Shown here: piece after piece, positions 1-45,967 of the stretch | Layout of the letters: the number at the start of each line of letters is the position of its first letter | Numbering within the stretch: position 1 is the first letter of the stretch | IMG/VR virus record: IMGVR_UViG_3300030085_001448 | Location: 959-46,925 of that record | DNA: 45,967 nt | Origin: a virus | Direction: 5' to 3' (one strand) | Made by a program: the position numbers and the translations under genes | Notes under the pieces: generated by a model | The model's database searches: none | Told to the model about the DNA's origin: nothing | What the model saw: only the letters and a program-made list of their open reading frames with translations

Positions 1-108
1 CAGAACGGACCTAAACGTCTACAAATTCAAGCCTTCCGCGGAGTCGGAAAGTCTTGGATTACTGGTGCTTTTGTTCTTTGGACTCTCTTTAATAATCCCG
101 AAAAGAAG
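1..108 (+). repeat. terminal direct repeat, left copy (assembly overlap)
   Basis: Bases 1-108 are identical to 45860-45967. The repeat lies inside terL and restores its reading frame when the ends are joined, so it is most simply the overlap of a circularly assembled contig. It is unlikely to be the phage's own terminal repeat. Confidence 0.95.
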
Positions 109-1617
109 ATCATGATCATCTCCGCTTCTAAAGAGCGGGCTGACAACATGTCTATCTTTCTACAAAAACTAATCATTGAAACGCCATGGCTTTCTCATTT
201 ACGCCCGAAGTCCGACGATGCAAGGTGGTCGAGGATAAGCTTCGATGTGAACTGCTCTCCCCACCAAGCTCCAAGCGTAAAAAGCGTGGGCATCACTGGT
301 CAGCTAACCGGAAGCCGCGCAGATTTAATGATTCTCGACGACATTGAAGTTCCTGGTAACTCAATGACAGAACTCATGCGGGAAAAGCTTCTACAACTTT
401 GTACTGAAGCTGAGTCCATTCTTACACCCAAGAATGACTCCCGCATTATGTACCTTGGTACACCCCAGACAACATTTACTGTCTACAGAAAGCTCGCTGA
501 ACGTAACTACAGACCCTTTGTTTGGCCTGCCCGTATCCCACGGACACTCGCTAACTACGAAGGTCTTATCGCTCCGCAGCTTCAAGCTGACATTGATAAC
601 GGTGCTCAAGCTTGGGATGTAACTGACCCTGATCGCTTTGATGACACAGATCTAATAGAACGTGAAGCGTCTATGGGTCGTAGCAACTTCATGTTGCAGT
701 TCCAACTAGATACAACCCTTAGTGATGCTGAAAAGTTCCCCCTTAAATGTGCTGACTTGGTTGTTACCAGTGTCAACCCTACTACTGCTCCTGACGCCGT
801 CGTCTGGTGTAGCGATCCCAAAAACGTCATTAAAGACCTCCCCACTGTTGGACTACCTGGAGATTATTTCTACAGTCCAATGCAGTTACAAGGAGAGTGG
901 CACCCTTACCAAGAGACAATCTGCTCTGTTGACCCGTCGGGTCGTGGAACGGATGAAACAACAGCAGCTTATATCTCCCAACGCAATGGTTTCCTGTACT
1001 TGCACAACATGCGTGCTTACAGAGACGGATACTCGGACAACACATTACTCGATATTTTGAGAGGTTGTAAAAAGTATGGTGTCACGAAAATCGTTATTGA
1101 AACTAACTTTGGTGATGGCATTGTTGGTGAACTGTTCAAGAAACATATCGTTCAGACCAAACAAGCCATTGACATCGAAGAGGTCCGTGCCAGTGTGCGT
1201 AAGGAAGACCGAATCATTGATTCGCTTGAACCTATTCTCAACCAACACCGCCTTGTTATAGACAGATCAGTCATTGAATGGGACTTTAAATCAAACCCTG
1301 ATGAAGCTCCTGAGAAACGTCTGATGTACATGCTCTTCTATCAGATGAGCCGTATGTGTAAAGAAAAGGGTGCAGTCAAACATGATGACCGCATTGACTG
1401 TCTTGCACAAGGTGTCAAATACTTTACCGATGCTTTTGCTATCTCTGCTCACGAAGCAGTCAAAGATAGAAAGATGGAAGAGTGGAATCAAATGCTTGCT
1501 GAATGGCAAGATAACCCCCAAGCAGCAGCTAATCATATGGTGCTTGGAATGGATTTAGATCAACGTAGACAAGCCTCAGGTGTAATCGTTGACAACTCAG
1601 TCCCCACCTGGGTTTAG
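1..1617 (+). CDS. terL: terminase large subunit, 3' part (5' part is at the window end)
   Basis: This is the ATPase/nuclease motor that cuts concatemers and pumps DNA into the prohead (T7 gp19 family). The reading frame is open from base 1; the first codon is residue 40 of the complete protein, whose ATG lies at 45743. Joined across the circular junction the protein is 577 aa, close to T7 gp19 (586 aa). The Walker A motif (FRGVGKSW) is at about residue 51, a Walker B-like LMILDD at about 148-153, and nuclease-type motifs DPSGRGTDE and HDDRIDCLA lie in the C-terminal half. The first internal ATG, at 112, would delete the Walker A motif and is not the start. Identification is secure; only the gene break is an artefact. 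Confidence 0.96.
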   Translation, partial: QNGPKRLQIQAFRGVGKSWITGAFVLWTLFNNPEKKIMIISASKERADNMSIFLQKLIIETPWLSHLRPKSDDARWSRISFDVNCSPHQAPSVKSVGITGQLTGSRADLMILDDIEVPGNSMTELMREKLLQLCTEAESILTPKNDSRIMYLGTPQTTFTVYRKLAERNYRPFVWPARIPRTLANYEGLIAPQLQADIDNGAQAWDVTDPDRFDDTDLIEREASMGRSNFMLQFQLDTTLSDAEKFPLKCADLVVTSVNPTTAPDAVVWCSDPKNVIKDLPTVGLPGDYFYSPMQLQGEWHPYQETICSVDPSGRGTDETTAAYISQRNGFLYLHNMRAYRDGYSDNTLLDILRGCKKYGVTKIVIETNFGDGIVGELFKKHIVQTKQAIDIEEVRASVRKEDRIIDSLEPILNQHRLVIDRSVIEWDFKSNPDEAPEKRLMYMLFYQMSRMCKEKGAVKHDDRIDCLAQGVKYFTDAFAISAHEAVKDRKMEEWNQMLAEWQDNPQAAANHMVLGMDLDQRRQASGVIVDNSVPTWV

Positions 1618-1619
1618 GA

Positions 1620-1645
1620 GAAACCACCACCGTATACAGGGAGAA
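1620..1645 (+). repeat. 26-bp repeat shared with the RNA polymerase gene; possible promoter
   Basis: This segment directly after terL is identical over 26 bp to 7878-7903 inside the RNA polymerase gene. Its 3' part, GTATACAGGGAGA, resembles the start region of T7 class III promoters (TATAGGGAGA). Here the CAGGGAG also forms the left arm of a hairpin with 1653-1659. The duplication is seen directly; a promoter role is inference. Confidence 0.6.
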
Positions 1646-1714
1646 GGGTGGACTCCCTGGACTGGGGAAGACCTAAAAAGCTTCCCCTTTAGTAATATCC
1701 GCTGAATGGATATT
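1637..1714 (+). terminator. three tandem hairpins after terL, one terminator-like
   Basis: CAGGGAG (1637-1643) pairs with CTCCCTG (1653-1659). GGGGAAG (1664-1670) pairs with CTTCCCC (1681-1687) and is followed by TTTAG. AATATCC (1694-1700) pairs with GGATATT (1708-1714). The second hairpin is the best terminator candidate, though its T-run is short. The gap 1618-1829 otherwise holds no gene. Confidence 0.55.
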
Positions 1715-1829
1715 CCGTAAGTACCGCCCAAAGACAAAAAGACAACATTTACTTTCACTTGAACTAACTCCTGGTTGATCTTGGAAACACTGAATGTTTC
1801 TACTTATCAACTATGTGATTCCCACCCCT

Positions 1830-2462
1830 ATGTCACAAGTAAAACTAATACACTCTACTCCTGATGGAGACAATCTTATTGCTTACATGGCACGTGTAAG
1901 TAATCCTGCTAATCAAAACAATACTGAGACCAGTAGTAAGTTGATTAGCTATCTCATTAAACACAAGCATTGGTCCCCTTTAGAAATGGTCAATATGTGT
2001 GTAGAGATCAATACTACCCGTAGTATCTCAGCTCAAATACTTAGACATCGTAGCTTTTCTTTCCAAGAGTTTAGTCAAAGGTATGCAGCTGTCACAGATA
2101 ATCCTGTTATCCCTGATCTTCGTAGACAAGACACAAAGAACAGACAAAACAGTATTGATGACTTAGATCCCTACACTAAACAGGAGTTACAACTCAAAGC
2201 TCAGTTTGTATTTGAACAAGCTCAGATGCTTTACGATGATATGTTGGGTGCTGGTGTAGCTAAAGAGTGTGCACGTGATGTGTTACCTCTGTCTTCACCT
2301 ACTCGTATGTACATGAATGGTACTTTGAGGTCCTGGGTTCACTACTGTGACCTGAGATGTGCCAATGGTACACAGTTAGAACACAAGATTATTGCTGATC
2401 AGTGTAAAGAACTAATTATTCAGCAGTTTCCGATGGTTGCAGAGGCATGTGGTTATGTGTGA
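1830..2462 (+). CDS. thyX: flavin-dependent thymidylate synthase ThyX
   Basis: ThyX methylates dUMP to dTMP using methylenetetrahydrofolate and FAD, supplying thymidine for phage replication. The family signature RHRxxSxxxxSxRY is present (RHRSFSFQEFSQRY), and the C-terminal region has the expected arrangement with NGTLRSWVHYCDLR and TQLEHKIIA. From the ATG at 1830 (MSQVKLI) the protein is 210 aa, usual for the family. An in-frame ATG at 1794 would add 12 residues and is less likely. It sits alone downstream of terL, away from the other nucleotide genes at 17-20 kb. Its position at the end of the late block suggests late or readthrough expression. Confidence 0.95.
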   Translation: MSQVKLIHSTPDGDNLIAYMARVSNPANQNNTETSSKLISYLIKHKHWSPLEMVNMCVEINTTRSISAQILRHRSFSFQEFSQRYAAVTDNPVIPDLRRQDTKNRQNSIDDLDPYTKQELQLKAQFVFEQAQMLYDDMLGAGVAKECARDVLPLSSPTRMYMNGTLRSWVHYCDLRCANGTQLEHKIIADQCKELIIQQFPMVAEACGYV

Positions 2463-2601
2463 ATTGCTGCTAACAAGCCTAATTGTAGGGTTTGTCAACG
2501 TAGGACCTGATACTTATGTGGTTCAGGGTCAAGATATTGAGGGTAATGTCGTGGAATGTGTCATGGTTATTACTCCAAAAGAAAATGACATAAATTTCTG
2601 A
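2455..2601 (+). CDS. 48-aa hypothetical protein overlapping thyX
   Basis: A small frame starts with an ATG inside the thyX stop region (8-bp overlap) and ends at 2601. The product begins with a hydrophobic stretch (LLLTSLIVGFV) and then a VxxxDxxGNV-type beta pattern. I do not recognise it. The tight overlap supports translational coupling, but it is short and sits at the edge of a non-coding region. Confidence 0.45.
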   Translation: MCELLLTSLIVGFVNVGPDTYVVQGQDIEGNVVECVMVITPKENDINF

Positions 2602-2950
2602 AGCCATATACGCATATGGCGGACGCCGTTACCCCCCATAGGGGGTAGTTTGGCCGCGTTAGATGTGCAAACTAGCGACTGCGACTGGGTTTTAGAAGAT
2701 ACCCGCGCGTGTCATGCGCCCGCGGTAGTTGGATCACCCGCATGATTTCGTGTCGATCTGTTTGCCGCTTATTGAGAATGTTGAGAAAACCAGTGATACC
2801 AATGGATTACAGATGATAAGCAGCAATGATCATTGGCCGACACAAGACTAATCATTCCGTTGCTGCAATGGTTCTCAGCTGTTGTGGTATCACCTTGCTA
2901 CACCATGACCAGTTGGCAACCGTTGCACTGGGTGTATGGTAGATCCAGAT

Positions 2951-3023
2951 GAGTGGTTTGATGATCTTGATCTCGACTCTCCCTGCTAAGGGGGAGGAGA
3001 GTCTCGATCTTCAATCACCACTC
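2951..3023. repeat. 73-bp imperfect inverted repeat
   Basis: GAGTGGT (2951-2957) pairs with ACCACTC (3017-3023), and GACTCTCC (2975-2982) with GGAGAGTC (2996-3003); the bases between pair in part. The loop is CTGCTAAGGGGGA. It is the largest hairpin in the window and could act in concatemer processing or end replication (inference). Confidence 0.6.
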
Positions 3024-3178
3024 TCTGACCAGAACCTTGACAACTGCATAACCGCTGCAACTACCGACGGGAGGTAGGCACGTCCTCCACAGCTACAGCT
3101 GTTGGTTGCACTAGGGTAACGCTTGCGGAGCCACACGCATTGTTTGCTCATGGCAGGCTGGCATGCATCGGCGTGCAT

Positions 3179-3223
3179 CAGGGTTCGAGTCCCTGACCAG
3201 TCATTGAGTCACCAAGGACTCAA
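3179..3223 (+). promoter_or_regulatory. paired hairpins before the first early gene; T-loop-like loop
   Basis: CAGGG-TTCGAGT-CCCTG (3179-3195) has the exact form of a tRNA T-arm with a seven-base TTCRANY loop. It is preceded by ATGCA/TGCAT (3163-3178), like a long variable arm. No matching acceptor or anticodon arm is found, so no full tRNA is called. TTGAGTC/GACTCAA (3204-3223) follows, then T-rich sequence up to the ATG at 3247. Confidence 0.5.
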
Positions 3224-3246
3224 ACGTTTGTTTATTTCTTTCATTC

Positions 3247-3525
3247 ATGTTCATCAACATTCCTTGCCGTACATCCGACTGTGTCGAGCGTATGGTCGTT
3301 GATCCGTTGCGTGGTGTTGTGCAAGTTGCATACGCCAAAGGCAACATCTACGAGTACGACTGTGTATCACGTCGTGCAATCCTTAACCTCATCATGAACC
3401 CCAACATGTCTTTGGGTTTCTGGGTTAACACAAACCTCTTGCCTTTCGATTGCAAGACACGGCTATTCGGTAGCTGCACTCCACTCCGTGGACTTAGTGC
3501 ATCCGATATGCCTATCACTGCTTGA
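3247..3525 (+). CDS. KTSC-like small early protein
   Basis: A 92-aa protein whose N-terminal two thirds match the pattern of KTSC-domain proteins: a strand-rich segment around VVQVAYAKGNIYEYDCV, followed by a helix and a conserved aromatic/Asn element (FWVNTNL). KTSC domains occur in phage and bacterial proteins tied to nucleic-acid functions, but no activity is assured here. It is the first gene after the structured non-coding region, so probably transcribed by the host polymerase on entry. The domain call is from pattern only. Confidence 0.6.
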   Translation: MFINIPCRTSDCVERMVVDPLRGVVQVAYAKGNIYEYDCVSRRAILNLIMNPNMSLGFWVNTNLLPFDCKTRLFGSCTPLRGLSASDMPITA

Positions 3526-3539
3526 GTCATAGCTCACAT

Positions 3540-3590
3540 GCAGGGTGCAATGCCCTGCTGCAGTCTGGGACTTTGTCCCTTTATTGTTTC
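3540..3590 (+). terminator. paired hairpins with terminator-like second stem
   Basis: GCAGGG (3540-3545) pairs with CCCTGC (3553-3558). GGGAC-TTT-GTCCC (3567-3579) follows and runs into TTTATTGTTT. The second stem has terminator form but is short. It could equally be an RNA-processing site between early genes. Confidence 0.5.
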
Positions 3591-3602
3591 ACTTGGTCAA
3601 TC
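3587..3602 (+). promoter_or_regulatory. recurrent 16-bp motif, copy 1
   Basis: TTTCACTTGGTCAATC ends directly at the ATG at 3603. Close relatives lie at 3919-3934, 7017-7032 and 44833-44848, all between genes. Function unknown; a promoter or translation-control element is possible. Confidence 0.45.
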
Positions 3603-3902
3603 ATGACAACACTCGCACAGCCTGTCACGCACGTTGTACTCGGTGAGATCTTCGAGTTCGATGAACTCAAGGACATCGCTAAGTATGGTGCTGACACTGG
3701 CGTTCACGGCTTTACCTACTCGTCTGATTTGCATGACAAGTACGAAGCCTACGAAACACAGATCGAGAACGCACTCGAGGACTTGGGATACACCATGCAC
3801 GAGATCTTTGCTGAGAAAGAGTTTGAAACTCTGCAACAGTACAAAGAATGGGCGTGCTGGGCATTCCTTGAACTCGAAGCGGTGCGTATCACTGATTACT
3901 GA
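3603..3902 (+). CDS. 99-aa acidic early protein, unknown
   Basis: The ATG at 3603 gives 99 aa; longer in-frame starts would run through the hairpin pair upstream and are rejected. The product is acidic and mostly helical by pattern (KYEAYETQIENALEDLGY, LQQYKEWACWAFLELEA) with no signal peptide or catalytic motif I know. Small acidic early proteins of T7-like phages often bind and inhibit host enzymes, but nothing here points to a particular target. Confidence 0.7.
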   Translation: MTTLAQPVTHVVLGEIFEFDELKDIAKYGADTGVHGFTYSSDLHDKYEAYETQIENALEDLGYTMHEIFAEKEFETLQQYKEWACWAFLELEAVRITDY

Positions 3903-3918
3903 TTCTCACTAACAATCC

Positions 3919-3965
3919 TTCCACATGGTCAACCGTGTGGCGGGTTATTTGAGGGAATCACCCTC
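3919..3965 (+). promoter_or_regulatory. paired hairpins containing 16-bp motif copy 2
   Basis: CCACATGG-TCAA-CCGTGTGG (3921-3940) is a strong 8-bp stem with a four-base loop and contains the motif TTCCACATGGTCAACC (3919-3934). GAGGG-AATCA-CCCTC (3951-3965) follows, then GGTTGTTTATC. The layout mirrors that after the previous gene. Confidence 0.5.
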
Positions 3966-3988
3966 GGTTGTTTATCTCACGGACGCCA

Positions 3989-4111
3989 ATGATTATTCAC
4001 AACAACATCCCACCACATCAGTGGTACTTGTTCAGCAACTCACTTGCATGTGACATGTGGACATCAGACTTCTACAACTTTCTGTCAAGGCTGGATGGTG
4101 ATTACGAATGA
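3989..4111 (+). CDS. 40-aa early hypothetical protein
   Basis: The frame runs from an ATG preceded by GGACGCCA, a leader also found before the gene at 4640, to a stop overlapping the next ATG (ATGA). The peptide is rich in aromatic residues (HQWYLFSNS, MWTSDFYNFL). I do not recognise it. Coupling to the next gene supports it being real. Confidence 0.5.
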   Translation: MIIHNNIPPHQWYLFSNSLACDMWTSDFYNFLSRLDGDYE

Positions 4112-4239
4112 CACAACAACAGATCAAGGACCTACAGGTCACAGCCCTTCACGATTATCACAAAGGGTTGATAACAAGGACTCAGCTCCTCAACATTGTT
4201 CACTTACTTGATCGCAAATCTTTCATCCGCTCAACATGA
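4108..4239 (+). CDS. 43-aa early hypothetical protein
   Basis: Starts in an ATGA overlap with the preceding stop and ends in another with the next start. The product is a helix-prone, slightly basic peptide (QQQIKDLQVTALHDYHKG). No family recognised; support comes mainly from the two coupled junctions. Confidence 0.5.
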   Translation: MTQQQIKDLQVTALHDYHKGLITRTQLLNIVHLLDRKSFIRST

Positions 4240-4469
4240 AAACTATCTACGTACTCACGTACACCCACGAATCAGGTGCATTCGTATCAGTCTACTCAAC
4301 ATTGGCTGCTGCCATTGCACGAGTGCAACAGATGGATGTCAACAACACGTTTGAACTTTACGAGGACGTGAAGATTGAGAGTCAACAGCTGATCACAACA
4401 GATGAAATGAAGTCACGATTAAAGCAGACAAAAGAATGGAAAAAACGTAGAGAATTAATGAATGCCTGA
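4236..4469 (+). CDS. 77-aa early hypothetical protein
   Basis: Begins in an ATGA overlap with the preceding gene and overlaps the next by 8 bp. The N-terminal half is strand-rich (TIYVLTYTHESGAFVSVYST) and the C-terminal end is a charged basic helix (SRLKQTKEWKKRRELM) that could contact nucleic acid. The general build is common among small cyanophage early proteins. No named family recognised. Confidence 0.65.
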   Translation: MKTIYVLTYTHESGAFVSVYSTLAAAIARVQQMDVNNTFELYEDVKIESQQLITTDEMKSRLKQTKEWKKRRELMNA

Positions 4470-4668
4470 ACAAAAGAAAACAGATGACTGGTTAATCAAG
4501 AACGCAATCGGTTGTTGGTTACATCACTTCCCCGATCATCCATGGACGCCACGATACAAAGCTCTTGTAAAGCGTGACGTGTATTTACCCAAGCCGCGGC
4601 CCGCCCGCAAACGTTCACAATCACGCACCAAGGACGCCAATGCCACTACTAGGAAATCAAAGACTTGA
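4462..4668 (+). CDS. 68-aa basic early hypothetical protein
   Basis: The ATG overlaps the preceding stop by 8 bp. The N-terminal part contains several aromatic residues (GCWLHHFPDHPWTPRY) and the last third is a disordered, arginine- and lysine-rich tail. A nucleic-acid-binding role is plausible from charge only. It overlaps the next gene by 29 bp. Confidence 0.55.
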   Translation: MPEQKKTDDWLIKNAIGCWLHHFPDHPWTPRYKALVKRDVYLPKPRPARKRSQSRTKDANATTRKSKT

Positions 4669-4819
4669 TGAATACATGGTTGTTTTAGAAGACGGTCAGG
4701 AACGTTGGACAGAGTATGTCTACGCTCCCGACTTAGAGCATGCTGCATGGTCTGCTTTTGAGTTGTCCACGAACCGCAATGCACAACTAAAGGATGTAAT
4801 TAGAACCTATGAGTGGTAG
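4640..4819 (+). CDS. 59-aa early hypothetical protein
   Basis: The start at 4640 is chosen because AAGGACGCCA lies just upstream, with AGGA as a ribosome binding site, and the same GGACGCCAATG string starts the gene at 3989. The product is strand-rich with a conserved-looking VLEDGQERWTEYVYAPDLEHAAWSA-type layout. Family unknown. It overlaps the next gene by 11 bp. Confidence 0.55.
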   Translation: MPLLGNQRLDEYMVVLEDGQERWTEYVYAPDLEHAAWSAFELSTNRNAQLKDVIRTYEW

Positions 4820-5141
4820 AAAGTATTTTCCCAACAATTGGCAGAAGTTCAAGGACGCACCCGATGAGTTGTTCATGCCTCATACATACGATGAGATCAT
4901 GGACTACAAGATCGCTGCATGGGAGCTACCTAGCAACGTTTGCTGTGTAATTAGAGAATCAGACCTTGAAACTAAGAAGGTCAAAGAATATGTGTATCAA
5001 CGCAAATCAGCTGCTGAGAACAAAGTCAAGCAACTGATGCACAAGGACGGGATTGAGTTCACCGTTTGCACTCCTGAGCAAATTCATTTCGTTTCACAAC
5101 TCGACATTGATGACTATGAAAATGACCAAGAAGACAGCTGA
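4809..5141 (+). CDS. 110-aa acidic early hypothetical protein
   Basis: An acidic protein (C-terminal DIDDYENDQEDS) with a central helical stretch rich in lysine and glutamate. No signal peptide, membrane segment or catalytic motif. It starts inside the preceding gene and the next frame starts inside it, as in the rest of this early string. Function not recognised. Confidence 0.65.
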   Translation: MSGRKYFPNNWQKFKDAPDELFMPHTYDEIMDYKIAAWELPSNVCCVIRESDLETKKVKEYVYQRKSAAENKVKQLMHKDGIEFTVCTPEQIHFVSQLDIDDYENDQEDS

Positions 5142-5253
5142 TCGCCTTGTGCAGCAGCTTGTCAAGGAAATTGAAAAGCATGAACACAAAGATGAGATCG
5201 TAGCCCTTGCTACTGAGCAGCTAATCGACGACACTAGCGTTGTGTCTAGTTGA
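5110..5253 (+). CDS. small helical early protein (43-47 aa)
   Basis: Three closely spaced ATGs (5110, 5116, 5122) can start this frame; the last gives MTKKTADRLVQQLVKEIEK and 43 aa. The product is one or two charged helices and may be a protein-interaction peptide. It overlaps the end of the previous gene. No family recognised. Confidence 0.5.
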   Translation: MTMKMTKKTADRLVQQLVKEIEKHEHKDEIVALATEQLIDDTSVVSS

Positions 5254-5265
5254 TCCAGCCAGCCT

Positions 5266-5493
5266 ATGAAGCGCATCAACTTCAACATGTCACCTGAATG
5301 TGCGCGTTTACTCAAAGCCTCATGTGCTCTCTTGGACATAAGTGTGAGTGAGTATTGTTACGACGCCGTAGCTGAGCGTTTCTACAGATTGTGTTTAGAG
5401 GATGAACGATTCCTAAGGTTGCTTGAAAGCGAGGACCTGCCTACCGGATCTCGTGCGTACAATCTCCGCGAACAACTATTAAAAAAGCCTTAA
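5266..5493 (+). CDS. ribbon-helix-helix type regulator (75 aa)
   Basis: The N-terminal segment KRINFNMSPECARLLKASC followed by LDISVSEYCYDAV has the alternating strand, helix, turn, helix pattern of Arc/CopG ribbon-helix-helix DNA-binding proteins. The C-terminal 35 residues are helical and acidic. Such proteins bind operators as dimers. It lies just before the 5494-5617 gap and the winged-helix/integrase pair, so it may act on that promoter region (inference). The fold call is from pattern only. Confidence 0.6.
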   Translation: MKRINFNMSPECARLLKASCALLDISVSEYCYDAVAERFYRLCLEDERFLRLLESEDLPTGSRAYNLREQLLKKP

Positions 5494-5617
5494 TTGATTG
5501 ACGTTTGTATTTCTAAGGACGAACTATTCTTCTTTGACCTATGGACCGAGCCACACTGTGTAATTTTGCACTTGGGCAAGTATCGTGTAGACTGTTGCCG
5601 TTGTTCTCGCTGCCGTC
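5494..5617 (+). promoter_or_regulatory. 124-bp intergenic region before the regulator-integrase pair
   Basis: No convincing gene. A weak sigma70-like pair, TTGCAC and TAGACT with about 16 bp between, lies near 5568-5596, and a small palindrome ACACTGTGT lies about 15 bp upstream. The gap separates the coupled early string from the integrase cassette, so a separate promoter or operator is plausible. Confidence 0.3.
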
Positions 5618-5974
5618 ATGGACGCAGTAAACATCGGCACACGCTCCGACATGCTTCGCCTGTTGGGCGTCATCGAGACTCTCCGCGTTCTTGACGTTGA
5701 GATGCCTGCTCAGGTCATCTCTTGTTTCTTGTTCGTAGCCAGCCGTCCTGACGGTTGCACTTCGGCTGAGATGCAAGAGGAGCTAGGTCTTACCCCTGCC
5801 AGTATGTCGCGCAACACAACGTGGCTGACTGGTGAGCACCGCAGCAATCCAAAGCGAGGACTCAACCTCATCACAAAGGAGGTGTACCAACCAAACAAAC
5901 GCCTTCGCTATCTGCGTCTTACACAACAAGGACGCAACCTAGCTAAACAGTTATCTACCCAACTCAATGGCTAA
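5618..5974 (+). CDS. winged-helix (MarR-like) DNA-binding protein
   Basis: A 118-aa protein with a winged helix-turn-helix layout: helices around QVISCFLFVASRP, a helix-turn-helix GCTSAEMQEELGLTPASMSR, and a basic wing near NPKRGLNLITKEVYQPNKRLRYLRLT. It overlaps the integrase start by 8 bp, so the two are probably translated together. In temperate phages this position is often taken by an excisionase or a repressor. Neither role is demonstrated, since strict T7-like cyanophages are known as lytic. Confidence 0.7.
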   Translation: MDAVNIGTRSDMLRLLGVIETLRVLDVEMPAQVISCFLFVASRPDGCTSAEMQEELGLTPASMSRNTTWLTGEHRSNPKRGLNLITKEVYQPNKRLRYLRLTQQGRNLAKQLSTQLNG

Positions 5975-6824
5975 ACAATTCACTTGGGGTGAAGCTGTGG
6001 ATTACACACTTCGCACCCGTGATACGTGGCGCAATGGCAACAGTCGAAGGACCAACATGATCAATGCTGGTCACTTCACTGAGCACCATGGACGTAGCTT
6101 TCCTACCTCTAAGATTTCATCTGCTCTTGTTAATCAATGGGCAGTGGATCTGGAAGAGAACGGTATGTCTAACGCCACGATCAACCGTTGCATTAGTGCA
6201 ATCTCAACAGTTCTCAACCACTGTTCTTGCGATGACTTGTGTGGACCACCGCCCAAGTTCAAACGACGCAAAGAGACAGAAGGACGCATCCTTTTCTTTA
6301 CAAAGGAGGATGTGAATCAGATGTGCCATGCCTCAGTCGATGTGTTCAATCGCATGGACCTGGCAGAAATCATCCAAGTTGCAGCCTTTACAGGGATGCG
6401 ACAGGGAGAGCTGCTCAAGCTCAAGGCACGGGACGTTGACTTGTCTCTCAACACCATCCACGTGGGCGGGAGACCAGACGTAGTGACCAAGGCTGGGAAC
6501 TACAGATCCATCCCCATCCACGAACGCATCACCGCACCCCTCCAGAATCGCCTGGAAGAGGTCTCACCCAGCGTCAGGGTGTTCGATGACTGGACCACCA
6601 AGGACCAGCTTCTAAGAGCCTTCAACAAGGTGCGCCGCTACGTCGGTCTGCCTGAGGGCTACTGCTTCCATTCGTTGCGTCACTCCTTTGCGACGTGGCA
6701 CGCAGAAGCAGGGACACCAATGAGGACGCTGATGATGTTGATGGGACACAAGCGCATCGAGACAACGTTGCGCTACGCCAAGGTCACGAACAAGGCTTCA
6801 ATCGAGGCCATGCAAGCGATCTAG
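5967..6824 (+). CDS. int: tyrosine recombinase / integrase
   Basis: A 285-aa site-specific recombinase. The N-terminal SAM-like core-binding domain covers about residues 1-100. The catalytic domain shows the Arg of TGMRQGELLKL, a Lys near VVTKAGNYRS, the HSLRH box, the His of MGHKR and the nucleophilic Tyr in LRYAKV. All catalytic residues appear present, so the enzyme may be active. Directly downstream lies a 41-bp tRNA-Leu match (6908-6948), the expected attP arrangement. Integrases next to a tRNA-Leu segment are known in related cyanophages such as P-SSP7, but a lysogenic cycle is not established. Confidence 0.95.
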   Translation: MAKQFTWGEAVDYTLRTRDTWRNGNSRRTNMINAGHFTEHHGRSFPTSKISSALVNQWAVDLEENGMSNATINRCISAISTVLNHCSCDDLCGPPPKFKRRKETEGRILFFTKEDVNQMCHASVDVFNRMDLAEIIQVAAFTGMRQGELLKLKARDVDLSLNTIHVGGRPDVVTKAGNYRSIPIHERITAPLQNRLEEVSPSVRVFDDWTTKDQLLRAFNKVRRYVGLPEGYCFHSLRHSFATWHAEAGTPMRTLMMLMGHKRIETTLRYAKVTNKASIEAMQAI

Positions 6825-6858
6825 GCGTGACTAATGGGTGCGCTGCTACACTCTTCCG

Positions 6859-6897
6859 GTCGGGAACGCCGACAGTTCTCAGCGAGTCTCATCGCTG
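6859..6897 (+). other. paired hairpins downstream of the integrase
   Basis: GTCGG-GAACG-CCGAC (6859-6873) is followed by CAGCGA-GTCTCA-TCGCTG (6880-6897). No T-run follows, so a processing or spacer role is more likely than termination. The pair sits between int and the attP candidate. Confidence 0.45.
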
Positions 6898-6907
6898 GAA
6901 TCCACAC

Positions 6908-6948
6908 GCGGATGTGGCGGAATTGGTAGACGCGCTAGTTTCAGGTAC
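6908..6948 (+). other. attP: attP candidate: 5' half of a tRNA-Leu
   Basis: The 41 bp beginning GCGGATGTGGCGGAATTGG have the acceptor strand, D-arm and anticodon arm start of a bacterial tRNA-Leu, with loop TTCAGGT (anticodon CAG). The resemblance stops at GGTAC; no T-arm or 3' acceptor strand follows, so it is not a working tRNA. Its place 84 bp after int makes it the likely attachment core, as described for P-SSP7-like phages. Confidence 0.8.
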
Positions 6949-6962
6949 GCCTGCGACTAAAT

Positions 6963-7001
6963 TCCATTAGTGCAATGGTCGGGGTCCGCGCCTCGACCTT
7001 C
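6963..7001 (+). other. paired hairpins before the RNA polymerase gene
   Basis: A CCATT-AGTGC-AATGG hairpin is followed at once by a stem of GGTCGGGG and CCTCGACC (one G-T pair, loop TCCGCG), then TTCCTTTCAC. The layout matches the hairpin pairs around the first early genes. Confidence 0.45.
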
Positions 7002-7011
7002 CTTTCACAAT

Positions 7012-7038
7012 CACGGTTCCACTAGGTCAATCGTGTAA
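7012..7038 (+). promoter_or_regulatory. 16-bp motif copy 3, before the RNA polymerase gene
   Basis: TTCCACTAGGTCAATC (7017-7032) sits inside a small hairpin of CACGGTT and AATCGTG. It lies about 30 bp before the polymerase start, the most informative location for a control element among the four copies. Confidence 0.45.
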
Positions 7039-7063
7039 TGCACACATCTAACGCGGATTCTTA

Positions 7064-9406
7064 TTGCCAACACCAGCACAGATTGACGAACAAATAGCCC
7101 TTGAACGAGAACAAATCAGACAAGGACTCAAAGAGTTAAGAGACAACACTTACAAACTTGAAGAGAAAAGTTATGCATCCGCTTCAATATACGGGGTTGT
7201 TTCTATTGAGCAGCTCCTCCCTGATATTATTGATCGTATTACTCGGACTACAAATCGGGTAAGGCAAGGAAGTGCAGGAGTTGCGTTTGCTGAAATCATC
7301 CGTTATCTCCGTGATCTCGAAGCTGAAGCAGCTGCAGCTATTGCTTTAAAAGTTACCTTTGATAAGGTATTTAGCATCAAGCCAGGTCAATCAACAGTCA
7401 CGAATGTGGCCGATTCAATCGGTCAAGCGGTTGAGAATGAATGCATGATGCGTCACTACGAACGCAATGTTCCTGGTCTTCTTAATGTTTTAAAAGAGAA
7501 TTACTTTCACCGTTCAATAGGAACAGTGCAGAAGGTCAAGGTCATCACAACGTTGATGAATCGTTATGACGTTGATCGTTGGAACCACTGGGGAAGAACC
7601 AACAGGGTCAAGCTTGGTGGTTGGTTACTGGACTGCATTTGTGAAGTCAGTAACTACTTCATGAAGACCACGCGAAGGCAGGGTCGCAAGACAATTCTTG
7701 AAGTAAGCCCAACGCCTGAGTTCTTATCAGTTAAGGACGAGATCATGGCGCAAGCGGAGCTGTTCAGTCCATTGGCTTGGCCGATGTTGATCGAACCAAA
7801 CGACTGGACACCTGACGGAAAGCACGGCGGATACATCCTCAATGAGGTGATGCGTGGCTACGACATGGTGCGTCGGGGAAACCACCACCGTATACAGGGA
7901 GAACAACCCGTTGAATTCCTTAACCGGATTCAGAAGGTTGCTTACACCCTGAACCCGTTCATCGTGGGTGTCGCCAAGACACTTCAAGAACGTCAGATAC
8001 AAATTGGAAAATTCATTCCAATTGTTGAGCTACCTCTACCACCTAAGCCACCTGACATCGCTGATAATGCGGAAGCACGTCACGATTGGAGGCGACGAGC
8101 TACAGAGGTTTGCAACATCAACAAACAAGCATTCAAAAAGTCATGTCGTACACGGATGACAATGAATGCGGTGGAAAGATTCAAGGATGTAGAAAAGTTC
8201 TTCATTCCTTGGTCATTTGACTATAGGGGTCGGGCTTATCCGATCCCTTCATTTCTCACTCCACAAGATACAGACTTTGGTAAATCACTACTAAAGTTTC
8301 ACAATCACGCGTTCATGACACCTGAAGCGGAGCAATGGCTCGCATTTCAGTGTGCAACTACATACGGACTTGATAAGGCAACAATGCCTGAACGTATGAC
8401 ATGGACACTTGAAAATAGAGATCTAATTGAACGTATTGCAAAAGACCCGATCGGTAACTTATCCGAATGGGAAGGAGCAGACGAACCTTGGACTTTCCTT
8501 GCTGCCTGCGATGAATACTATCATTGTGTCATCGAGTGTGATCGTAATTACACTAACTTGCCTGTCGCCGTTGATGCTACATGCAGTGGGCTACAAATTC
8601 TTGCCGGATTGGCAAGAGATGCAAGTACAGCCAAATTAGTTAATGTCCTTCCAAGTGATAGGCCGCAAGACGCATACAAGGTAATAGCTGACGAAGCTAA
8701 ACCTCACGTACCTGCCCAGCTGCGAGAGCATATGGACAGAAAAACAACAAAGAGAACAGTGATGACTGTTCCTTACAACGCTAAACCTTTCAGCAACCGT
8801 GGATACATACGTGAAGCATTAGCTGACAAAGGTATAGAAGTTGAGAAAGAGGATCTCACTGCTGTTGTCAAAGCTGTACGTGATGCCATGAACGTCATTG
8901 TTCCTGGTCCTATGCGTGTAATGAAATGGATTGAATCTGAGGTGGCGGCGGCCATCGATAGAGGAGCTACTGAACTCTCTTGGGTCACACCTTCAGGCTT
9001 TGTGGTAACACAAAAGCTAATGAAGAAAGACGTAAGGATGGTAGAGCTTCAATTGTTAGGACGAACTCGGGTCAAAGTGGCTGATGGCGACACTAATGAA
9101 GTTGATAAAAACCATCATAAGAATGCAACCGCACCCAACCTAATCCACTCGCTAGATGCGTCATTACTTCACTTATCTGCAACACGCTTTAACGCTCCGA
9201 TATCCCTCATACACGACTCGGTACTTTGTCGTGCTACTGACATGTCTATGCTTTCACAAATCGTTCGTGAAACATACATGTACTTATTTGCGGAACATGA
9301 CTACCTAACAGATTGGGCGCAACAAATTGGCGCTGAATCTAAACCACCGATTATTGACACGTTAAAACCTGAGTCAGTAATTGAATCCACATATTTTTTC
9401 TGTTAA
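7064..9406 (+). CDS. T7-like single-subunit RNA polymerase
   Basis: DNA-directed RNA polymerase that transcribes the middle and late genes (T7 gp1 family). It is 780 aa against 883 in T7. Seen are SFDYRGRAYPIP, the catalytic Asp of VAVDATCSGLQ, the Lys-to-Tyr helix TTKRTVMTVPYNAK, and the second Asp in SLIHDSV. The T7 specificity-loop counterpart (near VTQKLMKKDVRMVELQLLG) differs strongly, so its promoters should differ from T7's. The frame has no ATG near the N-terminus; an in-frame TAA lies at 7049 and the start used is TTG at 7064. Residues around VRRGNHHRIQGEQ are encoded by the 26-bp repeat found after terL. The stop overlaps the ssb start. Confidence 0.97.
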   Translation: MPTPAQIDEQIALEREQIRQGLKELRDNTYKLEEKSYASASIYGVVSIEQLLPDIIDRITRTTNRVRQGSAGVAFAEIIRYLRDLEAEAAAAIALKVTFDKVFSIKPGQSTVTNVADSIGQAVENECMMRHYERNVPGLLNVLKENYFHRSIGTVQKVKVITTLMNRYDVDRWNHWGRTNRVKLGGWLLDCICEVSNYFMKTTRRQGRKTILEVSPTPEFLSVKDEIMAQAELFSPLAWPMLIEPNDWTPDGKHGGYILNEVMRGYDMVRRGNHHRIQGEQPVEFLNRIQKVAYTLNPFIVGVAKTLQERQIQIGKFIPIVELPLPPKPPDIADNAEARHDWRRRATEVCNINKQAFKKSCRTRMTMNAVERFKDVEKFFIPWSFDYRGRAYPIPSFLTPQDTDFGKSLLKFHNHAFMTPEAEQWLAFQCATTYGLDKATMPERMTWTLENRDLIERIAKDPIGNLSEWEGADEPWTFLAACDEYYHCVIECDRNYTNLPVAVDATCSGLQILAGLARDASTAKLVNVLPSDRPQDAYKVIADEAKPHVPAQLREHMDRKTTKRTVMTVPYNAKPFSNRGYIREALADKGIEVEKEDLTAVVKAVRDAMNVIVPGPMRVMKWIESEVAAAIDRGATELSWVTPSGFVVTQKLMKKDVRMVELQLLGRTRVKVADGDTNEVDKNHHKNATAPNLIHSLDASLLHLSATRFNAPISLIHDSVLCRATDMSMLSQIVRETYMYLFAEHDYLTDWAQQIGAESKPPIIDTLKPESVIESTYFFC
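7878..7903 (+). repeat. 26-bp repeat, copy inside the RNA polymerase gene
   Basis: Identical to 1620-1645. Here it is coding sequence. The hairpin arm that follows the copy after terL is not present. Confidence 0.6.
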
Positions 9407-9963
9407 TGGCAAGAAACACCTTTGTTACTAAAGAGCCTGTTGTCCTTGAGGGCTACCAGGCTGTACTGCAACCGTCCAAGTTTGGCTATTCACTTAAAGC
9501 CATTATTGATCAAGACATGATCGATAAACTTGAAGACGATCGAACTGACGGGCTCAAGTGGGCTGAGTCGAAACTTAAGAATCCAAAACGTGCATCTCTA
9601 AAACCAGAACCTTGGGAAGAGGTAGCCGATGGTAAATACACGGTCAAGTTCAACTGGAACGAGGAAACAAAACCTCCTATTGTTGACACTGAAGGCACAG
9701 CGATCACTGATACTCGCACACCGATTTATAGTGGGAGTCAGGTTAAGTTGGCATTCTTCCAGAAGCCATACGTTCTTAAAGATAATGTCACCTATGGCAC
9801 GTCTCTTAAGTTGGTTGGTGTCCAAGTTGTTTCTTGTAACGGCCAAGCTGGTGTTGATACAGGTGACATGGCACCGGAAGATGTCGCGCAACTGTTCGGT
9901 AAAACGCAAGGCTTCAAAGCCAACGACCCGAACGTGACTATGAATGACGAGGATGACTTCTGA
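9406..9963 (+). CDS. ssb: single-stranded DNA-binding protein (T7 gp2.5-like)
   Basis: A 185-aa protein with a strand-rich core, consistent with an OB fold, and an acidic C-terminal tail (MNDEDDF). The tail is the hallmark of gp2.5-type proteins and contacts DNA polymerase and helicase. It coats single-stranded DNA and coordinates the replisome. It follows the RNA polymerase with a TAATG junction, the place ssb takes in cyanobacterial T7-like phages. A 55-bp gap follows with no recognisable gene. Confidence 0.88.
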   Translation: MARNTFVTKEPVVLEGYQAVLQPSKFGYSLKAIIDQDMIDKLEDDRTDGLKWAESKLKNPKRASLKPEPWEEVADGKYTVKFNWNEETKPPIVDTEGTAITDTRTPIYSGSQVKLAFFQKPYVLKDNVTYGTSLKLVGVQVVSCNGQAGVDTGDMAPEDVAQLFGKTQGFKANDPNVTMNDEDDF

Positions 9964-10018
9964 GAGGAAGTTTATTGTTACGACGATATTTACACCCGAT
10001 TCATAGTACCCGACCATT

Positions 10019-10201
10019 ATGATTGACTTTCAAGTAAAGAAAAACGATGAGCTTGGTCTCTATGAAGGGACCATGACCGTTGACATCCCTTCGATCACTG
10101 TCACCCGATACAAAGCGGACCGCAACGACTTCAAATATGAGATGCGTCGTGCCGTATCGGAGATTGTAGAAGAACTTATTGAGAAGAATATCGATGAATG
10201 A
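10019..10201 (+). CDS. 60-aa hypothetical protein
   Basis: A small acidic protein with strands at the N-terminus (LYEGTMTVDIPSITVTRY) and a C-terminal charged helix ending EELIEKNIDE. It overlaps hli by 8 bp, so the two are probably translated together. Family not recognised. Confidence 0.6.
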   Translation: MIDFQVKKNDELGLYEGTMTVDIPSITVTRYKADRNDFKYEMRRAVSEIVEELIEKNIDE

Positions 10202-10367
10202 TACTCAAATCTGGCCGACTGAACCACCCATGACCTTTGACGATAAGTACACCGTGTCTCATAACGAAAAAGCAGAAATGCTCAATGGACGCCTGGCAAT
10301 GCTAGGTGTCATGGCTGCGCTTGGTGCGTACGCCTTGACTGGACAAATTATCCCCGGAGTTTGGTAA
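10194..10367 (+). CDS. hli: high-light-inducible protein (Hli)
   Basis: A 57-aa one-helix chlorophyll-binding protein. The family motif is clear: EKAEMLNGRLAMLGVMAALG, with the ExxNGRxAM core that binds chlorophyll and pairs helices in the thylakoid membrane. The remaining sequence ends in a short hydrophobic tail. Hli proteins protect photosystem II and bound pigment during light stress; phage copies are thought to keep photosynthesis running during infection. The ATG at 10194 overlaps the previous gene, and its stop overlaps the next ATG (TAATG). With psbA it forms the usual cyanophage photosynthesis pair. Confidence 0.95.
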   Translation: MNDTQIWPTEPPMTFDDKYTVSHNEKAEMLNGRLAMLGVMAALGAYALTGQIIPGVW

Positions 10368-10438
10368 TGCCACAAGGACCTGGAACATACGGCACTAAGA
10401 AAGGCCGTCCCCCTAAAAAAGGTACAAAGAAAAAGTAA
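10367..10438 (+). CDS. 23-aa basic microprotein
   Basis: Encodes a short lysine-rich peptide starting MPQGPGTYGTKKGRPPKK, linked on both sides by TAATG junctions. Peptides of the type MPxGPGTYGxKxGRPPKK recur in marine phages, so I consider it genuine. Function unknown; the charge suggests DNA or RNA contact. Confidence 0.7.
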   Translation: MPQGPGTYGTKKGRPPKKGTKKK

Positions 10439-10677
10439 TGGCAAAGAGTGTCAGTCTAAAGATCGGTAAGCACAAGTCCCGAACTGGAGGACTGACAAAA
10501 GCTGGCCGAGAAAAATACAATCGTGCAACCGGATCCAACCTCAAGGCTCCACAGCCTGGTGGCGGTAAACGTAAAAAGTCTTTTTGTGCACGTATGAGTG
10601 GCGTCAAGGGTCCGATGAAGGATTCCAAAGGCAGACCAACTCGTAAGGCACTAGCCCTTCGCAAATGGAAATGTTAA
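10438..10677 (+). CDS. DUF6321-like basic protein
   Basis: A 79-aa basic protein with the patterns GLTKAGREKYNRATGSNLK, KSFCARMSG and KGPMKDSKGRPTRKALALRKW, which I know as a conserved marine-phage protein (DUF6321-like). Function is not known; it may bind DNA or be a minor virion component. TAATG and direct-abutment junctions join it to its neighbours. Confidence 0.8.
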   Translation: MAKSVSLKIGKHKSRTGGLTKAGREKYNRATGSNLKAPQPGGGKRKKSFCARMSGVKGPMKDSKGRPTRKALALRKWKC

Positions 10678-10827
10678 ATGGCTAAACCTGGACTGTATGC
10701 AAACATCCACGCCAAACGTAAGCGTATCGCTGCAGGCAGTGGTGAAAAAATGAGAAAGCCTGGGTCTAAAGGCGCACCTACGGCTAAGAACTTCAAACGC
10801 GCCGCTAAAACTGCTAAGAAAAAGTAA
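10678..10827 (+). CDS. 49-aa basic protein conserved in marine phages
   Basis: Starts one base after the previous stop. The product opens MAKPGLYANIHAKRKRIAAG and is lysine-rich to its end. The phrase GLYANIHAKRKRIAAGSGEKM is familiar from many marine phages. Function unknown. With the two preceding genes it forms a run of three tiny basic proteins. Confidence 0.75.
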   Translation: MAKPGLYANIHAKRKRIAAGSGEKMRKPGSKGAPTAKNFKRAAKTAKKK

Positions 10828-10831
10828 TTCA

Positions 10832-11167
10832 ATGAAATCTATTATTGCTGCAGGTCTCCTGCTTGGTTGTGCACATGGTGCATACGCCGCACCGTACTTG
10901 AACGTGGAAGCCAACTCCGGTTTCCTTGGAAATGACTACGGCGGTAGCGTTATTGATGCACATGTCGGCATCGAAGGTGAAGGATGGTATGTCCAGGCTG
11001 GGCCTGCAATCCTGGCACCGGATGGTTCTGATTCTGAGATGGAGTTCTCTGGCAAGATTGGTGCATCTGCTCCTCTTGGTGACCTTGATATTTACGGTGA
11101 GGTTTCTTTCATGACTGGTGATGAAACCAGTTATGGGACTAAGGCAGGTCTGAAATATACCTTCTGA
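10832..11167 (+). CDS. secreted beta-barrel-like protein with signal peptide
   Basis: A 111-aa protein. Residues 1-19 form a signal peptide (MKSIIAAGLLLGCAHGAYA, cut after AYA). The rest alternates in strands with glycine and aromatic residues and ends in KYTF, a C-terminal Phe typical of outer-membrane beta strands. Related proteins occur in marine cyanophages. It probably goes to the periplasm or outer membrane of the infected cell. About five or six strands are too few for a monomeric porin, so it may be a partial barrel or an oligomer. A terminator-like stem follows it. Confidence 0.65.
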   Translation: MKSIIAAGLLLGCAHGAYAAPYLNVEANSGFLGNDYGGSVIDAHVGIEGEGWYVQAGPAILAPDGSDSEMEFSGKIGASAPLGDLDIYGEVSFMTGDETSYGTKAGLKYTF

Positions 11168-11179
11168 TCTAATTAATAC

Positions 11180-11212
11180 AGCCCTCCACTGGACGTGAGC
11201 CTTGGGAGGGCT
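11180..11212 (+). terminator. terminator-like stem before psbA
   Basis: AGCCCTCC (11180-11187) pairs with GGAGGGCT (11205-11212) around a 17-base loop and is followed by TCATT, a weak T-run. It would separate psbA from the upstream genes or adjust read-through. Confidence 0.55.
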
Positions 11213-11217
11213 TCATT

Positions 11218-11262
11218 AAAGTGCTCAAATACATACCCTTAACAACAACAACTCCGCACTTT
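11218..11262 (+). promoter_or_regulatory. psbA leader with 7-bp stem
   Basis: AAAGTGC (11218-11224) pairs with GCACTTT (11256-11262), closing an A/C-rich loop (ACAACAACAACT) and ending two bases before the psbA ATG. No Shine-Dalgarno sequence is visible. It could set psbA translation. Confidence 0.4.
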
Positions 11263-11264
11263 TA

Positions 11265-12338
11265 ATGACCGCTGTACTTCAACAACAACAGAGGTCTACC
11301 TGGGATGAGTTTTGCTCCTGGGTAACCTCAACTAACAATCGACTTTATGTCGGCTGGTTTGGGATCCTAATGATTCCGTGCCTGCTGGCTGCAACTATTT
11401 GCTTCATCACTGCTTTTGTAGCAGCACCTCCTGTTGATATTGATGGAATCAGAGAACCTGTCGCAGGCTCCCTTCTGTATGGAAACAACATCATATCGGG
11501 AGCCGTCGTTCCGAGCAGCAATGCCATCGGACTACACTTCTACCCAATTTGGGAAGCTAATACACTTGATGAATGGCTCTACAACGGGGGTCCATATCAA
11601 CTTGTCGTATTCCACTTCCTCATTGGCGTCTTTTCTTACATGGGACGCGAATGGGAACTTAGTTATCGACTAGGCATGCGTCCCTGGATCTTTGTTGCTT
11701 ACTCAGCTCCAGTTGCTGCTGCCACTGCTGTATTCCTGGTATATCCCTTTGGACAAGGTTCTTTTTCTGATGGGATGCCCCTTGGTATCTCTGGAACTTT
11801 CAACTATATGCTTGTCTTCCAAGCGGAACACAATATCCTCATGCATCCGTTTCATATGTTGGGCGTTGCCGGCGTATTTGGTGGGAGCTTGTTTAGTGCT
11901 ATGCATGGAAGTTTGGTCACATCTAGTCTTATTAGAGAGACAACTGAAGAAGTGAGTCAGAACTATGGGTACAAATTCGGACAAGAAGAAGAGACGTACA
12001 ATATCGTCGCGGCCCACGGCTATTTTGGACGCCTTATATTTCAGTATGCCTCTTTTAATAATAGCCGCAGCCTTCATTTCTTCCTGGCTGCCTGGCCTGT
12101 TGTTGGCATTTGGTTTGCTGCTCTTGGTGTTTCTACCATGGCGTTCAACCTAAACGGCTTCAACTTTAACCAATCCATTCAAGCCCAAGGTCACGTTGTA
12201 AATACCTGGGCTGACATTCTTAATCGTGCAAACCTTGGTTTTGAGGTTATGCATGAGCGGAATGCACACAACTTTCCGCTGGATCTAGCAGCTGCAGACA
12301 CAACTCCTGTTGCTCTGACTGCACCAGCGATCGGCTAA
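11265..12338 (+). CDS. psbA: photosystem II D1 protein
   Basis: A full-length 357-aa D1 reaction-centre protein for the thylakoid membrane. It has the [18 protein letters not shown] lumenal segment, the D1 core [14 protein letters not shown] (Asp170 manganese ligand), [17 protein letters not shown] around the chlorophyll ligand His198, and [15 protein letters not shown] before the C-terminal processing point. Residue 129 (standard position 130) is Glu in [11 protein letters not shown], the high-light type. D1 turns over quickly in light, and phage copies replace it while host synthesis stops. The 14-residue tail after LDLAA should be removed by the host CtpA protease. Confidence 0.98.
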
Positions 12339-12356
12339 GAAACGTACGTTCATCCA

Positions 12357-12521
12357 ATGTTTGACATTCAAGTAGATGATGGTGGCGCTCGTATTATTCG
12401 AGATGCTCTAAGAGATTATAAGAAGCACTGGCCTGGTGGTCATCCACAGGAACAACTTGATATTGAATTCTTAGAACTTCAGTTCACCAAAATGGTACTA
12501 GAAGCAGAATTGGACGCATGA
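12357..12521 (+). CDS. 54-aa acidic hypothetical protein
   Basis: Starts 18 bp after psbA. The product is an acidic helical protein (MFDIQVDDGGARIIRDALRD at its start, EQLDIEFLELQFTKMVLEAEL later). No known family. A hairpin follows it. Confidence 0.55.
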   Translation: MFDIQVDDGGARIIRDALRDYKKHWPGGHPQEQLDIEFLELQFTKMVLEAELDA

Positions 12522-12523
12522 CG

Positions 12524-12547
12524 CCTACCCATGGAACGGGGGGTAGG
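12524..12547 (+). terminator. hairpin between the psbA and replication blocks
   Basis: CCTACCC (12524-12530) pairs with GGGTAGG (12541-12547) around a ten-base loop. Only TACTTT follows, so termination would be weak; RNA processing is an alternative. Confidence 0.4.
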
Positions 12548-12564
12548 TACTTTGGAGAACTATC

Positions 12565-12711
12565 ATGTCTCAAGTTGAACTTCGTCAACGTGTTCGTGAA
12601 CAGGAAACTGCATGTAAGCAGCAACTTCTGAAGTATCGCGGCGTTTCTTACATTAAAAAATCACCCTATGTAAATGGCATTCAGATCTGGGCTGGAGGAG
12701 AAGGTTGCTGA
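12565..12711 (+). CDS. DUF4278-like small protein
   Basis: A 48-aa frame whose LLKYRGVSYIKK matches the LxYRGxxY core of DUF4278, a short cyanobacterial and cyanophage protein family of unknown function. It is preceded by GGAGAAC, a usable ribosome binding site. It overlaps the endonuclease gene by 38 bp, more than most junctions here. Confidence 0.55.
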   Translation: MSQVELRQRVREQETACKQQLLKYRGVSYIKKSPYVNGIQIWAGGEGC

Positions 12712-13027
12712 CCTTCTTGTCGAGCTAGGTGTCAAGTATGAATACGAAAGCACCAAGGTCCCATATGTAATACATCATTCCTATACGCCAGACTTCATTC
12801 TTCCGAATGGGGTCTGGTTGGAATGTAAAGGATATTGGGATGCTGCTGATCGTAGAAAAGTCAAAGCTGTTAAAGAACAGAATCCTGACATCGATCTACG
12901 CATGGTCTTTCAGGCACCGTTTAATAAAATCAGTAAAAAATCAAAGACAACATACGCCAAGTACTGTGAAAAGCTTGGCATCCCATGGTCATCATGGGCA
13001 AACATACCGCTTGACTGGTTGATATGA
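12674..13027 (+). CDS. Holliday-junction endonuclease I (T7 gp3-like)
   Basis: A 117-aa nuclease that cuts branched DNA, resolving recombination intermediates and freeing packaging from branches. In T7 it also helps degrade host DNA. Catalytic residues in the expected order: Glu of SGLEEKV, Asp of YTPDFIL, and Glu and Lys of LECKGYW. The T7 enzyme is 149 aa; this one lacks part of the C-terminus but keeps the core. It overlaps the next gene by 4 bp (ATGA). Confidence 0.92.
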   Translation: MAFRSGLEEKVADLLVELGVKYEYESTKVPYVIHHSYTPDFILPNGVWLECKGYWDAADRRKVKAVKEQNPDIDLRMVFQAPFNKISKKSKTTYAKYCEKLGIPWSSWANIPLDWLI

Positions 13028-14589
13028 CAAGCGAGTTTGAGCGGCACATACCTTGTGAAGAGTGTGGGTCATCTGATGGCAATAGTTTGTACACCGATGG
13101 ACACACCTTCTGTTTTGTTTGTCACACCTGGAAAGGCGGAGACGGCAATGTTCACAATCACAAAACCACCTATGTACAACGAATGGAATCAAGAGGAATT
13201 GCTCGACGATTGTCTAAGCGAGGAATTTCTGAGCGAGTATGTGAAGAGTATGGTATCCATGCCGATGGAGAAATCTTATGCTTCCATTATCGAGATGGCA
13301 GTGGACGAAATCTTGGAATAAAGACAAAGACCAAAGACAAAGAGTTCCGATACGAAGGAGAATCTGATGGTAAGTTCTTTGGTCAACACCTCTTCCGACA
13401 CAAAGGTAAGAGGATGGTCATCTGCGAAGGTGAGCTTGATGCTGCCACATGTAGAGAAGCATTCCCTACCTGGGAAGCTGTATCACTCCCATACGGTGCA
13501 GCTGCAGCAAAGAAATCAATCAAGCATAACTACGAGTGGCTTGAGAATTGGGATGAAGTAATCCTCTTCTTTGACAATGACGATGCAGGAAGAAAGGCTA
13601 CACAGGAGGCAGCAAGTGTATTGCCACCTGGCAAAGTCAAGATTGCTAATCTAAAAGGATATAAGGATGCATCTGAAGCTGCACAAGACAACAACCTTGA
13701 TGCAGTACGGCAAGCGATCTGGGATGCAGAGCTTTATAAACCTGACGGAATTGTTGATGGGAAATCCCTACTTTCCCTTGTAATTGAACCCCAACAGGAT
13801 TGTATTCATGAGTATCCATACCCCGGACTACAAGAAAAACTACAAGGGGTCAGGGCTGGAGAGCTTGTCACGATTACTAGTGGCACTGGTCAAGGAAAGT
13901 CATCCCTCTGCCGTGAACTTGCAACTCACTTCCTCAGCAAAGGGGAACGAGTTGGGTACGTGGCACTTGAAGAGTCAAACCGACGAACAGCCTTAGGGCT
14001 GATGTCCGCAGCTTGCGGAAAACAATTTCACATAGGAACACATGAACGATCTGATCTCACCGAGGCTTATCAAAGGACTCTTGCTGAGTGGAACCTTTTT
14101 CTTTTTGACGGTTTTGGGTCTTTTGATCCTGACAACATTATCTCCCGAATTCGCTACCTCGCTGCAGGGCTCGACTGCAGGATTGTATTTCTAGATCACC
14201 TCAGCATCCTGCTGTCAGGTCTAGATGGTGATGAGCGGAAGATGATCGATACCACAATGACCAAACTCAGGTCACTGTGTGAAGAGACTGGTATTTCGAT
14301 GTTCCTGGTGTCTCACCTACGAAGAGCACAAGGCGACAAAGGACATGAAGATGGAGCAAAAGTTTCACTTGGACAGCTGCGCGGAAGTCACAGCATTAGC
14401 CAAATCTCTGACGCAGTTATTGGACTCGAAAGAGATCAACAGAGTTCAGATGAACACGCTGATACAACAGTGCGAATCCTCAAGAATCGCTTTACTGGGG
14501 AAACTGGCATCGCGTGTCAACTGAAATACGACAAAGAAAAGTGCAAATTCTATGAAGCAAAACAATTCGATGCAAGCACCGATTTTTAA
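13024..14589 (+). CDS. DNA primase-helicase (T7 gp4-like)
   Basis: A 521-aa bifunctional replisome enzyme. An N-terminal zinc finger uses Cys at about residues 11, 14, 30 and 33. The TOPRIM primase core shows VICEGELDAAT and LFFDNDDAGRKA. The hexameric helicase domain has Walker A SGTGQGKSS at about 286-294 and Walker B IVFLDHLS. It unwinds the fork and makes primers for the lagging strand. The acidic C-terminal tail that in T7 touches DNA polymerase is less marked here (KQFDASTDF). T7 gp4 is 566 aa. Confidence 0.96.
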   Translation: MTSEFERHIPCEECGSSDGNSLYTDGHTFCFVCHTWKGGDGNVHNHKTTYVQRMESRGIARRLSKRGISERVCEEYGIHADGEILCFHYRDGSGRNLGIKTKTKDKEFRYEGESDGKFFGQHLFRHKGKRMVICEGELDAATCREAFPTWEAVSLPYGAAAAKKSIKHNYEWLENWDEVILFFDNDDAGRKATQEAASVLPPGKVKIANLKGYKDASEAAQDNNLDAVRQAIWDAELYKPDGIVDGKSLLSLVIEPQQDCIHEYPYPGLQEKLQGVRAGELVTITSGTGQGKSSLCRELATHFLSKGERVGYVALEESNRRTALGLMSAACGKQFHIGTHERSDLTEAYQRTLAEWNLFLFDGFGSFDPDNIISRIRYLAAGLDCRIVFLDHLSILLSGLDGDERKMIDTTMTKLRSLCEETGISMFLVSHLRRAQGDKGHEDGAKVSLGQLRGSHSISQISDAVIGLERDQQSSDEHADTTVRILKNRFTGETGIACQLKYDKEKCKFYEAKQFDASTDF

Positions 14590-14660
14590 ACGTCCTAATC
14601 CTCCTACTGAGGAAATGGTAAAGAAAGCACAATTTATCGACAAAACTTACATCTGGAAAC
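14590..14660 (+). other. short segment before the exonuclease gene
   Basis: No separate gene is called. In-frame sequence upstream of 14661 is open but gives no better start for the exonuclease. It holds no clear signal. Confidence 0.3.
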
Positions 14661-15176
14661 ATGCTGGTGTTCGACCTGGAGACGGACGGTCTTCTAAATG
14701 ATGTTACCCGTATTCACTGTTTGGTCATTTACGACTCGGAAGCTGATGAAACGTATGTATTTAACGACGAGGGTTCTGAAGAGCCGATCGTTCGCGGGAT
14801 ACAGCTGCTTGAAGAGGCAGATATTATCTGCGGTCACAATGTTATTTCGTATGACATTCCAGTTATTGAAAAAATTTACCCGTGGTTTACGTGCAAAGCC
14901 TTGGTCGTTGACACCCTACTTCTGTCGCGGTTATATCACGCGGATATGTTCGAGGTAGATAAACGCCTCAACAATAGTAGGTTCCCGTTACAGCTACGGG
15001 GTAGACACTCTCTTGAAGCCTATGGATACCGACTAGGTGAATACAAAGGAGAGTTCGGTAAGACCACTGACTGGAAAGAGTGGTCACAAGAAATGCAGGA
15101 TTACTGCGAACAAGACGTAAAAGTAACAACCAAATTATGCGACCACTTCCACCCCTACCTGAGTGGGTCACGTTAG
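14661..15176 (+). CDS. DNA polymerase, 3'-5' exonuclease domain as a separate gene
   Basis: A 171-aa protein matching only the proofreading domain of T7 DNA polymerase (gp5). It shows Exo I FDLETDG with the Asp and Glu metal ligands, Exo II GHNVISYDIP, and Exo III YCEQDVKVT with Tyr and Asp. The segment SLEAYGYRLGEYKGEFG aligns closely with T7. The frame ends just where the T7 protein passes into its polymerase domain, and the polymerase continues in the -1 frame from an ATG 40 bp before this stop. Either the enzyme works as two chains or a frameshift joins them. Confidence 0.9.
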   Translation: MLVFDLETDGLLNDVTRIHCLVIYDSEADETYVFNDEGSEEPIVRGIQLLEEADIICGHNVISYDIPVIEKIYPWFTCKALVVDTLLLSRLYHADMFEVDKRLNNSRFPLQLRGRHSLEAYGYRLGEYKGEFGKTTDWKEWSQEMQDYCEQDVKVTTKLCDHFHPYLSGSR

Positions 15177-16408
15177 AGCACAAGGTTGCGCAAATTCTAT
15201 CTGAACAAGAAAGGCATGGATGGTATTTCGATGAACGGTCTGCATGGCAACTTGCATCGACTCTCCAACAGGAACTTCAAGATCTTGAAGAAGTACTTCG
15301 CTCAAGACACCCTTACGTCGCAGGAGCTGAATTCACTCCAAAGCGAAATAACAAAACTAGCGGCTACATCGAAGGTGCAACCTTCACAAGACTCAAAGAA
15401 TTAAATCCGACCTCTCGCGATCATATTTCATGGATATTGCAAACTTACTATGGCTGGACTCCGACGCAGATGACAGCTACTGGGAAGCCTATCGTCGACG
15501 AAGTTATTCTGACCGAGATTGGATCAGAGATTTCTACGATGTTTGCGAGATGTTTGACGGTAACGAAAATGCTTGGGATGCTGTCGAACGGCACGAACGC
15601 ATGGCTCAAACTGAGTACGACGTCTAGCCGCATACATCACCATTGTTCAGTTGCAACTAACACCCATAGATGTGCCCACAGAAAACCAAACCTTGCACAA
15701 GTAAAAAGTGACCCAGAATACAGACAACTCTTTCAAGCATCGCCTGGTCAAGTTATGGTGGGTGCCGATCTTAGCGGCATCGAGCTTCGGATGCTCGCAC
15801 ATTACCTCGCTAAATACGATGCGGGACGCTATGCAGAAATTCTCCTCAACGGAGACATCCATCAAGTCAACGCTGACCGAGTTGGAATCAGTAGACGTCA
15901 AGTTAAAACAATTACCTACGCCTGGTGCTATGGAGCAGGTAATGAAAAAATAGGTCATAGTTTTGACCCACAACTTTCGTCAGCTAAAGCAAAGAAAAAA
16001 GGTGCTGAGATTAGAGAGGCGTTTGTCTCTGCTATTCCAGGTATGGCTGACTTGCTTGAGGCTATTGATGTAGCCGCTAAGCGAGGTTATGTTAGGTCAA
16101 TCGATGGTCGCAAGATTAATCTAGATAGTCCTCATAAATCATTAAACTACCTACTCCAGTCAGGAGCCGGAGTGATCGCGAAGCGTTGGCTTGTTATCAA
16201 TCACGAAACTATCCACCAAACAAAGTTGTGTGCATCACAGCTTGCATTTATACATGACGAATTACAATTCGAGTGTGCCAAAGAGCACGCCGAAGACTTA
16301 TCAACATCCTTGGTATACAGCGCAGCAGCGGCTGGCGAGTACTACAACCTCCGACTCCCGATCGCAGCAGAAGCCAAGATCGGAAACAACTGGGCGGAGG
16401 TGCACTGA
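15137..16408 (+). CDS. DNA polymerase I-type, polymerase domain as a separate gene
   Basis: Family A polymerase domain, 423 aa from the ATG at 15137. Motif A is GADLSGIELRMLAH, motif B RRQVKTITYAWCYGAG, and motif C AFIHDELQFEC, all intact. Upstream codons back to 15080 are open, but residues homologous to T7 begin near WVTLEHKVAQILSEQERHGW. The thumb insertion that holds the thioredoxin-binding loop in T7 is much shorter here (near FTPKRNNKTSGYIEG). It ends ATGA with the next gene. The gene encodes the replicative synthesis activity; the proofreading part is the preceding gene. Confidence 0.92.
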   Translation: MRPLPPLPEWVTLEHKVAQILSEQERHGWYFDERSAWQLASTLQQELQDLEEVLRSRHPYVAGAEFTPKRNNKTSGYIEGATFTRLKELNPTSRDHISWILQTYYGWTPTQMTATGKPIVDEVILTEIGSEISTMFARCLTVTKMLGMLSNGTNAWLKLSTTSSRIHHHCSVATNTHRCAHRKPNLAQVKSDPEYRQLFQASPGQVMVGADLSGIELRMLAHYLAKYDAGRYAEILLNGDIHQVNADRVGISRRQVKTITYAWCYGAGNEKIGHSFDPQLSSAKAKKKGAEIREAFVSAIPGMADLLEAIDVAAKRGYVRSIDGRKINLDSPHKSLNYLLQSGAGVIAKRWLVINHETIHQTKLCASQLAFIHDELQFECAKEHAEDLSTSLVYSAAAAGEYYNLRLPIAAEAKIGNNWAEVH

Positions 16409-17191
16409 ATGAAGTTACTGGTAGACGCAGACTTTATTGTCTATAAGTCCTGCGCTGCCGCTGAAACAGAAATTGACTGGGGTGATGATGTCATCCTGGT
16501 GACTAGTAAATTTAGCGAAGCGTACAACAACGTTCTTAAGGAACTAAATAAAATCAAGAATGAGTTTATTTGGGATGCACCTGAACTTATTCTCTTCTTC
16601 AGTGACTCAAAGAATTTTAGGAAGAAAATTTTCCCCCAATACAAGGGTCATCGAAACCGTAAAAAGCCCTGTGGATACAGGCGCGTAATTGCGGAACTTA
16701 GTAATGACTATGAAGTTATCAGGATGCCTGAGCTTGAAGCTGATGATGCCATGGGTATCTACGCTACTGCCAATCCTGGCAACATCATTGTTAGTCCAGA
16801 TAAAGACATGCGCCAAATTCCAGGCCGTGTCTACAACCTAGATGAGACACTTCACATCACGCCAGAAGAGGGTGCTAAGTGGCACTTGATTCAAACACTT
16901 GCTGGTGATCAGACAGATGGTTACAGCGGTGTTCCTGGTATTGGTGTCAAACGTGCAGTCGCTTTGTTTGATGAAGATGGTTACAGCTGGGAGACAGTTG
17001 TAAAGGCTTTCACAAATAAAGATCTTGATGAAGATGCTGCATTAATGAACGCTCGTCTTGCACGCATTCTTACATGTACAGACTATGACCCAATCAACAG
17101 AGCCGTCATTCCTTGGACCCCCACCCCCGGTTACAGAATTGACAATGGAGCAGAACTTCAAGATCAGGAGGCTGGAAGACCTTCTTCCTGA
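16409..17191 (+). CDS. 5'-3' exonuclease (T7 gp6-like)
   Basis: A 260-aa FEN-type nuclease. It carries DADFIVYKSC at the N-terminus, LELEADDAMG-like acidic cluster (PELEADDAMG), SPDKDMRQIP, and the helix-hairpin-helix-like LAGDQTDGYSGVPGIGVKRA. It removes RNA primers and degrades host DNA to supply nucleotides. The C-terminal 35 residues share DNA with the nblA-like gene in another frame, so they may be dispensable tail. It begins one base after the polymerase stop codon. Confidence 0.93.
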   Translation: MKLLVDADFIVYKSCAAAETEIDWGDDVILVTSKFSEAYNNVLKELNKIKNEFIWDAPELILFFSDSKNFRKKIFPQYKGHRNRKKPCGYRRVIAELSNDYEVIRMPELEADDAMGIYATANPGNIIVSPDKDMRQIPGRVYNLDETLHITPEEGAKWHLIQTLAGDQTDGYSGVPGIGVKRAVALFDEDGYSWETVVKAFTNKDLDEDAALMNARLARILTCTDYDPINRAVIPWTPTPGYRIDNGAELQDQEAGRPSS

Positions 17192-17321
17192 CGCTGATAA
17201 GAAAGACCTTATTACAGTCTTCATGGCTTTGCAGCGTCAGAATTTTGTTCTCTCAAATACTGTTAGTAATCTAGTTAAACAATGGCCGATTCACCCAGCC
17301 ACTACACCCGAGGTCAAATAG
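17085..17321 (+). CDS. nblA: NblA-like phycobilisome degradation adaptor
   Basis: A 78-aa frame whose core ELTMEQNFKIRRLEDLL then FMALQRQNFVLSN and NLVKQW follows the NblA pattern (LTLEQxFxLR, then a long helix ending near LLKHQW). NblA brings phycobilisomes to the Clp protease, and phage versions are known from freshwater and marine cyanophages. The start at 17085 keeps the conserved ELT before the internal Met (17145), giving a 107-bp overlap with the exonuclease; the shorter form would be 58 aa. No good ribosome binding site is visible for either. It overlaps the next gene by 40 bp. Confidence 0.78.
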   Translation: MTQSTEPSFLGPPPPVTELTMEQNFKIRRLEDLLPDADKKDLITVFMALQRQNFVLSNTVSNLVKQWPIHPATTPEVK

Positions 17322-17581
17322 AAGTATGGGATTTCATTAGAGACCAAGACCTCAATTATCACCTAGGCAATGCTATTAAATATATTTGCAGAGCCGGTTT
17401 CAAAAGTAATAACACAAAGACTCAAGACCTTAAAAAGGCTATCCACTATCTTGAAAATGAACTCCAACACAGCACATTGCAGATCGAAAAGTCTGAGCGA
17501 TCAAGCAATCGAATTCCGATCGGCGTATGGGATCCAGAACAGCATGGACAACCGGACTATGCAACGGGATTTGATCGCTGA
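17282..17581 (+). CDS. DUF3310 protein
   Basis: A 99-aa protein with a DUF3310 domain over about residues 5-65: HYTRGQIEVWDFIRD, then NAIKYICRAGFK and DLKKAIHYLENEL. DUF3310 occurs in T7 gp1.7-like nucleotide kinases and many phages, so a nucleotide-related role is plausible. The C-terminal 35 residues are unconserved by eye. It overlaps nblA upstream by 40 bp and mazG downstream by about 125 bp. Confidence 0.85.
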   Translation: MADSPSHYTRGQIEVWDFIRDQDLNYHLGNAIKYICRAGFKSNNTKTQDLKKAIHYLENELQHSTLQIEKSERSSNRIPIGVWDPEQHGQPDYATGFDR

Positions 17582-17837
17582 AGAGTATCTAGAATTCAGA
17601 CACTCAATGCGTGAAGGATTCGAGCAAGAATTGAAAGAGTTAGCAGACCTTGTGTATGTCTGCTTTCAGTACGCAGAAAATATGGAATGGGATCTAGAGG
17701 AAGCACTTGATCGTGTCCATAAATCAAACATGTCCAAGCTTGGTTTGGACGGTAAACCAATCCGCCGTGCAGACGGCAAGGTCCTGAAAGGACCCAACTA
17801 TCAACCACCTATTTTGAACGATCTTGTCCATGCCTGA
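17457..17837 (+). CDS. mazG: MazG-like nucleotide pyrophosphohydrolase
   Basis: A 126-aa protein from the ATG at 17457, with MazG-fold motifs: LIAEEYLEFRHS, ELKELADLVYVCF and the C-terminal LDRVHKSNMSKLGLDGKP, then DGKVLKGPNY. The EExxE-type and ExxD metal-binding acidic residues are present. MazG-like enzymes hydrolyse (d)NTPs or alarmone-like nucleotides, and cyanophage versions favour dGTP/dCTP in published work. It shares about 125 bp with DUF3310 and 8 bp with the RNR gene. Confidence 0.85.
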   Translation: MNSNTAHCRSKSLSDQAIEFRSAYGIQNSMDNRTMQRDLIAEEYLEFRHSMREGFEQELKELADLVYVCFQYAENMEWDLEEALDRVHKSNMSKLGLDGKPIRRADGKVLKGPNYQPPILNDLVHA

Positions 17838-19200
17838 ACTTATCTCTAGAACTGGACGTGTCCAATCGTGGATCGATGATCCCGATGGCCGTCTCCCTGT
17901 GTCGTGCACAGTATTTGTAGTTGAAGACTCAATGGAAGGACCAGATGGCATTGAGGCCAGCTGGCGCTTCGCCAGTCACGCCCTGCGGAATGGAGCAGGG
18001 GTTGCAATCCACCTCAGTAAACTCCGACCCAAAGGAGACGATAATGGCAAAGGGCTTGTTGCCTCTGGTCCTGTGTCGTTCGGGAAAATCTATTCTACTT
18101 TGAATGAGGTTCTCCGACGTGGTGGTAAATATAAGAACGGAGCTATTGTTCTTCACCTTGATGCAAACCATCCTGACATTGAGGAGTTTATCAACACACC
18201 ACGTGAACAACTTCCTTGGGTCAAACGTTGCGTTGACATCACTGAAGACTGGTGGGAAGAAATGGATGTAATCACCCGTGTCAAAATGCTCAACAGCATG
18301 AAGCGTGGTGATGTATGGCTAAACAAAGTAAAGTATGACAATGAAGGACAAAGAATTTACGGAAATGTCTGCCTTGAAGTATACCTGCGATCACGCGGAA
18401 CATGCCTGCTTGAACATATCAATCTCGCTGCCTGTGAATTCGACACAATCCCGAAAGCATTCATTCAAGGTATGTCGGAGTTGTGCGCTCTCCACGCTGG
18501 AACTGGTGTCGGCGATACAGGAGAATATCTCGACCCTGAATCCGACCGTCAAGTCGGACTTGGGATGCTCGGACTCGCCAACCTCCTCAGACGATACGGA
18601 ATCACCTACAAACAATTCGGAGACGCTCTCGAATCTTTGAATGCAGGTGAGAAGAAAGCATCTGCTGCTTTCGAGCTAGCACGTCAACTGCGTGATGGCA
18701 TCATGCAAGCGGCATCAATTGCTAAGGCTAACAACATGGTCCGTGCATTTGCTATTGCTCCCACAGCGTCTTGTAGCTACCGCTCACAGGATGTCGATGG
18801 CTTCACGTCTACACCTGAAATTGCACCACCAATTGCACGTACTGTTGATCGTGACAGTGGCACCTTCGGTGTTCAAACATATAACTACGGTGACGTAGAA
18901 ATTGCCTCTGCTGTCGGATGGGAGGCATTCAAGAAAGTATCCGACAACATTATGATTTTGTTGGATAGGACTGGACTTCTTCACGGATACTCACAGAACT
19001 GGTGGTCAGATATGGTCATCATGGATGAGTCTTTTATCGAAGAGTGGCTGGAATCGCCCCAGACTTCCCTCTACTACAGCCTTCAAGTGATGGGTGACGT
19101 ACAGGATAAGTCAAGCGCATATGCAGCTTTGGATGAAACTGAGGTCAACGATTACTTGGAGGATCTTTTGAAAGAACCTCAATGTGATTGTCAAGAATGA
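17830..19200 (+). CDS. nrdA: ribonucleotide reductase large (catalytic) subunit, compact form
   Basis: A 456-aa catalytic subunit, much shorter than the roughly 760 aa of E. coli NrdA, without the N-terminal ATP-cone. Seen are the first active-site Cys in PVSCTVF, the NxCxE triad in GNVCLEV, the second Cys in NLAACEF, APTASCSY, the paired tyrosines of SLYYSLQVMGD used in radical transfer, and a C-terminal CDCQE tail. The tyrosines and the small subunit next door point to class I. Cyanopodovirus RNRs were once listed as class II. The ATG at 17830 overlaps mazG; a TTG lies 6 bp upstream. It overlaps the small-subunit gene by 4 bp. Confidence 0.9.
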   Translation: MPELISRTGRVQSWIDDPDGRLPVSCTVFVVEDSMEGPDGIEASWRFASHALRNGAGVAIHLSKLRPKGDDNGKGLVASGPVSFGKIYSTLNEVLRRGGKYKNGAIVLHLDANHPDIEEFINTPREQLPWVKRCVDITEDWWEEMDVITRVKMLNSMKRGDVWLNKVKYDNEGQRIYGNVCLEVYLRSRGTCLLEHINLAACEFDTIPKAFIQGMSELCALHAGTGVGDTGEYLDPESDRQVGLGMLGLANLLRRYGITYKQFGDALESLNAGEKKASAAFELARQLRDGIMQAASIAKANNMVRAFAIAPTASCSYRSQDVDGFTSTPEIAPPIARTVDRDSGTFGVQTYNYGDVEIASAVGWEAFKKVSDNIMILLDRTGLLHGYSQNWWSDMVIMDESFIEEWLESPQTSLYYSLQVMGDVQDKSSAYAALDETEVNDYLEDLLKEPQCDCQE

Positions 19201-19910
19201 ATCCTTATCAAAAACTACTAGCGCGGAAGCGCAAATGGACACCAGTGCAAGTGAGTGCTGGTACATGCAAAGCAGGCGCGGAAGAGGCAATCCTCCGTGC
19301 TCTTGCCTTGCGACATATGGAACTACCTGTGGGAGATTTTATAACTGATGCTCTATCCACTGACGTACCAGAGGCATCGCGCGATATCTTGCGATCTAAT
19401 GTCACAGACGAAGAAAATCACGACCTCGCACTTGGTTACATTGCCACTGCTTACGGCGTTGATGAGAAAGCGGAAGCGGAAGCCCTGCGGCTCAAGGCTG
19501 CTTGGGAAGCGCATCCTGATCACACAATTACCAAAGCGATGGTGGCCGAACGTGCAATCTTCTTCGTTCTTTTACCATTCTTTCGCTTTAATGGTGACGC
19601 TGGTATGCGAACAGTAAGCGCCGATATTAGTCGAGATGAACAAATTCACGTGGCTACCAATAGTCTGGTTCATACTGAGCTGGGGTATAACATCAGTCCT
19701 TCTCTTGATAAACTCAGGAAGGCAACTATCAATTGGGTGATGCAACCTCTTGGTAAATCATCTGATAAATATCTAGATAAACAATTCTGGCTTGCCTCTA
19801 GTGATCGTCTGATGTACGAAGGCAAGGCACCAGAACTAGCAGAAACTAAAGCAGGTCGTATGCCTGCATTTTTTGAGCACAGTAATGTCAACCTCCCCCA
19901 ATATGCTTGA
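19197..19910 (+). CDS. nrdB: ribonucleotide reductase small subunit, lacks the radical Tyr
   Basis: A 237-aa ferritin-like protein. The metal ligands are visible: VTDEENHDLAL (ExxH), a central Glu in VAERAIFFVLLPFF, and ISRDEQIHVAT (ExxH). It starts in an ATGA overlap with the large subunit. Four residues after the first His, where class Ia and Ib proteins have the radical Tyr, there is a Leu. The enzyme must therefore use another radical, such as a metal-based one. It is shorter than usual R2 proteins (about 320-375 aa). Confidence 0.87.
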   Translation: MNPYQKLLARKRKWTPVQVSAGTCKAGAEEAILRALALRHMELPVGDFITDALSTDVPEASRDILRSNVTDEENHDLALGYIATAYGVDEKAEAEALRLKAAWEAHPDHTITKAMVAERAIFFVLLPFFRFNGDAGMRTVSADISRDEQIHVATNSLVHTELGYNISPSLDKLRKATINWVMQPLGKSSDKYLDKQFWLASSDRLMYEGKAPELAETKAGRMPAFFEHSNVNLPQYA

Positions 19911-20073
19911 GGTCTTCGGAATGGAAGCCCGAGCTGTACTGACTGAAATGCAAGATCGCTTTCCAGTGGTCACACCTTCACCCGAAGACTCAATTGAAAA
20001 GATCATGTACCGCTCAGGACAACGTTCAGTTGTTGAGTGGTTAGTAAACCGACTCGAAAACAACGATGGCTAA
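19885..20073 (+). CDS. 62-aa hypothetical protein
   Basis: Starts inside the end of nrdB (26-bp overlap) and overlaps the next gene by 8 bp. The product is acidic and helical (MLEVFGMEARAVLTEMQDRF, then SGQRSVVEWLVNRLE). It lies between the nucleotide and the head genes. Family not recognised, but the position appears typical of cyanopodoviruses. Confidence 0.6.
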   Translation: MSTSPNMLEVFGMEARAVLTEMQDRFPVVTPSPEDSIEKIMYRSGQRSVVEWLVNRLENNDG

Positions 20074-21085
20074 ACGGAAAGGGAAAAAGGCTAAAAAATT
20101 TATCAAGAGAAGAATTAAAAAAGCTGCTCGTGATCAAAAGATCACCAAGAATGAATTAAAAAAGATAAGGCAAAGAGCCAAGAAAAAGTCAGTTGATCTT
20201 AAAGAGACTAGGCTAAAGAAACAGGTCAAAAAATTTGTCAAGAAAAGATCCTCGAAGTCAATCAAACTGCAGATCAAAAAGGCAGGTAGAGACGGCAAGG
20301 TAACACGAAAGGAAGTCAATAAGATCAAGAATCAAGCCAAGAAAAAAAGGACTAATACTAAACCACTTGGTATTAAACTCAATACAAATAAGGCTGTTAA
20401 GAAACAGTTGAAGACTTACACCAAGAAACAAGAGAAGAAAGGCAAGAAAGGTACTATTATTAACAAGCCCGCCACGAAAACTATTTCCAAAATCAAAGGC
20501 AAGGGTGGTGCCTTTAAAAAAACTGGGATCAGGGGTGACAAGCAGCTTGATAAGTTTTTAGAAAAGAATGTATTGGAGAAGCCAGTTATTCAGCCTCCTA
20601 AACGCAAAAAAAATACTTGGAGTCCAAATAGAGTTGAGAGACAAGTTGCTAAGTCGTGGAGTAAACGTTTTAAAAGTGATGATTTTAAACCCAAGCGTTT
20701 GAAAGTCGGTGCTAAATCTACTGGTCGAATGGGTAAATATACCGACAAAAAAGGTAACTTTGATCAGAAACAATACCTTGCTGATGTGCGTGAAAGCACC
20801 ATAAGCCGAGCTGAAAAGCGCGGTTTTAAAGGTGACGCAGCGAAAGCTCTTTCGCGAACAGCTCCTAAGATGCCAGGTGAAGTCAAGCCTAAATACGGTA
20901 GTGCCATTACAGACCTCAAGAACAAACTTGGGAAGATTAATTATAAAGATAAAATAACTGAGACTACTTCTAAACTTACTCAGACAGTTAAGTCTGATGC
21001 CAGTAAATACAAAAAAACTGGTCTAGATATTATTAAGCGTCGTAGTTCTGAAGATGGCGCGTTGCCAGCCACCAAACCAAAATAA
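20066..21085 (+). CDS. lysine-rich protein with internal duplication
   Basis: A 339-aa, extremely basic protein just before the portal gene. Two copies of a roughly 50-residue unit occur near the N-terminus: KKAARDQKITKNELKKIRQ and KKAGRDGKVTRKEVNKIKN, each preceded by a KKF(I/V)KKR-like basic segment and each resembling a degenerate EF-hand loop. The rest is low-complexity Lys/Thr/Ser sequence. A DNA-condensing or head protein role is possible from charge. I know of no T7 counterpart here. Confidence 0.75.
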   Translation: MAKRKGKKAKKFIKRRIKKAARDQKITKNELKKIRQRAKKKSVDLKETRLKKQVKKFVKKRSSKSIKLQIKKAGRDGKVTRKEVNKIKNQAKKKRTNTKPLGIKLNTNKAVKKQLKTYTKKQEKKGKKGTIINKPATKTISKIKGKGGAFKKTGIRGDKQLDKFLEKNVLEKPVIQPPKRKKNTWSPNRVERQVAKSWSKRFKSDDFKPKRLKVGAKSTGRMGKYTDKKGNFDQKQYLADVRESTISRAEKRGFKGDAAKALSRTAPKMPGEVKPKYGSAITDLKNKLGKINYKDKITETTSKLTQTVKSDASKYKKTGLDIIKRRSSEDGALPATKPK

Positions 21086-21097
21086 CAACCTAAATAA

Positions 21098-22684
21098 ATG
21101 ACAGCACAAGCACGGTACGAAGCTCTCAGTTCTGACCGGAACCAGTTTCTACAATCCGCAATTGATGCTTCTAAACTTACTTTGCCATATTTGATTAAGC
21201 AGGATGAGGACAACAGTTCTCACAAAACTCTGCTCAATCCCTATCAAAGCGTTGGTGCAAAGGGTGTAGTTACATTAGCTTCTAAGCTGATGCTCGCTCT
21301 ATTACCTGTACAAACAAGCTTCTTCAAACTTCAGGTTGACGAGACCAGTCTGATTGGTGAAGGCATTGATCCAAAAGTTCGCTCTGATCTTGACTTGTCA
21401 TTTTCAAAGATCGAGCGGACCATGATGGAATCAATCGCCGCATCTGATGATCGTGTCACCGTACACCAAGCATTGAAGCATCTTGTCGTAGCAGGCAACG
21501 CTTTGATCTACATGGCAAAAGATAAACTGAAGCTTTATCCTTTGAATCGGTATGTTGTAGATCGAGATGGTTTAGGAAATGTAATTGAGATCGTTACTAA
21601 AGAACGAATCAGCAAAAAATTAGTAGAGGAAATGTTCCCTCAGCTCAAGTCAATGGTTGTTGACAGTGAGGAGAGTTATGCAGGGACAGGTCAGAATAAT
21701 CAATGCGATGTGTACACCCACATTCGGCGTGACAATAATCGCTATATCTGGCATCAAGAGGTTTATGGAAAGATTATTCCTAAGTCTCAAGGCAAGGCAC
21801 CTCTTGACACGAACCCTTGGTTGGCCTTGAGGTTTAACACCGTAGACAATGAAGCTTACGGTAGAGGCAGGGTAGAAGAATTTATTGGTGATCTCAAATC
21901 ACTTGATGCCTTGTCTCAAGCAATCATTGAAGGCAGTGCTGCTGCTGCAAAGGTTGTCTTTACTGTGTCACCTTCTAGCACCACTAAGCCAAGCACCTTA
22001 GCTAAGGCAGGCAACGGTGCAATTGTTCAAGGAAGACCTGACGACATTGGTGTTGTACAAGTCGGTAAAACGGCTGACTTTAATACTGCCTATCAGATGA
22101 TTCAATCACTTGAACGTCGGATTGCAGAAGCCTTCCTCATTCTTACTGTCCGCAATAGTGAGCGCACTACTGCTGAAGAGGTGAGGATGACACAGATGGA
22201 ATTAGAGCAACAGCTTGGAGGATTATTCTCCCTGCTTACTGTTGACTTCCTTGTTCCTTATCTCAACCGCAAACTAAGTGTTGCACAAAAAGCTGGTGAG
22301 ATCCCACGTCTTCCATCCAAACTTGTCAAACCAACCATTGTTGCTGGTGTGAATGCATTGGGTCGTGGTCAAGATCGTGAAAGTCTTGCCATGTTTATGC
22401 AGACTATTGCAGGGACTATGGGTCCAGAAGCAATTGTCAAATACATCAACCCGGAAGAGGTCGTTAAACGACTTGCTACATCACAAGGTATTGATGTACT
22501 GAACCTTGTTCGTACCGCTGAGGAAGTCCAAGGTGAGCAGGCAGCTGCACAAGAACAACAGGAGCAGCTTGAACTTACTAAACAAGCTAGCAAATTTGCA
22601 CAGGTTGCACAGGCAGAAGGTCAGACTGAACAGCCGCAACCACCAGCTACACCTCAGCAAATTAATCAACCCACACAAGAGTAA
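21098..22684 (+). CDS. portal / head-tail connector protein (T7 gp8-like)
   Basis: A 528-aa protein at the T7 gp8 position, close in length to T7 gp8 (536 aa). It has the N-terminal helical segment, the FKLQVDETS-like strand region and the AFLILTVRNSERTTAEEVRMT stretch typical of podoviral portals. The Gln/Pro-rich C-terminal tail (from about residue 470) is disordered. Twelve copies form the vertex ring through which DNA is packaged and ejected. Confidence 0.93.
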   Translation: MTAQARYEALSSDRNQFLQSAIDASKLTLPYLIKQDEDNSSHKTLLNPYQSVGAKGVVTLASKLMLALLPVQTSFFKLQVDETSLIGEGIDPKVRSDLDLSFSKIERTMMESIAASDDRVTVHQALKHLVVAGNALIYMAKDKLKLYPLNRYVVDRDGLGNVIEIVTKERISKKLVEEMFPQLKSMVVDSEESYAGTGQNNQCDVYTHIRRDNNRYIWHQEVYGKIIPKSQGKAPLDTNPWLALRFNTVDNEAYGRGRVEEFIGDLKSLDALSQAIIEGSAAAAKVVFTVSPSSTTKPSTLAKAGNGAIVQGRPDDIGVVQVGKTADFNTAYQMIQSLERRIAEAFLILTVRNSERTTAEEVRMTQMELEQQLGGLFSLLTVDFLVPYLNRKLSVAQKAGEIPRLPSKLVKPTIVAGVNALGRGQDRESLAMFMQTIAGTMGPEAIVKYINPEEVVKRLATSQGIDVLNLVRTAEEVQGEQAAAQEQQEQLELTKQASKFAQVAQAEGQTEQPQPPATPQQINQPTQE

Positions 22685-22692
22685 ACCACCCC

Positions 22693-23328
22693 ATGGCAGA
22701 AGTACTTACATCTATGGAGCCAGCAGAACAGCCTGGCGAACTTAATGCTGAAGAGCAGAACTCACTTGAAGTAGGCGAACAGCTTGCACAAGAACAAGAG
22801 ACACTGCTTGCTGGTAAATATGATTCAACTGAGCAGCTTGAGCAAGCTTATCTTGAACTTCAACAAAAGCTTGGCGCTGACGAAGAGGGTGAACCTCAAG
22901 AGGAAGAGCCTGGTGAAGAGCAAGATAGTTATGAAGAAGATGATGGTGAAGAGGTTGAAGGTGGACTAACTGATGAAGACATCGAAGCCCTTCAAGATAT
23001 GGCAGGCGGTGAGCAACAGTACGAGCAGATGCTTGGCTGGGCTAGTGATAACCTGAGTGAAGCAGAGATTGACATGTATGACGATGTCATGGATTCAGGT
23101 GATCCAGCTGCCTGTTTCTTTGCCGTCCAAGCTCTCATGGCTAGGTATGGCGATAGCACTGGTGTAGATGGAGAACTCCTTACTGGCAAGAGTCCAACCA
23201 CTGTTGCTCAGGGATTCCGCAGTCAGGCTGAACTTGTACAGGCTATGTCAGACCCTCGCTATGAATCTGACCCTGCATACAGGTCTGATGTTATTAACAA
23301 ACTAGAAAATTCGGAGATTGACTTCTAA
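22693..23328 (+). CDS. scaffolding protein (T7 gp9-like)
   Basis: A 211-aa, strongly acidic protein between portal and capsid. The middle is almost all Glu, Asp, Gly and Gln (about residues 60-100), with helices on both sides and a C-terminal helix ending NKLENSEIDF. Acidic, helical scaffolding proteins direct capsid assembly and then leave. Its stop overlaps the next ATG. Confidence 0.9.
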   Translation: MAEVLTSMEPAEQPGELNAEEQNSLEVGEQLAQEQETLLAGKYDSTEQLEQAYLELQQKLGADEEGEPQEEEPGEEQDSYEEDDGEEVEGGLTDEDIEALQDMAGGEQQYEQMLGWASDNLSEAEIDMYDDVMDSGDPAACFFAVQALMARYGDSTGVDGELLTGKSPTTVAQGFRSQAELVQAMSDPRYESDPAYRSDVINKLENSEIDF

Positions 23329-23537
23329 TGGGTAAAAAGAAAAAGTTCGGTTTTAGTGATGCACTGGAGATTGCTCAAGGAGCAGCATCAGTTTACGCCG
23401 CTTTTAATTCAGGTAACTCTACAAACCTCGCAGGTTCTGAGGGTGGTAAAACACCAAAGCTTAAAGCGAAGACTAGCAAAAACATCGATCAATCCCCCCT
23501 TGCTAAAGAATATAACCGCAAAAATTTCATGCAGTAA
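23328..23537 (+). CDS. 69-aa basic hypothetical protein
   Basis: Opens MGKKKKFGFSDALEIAQGAA and carries Lys-rich segments and a central small-residue helix. Coupled to its neighbours by TAATG junctions. The location between scaffold and capsid suggests a minor head protein. Not recognised otherwise. Confidence 0.65.
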   Translation: MGKKKKFGFSDALEIAQGAASVYAAFNSGNSTNLAGSEGGKTPKLKAKTSKNIDQSPLAKEYNRKNFMQ

Positions 23538-23650
23538 TGGCTCACCAAAGCAATGTCATGCAGGCGTACGTGACTCGTTACGATCCTGAACCTGAACAAA
23601 AAAAACAACCTACTGAAACTACAAAAAAAGTAATCAATAAAAAGAAATAG
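23537..23650 (+). CDS. 37-aa basic hypothetical protein
   Basis: Starts in a TAATG junction with the previous gene. The product has a Tyr-containing start (MAHQSNVMQAYVTRYDPEP) and a Lys-rich tail. Its stop lies in the hairpin region before the capsid gene. Function unknown. Confidence 0.5.
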   Translation: MAHQSNVMQAYVTRYDPEPEQKKQPTETTKKVINKKK

Positions 23651-23767
23651 CAGATGGTGTAGAGGAGGTTCGATTCCTCCTCCTGCTCTATGGCACTGAG
23701 CCCGTACGCGGATACCTCAGCTGCCGTCTAGACGGTGGGATAGACCACACACTTCAAAGCTTTGAAG
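23649..23767 (+). promoter_or_regulatory. structured leader before the capsid gene
   Basis: AGCAG (23649) and CTGCT (23683) enclose a stem GAGGAGG-TTCGATT-CCTCCTC (23662-23682), which has a T-loop-like TTCRANY loop. Then CTGAG/CTCAG (23696-23720), the perfect palindrome CCGTCTAGACGG (23724-23735) and the perfect 16-bp palindrome CTTCAAAGCTTTGAAG (23752-23767). The gap 23651-23795 holds no gene. A strong promoter or an mRNA-processing site would suit the capsid gene. Confidence 0.5.
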
Positions 23768-23795
23768 AGATTGATTCATACATTCTCTTTTTATA

Positions 23796-24920
23796 ATGGC
23801 ACAACAAAATTCTACGCTGACCACAAGCCTTACACGGCCTGGTCAATCTAACGCTGCGGGTGATGCCCGCGCCCTGTATCTCAAGCTTTTTAGCGGTGAG
23901 ATGTTTAAAGGATTCCAGAACAACACGATTGCTCGGGATCTGATCATGAAGCGTACCCTGAAGAACGGCAAGTCTTTGCAGTTCATCTACACAGGCCGTA
24001 CCAAAAGTGAGTTTCATACGCCTGGCAACAGCATTTTGGGCAACTCTGATGGTGCACCTCCGGTGGCCGAGAAGACCATCACCGTTGATGACCTTCTGAT
24101 CAGCTCAGCCTTCGTCTACAACCTGGATGAAGTCCTCAGCCACTACGACCTGCGTAGCGAGATCTCCCGCAAGATCGGCTATGCACTGGCTGAAAAGTAT
24201 GACCGGCTTGCCTTCCGTGCTGTTGCACGTGGTGCCCGTCAAGCTTCCCCTATCACCAAGTCTGGCTTCGTAGAGCCCGGTGGTACTCAGATTCGCGTGG
24301 GTTCTACCACCAACGATTCTGACGCTTTCTCTTCCTCTGCTCTTGTGTCTGCCTTCTACGACGCAGCAGCTGCTCTCGATGAGAAGGGTGTTTCTTCTGA
24401 CGGACGTGTGGGTGTTCTTAACCCCCGTCAGTACTACGAACTGATCCAAGCTGTTGGTTCCAACGGCCTGGTCAACCGCGATTCTCAAGGCACCGCGCTG
24501 CAAGGCGGCAACGGAATCATTGAGATCGCCGGTATCAAGATCTACAAGTCCATGAACATTCCGTTCCTGGGTAAGTACGGTACTGCTTATGGCGGTACTA
24601 CTGGCGTTACCTCTCCGACCAATGTCGGTTCCTTCGTCGGTGAAACCATGGAAGACGCTTCTGGCGCTCAGACTGGTATCAACAACGATTACGGTACTGC
24701 CGCTGAAGTTGGCGCCAAGTCCTGCGGTCTGATCTTCCAAAAGGAAGCAGCCGGTATGGTCGAAGCCATCGGTCCTCAGGTGCAAGTCACCAGTGGCGAC
24801 GTGTCCGTGGTCTACCAAGGCGACGTGATGCTCGGCCGCTTGGCTTGTGGCGCAGATTATCTGAACCCTGCAGCTTCTGTTGAGCTGTACGTGGGTGCTT
24901 CTGCTCCTTCTGCATTCTGA
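23796..24920 (+). CDS. major capsid protein (T7 gp10-like)
   Basis: A 374-aa protein in the T7 gp10 position, with HK97-type major capsid layout. It begins MAQQNSTLTTSLTRPGQSNA, then the extended N-arm and GEMFKGFQNNTIARDLI, an E-loop-like region, LAEKYDRLAFRAVAR, and RVGVLNPRQYYELIQ later. GC-rich codon choice, with many C-ending codons, differs from the neighbours and is consistent with strong translation. It stands alone between a structured leader and a strong terminator, so its mRNA is probably made in excess. T7 gp10A is 345 aa. Confidence 0.96.
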   Translation: MAQQNSTLTTSLTRPGQSNAAGDARALYLKLFSGEMFKGFQNNTIARDLIMKRTLKNGKSLQFIYTGRTKSEFHTPGNSILGNSDGAPPVAEKTITVDDLLISSAFVYNLDEVLSHYDLRSEISRKIGYALAEKYDRLAFRAVARGARQASPITKSGFVEPGGTQIRVGSTTNDSDAFSSSALVSAFYDAAAALDEKGVSSDGRVGVLNPRQYYELIQAVGSNGLVNRDSQGTALQGGNGIIEIAGIKIYKSMNIPFLGKYGTAYGGTTGVTSPTNVGSFVGETMEDASGAQTGINNDYGTAAEVGAKSCGLIFQKEAAGMVEAIGPQVQVTSGDVSVVYQGDVMLGRLACGADYLNPAASVELYVGASAPSAF

Positions 24921-24936
24921 TTTTATTTATACACAA

Positions 24937-24962
24937 GGGATCCTTCGGGGTCCCTTTTTTTT
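24937..24962 (+). terminator. Rho-independent terminator after the capsid gene
   Basis: GGGATCC-TTCG-GGGTCCC (24937-24954), a seven-pair stem with a UUCG tetraloop and one G-U pair, followed by eight Ts. It is placed as T7's T-phi terminator is, after the capsid gene. Confidence 0.92.
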
Positions 24963-24980
24963 ATTGAACGAGATCTCTTT

Positions 24981-25604
24981 ATGGCTATCCCTAGTTCACC
25001 TACAACTGACCAACTGACTGCAGTAAATGAGATTCTCATGTCTGTAGGCCAAGCTCCTGTCACTAAACTTGAAAACACCAACCCGGACGTTGCGCTTGCT
25101 TTTGAGACGCTCACTAGCGTGTCGCGTGAAGTGCAGGCAGAAGGCTGGACATTCAATAAAGAATATCATTTATCTTCTTTTGTACCTGATGCAACAACAA
25201 AGGAAATCTCTATTCCTTCTGATGTGTTGCAAGTAGATCTATCCAACCATCACGCTAACAAAGACAAAGATGCTGTTCAGCGTAAAGGTAAGTTATATGA
25301 TCGACAAAACCATACATATGAATGGAGTGAAACACCAACCGTAGATGTTGTTTATTTCTATGATTGGGGTGATCTTCCTAAGCCCATTCGTGACTATATC
25401 GTTGCACGTTCAGCAACTATTTTCTCTAGTCGGATTGTAGGTGATCCCACGCAATACCAGCTATTGCAACAGAAGGAGCAATACAACCGTGCAATGGCAA
25501 TGGAATATGAATGCAACCAAGGTGACTATACATTCTTTGGTCATCCTGAAGGTGGCAACTTCTATGTCAGCTACGAACCTTACAACGCACTCTATCGACA
25601 ATAA
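24981..25604 (+). CDS. tail tubular protein A (T7 gp11-like)
   Basis: A 207-aa protein directly after the capsid terminator, close to T7 gp11 (196 aa). It contains a conserved NEILMSVGQAPV-type N-terminus and a later YIVARSATIFSSRIVGD helix. It forms the adaptor ring joining portal to nozzle. It overlaps the tubular B gene by one base (TAATG). Confidence 0.92.
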   Translation: MAIPSSPTTDQLTAVNEILMSVGQAPVTKLENTNPDVALAFETLTSVSREVQAEGWTFNKEYHLSSFVPDATTKEISIPSDVLQVDLSNHHANKDKDAVQRKGKLYDRQNHTYEWSETPTVDVVYFYDWGDLPKPIRDYIVARSATIFSSRIVGDPTQYQLLQQKEQYNRAMAMEYECNQGDYTFFGHPEGGNFYVSYEPYNALYRQ

Positions 25605-27655
25605 TGGCAAACATCACTCAACAAATACCTGATTTCCTGGGTGGTGTATCCACGCAACCTGACGATCAAAAGCTCCCTAATCAAGTATCTGAAATTATTA
25701 ACGGATACCCAGACCCTACTTTCGGTCTTATTAAACGTCCTGGTTTTAGCTGGAAGGCTGACCTTGGTTCATCCACTACCTATGCCACTGGTCATTGGTT
25801 CTATTTCCGTGTCTCTAGTACTGAAGCGTATGTAGGTGTTATTAAGGCTCAGCAAATCAAGCTTTGGAACACTAATGGCACAGCTGCCACCATGACAGGC
25901 GGTTCTAGTCAGACTTACTTAAATGGTAATCACAATGACTTTCATGTCATCTCTAGACAAGATCAAATCATCGTTATTAACAAGACTATTACAACTGCTA
26001 TGTCCTCCACTACTGTTAGTGGTTCTGTTGCAGCTACTGTCGATAGTATTGCCAATCTCCCCGCTGCTAGTTCCAATAGCGGTTCTATTTACAAAGTAAG
26101 TAATACCTCTGCAGCAGAAGATGATTTCTACGTTAAGTCTGATGGTACTACTTGGAATGAAACTGCAAAGCCAGGTATTAAATTAGGCTTGGATAACGCA
26201 ACCATGCCACACAAGTTAGTACGAACCAGTGCTAATAACTTTACCTTCAGTGCTATTACTTATGACAACCGTACTGTTGGTGATGATGTCACTAATCCTA
26301 ATCCAGGATTTATTGGCAAAAAATTGACATATGGTTTCTTTGCTAACAACCGTCTTGGGTTCTTGGCTGGTGACAATGTGACTCTCAGTCAACCTGCACG
26401 TGGAGAAAACTTCTTCAATTACTTCGTCAACTCTGCACAGGTCCAAACTGAAGCAGATCCTATTGACCTTAAGTGTGTAAGTCTTCGTCCAGTTACGTTG
26501 ACTGCGGCAGTACCTGTTTCTCAGGGTGTCGTGCTATTTAGTCAGCAACAGCAGTTCATGCTGTTCTCTGATACTGGTATCCTTAGTCCTTCTCAGGCTG
26601 TTATTAAAAGCATCTCTAACTATGAGGTTGATCCTGTTGTAGCGCCTACTGAGAATGGCACCAACATAGTATTTATCAATAAGACGACTGACTACTGCCG
26701 TGTGTTTGGTATGCAGACACAAGGTCAGGGCGCAAGTCCTTTGTTTGTTGACTTAGGTAAGACTGTAACTCAGTACATTCCTCAGTCAGTATCAGCAATG
26801 TTTTCTGATACTCAAAACTCTTTTATCGGTCTTTACGGTCAGGCAAGTAAAAAGATCTATTACTACAGATCGTACGGTGAAGGTGAACAGACACTTATGC
26901 GCTCATGGTACAGCTGGGAAATGCCTGGCGATGTCCAGTTCTTTGCAACTGATACGGACACCATGATTGCGGTTGTAAAGGGTGTGGATCAAATGACACT
27001 TTTGACTGCACAGCTTAATGCACTTCCTACAAGTACAACCACTGTTTCTGGCAATCCATCGTTTGATTTTATGGTTGCTCCTACATCTAAGACTTACGAT
27101 GTAGCAACTAAGACCACGAAATTATTTGTACCGTTTGAGTTAATTCCAGGTCTTACACCTGTTTGCGTACAAGATGCTACATCAGGCTCCACGCAGTCTG
27201 GTCTATTTCTTACACCTACCACTAGTAGTACAGGTGGTAATCATTTTATTCTCACTGGTAAGGACTACAGTTCTTTAAACTGGAAGGTTGGTTATAAACT
27301 TAACTTCTCTGTTGACTTGCCTAGACTTTACTACAGAAACGGTGACTTTGTCGATTACACAGCATACTTAACTGTTGCACGGATGATGTTTTCAGTTGGT
27401 TTGTCTGGTGAGGTTGAGTTTAAAGTTACCTCTAACAATGAAGCTGAAAAAACCACGGCAGGCGTAATCTTTAATACTGGTTATTCACCGCTTGATCAGG
27501 TGCCAATTGAAGACCGTAATGTCTTTACTGTTCCAATCAATCAACGTAATACTAGCTATTCATTGAAAGTATTTAGCGATACTCCATACATTGTATCTCT
27601 GAACTCAGCTATGTGGGAAGGAAATTATGCAACTAAATACTACAGGAGAGCTTAA
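25604..27655 (+). CDS. tail tubular protein B / nozzle (T7 gp12-like)
   Basis: A 683-aa protein after tubular A; T7 gp12 is 794 aa. The N-terminal QQIPDFLGGVSTQPDDQKLPNQ is the family signature, followed by beta-rich sequence including VLFSQQQQFMLFSDTG. It forms the tail nozzle. The stop overlaps the next gene by one base. Confidence 0.94.
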   Translation: MANITQQIPDFLGGVSTQPDDQKLPNQVSEIINGYPDPTFGLIKRPGFSWKADLGSSTTYATGHWFYFRVSSTEAYVGVIKAQQIKLWNTNGTAATMTGGSSQTYLNGNHNDFHVISRQDQIIVINKTITTAMSSTTVSGSVAATVDSIANLPAASSNSGSIYKVSNTSAAEDDFYVKSDGTTWNETAKPGIKLGLDNATMPHKLVRTSANNFTFSAITYDNRTVGDDVTNPNPGFIGKKLTYGFFANNRLGFLAGDNVTLSQPARGENFFNYFVNSAQVQTEADPIDLKCVSLRPVTLTAAVPVSQGVVLFSQQQQFMLFSDTGILSPSQAVIKSISNYEVDPVVAPTENGTNIVFINKTTDYCRVFGMQTQGQGASPLFVDLGKTVTQYIPQSVSAMFSDTQNSFIGLYGQASKKIYYYRSYGEGEQTLMRSWYSWEMPGDVQFFATDTDTMIAVVKGVDQMTLLTAQLNALPTSTTTVSGNPSFDFMVAPTSKTYDVATKTTKLFVPFELIPGLTPVCVQDATSGSTQSGLFLTPTTSSTGGNHFILTGKDYSSLNWKVGYKLNFSVDLPRLYYRNGDFVDYTAYLTVARMMFSVGLSGEVEFKVTSNNEAEKTTAGVIFNTGYSPLDQVPIEDRNVFTVPINQRNTSYSLKVFSDTPYIVSLNSAMWEGNYATKYYRRA

Positions 27656-28908
27656 TGGCTAGTAACACTAAAAAGATATACAAGGCTAATAAACAGACTG
27701 GTCTCAGTAATTACGAGCAAAGCCTTAATAGGTTTTATTCGTCACAATACCAAAACAAGGTAGACAAGGAGCTTCGTGACGAACAAGCGAAGGATACTTA
27801 TAAGCTCAATATGCAGATTCGCGATCAACGCGAAAACGCCAAACTAGAAGCTTTTGAGAAGTCCGAGGACCGGTTTGTTGACCAGCTAATCTTTAATCAG
27901 AAAGCTGAACAAGAAGCTCTTGAAGGTGAAGAAAAAGTCTTTAATGAACGCATCCTTGCAAATGCATTTGAGACTGACGAAAATAACCTTGCATATCAAA
28001 AACAAATTATTGATAGCAGGTATGAATACGATGCAGCCGAAAGAGGCATCAGCGATGCTATTGCCAGTAATACAACAAATAAGGCTCTTATCTCCTTAGG
28101 TGCTGAGCAAGATACAGCACAAGTTGAAGGTCAGAAAAAGTCTCTTAAGCTACGTCAACAAGAAGCTAGAGCAGAAACTAATACACAGCAATACCAAAAC
28201 CGGCTCAGATCGCTTCAAGAAGAAGGTGTATCACGTGCTCGTGGCCGAGCTGGTAAAACTGCTCAACGGTCACTGCAATCCATTAAAGCGTTAGCTGGCG
28301 TCAACTCTGCATTAATTGCTGATCGGTTGACTAAATCTGAACAAGCTATCGAAATTGAAAGGGAGATCATCAACGCTCAGTTAGGTGAAAAAGGGTACAT
28401 TGAAAGAGGGAGGCAGCTCCGTGAGCAACAGTCAGAACAGCGAAAGACAAGTACTGTTGATAATTTAAAAGCACAACAGGACCAAGTAGCTAAGTCACTT
28501 GGTATTACTACTGAACAGTTCAACATGACTCGTGAGCAATTGGGTAGATCACTGTTGTCTGCTGCTGATTCTTACGAGAAGCGTGTCTCTTCTATCAAAC
28601 AACAGAAGTTTGCTGCTGACATGCAGGCTTATGCCCAGCGTCAATTGCAGCCACGTGTTCAACCAGCTATTCCTAAACCGTTTGAAACTAAACAACCGCT
28701 AGCAATTAAACCGCCAAGACCTGTCAAACCTGTTTGGTCTAAGTATTCAGGTACAACGGCACAGGATACTAATCCCGTCTTGCAGGGTATTTCTGGTGTC
28801 GCTGGGGTTGTAAGTACTGTCGGTATGGTGTCAGGACAGCCAGTTGTAGCGGGAGTCGCCGCTGGTGTCAGCTTTGGTGCACAGTTACTTGACCAATATG
28901 TTTTCTAA
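27655..28908 (+). CDS. internal virion protein, gp14 position
   Basis: A 417-aa protein at the place of T7 gp14 (196 aa). Most of it is a long charged alpha-helical coiled coil. The C-terminal 45 residues (GISGVAGVVSTVGMVSGQP and following) are hydrophobic and glycine-rich, suiting membrane insertion. In T7, gp14 makes the outer-membrane channel of the ejected DNA translocation tube. Assignment is by position and composition. Confidence 0.75.
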   Translation: MASNTKKIYKANKQTGLSNYEQSLNRFYSSQYQNKVDKELRDEQAKDTYKLNMQIRDQRENAKLEAFEKSEDRFVDQLIFNQKAEQEALEGEEKVFNERILANAFETDENNLAYQKQIIDSRYEYDAAERGISDAIASNTTNKALISLGAEQDTAQVEGQKKSLKLRQQEARAETNTQQYQNRLRSLQEEGVSRARGRAGKTAQRSLQSIKALAGVNSALIADRLTKSEQAIEIEREIINAQLGEKGYIERGRQLREQQSEQRKTSTVDNLKAQQDQVAKSLGITTEQFNMTREQLGRSLLSAADSYEKRVSSIKQQKFAADMQAYAQRQLQPRVQPAIPKPFETKQPLAIKPPRPVKPVWSKYSGTTAQDTNPVLQGISGVAGVVSTVGMVSGQPVVAGVAAGVSFGAQLLDQYVF

Positions 28909-28914
28909 TTAACT

Positions 28915-31719
28915 ATGTCTAAATTTCAAGGGTACGCCCAAGAAAATAGAGGGTTCAACCCTGTACAGGTTCCCGATACATCTAGACGCATCCTTGAACA
29001 GGCAGAAGAAACCGTACGCGGTCTTCAAGCTGTACGAGATGCTGATATTGCGAACACTGCAGCTTATCTGAATTCCTTCCATAAAGCTTTAGATCAGGAG
29101 GGTGAGTCTCGTAGTGAGGCTTACCGGATGATGAATCTCAATAACGAGGTTCGGAAAGACAACGCTAAAATTAAACTTGAAGAAGCAGAAGCTCGTCGTA
29201 AGCTTGCTGGTCAAAACCGTGAGGCTATCTACAAAGGTCTTGCAGAATTCAGTAAGACTGCAGCACAGGCTGTTGTAAGTTATCAAAAAGAAAAGTTTGA
29301 TAATGAATACAACGAAGAATTAACAAGGCTCTACTCACAAGACCTTGCTGATCGTAAGGATGCAGAGGGTTATATTGCTGATAAATTCACCAATGAAAAC
29401 CTAGATATTCAATCTACTCAAGTTTTGGCTGGTGCTGCTGCCGCTGAAGAAGCGGGTGCAGATCCTCTTCAAGTCGCAGAAATGCGCCAAAACACACACG
29501 GTTTAAGTACAGCAATTAAAAAAGCTCGTCTTGATTTTGCAGCAGAACGTTGGGGTGTTTATCTTCAGCAAAAATTTGCTAGCGATACGGAAACCCAAAT
29601 CAAACTCTATGGTCCTAACGGTGGATTTATAGACGGCACTCCTTCTCAGGCTGTGTCTAGTCGTGACAAGGCATTCGTTGCTCAACAGCTGCTTACCAGT
29701 TTCATGAAAGAAAATGGTATGTACGGTATTAAGGCATCCATGCTTGTCCCTGCATTACGTAAAATGCGTGCGGGAACAGACTCTCTTGTTTCTTCTGCTC
29801 TTCAGAATGAAATCAATCTGCAAAAACTCGATAAGATTCAAGCTTTAGAAAACTCTATTTTCCAAAGTAGGGTCGAGCCTAGTGCAGCAAGACGGTTCCA
29901 TAAAGCATTTGCTGGTCTTCAATTTCTTCTTCCCAACGGAAGACAGGAAGCACGTGAACGTCTTTTCAAATTAATGGAGACACCACGTCAGATTGTCAAT
30001 GGTGTACCTGTTGGATTTAGTGATGATGAGATTACTGAAATTGCTAACTCCACACTCCCGTCAATGGGAAACAAAACGCTTGCTGAACTCTTTCCAACTG
30101 ATTTTCTGAGAATCAATCAGCAACGTGCTCAGCGTGTCTACAACCGTTATACAGCTGAGACACGGGCTGAAGATATGGCTATTGATAAAAACTTTAAACA
30201 GCTCCAACAGACTCTAGTTGCTGATGTCACTGAAGGTGATAACCAACTAGATCTTTCTGACGAGAACATTGATGCTCAAATTACTGAGTACACAAAGCTC
30301 GGGCCTAAGTACAATAATCACGTAAAGCTGTTGCAAAGCTTCCGTCAATTTACTCCTGAAGCTGTAGCTGAAGAACCGTTTGTAGAGCAGGCAGAGGAAA
30401 AGATTAAGTATGGTCTTATGACTGCTGAGGAGGCCATGCAGCTTCCTGTTTCCTACGAAACTCGTGTTGAATTAGCTAAGAAAGCTCAAGAAACCAATTC
30501 AATATCTGCTTCTAAAACTCATCGTACTGAAGCTGAGGATCACATCAAAGCTTACTTACGTGACCGTGCAAAAGATCATGGTGGTAAAACCACTCACCGT
30601 TCTTTACATGTCATGACTCAGTACGCATCTAATAAATTTGCTACTGACTACATCACTGCACGTCGTAACGGCTTAACTGAACAACAGGCTTACGACGACG
30701 CTATCGGTAAGTTTAATACAGAGTTTGATAAAGAACAGAGCGGTATGTATGCCATCGATAATAACTATGCCAAGGATGGTTTCCGCTCTGGCGTTTATAA
30801 GCACTTTAAAGCAAAAGAAGCAAAAACTAGTGACTATGAAGCAACCGCTACTCGTATTAACGAAACCCTCACACAGAATCGCTCTGATATCTCTACTCAG
30901 CTTGTCGATATTGATCCCCTTAAAAAAGTAGCTCAGCAGCTCGATACTGGTCAAAAACCAACAATTGTTCCTCAAATTCAAATGGTACAGCGATTAGCTA
31001 GAAAGCCTGATGGTTCTAGTTATAGCTATGCAGAAGTATTAATGAGGCAGATGGAAGCTCATGGAATAAAAGCTCCTGAGAATATCGAAGCTGCTATTGA
31101 GATGGAGAATGTAATTCCTCCACGTTATTCATTCCTACGTAACTACCCTTCTCCCACCAACACTGACATTATGATTATGTCTGCTGGTGGTCAGTCGGTT
31201 TATAACCGTAACTATCAAGTTACTCCAACACAATCACAAGCCTTAGATGTGTTGGGTAAGTATGAGTCCGATCCTGTTGGAAGCTACAACGCAATGAATG
31301 AAGGTGGAGCTGACGGTGGTCGCACAGTTGTTGGTCGTAGTGGTCCCAGTCAAGGGATTATTGGTGCCAACTTGGTTGACTTAACTGTGGGTCAGGTTAT
31401 CGAGTTACAGAAAGCCGGTCGTATTCATGCTGCTGGTCGTTATCAATTTATTGGTAACACTTTGCCTGGTGTTGTACAACGTGCTGGTGTCCCGCTTGAT
31501 GCCCGGTTCAACGAACGTACTCAGGATCTTCTGGGTCTGACGCTGCTTCGGGAGCGTGGTATCCAACCTTGGATCGGTCCTTCTGATAAAGCCACGCCCA
31601 GGGAACGAGCAATCATCGAAGCTGCGCGTGCACAACCTATTTCATTCGGCCCTTCTCCCTGGCAGCAAAGTCAAAATATGAACCCAGAAGTTGTTGAACG
31701 TCTTACTCCTGCTAACTAA
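28915..31719 (+). CDS. internal virion protein with C-terminal muramidase-like domain, gp15 position
   Basis: A 934-aa protein in the T7 gp15 position (747 aa). Residues 1-780 are helical, charged and repetitive. From about 775 a separate compact domain begins: LGKYESDPVGSYNAMNEGG, then IHAAGRYQFIGNTLPGVVQ. The AAGRYQF element and the Glu upstream match phage muramidase or transglycosylase domains. In T7 the wall-cutting domain is in gp16 instead. The enzyme would open the peptidoglycan during DNA entry. Stop overlaps the next ATG. Confidence 0.82.
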   Translation: MSKFQGYAQENRGFNPVQVPDTSRRILEQAEETVRGLQAVRDADIANTAAYLNSFHKALDQEGESRSEAYRMMNLNNEVRKDNAKIKLEEAEARRKLAGQNREAIYKGLAEFSKTAAQAVVSYQKEKFDNEYNEELTRLYSQDLADRKDAEGYIADKFTNENLDIQSTQVLAGAAAAEEAGADPLQVAEMRQNTHGLSTAIKKARLDFAAERWGVYLQQKFASDTETQIKLYGPNGGFIDGTPSQAVSSRDKAFVAQQLLTSFMKENGMYGIKASMLVPALRKMRAGTDSLVSSALQNEINLQKLDKIQALENSIFQSRVEPSAARRFHKAFAGLQFLLPNGRQEARERLFKLMETPRQIVNGVPVGFSDDEITEIANSTLPSMGNKTLAELFPTDFLRINQQRAQRVYNRYTAETRAEDMAIDKNFKQLQQTLVADVTEGDNQLDLSDENIDAQITEYTKLGPKYNNHVKLLQSFRQFTPEAVAEEPFVEQAEEKIKYGLMTAEEAMQLPVSYETRVELAKKAQETNSISASKTHRTEAEDHIKAYLRDRAKDHGGKTTHRSLHVMTQYASNKFATDYITARRNGLTEQQAYDDAIGKFNTEFDKEQSGMYAIDNNYAKDGFRSGVYKHFKAKEAKTSDYEATATRINETLTQNRSDISTQLVDIDPLKKVAQQLDTGQKPTIVPQIQMVQRLARKPDGSSYSYAEVLMRQMEAHGIKAPENIEAAIEMENVIPPRYSFLRNYPSPTNTDIMIMSAGGQSVYNRNYQVTPTQSQALDVLGKYESDPVGSYNAMNEGGADGGRTVVGRSGPSQGIIGANLVDLTVGQVIELQKAGRIHAAGRYQFIGNTLPGVVQRAGVPLDARFNERTQDLLGLTLLRERGIQPWIGPSDKATPRERAIIEAARAQPISFGPSPWQQSQNMNPEVVERLTPAN

Positions 31720-34700
31720 TGGATATTACAAATGAATTGGATCAAATAAAATATGATCCACTAGAAGAGGAGGAACGTCTCCTTAATGCACAGCGGGAGG
31801 AAGAGCGACGCGATCAAGAGCTACGTGATGCTGCTGTTCGTGAAGAAGAAGAGCGTAAGGCTGCCGCTGCTGCTGAAAAAGAAAAAGAAGATAGTAAGCA
31901 CTTTGGTGATCGAGTCCTTGACACTCCTGTCGTAGGACAAGTGGCTAGCGTTGGTGCAGGTGTCATTGACACTGCATTTGACGCTGCCTCTTTGATCCCC
32001 TGGCTTAAGCCTGCTGATGAGTGGTGGGATGAGCACCACGGTCGTGATCGCGAGATGAACGGTGTTAATAAGTTCATCCGTGATGCCTCTGGAATCATTA
32101 TCCCAACCCTTACTGGTGGTGGTCTTGTCGCTAAGGGTGCACAAGGTCTGGCTGCTGCAGGCAAGCTCGGTAAAACAGCACAAGCTGCCTCTGCTCTTCG
32201 TCGTACCCAGGTCCTCGGCAAGATTGCTGTTGACCTTGGTGTAGGTACTGCTGTTGAGGCAGTGTCTGAGCAGACTGATGAAGCTGGCAACCTTGGTACT
32301 GCCTTGGAAGACATGCTCGGTGTTCAGGTTCCCTGGGCAAGCCGTGACTCCGATAGCCCTGATGTAATTCGAGCCAAAAATTTGTTGGAGAGTTTTGCTT
32401 TAGGTGGAGCTGTTGGTGTTGCTGATGCATTCTTTTCTTTGCGTCCACGCACTACACTTATTCCTAAAGACGAAGCAGCTAAGCAAATTCTTGACGAGCG
32501 TAACTTCACTGAATCAGTCAACCTTAATCAAGCCGATGGTGACGAATTAGTTGCTAAGGTAGTCGCAAACCAGAATGCACGTGATGAAGCACTGATTGAA
32601 AAAGGTGTGCAAAGGTTTGAAGAAGCAGCAGGTGCGTATGACCCTTATGTCAATACACCATCCTTTGAGATGGAGCGTCCTGTTCTGAACTATCAACCTG
32701 ATGTGCCTATGGCTAAGGTTGCTTATGCCCGTATTGCAGACAACATCGGTACTACTTACGGTGCTGCTCCCCCAGTAGCTTCTGAGTATTACATGAAGGA
32801 AATCCTTCGTGCTGATGCACCGGGTCGTTCTGTACTGCTTGATGAAATTGTTGACAAAGCTAAGCCTGAGTTCGATGCTCGTATCAAGACCTCCAAAGGT
32901 ACTGAAACTGTTAATGCTGCTGAACAACGCAAAGCTCTCAATGAGTTGACAGAAGCTGTTACTAAGTCAGACCCTACAGAGTTCAAAAACTTAGTTGAAA
33001 AATCTCTCGACTTTACTGAAGATCGTATTGTAGTTGGTGGTGAAAAAATTAAGCTACTTACTACTGCAGGTGCTAAGCAAGCAACTGAAGTGTTGATGCG
33101 TGGTTTAGACATCATTGCACCAGAGAAGCTTCGTGCCTCTGCAATGGTGACTAATCAAGCTGCTACTGACCAAGCTATCCTTTCTACAGCTGTTGATGTC
33201 ATTGGCGATAGCGTCAATACAGCTAGTCAGCAGGAAATGATCATTGATAACCTTGCTTTGCTTATCCGTGAAGTAGGTGTCCACAAGTCGATTAAAGGTA
33301 CTGGTCTTAATGCTGTCAAGTTCCTTGAAGAAGCTAAGCGTGCAGATACACTTGATGTTGATTGGTGGGCTAACGAAGCTGATCATTTTACAGAAGCTGT
33401 TGCTGAGCACACACGTAAAGCAACTGAACTTGCTTCTGAACTAAAGACTGTTGCCAAGCAAAACCCTGAATACCTGAAGCCTCTTTACCGTGAAATGGCA
33501 AAGACTGGCGGTAAGGTTGATTCGATCCATGCCCTCAACAAACTTGTAGAGAATCGTCTTGGTTTTTGGAAGAAAGCCTTCCGTGATGGAAGCCCTGAAA
33601 TGCCCTCAAACCTTGTACGTGAGATCCAGACTGCTAGGTACAACAGTGTCTTGACTGGTCTTGCACCTGTTCGTGCCGCCGCTGGTGCTTTCACCGCTCT
33701 TGTCGGTAAGCCTTTGACTGTGTTTGCAGGCTCTGCAGGTGGTCGTATCTTTGGTGGTAAGGAAGGTGCTGATGCTTGGAAACGAGCTATGTACACATAC
33801 GGTGGCGTTTTTGAAAACCTGCAACGTGGTTTTAAGAACCTTCAGACTGAGTGGAAGTATGCACTAGATAACCCTCGTGCCTCTGCTAACCATGCACGTA
33901 AGGATCTTCAGGTCAATGCACTTGATGACTACGAAACTCTTGAAGAGATGTCATCCCAGTGGTATCAGGATGGTCACTTTGGAAAGGTTGCTGTCTGGAA
34001 CATGACTAAAACCCTTGCATTCCTAAATGACAAACCACTTCCTCGTTTTGGTTTGAATGCAATGCGTGCAATTGATGGCTTTACCAAGTCATTTACTGCA
34101 AGTATGGCGTCTCGTGCAAAGGCATACGATGACCTGCTTTCACAGTCACGCGGTGCTTTTAACGAAGCTGATTTCCAAAAGATGCAGCGTGACATCTATA
34201 ACGACATGTTTGATGCGGATGGTCTGATGAAGGCTGACTCTGCCAATGTTGCACAAGATGCTGCTGCCTTTGCTGCAGGTGAGATTAACCTCAACCTTGA
34301 CTCTGAAGTTGTTGACAGTCTTGAGAATGTCATGCGTAACTTCCCAGTCATGAAGTCAATCTTTATGTTCCCCCGTACTGGTGTTAATGCACTTGACTTG
34401 GCTGCTACCTTTAGCCCTGGTAATGCAGTAGCTGCTATCACTAATGGCAAGCTAAACCTTGCACTAGGGAAAGCAAGACGTGTGTTTGCTGCACAGTCTG
34501 AAAGGCAGATCAAAGACGTTATGTCTGAGCATGGTCTTGCTGGTTTTGGACCTGAAGCATTCAAACAGCTGCAAGCTGAATACACAGGTCGCTACATGAT
34601 GGGTAGTGCAGTAACTATGGGAGCTGCATTGATGGCTGCACAAGGTCTTATTACTGGAAGTGGTCCTCAAGACGATGCAGAAAAGCGTCGTATGCAAGGT

Positions 34701-35669
34701 ATGGGTTGGAAACCCTTCTCATTTAAAGATCCTGTTACTGGCAAGTGGTTGAGCTACCAAGGTCTAGAACCCTTTGATTCATTCCTTGGTCTTACTGCTG
34801 ATATTGTCTTTAACTTTAATCGTGTAGACGAAGCTGTTACTGAAGATTGGTTCCGTGCTTTGGCACACTCTGTCTCTATGAATATCAGTCAAAAGACTTT
34901 CCTTAGTGGATTTGAGCCTTTGGCTGGTCTTATTAGTGGTGATCCTTCTGCGTTGAACCGTTTTATGGTCAACAATACCGATCAACTCATTCCTGGTGCT
35001 GGTATCCGTAGCCTCTTGAATAAGGCAATCACACCTCAACTCAAAGACGTTGAGAACAACTACCAAGGTTGGCTTGCTAACCGCAATAAGTGGTTGATTG
35101 GTGATGGTATTGAAGACTACCTTGATATTTATACAGGTGATCCTATTAACTATACCGATCCTTGGACTCGTGCATGGAACACCTTTGCACCTTTCTTCAA
35201 GGTAAACCCTGGTATGGAGCCCTGGCGTCAACAACTACTTGCTAGTGGTTGGGATAACCTTCAAACCGTTCGTCGTAATCGTACAGATGGACAACCATTG
35301 AAGCCTGAGGAACGTCAATTCATTAATAATTGGATTGCTCAGAACTATAAGCTAGGTGAACGTGTAGAAAAACTCTTTAATGCTGGACCAAAGTTTTGGG
35401 ACAAAAAAATGAAAGAGTATGTGAAGGAAAGGGGTCTTAAAACCCAGGATGAATATCCAATCAAAGAAACTCTCCTCCACCAACTCCTTGATGAGCTTCA
35501 TAATGATGCTTTTAGGGCTGGTTTTGACGCTCTAAGCTCTACAAATGCTGACTATGCAGCACGTAAAGAAATGACATCCTATCGAGATTCGCAGCTCAAT
35601 CAAGGTAACTATGCAGAAGCAAGTGATACTGCTGCTGCTATTAAAAAAATTACTGACATACCTAGATAA
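31719..35669 (+). CDS. large internal virion protein (T7 gp16-like)
   Basis: A 1316-aa protein, T7 gp16 being 1318 aa. The first 60 residues are an acidic-basic coiled coil (EEERRDQELRDAAVREEEE). A hydrophobic helix pair follows (PVVGQVASVGAGVID, then GIIIPTLTGGGLVAKG). The rest is mainly helical with Ala-rich hydrophobic segments such as MMGSAVTMGAALMAAQGL at about residue 965. There is no transglycosylase domain at the N-terminus, unlike T7. It should form the periplasmic part of the ejection tube with the gp14- and gp15-like proteins. Confidence 0.88.
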   Translation: MDITNELDQIKYDPLEEEERLLNAQREEERRDQELRDAAVREEEERKAAAAAEKEKEDSKHFGDRVLDTPVVGQVASVGAGVIDTAFDAASLIPWLKPADEWWDEHHGRDREMNGVNKFIRDASGIIIPTLTGGGLVAKGAQGLAAAGKLGKTAQAASALRRTQVLGKIAVDLGVGTAVEAVSEQTDEAGNLGTALEDMLGVQVPWASRDSDSPDVIRAKNLLESFALGGAVGVADAFFSLRPRTTLIPKDEAAKQILDERNFTESVNLNQADGDELVAKVVANQNARDEALIEKGVQRFEEAAGAYDPYVNTPSFEMERPVLNYQPDVPMAKVAYARIADNIGTTYGAAPPVASEYYMKEILRADAPGRSVLLDEIVDKAKPEFDARIKTSKGTETVNAAEQRKALNELTEAVTKSDPTEFKNLVEKSLDFTEDRIVVGGEKIKLLTTAGAKQATEVLMRGLDIIAPEKLRASAMVTNQAATDQAILSTAVDVIGDSVNTASQQEMIIDNLALLIREVGVHKSIKGTGLNAVKFLEEAKRADTLDVDWWANEADHFTEAVAEHTRKATELASELKTVAKQNPEYLKPLYREMAKTGGKVDSIHALNKLVENRLGFWKKAFRDGSPEMPSNLVREIQTARYNSVLTGLAPVRAAAGAFTALVGKPLTVFAGSAGGRIFGGKEGADAWKRAMYTYGGVFENLQRGFKNLQTEWKYALDNPRASANHARKDLQVNALDDYETLEEMSSQWYQDGHFGKVAVWNMTKTLAFLNDKPLPRFGLNAMRAIDGFTKSFTASMASRAKAYDDLLSQSRGAFNEADFQKMQRDIYNDMFDADGLMKADSANVAQDAAAFAAGEINLNLDSEVVDSLENVMRNFPVMKSIFMFPRTGVNALDLAATFSPGNAVAAITNGKLNLALGKARRVFAAQSERQIKDVMSEHGLAGFGPEAFKQLQAEYTGRYMMGSAVTMGAALMAAQGLITGSGPQDDAEKRRMQGMGWKPFSFKDPVTGKWLSYQGLEPFDSFLGLTADIVFNFNRVDEAVTEDWFRALAHSVSMNISQKTFLSGFEPLAGLISGDPSALNRFMVNNTDQLIPGAGIRSLLNKAITPQLKDVENNYQGWLANRNKWLIGDGIEDYLDIYTGDPINYTDPWTRAWNTFAPFFKVNPGMEPWRQQLLASGWDNLQTVRRNRTDGQPLKPEERQFINNWIAQNYKLGERVEKLFNAGPKFWDKKMKEYVKERGLKTQDEYPIKETLLHQLLDELHNDAFRAGFDALSSTNADYAARKEMTSYRDSQLNQGNYAEASDTAAAIKKITDIPR

Positions 35670-35672
35670 AAC

Positions 35673-37217
35673 ATGACATACTCACCATTTACTGCTACAG
35701 GTGATGGTACTACAACTCAATATACTATCGCCTTTGAATATATTGATACGGCTGACATTAAAGCACGTGTTAATAACGTAGCTACTACTGCATTTACTGT
35801 TTCTGGTAGTACTGTCACGTTCACTACTGCACCTCCTAGTGGTCAGTCCATTAAGATCTTTCGTGACACGGATAACCAAACTATCCAGGCTGATTTCCAG
35901 TCTGGTAGTGCTCTTCGGGCTGTTGATCTGAACAGTAACTTTACGCAGCTGTTGTATGTAACGCAGGAATCTACTGACGTTGCAGATACTGCGACAACTG
36001 ATGCCTCAGCTGCTGTGACAACCGCTAATGCAGCTAGTGCTACAGCTAATACGGCTTCAACTAATGCATCCAACGCTGTATCAACTGCCAATACAGCCAG
36101 TGCAAATGCAACCACAGCTTTAAACAACTCACGTGAAAGCGATGGCTCTGGTGGCTTTAATTCTGCAATTGATAAGGCAAACACTGCGCTTACAACAGCA
36201 AACTCTGCCACTACAACAGCAAATACTGCTAATACAGCCGCTAGTTCTGCCGTATCAACTGCTAATACCGCATCTACAAATGCAACTACAGCTGTAAATA
36301 CTGCTAACACAGCGTCTACTAACGCTACAGCTGCTGTCAATACGGCTAATACAGCTTCAACCAATGCTTCTACAGCGTTGTCCACAGCAAATGCAGCTTC
36401 TACAAACGCGACTGCTGCACTTAACAACTCACGTGAGTCAGATGGCTCTGGCGGATTTACTACCGCCATTGCAAAAGCAAATACAGCACTTTCAACGGCT
36501 AATACTGCCAGCTCAAATGCGTCAACGGCGCTTTCAACAGCTAACACAGCCAGTACAAACGCCTCAAATGCTGTTACAACGGCGAATGCGGCTTCTACTG
36601 CCGTATCTAATGCTGCGTTTTACGCTCCTGTAGCGAATGTCGCTGCCATTCCTGGCAGCCCGGCTAACGAAGATCGTATTGAGATCCTAGATTCTACTGG
36701 AATCCAATCATTTTCACCACTTTCAGGACTACCAAGTGGATTTACAGGCAGTTCAGACCTGACTGTACGTCTTCAGTACAGCAGTTCGGCAAGCTCTTGG
36801 GAGTTCAAACAGTATTTTGCTGCTGACCCTGAGAACCGTTACGCCACTAACTACCTTCCTGTTATCAAAGGTGATGGCACAAGCAGTGGTCAAGTCGGCA
36901 AAATTACTCTCAACTGCTCTAATAACAACCACGGTGTAGCTATTCAGTCGCCTCCACACAGTGCTGGCGCTACTTACACATTGACACTGCCCACAGCACT
37001 GCCCACTGTTGCAGGTCAATCACTAACATCTGATACCTCAGGCAACCTTGGTTTTACCACTGTTGATGCTGCTTTTGTAGAAACACCACAGACTATTTCT
37101 ACAAGCAAGGTTATTGGTGCAAACATCAATGCAGGAATGATGGGTCCGACGGTCACTATCGCTTCCGGTGTAACTATCACTGTCGGTCAAAACTCTCAAC
37201 TAACTGTACTTTCTTAA
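35673..37217 (+). CDS. tail fibre protein with T7 gp17 N-terminal domain
   Basis: A 514-aa fibre. Residues 1-100 are the T7 gp17-type attachment domain: YSPFTATGDGTTTQYTIAF, IKIFRDTD and RAVDLNSNFTQLLYVTQES. Residues 100-310 are a long Asn/Thr/Ala/Ser repeat (NTASTNATTAV units) forming a fibrous shaft. The element ALNNSRESDGSGGF occurs twice within the shaft. The C-terminal 200 residues are beta-rich and probably trimeric. It joins the virion to the further fibre genes that follow. Confidence 0.92.
   Translation: MTYSPFTATGDGTTTQYTIAFEYIDTADIKARVNNVATTAFTVSGSTVTFTTAPPSGQSIKIFRDTDNQTIQADFQSGSALRAVDLNSNFTQLLYVTQESTDVADTATTDASAAVTTANAASATANTASTNASNAVSTANTASANATTALNNSRESDGSGGFNSAIDKANTALTTANSATTTANTANTAASSAVSTANTASTNATTAVNTANTASTNATAAVNTANTASTNASTALSTANAASTNATAALNNSRESDGSGGFTTAIAKANTALSTANTASSNASTALSTANTASTNASNAVTTANAASTAVSNAAFYAPVANVAAIPGSPANEDRIEILDSTGIQSFSPLSGLPSGFTGSSDLTVRLQYSSSASSWEFKQYFAADPENRYATNYLPVIKGDGTSSGQVGKITLNCSNNNHGVAIQSPPHSAGATYTLTLPTALPTVAGQSLTSDTSGNLGFTTVDAAFVETPQTISTSKVIGANINAGMMGPTVTIASGVTITVGQNSQLTVLS
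36000..36610 (+). repeat. coding repeats in the tail fibre shaft
   Basis: Degenerate repeats encoding 14-residue NTASTNATTAVNTA-type units, with two copies of an ALNNSRESDGSGGF block near 36118 and 36420. Such DNA expands and contracts by recombination. Confidence 0.85.
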
Positions 37218-37220
37218 ATC

Positions 37221-37991
37221 ATGGCATACGGAAAAATCAAAGCCGACCAGATTGTTTTTGACAATAGTGGTTCGGATACAACTGTAAACGTATCAGATCT
37301 TGCTGGTTCTGGCGGTGTTGCACCCCTAGCATCTCCTACTTTTACTGGCACTCCCGCTGCGCCCACTGCAGCACAAGGAACTAACACAACACAGGTAGCA
37401 ACCACAGCATTTGTTAACGCTGAAATTGCTGCTGATACAGCTAATTTGGCTCCTCTTGCTAGCCCTGCGCTTACTGGTGCTCCTACAGCTCCTACAGCTT
37501 CGCAAGGTACGAATACAACACAAGTCGCAACAACTGCTTTTGTCAATGCAGAGATTGCTGCAGACCTTACAGCTGCTATTGGCTCTACCGTACAAGCATT
37601 TGATGCTGACACAACAAAAAACGATGTAGCTAATACCTTTACTGCAGCTCAAACACTAAATGCTGGTCTTACTGTCGATGGTCCTTACAAGCAGGCTGCT
37701 GAAGCTGTAAGTGCTCTCGACATTGATTTGAGCACTGGTAACTACTTCACTAAGACAATCAGTGGTAACTCTACGTTTACCTTCTCTAACCCTCCTGCAA
37801 GTGGCACTGTTGGTTCTTTTACTCTTGAATTGACGCATAGCTCTGGCACTGTTACCTGGCCTGCTAGCGTCAAGTTCAATTCTGACACCCCACCTACACT
37901 TACAACCGGAAAAACTCACCTCTTCTATTTCACTACTGATAATAATGGTGCTCGTTATAGAGGTGCTGCACTTGTCGATTATGTGAACTGA
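37221..37991 (+). CDS. tail fibre-like protein with two collar-type repeats
   Basis: A 256-aa protein with two copies of a 39-residue unit of the type APLASPTFTGTPAAPTA then QVATTAFVNAEIAAD. Such units are seen in many phage tail fibres and bind as trimers. The C-terminal part (from about 155) is beta-rich: TISGNSTFTFSNPP, LTHSSGTVTWP. It begins 3 bp after the main fibre stop and is likely a second fibre segment. Confidence 0.85.
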   Translation: MAYGKIKADQIVFDNSGSDTTVNVSDLAGSGGVAPLASPTFTGTPAAPTAAQGTNTTQVATTAFVNAEIAADTANLAPLASPALTGAPTAPTASQGTNTTQVATTAFVNAEIAADLTAAIGSTVQAFDADTTKNDVANTFTAAQTLNAGLTVDGPYKQAAEAVSALDIDLSTGNYFTKTISGNSTFTFSNPPASGTVGSFTLELTHSSGTVTWPASVKFNSDTPPTLTTGKTHLFYFTTDNNGARYRGAALVDYVN

Positions 37992-37993
37992 TT

Positions 37994-39955
37994 ATGGATC
38001 CAATTACTCAACAAGGATTAGCCGGTTCAGCCGGTGCAGCAGGTGATGGTCCGCCTTATGTCGATGATGTGTTTAGTACGTTTTTGTATGCGGGGAATGC
38101 TAGTAGTGGTTCTCAGACAATTACAAATGGTATTGATTTAAGCGGAGAAGGTGGGCTTGTTTGGATTAAAAACAGAGTTGCTACTGACGAGAATACCCTA
38201 ATCGACACGGAGAGGGGGGCTAACAAGTATATGATGACCCACACATCAGCAGCTCAGGCAACTAACTCTTCGCAAATTACATCCTTTAACAGTGATGGTT
38301 TTTCGCTGGGGGCCGCCAATCAAGTAAATAGGAATGGAAACGATTTTGTTTCTTGGAGCTTTCGCAAAGCGCCTGGGTTCTTTGATGTTGTGACGTGGAC
38401 TGGCAATGGAACCAACCGAGATATCGCTCATAATCTTGGCAGCAAGCCTGGATTTATTATTGTAAAAAGATATAGCGCAACTGAAGATTGGACTTGCTAT
38501 CACCAATCTATAGGAGCCACTAGATACATACAATTTAACTCAGGAACCCAATCGTATTCTCTTAATACCATATGGAATAATACAGAACCAACATCCACGC
38601 ATTTCACCGTAGGCACGCATGATCGTGTAAACACTAATGGTCAACAATATGTTGCTTATATTTTTGCACACGACGATCAATCGTTCGGAACGAATGAGGA
38701 CGAAGCGATTATTAAGTGTGGAAGCTATACAGGTTCTGGCTCGGCATATAAACAGATTAACGTAGGTTTTGAACCACAATTTGTTATTTTCAAAAACCAT
38801 ACTGGTAATGGTAATTGGTATTTAATGGACACGATGAGGGGTTTAACGGCCGACAATTCGCCTGACTATTATATTTGGGCAGATTCGACAGCTGCTGAAA
38901 ATTATACTAATTTTATGTATCCAACTCAGTCTGGTTTTGGTTTTACCTCTACAGGTCTTGGAGCTAACTCTAGCGGGCAAACTTACATTTACATAGCAAT
39001 CCGCCGTCCGAATAAGCCGCCGACTGCTGGTACGGATGTGCTTGACATTGTTACTAGAACATCTGCTAACCCAAACCTATTTAGCACATCACTCGATTAT
39101 GTTGATGCTGTTTGGAATAAAACAACTGATGGCAGCTCTAGTTGGATGATTACTCATAGATTGACAGGGACAAATTGGCTAAGGTTTGACTCAAATGCAG
39201 GAGGATCAGCAGCAAGTGTTACTAGTATCGCATATGACTACAACTACAAAGTAAATCCATATTTGTGGGGAGTTGGCGGCACAGAAAATAATTATTGTTT
39301 AAAACGCACCCCAGGCTTTTTTGACATAGCGACTTATAGAGGAACTGGATCAAGCCGTAATTTTACTCATAATCTTGGAGCAGTACCAGAACTAATTATT
39401 ACTAAAAGAACAGATTCAAGTGGTACATGGCACGTATTCAATAACCAAGTAACTACGCCTAACTCACAATGGTGGTTAAACTTTGGAGTTTTACAAGAAG
39501 ATTATCACCTGGAAAACAATTTTGGCAGCACTGGCATATCCGCTGCACCAACAAGCACTACCATTCCAATGGGCAACGGATCAAACGTTAACGGTAGTGG
39601 CCGGTCGTTTGTTATGTATTTATTTGCCACCCTACCCGGCATTTCAAAAGTCGGCAACTACAATGGATCATCAGGTAATAATGTCAACGTTGACTGCGGA
39701 TTTACCGCAGGTGCTCGGTTCGTCTTAATCAAACGCACTGATCAGGATGGTAATTGGTACGTTTTCGATACATCCAGCGGCATTGTTAGTGGAGAGGATC
39801 CCCATTTATACGCTAACACTCAAGCTAACTTCCGCACTGGCGGTAATGGCGGTGACTTCATTGACCCGTTGAATGCTGGATTTACAGTTACCTCGTCTGC
39901 CCCTGCTGGAATGAATACCAGTGGTGGCAAGTATTTGTTCCTTGCAATTGCTTAA
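37994..39955 (+). CDS. large adhesin with repeated DUF7483-like domains
   Basis: A 653-aa protein whose start (MDPITQQGLAGSAGAAGDG) is common to marine phage virion proteins. The rest contains repeated beta-sandwich units; each has GLVWIKNR or FVIFKNH, a GNWY or DWTCY motif, and an N-G-x-x-YVAY or YIYIAIRR strand. Two related segments carry the phrase KAPGFFDVVTWTGNGTNR and RTPGFFDIATYRGTGSSR. The unit resembles DUF7483 lectin-like domains. It is AT-richer than the capsid region and looks exchanged. Probably the receptor-binding tip. Confidence 0.75.
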   Translation: MDPITQQGLAGSAGAAGDGPPYVDDVFSTFLYAGNASSGSQTITNGIDLSGEGGLVWIKNRVATDENTLIDTERGANKYMMTHTSAAQATNSSQITSFNSDGFSLGAANQVNRNGNDFVSWSFRKAPGFFDVVTWTGNGTNRDIAHNLGSKPGFIIVKRYSATEDWTCYHQSIGATRYIQFNSGTQSYSLNTIWNNTEPTSTHFTVGTHDRVNTNGQQYVAYIFAHDDQSFGTNEDEAIIKCGSYTGSGSAYKQINVGFEPQFVIFKNHTGNGNWYLMDTMRGLTADNSPDYYIWADSTAAENYTNFMYPTQSGFGFTSTGLGANSSGQTYIYIAIRRPNKPPTAGTDVLDIVTRTSANPNLFSTSLDYVDAVWNKTTDGSSSWMITHRLTGTNWLRFDSNAGGSAASVTSIAYDYNYKVNPYLWGVGGTENNYCLKRTPGFFDIATYRGTGSSRNFTHNLGAVPELIITKRTDSSGTWHVFNNQVTTPNSQWWLNFGVLQEDYHLENNFGSTGISAAPTSTTIPMGNGSNVNGSGRSFVMYLFATLPGISKVGNYNGSSGNNVNVDCGFTAGARFVLIKRTDQDGNWYVFDTSSGIVSGEDPHLYANTQANFRTGGNGGDFIDPLNAGFTVTSSAPAGMNTSGGKYLFLAIA

Positions 39956-39965
39956 ATAACTAATT

Positions 39966-40472
39966 ATGGAAATTCGTAATCGTGAATCAGGTGCTGTAAC
40001 CACCGTTAGCCAATTTAAGGCAAGTTACCCTAATACAAGCTTTCCGAAGCAAATTACAACTGACATTCTTGACAGCTATGGATATGACGCTGTGCTGAAT
40101 GGAGCGCAGGCAACTGTTACTGCTCCTTATGGCGTGAGCACCCGTGATGGTGTTGAGCAAATTGATGGTAAATGGTTCACCAAGTTCATCGCTGGTCCAG
40201 TTTTTACTGACACTACTGACGAAGAAGGTAACGTCACTTCTGCTGCTGACAACGAAGCTGCATACCGAGCCAGCATTGATGCAAAAACTGGAGCATCAGT
40301 GCGTGCAGAACGCGATCAAAAATTGACTGCTTCTGACTGGACGCAAATGCCTGACAGCCCTTTGACTTCTGACAAAAAGACTGAATGGGCAGCGTATAGA
40401 ACCAGTCTGCGTGACCTGCCTTCTGCTAGTGGCTTTCCCCACACAGTGACCTGGCCTACTGAACCTTCTTAA
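39966..40472 (+). CDS. tail fibre assembly/chaperone-like protein
   Basis: A 168-aa protein. The C-terminal 75 residues, RAERDQKLTASDWTQMPDSP then WAAYRTSLRDLPSASGFP and VTWPTEPS, match the phage tail-fibre assembly (APC-type) domain. Such proteins fold or cap fibres. The N-terminal half is beta-rich. It lies within the adhesin cassette, as expected. Confidence 0.8.
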   Translation: MEIRNRESGAVTTVSQFKASYPNTSFPKQITTDILDSYGYDAVLNGAQATVTAPYGVSTRDGVEQIDGKWFTKFIAGPVFTDTTDEEGNVTSAADNEAAYRASIDAKTGASVRAERDQKLTASDWTQMPDSPLTSDKKTEWAAYRTSLRDLPSASGFPHTVTWPTEPS

Positions 40473-40477
40473 TAACT

Positions 40478-40777
40478 ATGTCTTTTACATCTAGAGTTGA
40501 ATTTCTAGGTCATCCAGGCGTGGCGCGTCAGCTTGCTGCTGGCGCTTCTTCAGCTAACACCGCGTTGACCGCTGGCATCTACCGCATCTCTATGCGTGCC
40601 GTAGGTGCCGACATTCGTTTTGCTATTGGGCAAGGCGCACAGACTGCTAATGCATCTACTTCTAATTTTATTGCAGATGGTGAGCGTCTTGACTTTGCCA
40701 TTACTAATGGCGCAAACATTGCCGTTATTCGGGACGCATCGACTGACGGCGTTCTTGAAGTAACGGAGCTTGGCTGA
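40478..40777 (+). CDS. 99-aa hypothetical protein in the fibre cassette
   Basis: A beta-rich, small-residue protein (MSFTSRVEFLGHPGVARQLA, later DIRFAIGQGAQ). One-base overlap with the next gene (TGATGA). May be a capping or decorating protein of the fibre; not recognised. Confidence 0.65.
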   Translation: MSFTSRVEFLGHPGVARQLAAGASSANTALTAGIYRISMRAVGADIRFAIGQGAQTANASTSNFIADGERLDFAITNGANIAVIRDASTDGVLEVTELG

Positions 40778-41511
40778 TGAGATTAGGATCAACATCTTTA
40801 TCAGTAACTAAACCTGGTAGGAAAAGAAAACGCGCTGCTGGCGGTGGTGGAGATGGTTCTGTTTTGTTTGATCTTACTGGCGGGTCACTACCCGCTGGTA
40901 TGTATCAATACACTGGTTCCAACGCTCAACCAACCCTTACATGGGATAGCACTGGTGCAAAATTTACAGGTGATGCTGGAAGTGGTCAATATCCACTAAG
41001 ACTACCGACAGCATTTACTGGCGATTACTTATTCCAGTTATCTACTAGAATTGATCAAGACCCAGGAGGAAGCAACTGGTGTTCTGATGCCAGCATTGCA
41101 GTATTTAATACTACTTACACTTCAACGTCTGGTTGGGGTTGGAAATGGGGTACACAATCAGGCAGAATCTCTGCACAAAATAATTGTAAAAAACCCACTC
41201 TTTATGGCTACAGTGCTGATAATGACATGTCTGCACCAAATAGTGGACAAGTTTTAATGACCCCGTATGTTTCTGATGGAACGTGGGTCACAATGCACTT
41301 CTATCATGAGCCATCTCAATCTCGTAGCCGTTACAAGGTAACAATCGGTGATAAAGATTGGGAAGCTTCAGGAACACAATTAGGTACTTCACCAAATGGT
41401 GGTGTCATACAAATTGGTAATTACTTTTCTGGTACTTATTACGTTGGTATTAGTGGCGACGATGACTCTAATACAATGTATGCCAACGCCTTCAGATACA
41501 TCGCACTTTAA
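40777..41511 (+). CDS. beta-rich adhesin-like protein, 244 aa
   Basis: An N-terminal basic patch (KPGRKRKRAAGGGGDG) leads to a beta-rich domain with many Gly, Trp and Tyr (YVGISGDDDSNTMYANAF). The layout resembles SPRY or concanavalin-type lectin folds, suggesting binding to cell-surface sugars (inference). It is the last gene of the fibre cassette. Confidence 0.6.
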   Translation: MRLGSTSLSVTKPGRKRKRAAGGGGDGSVLFDLTGGSLPAGMYQYTGSNAQPTLTWDSTGAKFTGDAGSGQYPLRLPTAFTGDYLFQLSTRIDQDPGGSNWCSDASIAVFNTTYTSTSGWGWKWGTQSGRISAQNNCKKPTLYGYSADNDMSAPNSGQVLMTPYVSDGTWVTMHFYHEPSQSRSRYKVTIGDKDWEASGTQLGTSPNGGVIQIGNYFSGTYYVGISGDDDSNTMYANAFRYIAL

Positions 41512-41516
41512 TTATT

Positions 41517-41687
41517 ATGATCACCCTTATCCGTCCAATCCTTTTTTCTTTTATTCAATCTGAAAAAGTAAAACTACTTATTGTAGATCTTCTCACTAAA
41601 CTTGCTGAATCAACTGATAACGATGTTGATGACAAAGCAGTTGAATTTATCCGCAACGGTTTGTTCCCAGCTAAACCACTTGACTAA
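41517..41687 (+). CDS. 56-aa hypothetical protein
   Basis: Starts five bases after the previous stop and shares TAATG with the next gene. The product has an amphipathic N-terminus (MITLIRPILFSFIQSEKVKLL) and an acidic middle. Possibly membrane-associated. Not recognised. Confidence 0.6.
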   Translation: MITLIRPILFSFIQSEKVKLLIVDLLTKLAESTDNDVDDKAVEFIRNGLFPAKPLD

Positions 41688-42199
41688 TGGAATGGGCAGA
41701 CCCGCCCGTCTTGCCCGTCTGGGACCTCCCTGAAGCGCCGTCACTACCTGCTCCGATACTGGAGCTACCAAGCGCCGAAATACCATCGTATAAGCCGCTT
41801 GTAGTGCCTCCTAACACTCTTAGGCCACCTCCTGGTGTCAAAGGGATTGAGGCAAAGGACGAGGCACCACAGGATAAACAAACAAAAACAAAAACTACAC
41901 CTAAGAAAGCTGTACCTGCTAAGCCAGATGTAAAGCTTCCTGATAACATTCCACCTGAAGCACAGATTGTTAGTATTCCGTTTACGGACATCGAAGTACC
42001 GATGCCAACAACAACAATCATGACCACGGCTGCAACTACATCGGTCATTTCGGTGGGAGCCACCCTTGCTGCTACGTCAGTGTTCAAATATCTAGTGATG
42101 CTTATGAAACCCATCATTAAAACTACATGGAACAAGATAACGAAAGGAAAGCAGGATTCATCAAGTTCATCGTCCTTATCTGGTCAGCAGGACTCCTGA
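41687..42199 (+). CDS. proline-rich protein with one membrane helix
   Basis: A 170-aa protein. Residues 1-70 are a Pro-rich extended segment (PPVLPVWDLPEAPSLPAP). Residues about 110-135 form a hydrophobic segment (TAATTSVISVGATLAATSVF), followed by a basic, Ser-rich C-terminus. A comparable protein occurs near the lysis genes of marine cyanophages. Could be a virion or lysis protein. It overlaps the next gene by 73 bp. Confidence 0.65.
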   Translation: MEWADPPVLPVWDLPEAPSLPAPILELPSAEIPSYKPLVVPPNTLRPPPGVKGIEAKDEAPQDKQTKTKTTPKKAVPAKPDVKLPDNIPPEAQIVSIPFTDIEVPMPTTTIMTTAATTSVISVGATLAATSVFKYLVMLMKPIIKTTWNKITKGKQDSSSSSSLSGQQDS

Positions 42200-42306
42200 C
42201 AGCCAGTTATGCGGGATGGATGCCAAAGATGGATCCTACTTATGTAGCCAGCATTCTAAGTGGCACTCTTGCAACTTTCTCAATTACTCGTGAAAAGAAA
42301 CAATGA
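42127..42306 (+). CDS. holin-like membrane protein
   Basis: A 59-aa protein that begins with charged MEQDNERK, has a hydrophobic helix FIKFIVLIWSAGLLTASYAG and a second weaker one YVASILSGTLATFSI, and ends in basic REKKQ. Size and layout fit a class II-type holin (T7 gp17.5 is 67 aa). It overlaps the upstream gene, and its stop overlaps the next ATG (ATGA). No endolysin gene lies beside it. Confidence 0.6.
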   Translation: MEQDNERKAGFIKFIVLIWSAGLLTASYAGWMPKMDPTYVASILSGTLATFSITREKKQ

Positions 42307-42653
42307 AAAAACTTCTTTTGCTGTTGCTACTTACTAGCCCAGCTGCAGCCAATCAAGTCACCCCTAACTTTACACAGGGGTCAATGAATTCCACTACTAC
42401 AACCACTGTAGAAATTGATCGTACGATCGAGACTGAGATCTATGGTGGTGCCTATTCATCATGGTCTGGTCACAATGTAACCCCAAGTTCGCATATCAAC
42501 GACTCTGCGACTACCTACTCCGTAACCAATGCTGGAGAGAACTTCCAGTTAGAAATTACGACAAGAGCAGCGGGAGTAATCGAAGACACAACTATCACAG
42601 AAACTATCGACCAAACCTCTACCGTTACTTCCTTGTCAGTCTTCTCGCAGTAA
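42303..42653 (+). CDS. secreted protein with signal peptide
   Basis: A 116-aa protein with a clear signal peptide (MKKLLLLLLLTSPAAA, cut before NQ). The mature part is Thr-rich and beta-prone (STTTTTVEIDRTIETEIYGG). I know pairs of such exported proteins from marine cyanophages; the second follows in another frame. Function unknown; a periplasmic role in lysis or superinfection control is possible. Confidence 0.7.
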   Translation: MKKLLLLLLLTSPAAANQVTPNFTQGSMNSTTTTTVEIDRTIETEIYGGAYSSWSGHNVTPSSHINDSATTYSVTNAGENFQLEITTRAAGVIEDTTITETIDQTSTVTSLSVFSQ

Positions 42654-43105
42654 CACCTGCTATTGCAAATGAAGATCCAACAGTAAATAATACCTCTAAC
42701 CCGGTGGCCGCGGCAACGGGCAATGTTACAAATCAAGCGGTGATGTTTCAGAACAATGGTGCACCGTCTCGTCAATACTTTGGACCTAATAGTTCCTGTA
42801 ATGGAACAACTATGCAGGTATCCCCTTTTTATATGGGCAGTGACACCATTCCAACTGATAGCACGTACACACGTACAGGTAACTGGGGTATGCAAATTAA
42901 TTTTGCAGTACCTTTAGATGGTGGCATGATCGAGCTATGCAAGAGTATTGCTAGAAAGCATGAACAAAAACTAAGACTTGATTATGAGATTGTTCGTGCT
43001 CTTAAATGTGCGGAACTACAGCAAAAAGGTTTTACCTTTAGACCTGGAACACGTGTCGAAAGCCTTTGCAGCGATATTGTACCTATTGTCTCACTAAATG
43101 ACTGA
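42461..43105 (+). CDS. second secreted protein; start codon unclear
   Basis: The frame is open from an ATG at 42461, but the first 52 residues lie within the previous gene in another frame. From 42617 it reads LYRYFLVSLLAVTPAIA and NEDPTVNN, a good signal peptide and cut site with no ATG, GTG or TTG before it. The mature part is NTSNPVAAATGNVTNQAVMF, GPNSSCNGTT, and a C-terminal region with three Cys. Relatives in marine cyanophages begin at the signal peptide. The real start is unsettled: a rare start codon, a -1 frameshift from the previous gene, or the long form. Confidence 0.65.
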   Translation: MVWSQCNPKFAYQRLCDYLLRNQCWRELPVRNYDKSSGSNRRHNYHRNYRPNLYRYFLVSLLAVTPAIANEDPTVNNTSNPVAAATGNVTNQAVMFQNNGAPSRQYFGPNSSCNGTTMQVSPFYMGSDTIPTDSTYTRTGNWGMQINFAVPLDGGMIELCKSIARKHEQKLRLDYEIVRALKCAELQQKGFTFRPGTRVESLCSDIVPIVSLND

Positions 43106-43352
43106 AGCCCTAGTAACGGCTGTCATAGCCGCTGTAGGAGCGGGTGCAGCCCTCAATAACAGACTACACAACAGAATAAATAGTGTTCACGATCGAATTA
43201 ACGCCCTCGATAGGAGGCTAGACGACTTACAGCTTAACGTAGCAAATGACTATGTTAAAAAAGCTGAGTTGGCTGAACTTCTAAAACGCATGGAAGATCA
43301 TATGGTCCGTATCGAGAATAAACTTGATCAAATTGTACTTAAAAGTAATTAA
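43098..43352 (+). CDS. membrane-anchored coiled-coil protein, lysis candidate
   Basis: An 84-aa protein with an N-terminal helix (ALVTAVIAAVGAGAALNN) followed by a long coiled coil (INSVHDRINALDRRLDDLQL and onwards). One membrane segment plus coiled coil is typical of spanin-like or holin-associated proteins. It overlaps the previous gene by 8 bp. Confidence 0.6.
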   Translation: MTEALVTAVIAAVGAGAALNNRLHNRINSVHDRINALDRRLDDLQLNVANDYVKKAELAELLKRMEDHMVRIENKLDQIVLKSN

Positions 43353-43354
43353 CT

Positions 43355-43534
43355 ATGTCCCACCAACTTGTTGACAACTATATTGATAAAGTCCTTGGCG
43401 ACTTTGACACACTCGAAGGTGCTGAAAAAGCACTGAGCCGTCTTTACCCTGAAGCTGGCCGGTATGAGATCAAATCTCCCAAGGCACGTAAACCACGGGC
43501 TAAGAAAGCTGATGTCCAAGAAGAAAGCAACTGA
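43355..43534 (+). CDS. 59-aa hypothetical protein
   Basis: Starts after a two-base gap and ends inside the small terminase gene. The N-terminal half is acidic and helical (LVDNYIDKVLGDFDTLEGAE); the C-terminal half is basic (SPKARKPRAKKADVQ). Family unknown. Confidence 0.6.
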   Translation: MSHQLVDNYIDKVLGDFDTLEGAEKALSRLYPEAGRYEIKSPKARKPRAKKADVQEESN

Positions 43535-43766
43535 AGATCAGTTTAATGAGCTTCATAACCTAGTTACTAACGAATTTCTAAAGCGTATTAAAGCTGGAGA
43601 AGCCACCGCACAAGACCTTAAAGCAGCCTGTGATTGGCTGCACAAGAATGACATCTCTGGTGTTGCTTACGAAGGCAACCCACTAGACAAGTTGTCAACC
43701 ATCTTGCCGAAGGTCGATCCCGAACTTGTACAAAATCGACTCTATGGTACTCGGAAGAACAGCTAG
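43512..43766 (+). CDS. terS: small terminase subunit (T7 gp18-like)
   Basis: An 84-aa protein; T7 gp18 is 89 aa. Pattern TEDQFNELHNLVTNEFLKRI, GEATAQDLKAACDWLHKN then ISGVAY matches gp18-type DNA-recognition subunits. It recognises concatemer DNA and regulates TerL. The ATG at 43512 gives the usual length; upstream open codons lack homology. TerL lies about 2 kb downstream. Confidence 0.82.
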   Translation: MSKKKATEDQFNELHNLVTNEFLKRIKAGEATAQDLKAACDWLHKNDISGVAYEGNPLDKLSTILPKVDPELVQNRLYGTRKNS

Positions 43767-44004
43767 ACATTATCGGTCTAACCCTGCCTCCCGACAAAAA
43801 CATCGAGATTATATGGCAGGGTATAACAAGACCCCTAAACAAAAAGCATATCGAAGAGCACTCGCACGCGCACGCCGTAAGCGAGGAATCATGGGTAAAG
43901 GCGGTGGAGATTTATCTCACAGTAGAAACGGCAGCCTTACACGTAAATCCATGAAGATAAACCGTGCTGCTAATGGGCACGGTAATAACTCTAGATACGC
44001 ATGA
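43744..44004 (+). CDS. basic protein conserved in marine phages
   Basis: An 86-aa, arginine-rich protein (ALARARRKRGIMGKGGGD, then SHSRNGSLTRKSMKINRAA). This phrase recurs in marine phages; function unknown. A DNA-binding role near the packaging genes is plausible. It overlaps terS by 23 bp and the HNH gene by 4 bp. Confidence 0.75.
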   Translation: MVLGRTARHYRSNPASRQKHRDYMAGYNKTPKQKAYRRALARARRKRGIMGKGGGDLSHSRNGSLTRKSMKINRAANGHGNNSRYA

Positions 44005-44333
44005 CACCAATCTTGCCTACACCTGATCACTACTTACATAATCTAATAGCCATGAACAGTTCTATGTCTAAGAAGCTTTGGAGAAAAGCCCTTAAGGAAC
44101 ACTTTGACTGTACATGTGTCTATTGCGGACAAACTTATGAATTATCAAATCTTACTCTTGATCATGTTATTCCTCGCAGTGCTGGTGGTGAAACCATTTC
44201 CACCAATATCGTACCAGCCTGTCAAGAGTGTAATCAGAAAAAGGCAAGCAAACCTGTAACAGAATTCATGCGATCTACATTCGGCGTGAATCGACTTCGC
44301 GAATACGTTATCTCTAAACATATTAATGGCTAA
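44001..44333 (+). CDS. HNH endonuclease
   Basis: A 110-aa HNH nuclease with zinc-binding CVYCG and CQECN pairs around LTLDHVIPRSAGGE and TNIVPA. The catalytic His of LDHVIP and the Asn are present. Start at 44001, or a Met 17 residues in (MNSSMSK). HNH enzymes next to terminase genes can aid DNA packaging; alternatively it is a homing-type gene. It overlaps the next gene by 8 bp. Confidence 0.92.
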   Translation: MTPILPTPDHYLHNLIAMNSSMSKKLWRKALKEHFDCTCVYCGQTYELSNLTLDHVIPRSAGGETISTNIVPACQECNQKKASKPVTEFMRSTFGVNRLREYVISKHING

Positions 44334-44832
44334 TCTTACTAAATCTGCAGCAAACAAAAAATACGATCAACTTCGTTCACAGTTAAAAGCTGGCACTCTT
44401 TCGCAATCTAATTTTAAAGCTGCCGCCGATCGTATCTACAAAATGTATCACGGTAAGGCTAATGCAGCTACCCGAAACAGAGTTTCTCAGCCTTCAGCTA
44501 AACCCAAAGCTGCAGGCACTAAACCCGTCAATAAAGTTCCTCAGCGTTTTGCTGACGGTGCCAAAGGCGGCAAATTCGACAAGGCTGTCAAGAACAAAGA
44601 AAAAGCTAAGAGCAATTTCTTCCGTTCTAGCAGCGGTACGCGTGGAACAAATGTTTCTTCTAATCCAAAGCTGAAATCGCAACCTACGAAGCCCAAGCGC
44701 AGCAGCTTCCCCGCCGGTCGTTCCGGCGCTACTGCATATGCAGCTGCTCTGGCTAAGTACCGGAAACTCTTGGCACGTGTTCCCAAAGTTAAGCGTAAAA
44801 AGCCGCAACGTCGCGGAACAGCTTTTAGATAG
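44326..44832 (+). CDS. lysine/arginine-rich protein
   Basis: A 168-aa, basic, low-complexity protein. An N-terminal helical segment (KYDQLRSQLKAGTLSQSNFK) resembles a small SHOCT-like helix pair, and the C-terminus is rich in Lys, Arg, Ser and Pro. Its stop comes before a strong terminator. Possibly a DNA-binding virion protein; not recognised. Confidence 0.6.
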   Translation: MANLTKSAANKKYDQLRSQLKAGTLSQSNFKAAADRIYKMYHGKANAATRNRVSQPSAKPKAAGTKPVNKVPQRFADGAKGGKFDKAVKNKEKAKSNFFRSSSGTRGTNVSSNPKLKSQPTKPKRSSFPAGRSGATAYAAALAKYRKLLARVPKVKRKKPQRRGTAFR

Positions 44833-44848
44833 TTCCACTTAGTCAATA
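44833..44848 (+). promoter_or_regulatory. 16-bp motif copy 4
   Basis: TTCCACTTAGTCAATA lies just before a terminator and 33 bp before the next ATG. It is related to the three copies at 3587, 3919 and 7017, but is the least similar. Confidence 0.35.
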
Positions 44849-44852
44849 ACAC

Positions 44853-44880
44853 GCCGTTCCGAAAGGGGCGGCTTTTTTTT
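44853..44880 (+). terminator. Rho-independent terminator
   Basis: GCCGTTCC-GAAA-GGGGCGGC (44853-44872), eight pairs including two G-U and a GAAA tetraloop, followed by eight Ts. It separates the small-terminase/HNH block from the last genes. Confidence 0.9.
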
Positions 44881-45708
44881 ATGTCACTCCAAGAGTGGCT
44901 TCGTACTGCTAATAAACTTGCTAAAGAAGGTAAGTCAAAACCACAAATCATTGAGCTGATCGGTGAACCTCCCGGTAAAATTACCTCAAATGGTAGAGGT
45001 GGTTGGAAAAACCGTACTGGCGATAGAGCCGGTCAACGTGCTCGTCGAGCCAAATTTGACACCACATCAACACCTTTAGCAGCCAACGGAGCCAAGAATC
45101 TAGAAATTAAGAAACAAGGTATTAACGGCAAAGCATCCATGTATGGGCTTGAACCCATGCAAACTGAGCACCTTTATAACCAACAAAGTGCTCGTGAAAT
45201 TGATTTCGGAGCTGCTGGTGATCCAGATAAAAAACTGCTTGTCAAGCAATCAGATGCACGCTTTAAAGATGCGGTCGAACAAGCAACCAAAAACACTCAT
45301 AGAGCAGTTGTTAATCCTGCGGAAAACGCCATCAAAGCTGTTCCTAAGAAATACTTTGACCCCATTGCTGACCCAAATTTACTTCCTGGTACGAATTTGC
45401 GAAACCTACAAGATTTAGCAGAGTTTGTAGCTAGAGGCAGTGGACGTTCCTTAATGAGTGCTTTGCCTGTAGTAGGTATTGCTGCAGGCGGCTTGGAGGC
45501 AAAGTCACGTACTGAAAAAGCCATGCAAACTGGAAACCCATTAGACCAAATGCAAGCTGGTTTTGCTGTAGGTGGTCAATTTCCGGGTGCTGGTAATGCT
45601 CTGGACATGTTGAATTTTGTAGTGGACATGGTTCGCAACCCAACTGCCTTTACCCCACAAGCTAGATACCTTCAACAATCTCGCAACCTCCTCCCTTACG
45701 GGCGCTGA
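44881..45708 (+). CDS. 275-aa hypothetical protein before terL
   Basis: Starts right after the terminator's T-run. The N-terminus is helical and basic (SLQEWLRTANKLAKEG), with a Gly/Arg-rich stretch (NGRGGWKNRTGDRAGQRARR). The C-terminal part has hydrophobic glycine-rich segments (ALPVVGIAAGGLEAKS, FAVGGQFPGAGNALDML) that may contact membranes. A similar protein precedes terL in related cyanophages. Could be an additional virion or internal protein. Confidence 0.65.
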   Translation: MSLQEWLRTANKLAKEGKSKPQIIELIGEPPGKITSNGRGGWKNRTGDRAGQRARRAKFDTTSTPLAANGAKNLEIKKQGINGKASMYGLEPMQTEHLYNQQSAREIDFGAAGDPDKKLLVKQSDARFKDAVEQATKNTHRAVVNPAENAIKAVPKKYFDPIADPNLLPGTNLRNLQDLAEFVARGSGRSLMSALPVVGIAAGGLEAKSRTEKAMQTGNPLDQMQAGFAVGGQFPGAGNALDMLNFVVDMVRNPTAFTPQARYLQQSRNLLPYGR

Positions 45709-45742
45709 AGGTGCTTGTTATTGCACTTAGGTAACTTTCTAT
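45709..45742 (+). other. short intergenic hairpin before terL
   Basis: AGGTGC pairs with GCACTT across TTGTTATT, just before terL. Too weak to call a terminator; it may affect terL translation. Confidence 0.35.
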
Positions 45743-45967
45743 ATGTCCAACGTTTTAGAGGCCCTACAGGCCGATTTCAAGCTGTTTCTGCAAGCTTTGT
45801 GGGAACAACTTGATCTACCCTCACCCACAAGAGCCCAATATGCAATCGCAGATTATCTCCAGAACGGACCTAAACGTCTACAAATTCAAGCCTTCCGCGG
45901 AGTCGGAAAGTCTTGGATTACTGGTGCTTTTGTTCTTTGGACTCTCTTTAATAATCCCGAAAAGAAG
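45743..45967 (+). CDS. terL: terminase large subunit, 5' part
   Basis: Starts with ATG (MSNVLEALQADFKLFLQ) and runs to the window's end without a stop. It contributes the N-terminal helical region and the Walker A motif FRGVGKSW. It continues in frame at base 1; the last 108 bases are the repeated overlap. Partial only because of where the circular sequence was opened. Confidence 0.95.
   Translation, partial: MSNVLEALQADFKLFLQALWEQLDLPSPTRAQYAIADYLQNGPKRLQIQAFRGVGKSWITGAFVLWTLFNNPEKK
45860..45967 (+). repeat. terminal direct repeat, right copy
   Basis: Exact repeat of 1-108. See the left copy. Confidence 0.95.

Follow-up and report, generated by a model that had tools for sequence, protein, structure and literature searches.

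A probable viral NblA gene overlapping the exonuclease gene of a T7-like cyanophage

NblA is a cyanobacterial adaptor for the breakdown of light-harvesting antennae. In the window, which is the whole stretch of 45,967 nucleotides analysed here (positions 959 to 46,925 of the 46,925-base IMG/VR virus record IMGVR_UViG_3300030085_001448), an open reading frame (ORF) of 78 aa at 17085–17321 on the plus strand is very probably a genuine viral NblA gene of a T7-like cyanophage lineage, with a product that would act as an antenna-proteolysis adaptor. This is the best explanation of the evidence taken as a whole. The evidence comprises homology, codon-level selection, a fixed genomic position, a maintained start codon and the co-occurrence of psbA and hli in the same genome.

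Genomic setting, overlaps and start codon

The source record is that of a T7-like phage of marine cyanobacteria. Family matches in the genome include a T7-type RNA polymerase, a primase-helicase, a family A DNA polymerase and a 5'-3' exonuclease, and further the portal and capsid proteins, the thymidylate synthase ThyX, ribonucleotide reductase and psbA. Over 15.0–19.5 kb, the nearest public genomes are those of S-TIP37 (95% covered, 73% identity) and S-SBP1 (55% covered, 76% identity), and the host is presumably Synechococcus. An earlier note on this DNA had claimed psbA and hli for the genome, and both are present: psbA (D1, 357 aa) at 11265–12338 (+; PF00124, E 4.3e-89) and a domain match to the high-light-inducible protein (hli) at about 10239–10343 (+; PF00504, 23 bits, E 2.5e-6). 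The family A DNA polymerase (14661–16408) consists of two overlapping ORFs, one with an exonuclease-like domain (14661–15176) and one with the polymerase domain (15080–16408); the records of S-TIP37 and P-SSP7 likewise describe a split polymerase or suggest that a programmed frameshift may occur. Directly upstream of the portal gene, a very Lys/Arg-rich ORF of 339 aa (20066–21085) has no Pfam match.

The nblA-like gene begins with an ATG at 17085, and its stop codon ends at 17321. Its start lies inside the T7-like 5'-3' exonuclease gene (16409–17191, +; 260 aa; PF02739, E 1e-11; tblastn matches to cyanopodovirus exonucleases), which is read in a different frame. Both the ORF boundaries and the overlap of about 107 bp given in the earlier note are exact (17085–17191, +, 107 bp). 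A second overlap of 40 bp (17282–17321, +) is shared by the 3' end of nblA and the downstream gene, which encodes a DUF3310 domain (17282–17581, +; PF11753, E 1.1e-16) and is followed by a MazG-like/PRA-PH pyrophosphohydrolase gene of uncertain start (17370–17837, +; PF01503, E 3.7e-5). In all isolates examined, nblA is fixed at this position between the exonuclease gene and the DUF3310, MazG and ribonucleotide reductase genes.

The start at 17085 is widely maintained. An in-frame ATG occurs within a few codons in 155 of the 167 homologues scored, and several of the remaining 12 have an ATG just beyond the scanned range. The ATG is built from the exonuclease codons TAT GAC, so that a TAC codon for the exonuclease Tyr destroys the nblA start at this position. 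TAT is found here in 110 distinct loci and TAC in 14, whereas elsewhere in the same exonuclease genes TAC is the commoner codon (672 vs 472), although the loci are related to each other and the comparison is not an independent-sample test. All 14 of these related TAC loci carry the sequence CATGA slightly downstream, which provides a substitute in-frame ATG 6 nt downstream. S-SBP1 has a TTG where the ATG would stand. Two other candidate starts were rejected. The ATG at 17145 varies within the family (T-M/V/L-EQ), and from there the Pfam score falls under the cut-off; the TTG at 17058 is unneeded and without conserved support. No SD-like 4-mer precedes the start in this genome, and one was found upstream in only 1 of 155 homologues. 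Most genes checked in the window, including the capsid gene, likewise have no SD-like motif.

Selection on the frame and its place in annotations

At least 17 named cyanopodoviruses carry a homologue at the same place, and a relative is encoded in 442 IMG/VR stretches. Across 31 non-redundant loci, the NblA frame has a pN/pS of 0.27 (0.201/0.737) for overlap codons 17–35 and 0.21 (0.165/0.789) in the non-overlapping part. In the exonuclease frame it is 0.34 upstream of the overlap and 1.5 (0.314/0.207) in the overlap tail, and the control frames give values above 1. This pattern indicates constraint on the NblA frame over the second half of the overlap, where the unconstrained exonuclease tail is passenger sequence. 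Over the first 16 nblA codons, the two frames can vary only jointly, and neither is strongly conserved.

These values bear directly on the possibility that the ORF is no gene at all but a frame left open by chance, running from inside the exonuclease gene past its end. The length of the overlap, the missing SD-like motif and the several GenBank annotations without the ORF are what such a frame might show. However, a chance frame does not accord with a pN/pS of 0.21–0.27 beside 1.5 in the exonuclease tail and more than 1 in the control frames, nor with a frame and start retained down to about 47% protein identity, nor with the match to the NblA profile described below. We give this possibility almost no credence, since the codon-level data (pN/pS and the replacement ATGs) refute it; at the level of sequence, they confirm a genuine gene.

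The earlier note had also remarked that the gene is easily missed by annotation, which the public records bear out. No CDS is annotated for it in S-TIP37, S-SBP1, S-RIP2 or AP013538, and other records label it hypothetical. In PHROGs, the ORF falls in phrog_27006, whose function is given as unknown. All 41 homologues in our alignment match this PHROG (best E 6.4e-45), which amounts to the cyanopodovirus NblA family. The gene has been overlooked through its long overlap, the absent SD-like motif and missing annotation in several GenBank records.

Relationship to NblA and distribution among cyanophages

The profile search proposed in the earlier note placed the 78-aa protein in the Pfam NblA family (PF04485) at 28.1 bits (E 2.8e-6), a score that exceeds the curated gathering cut-off of 25 bits by a modest margin, and a search over the whole 46,925-base record gave 28.3 bits. 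The NblA domain covers residues 18–66, and 12 of 15 diverse phage homologues match Pfam NblA as well. With hhalign, the phage family aligned to 16 cyanobacterial NblA sequences at 91.9% probability (E 6.8e-7) over 55 columns with 25% identity, spanning the L-T/S-x-E-Q-x-F motif and the L-x-K..W end. Reciprocally, the phage profile matched 36 of 291 cyanobacterial genomes at E <= 1e-3, and several of these matches coincide with PF04485 loci (e.g. G059:C1:2542079 and G120:C6:2552400). A scan of genome contigs with the 3cs5 segment retrieved two cyanobacterial loci only and served as the centre for the wider genome search. Against PDB sequences, the phage-family profile found only NblA entries, with weak scores (3cs5, E 0.0047; 1ojh, E 0.21). 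The NCBIfam NblA equivalog NF045916 scored 19.1 bits (E 0.0011) on the longer ORF and did not reach its 100-bit cut-off; this is a narrow model, and we do not claim strict equivalence to host NblA.

The core quoted in the earlier note (ELTMEQNFKIRRLE...NLVKQW) is present in the ORF. Among 41 aligned homologues, E22, Q23, L63 and W67 are invariant and L19 and K26 nearly so, and the conserved N-terminal and C-terminal motifs of the phage family align to those of cyanobacterial NblA in the hhalign comparison. In NblA, the N-terminal motif binds ClpC and the C-terminal motif binds phycobiliproteins (PMC4103541). The AlphaFold2 model of the 78-aa protein (mean pLDDT 82) has helix 1 at residues 21–33 and helix 2 at 40–66, a helix-loop-helix arrangement as in the NblA fold (PMC7966870). 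A Foldseek search of the monomer model against the PDB returned eight matches, none below E 3 and none of them NblA; a short two-helix monomer carries little signal. The Pfam match, the reciprocal profile searches, the hhalign alignment and the PDB sequence matches together support the earlier identification of the encoded protein as an NblA homologue.

The phage protein and cyanobacterial NblA (PF04485; 1ojh, 3cs5) share the core of about 50 aa, the L-T/S-x-E-Q-x-F motif, the C-terminal L-x-K..W and the two predicted helices. They differ in that the phage protein is only about 25% identical, is extended at its N-terminus by a segment (MTxxx...GPPPP) whose codons lie within the exonuclease gene, and has a C-terminal tail partly encoded inside the DUF3310 gene. 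The closest known system is the NblA of other T7-like cyanophages, in which a homologue lies at the same place with the same overlap at 45–78% identity. Isolates with such a gene include S-TIP37, S-RIP2, KBS-P-1A, S-CBP1/3/4, P-SSP7, NATL1A-7 and others; in S-TIP37 (MH540083) it occupies 12467–12697 and overlaps gene 18. We found no substantial difference from these isolates, and the ORF at 17085–17321 adds one more sequence to their group. Viral NblA proteins are also known from the freshwater cyanophages Ma-LMM01, MaMV-DC and PaV-LD and the myoviruses S-TIM5 and S-SCSM1, which belong to virus groups other than the cyanopodoviruses. The nblA genes of marine and estuarine cyanopodoviruses form their own cluster, apart from freshwater phage nblA (PMC9602691).

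The best explanation of the distribution is that nblA is retained at its fixed place in one T7-like cyanophage lineage, the S-TIP37/S-RIP2/S-CBP/P-SSP7 group. In Syn5, P60, S-TIP28 and P-SSP10, no NblA-like frame was found after the exonuclease gene, and their exonucleases are more distant. Syn5 has another small ORF there, gp30 (positions 2214–2372 of the locus), without a Pfam match, and the small post-exonuclease ORF of P60 (about 2446–2616) resembles it. In S-RIP1 (HQ317388, about 1000–1500), the reading frame of nblA seems to shift close to an A-run, and the next ORF encodes an HNH endonuclease instead of DUF3310; since the exonuclease match of this phage is likewise broken in two, a sequencing error is possible. 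P-GSP1 (HQ332140, about 2180–2400), a phage of Prochlorococcus MED4, carries a diverged NblA-like ORF in which the E-Q motif has become H-Q.

Viral nblA genes are already in the literature, so that the ORF, although correctly identified, is a further member of a published group. According to PMC9602691, nblA had been predicted by Nadel et al. (2019) for 14 cyanopodovirus isolates as well as for the myovirus S-TIM5; judged by virus group and counts as cited there, their gene list presumably covers the family described here. The function of viral NblA is the subject of Nadel et al. (2025, Nature 648:434), as cited in PMC13386980 and PMC12892361.

Proposed function and significance

The most likely function, judged from the family, would be to serve, during infection, as a proteolysis adaptor between phycobilisome proteins of the host and the ClpC protease. 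Freshwater phage nblA expressed in Synechocystis is reported to have led to phycobilin loss, and so is the expression of other cyanophage NblAs, including marine metagenomic ones (PMC9602691). For the infected cell, we infer the following course, which would benefit the phage. The 78-aa helix-loop-helix protein would be translated during infection from a separate ATG within the exonuclease gene and would dimerise. Its C-terminal helix may bind phycobilisome proteins and its N-terminal motif the host ClpC chaperone, and the adaptor would thereby steer antenna proteins to the Clp protease. Antenna breakdown would free amino acids and lower light capture. The presence of psbA and hli in the genome makes antenna removal beside photosystem II upkeep possible; the phage, as the family and papers on other viral NblAs suggest, may dismantle antennae while its D1 and Hli protect photosystem II and keep it working.

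A different role could be sought in the genomic neighbourhood, where nblA is fixed inside the exonuclease–MazG–ribonucleotide reductase block in all isolates examined. The overlap would then be regulatory, coupling nblA translation to that of the exonuclease, and the small protein would modulate nucleotide recycling with DUF3310, MazG and ribonucleotide reductase instead of acting on the antenna. The protein, however, matches NblA and no nuclease or nucleotide-binding family, and in compact T7-like genomes an overlap is itself weak evidence. We regard such a role as very improbable.

The copies in Prochlorococcus phages bear on the target of the proposed adaptor. Prochlorococcus has no phycobilisomes. 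The Prochlorococcus phages P-SSP7, P-SSP3 and NATL1A-7 nevertheless carry the homologue, and in 55 loci of their sequence type, from such phages and related contigs, the gene is likewise subject to purifying selection (pN/pS 0.25). There, residual phycoerythrin is one possible target among others. The protein could be an NblA homologue whose main substrate during infection is something other than, or additional to, the phycobilisome, with the Clp-adaptor fold reused on other host proteins. In keeping with this, the phage family makes up a PHROG by itself and is distant from host NblA, and all four listed cyanobacterial genomes of 1.7–1.9 Mb, which we guess from their size to be Prochlorococcus, are without an NblA match. 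Against it, antenna loss has been reported for other marine viral NblAs (PMC9602691; FEMS review PMC12892361), and the isolates nearest to the window infect Synechococcus, which bears phycobilisomes. We consider such a shift of substrate unlikely, and hold the same view of the broader idea that the cyanopodovirus NblA lineage is a Clp adaptor with targets beyond phycobilisome proteins; action on the antenna is the reading we prefer.

Viral NblA is one route by which ocean viruses reshape host light harvesting, and global photosynthetic light capture is cut by up to 5% according to a review (PMC12892361) citing the 2025 Nature paper. To the published group, the ORF at 17085–17321 adds a carrier and codon-level evidence for the frame as a gene and for its start. 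The conserved Prochlorococcus-phage copies raise a testable question on the target of NblA.
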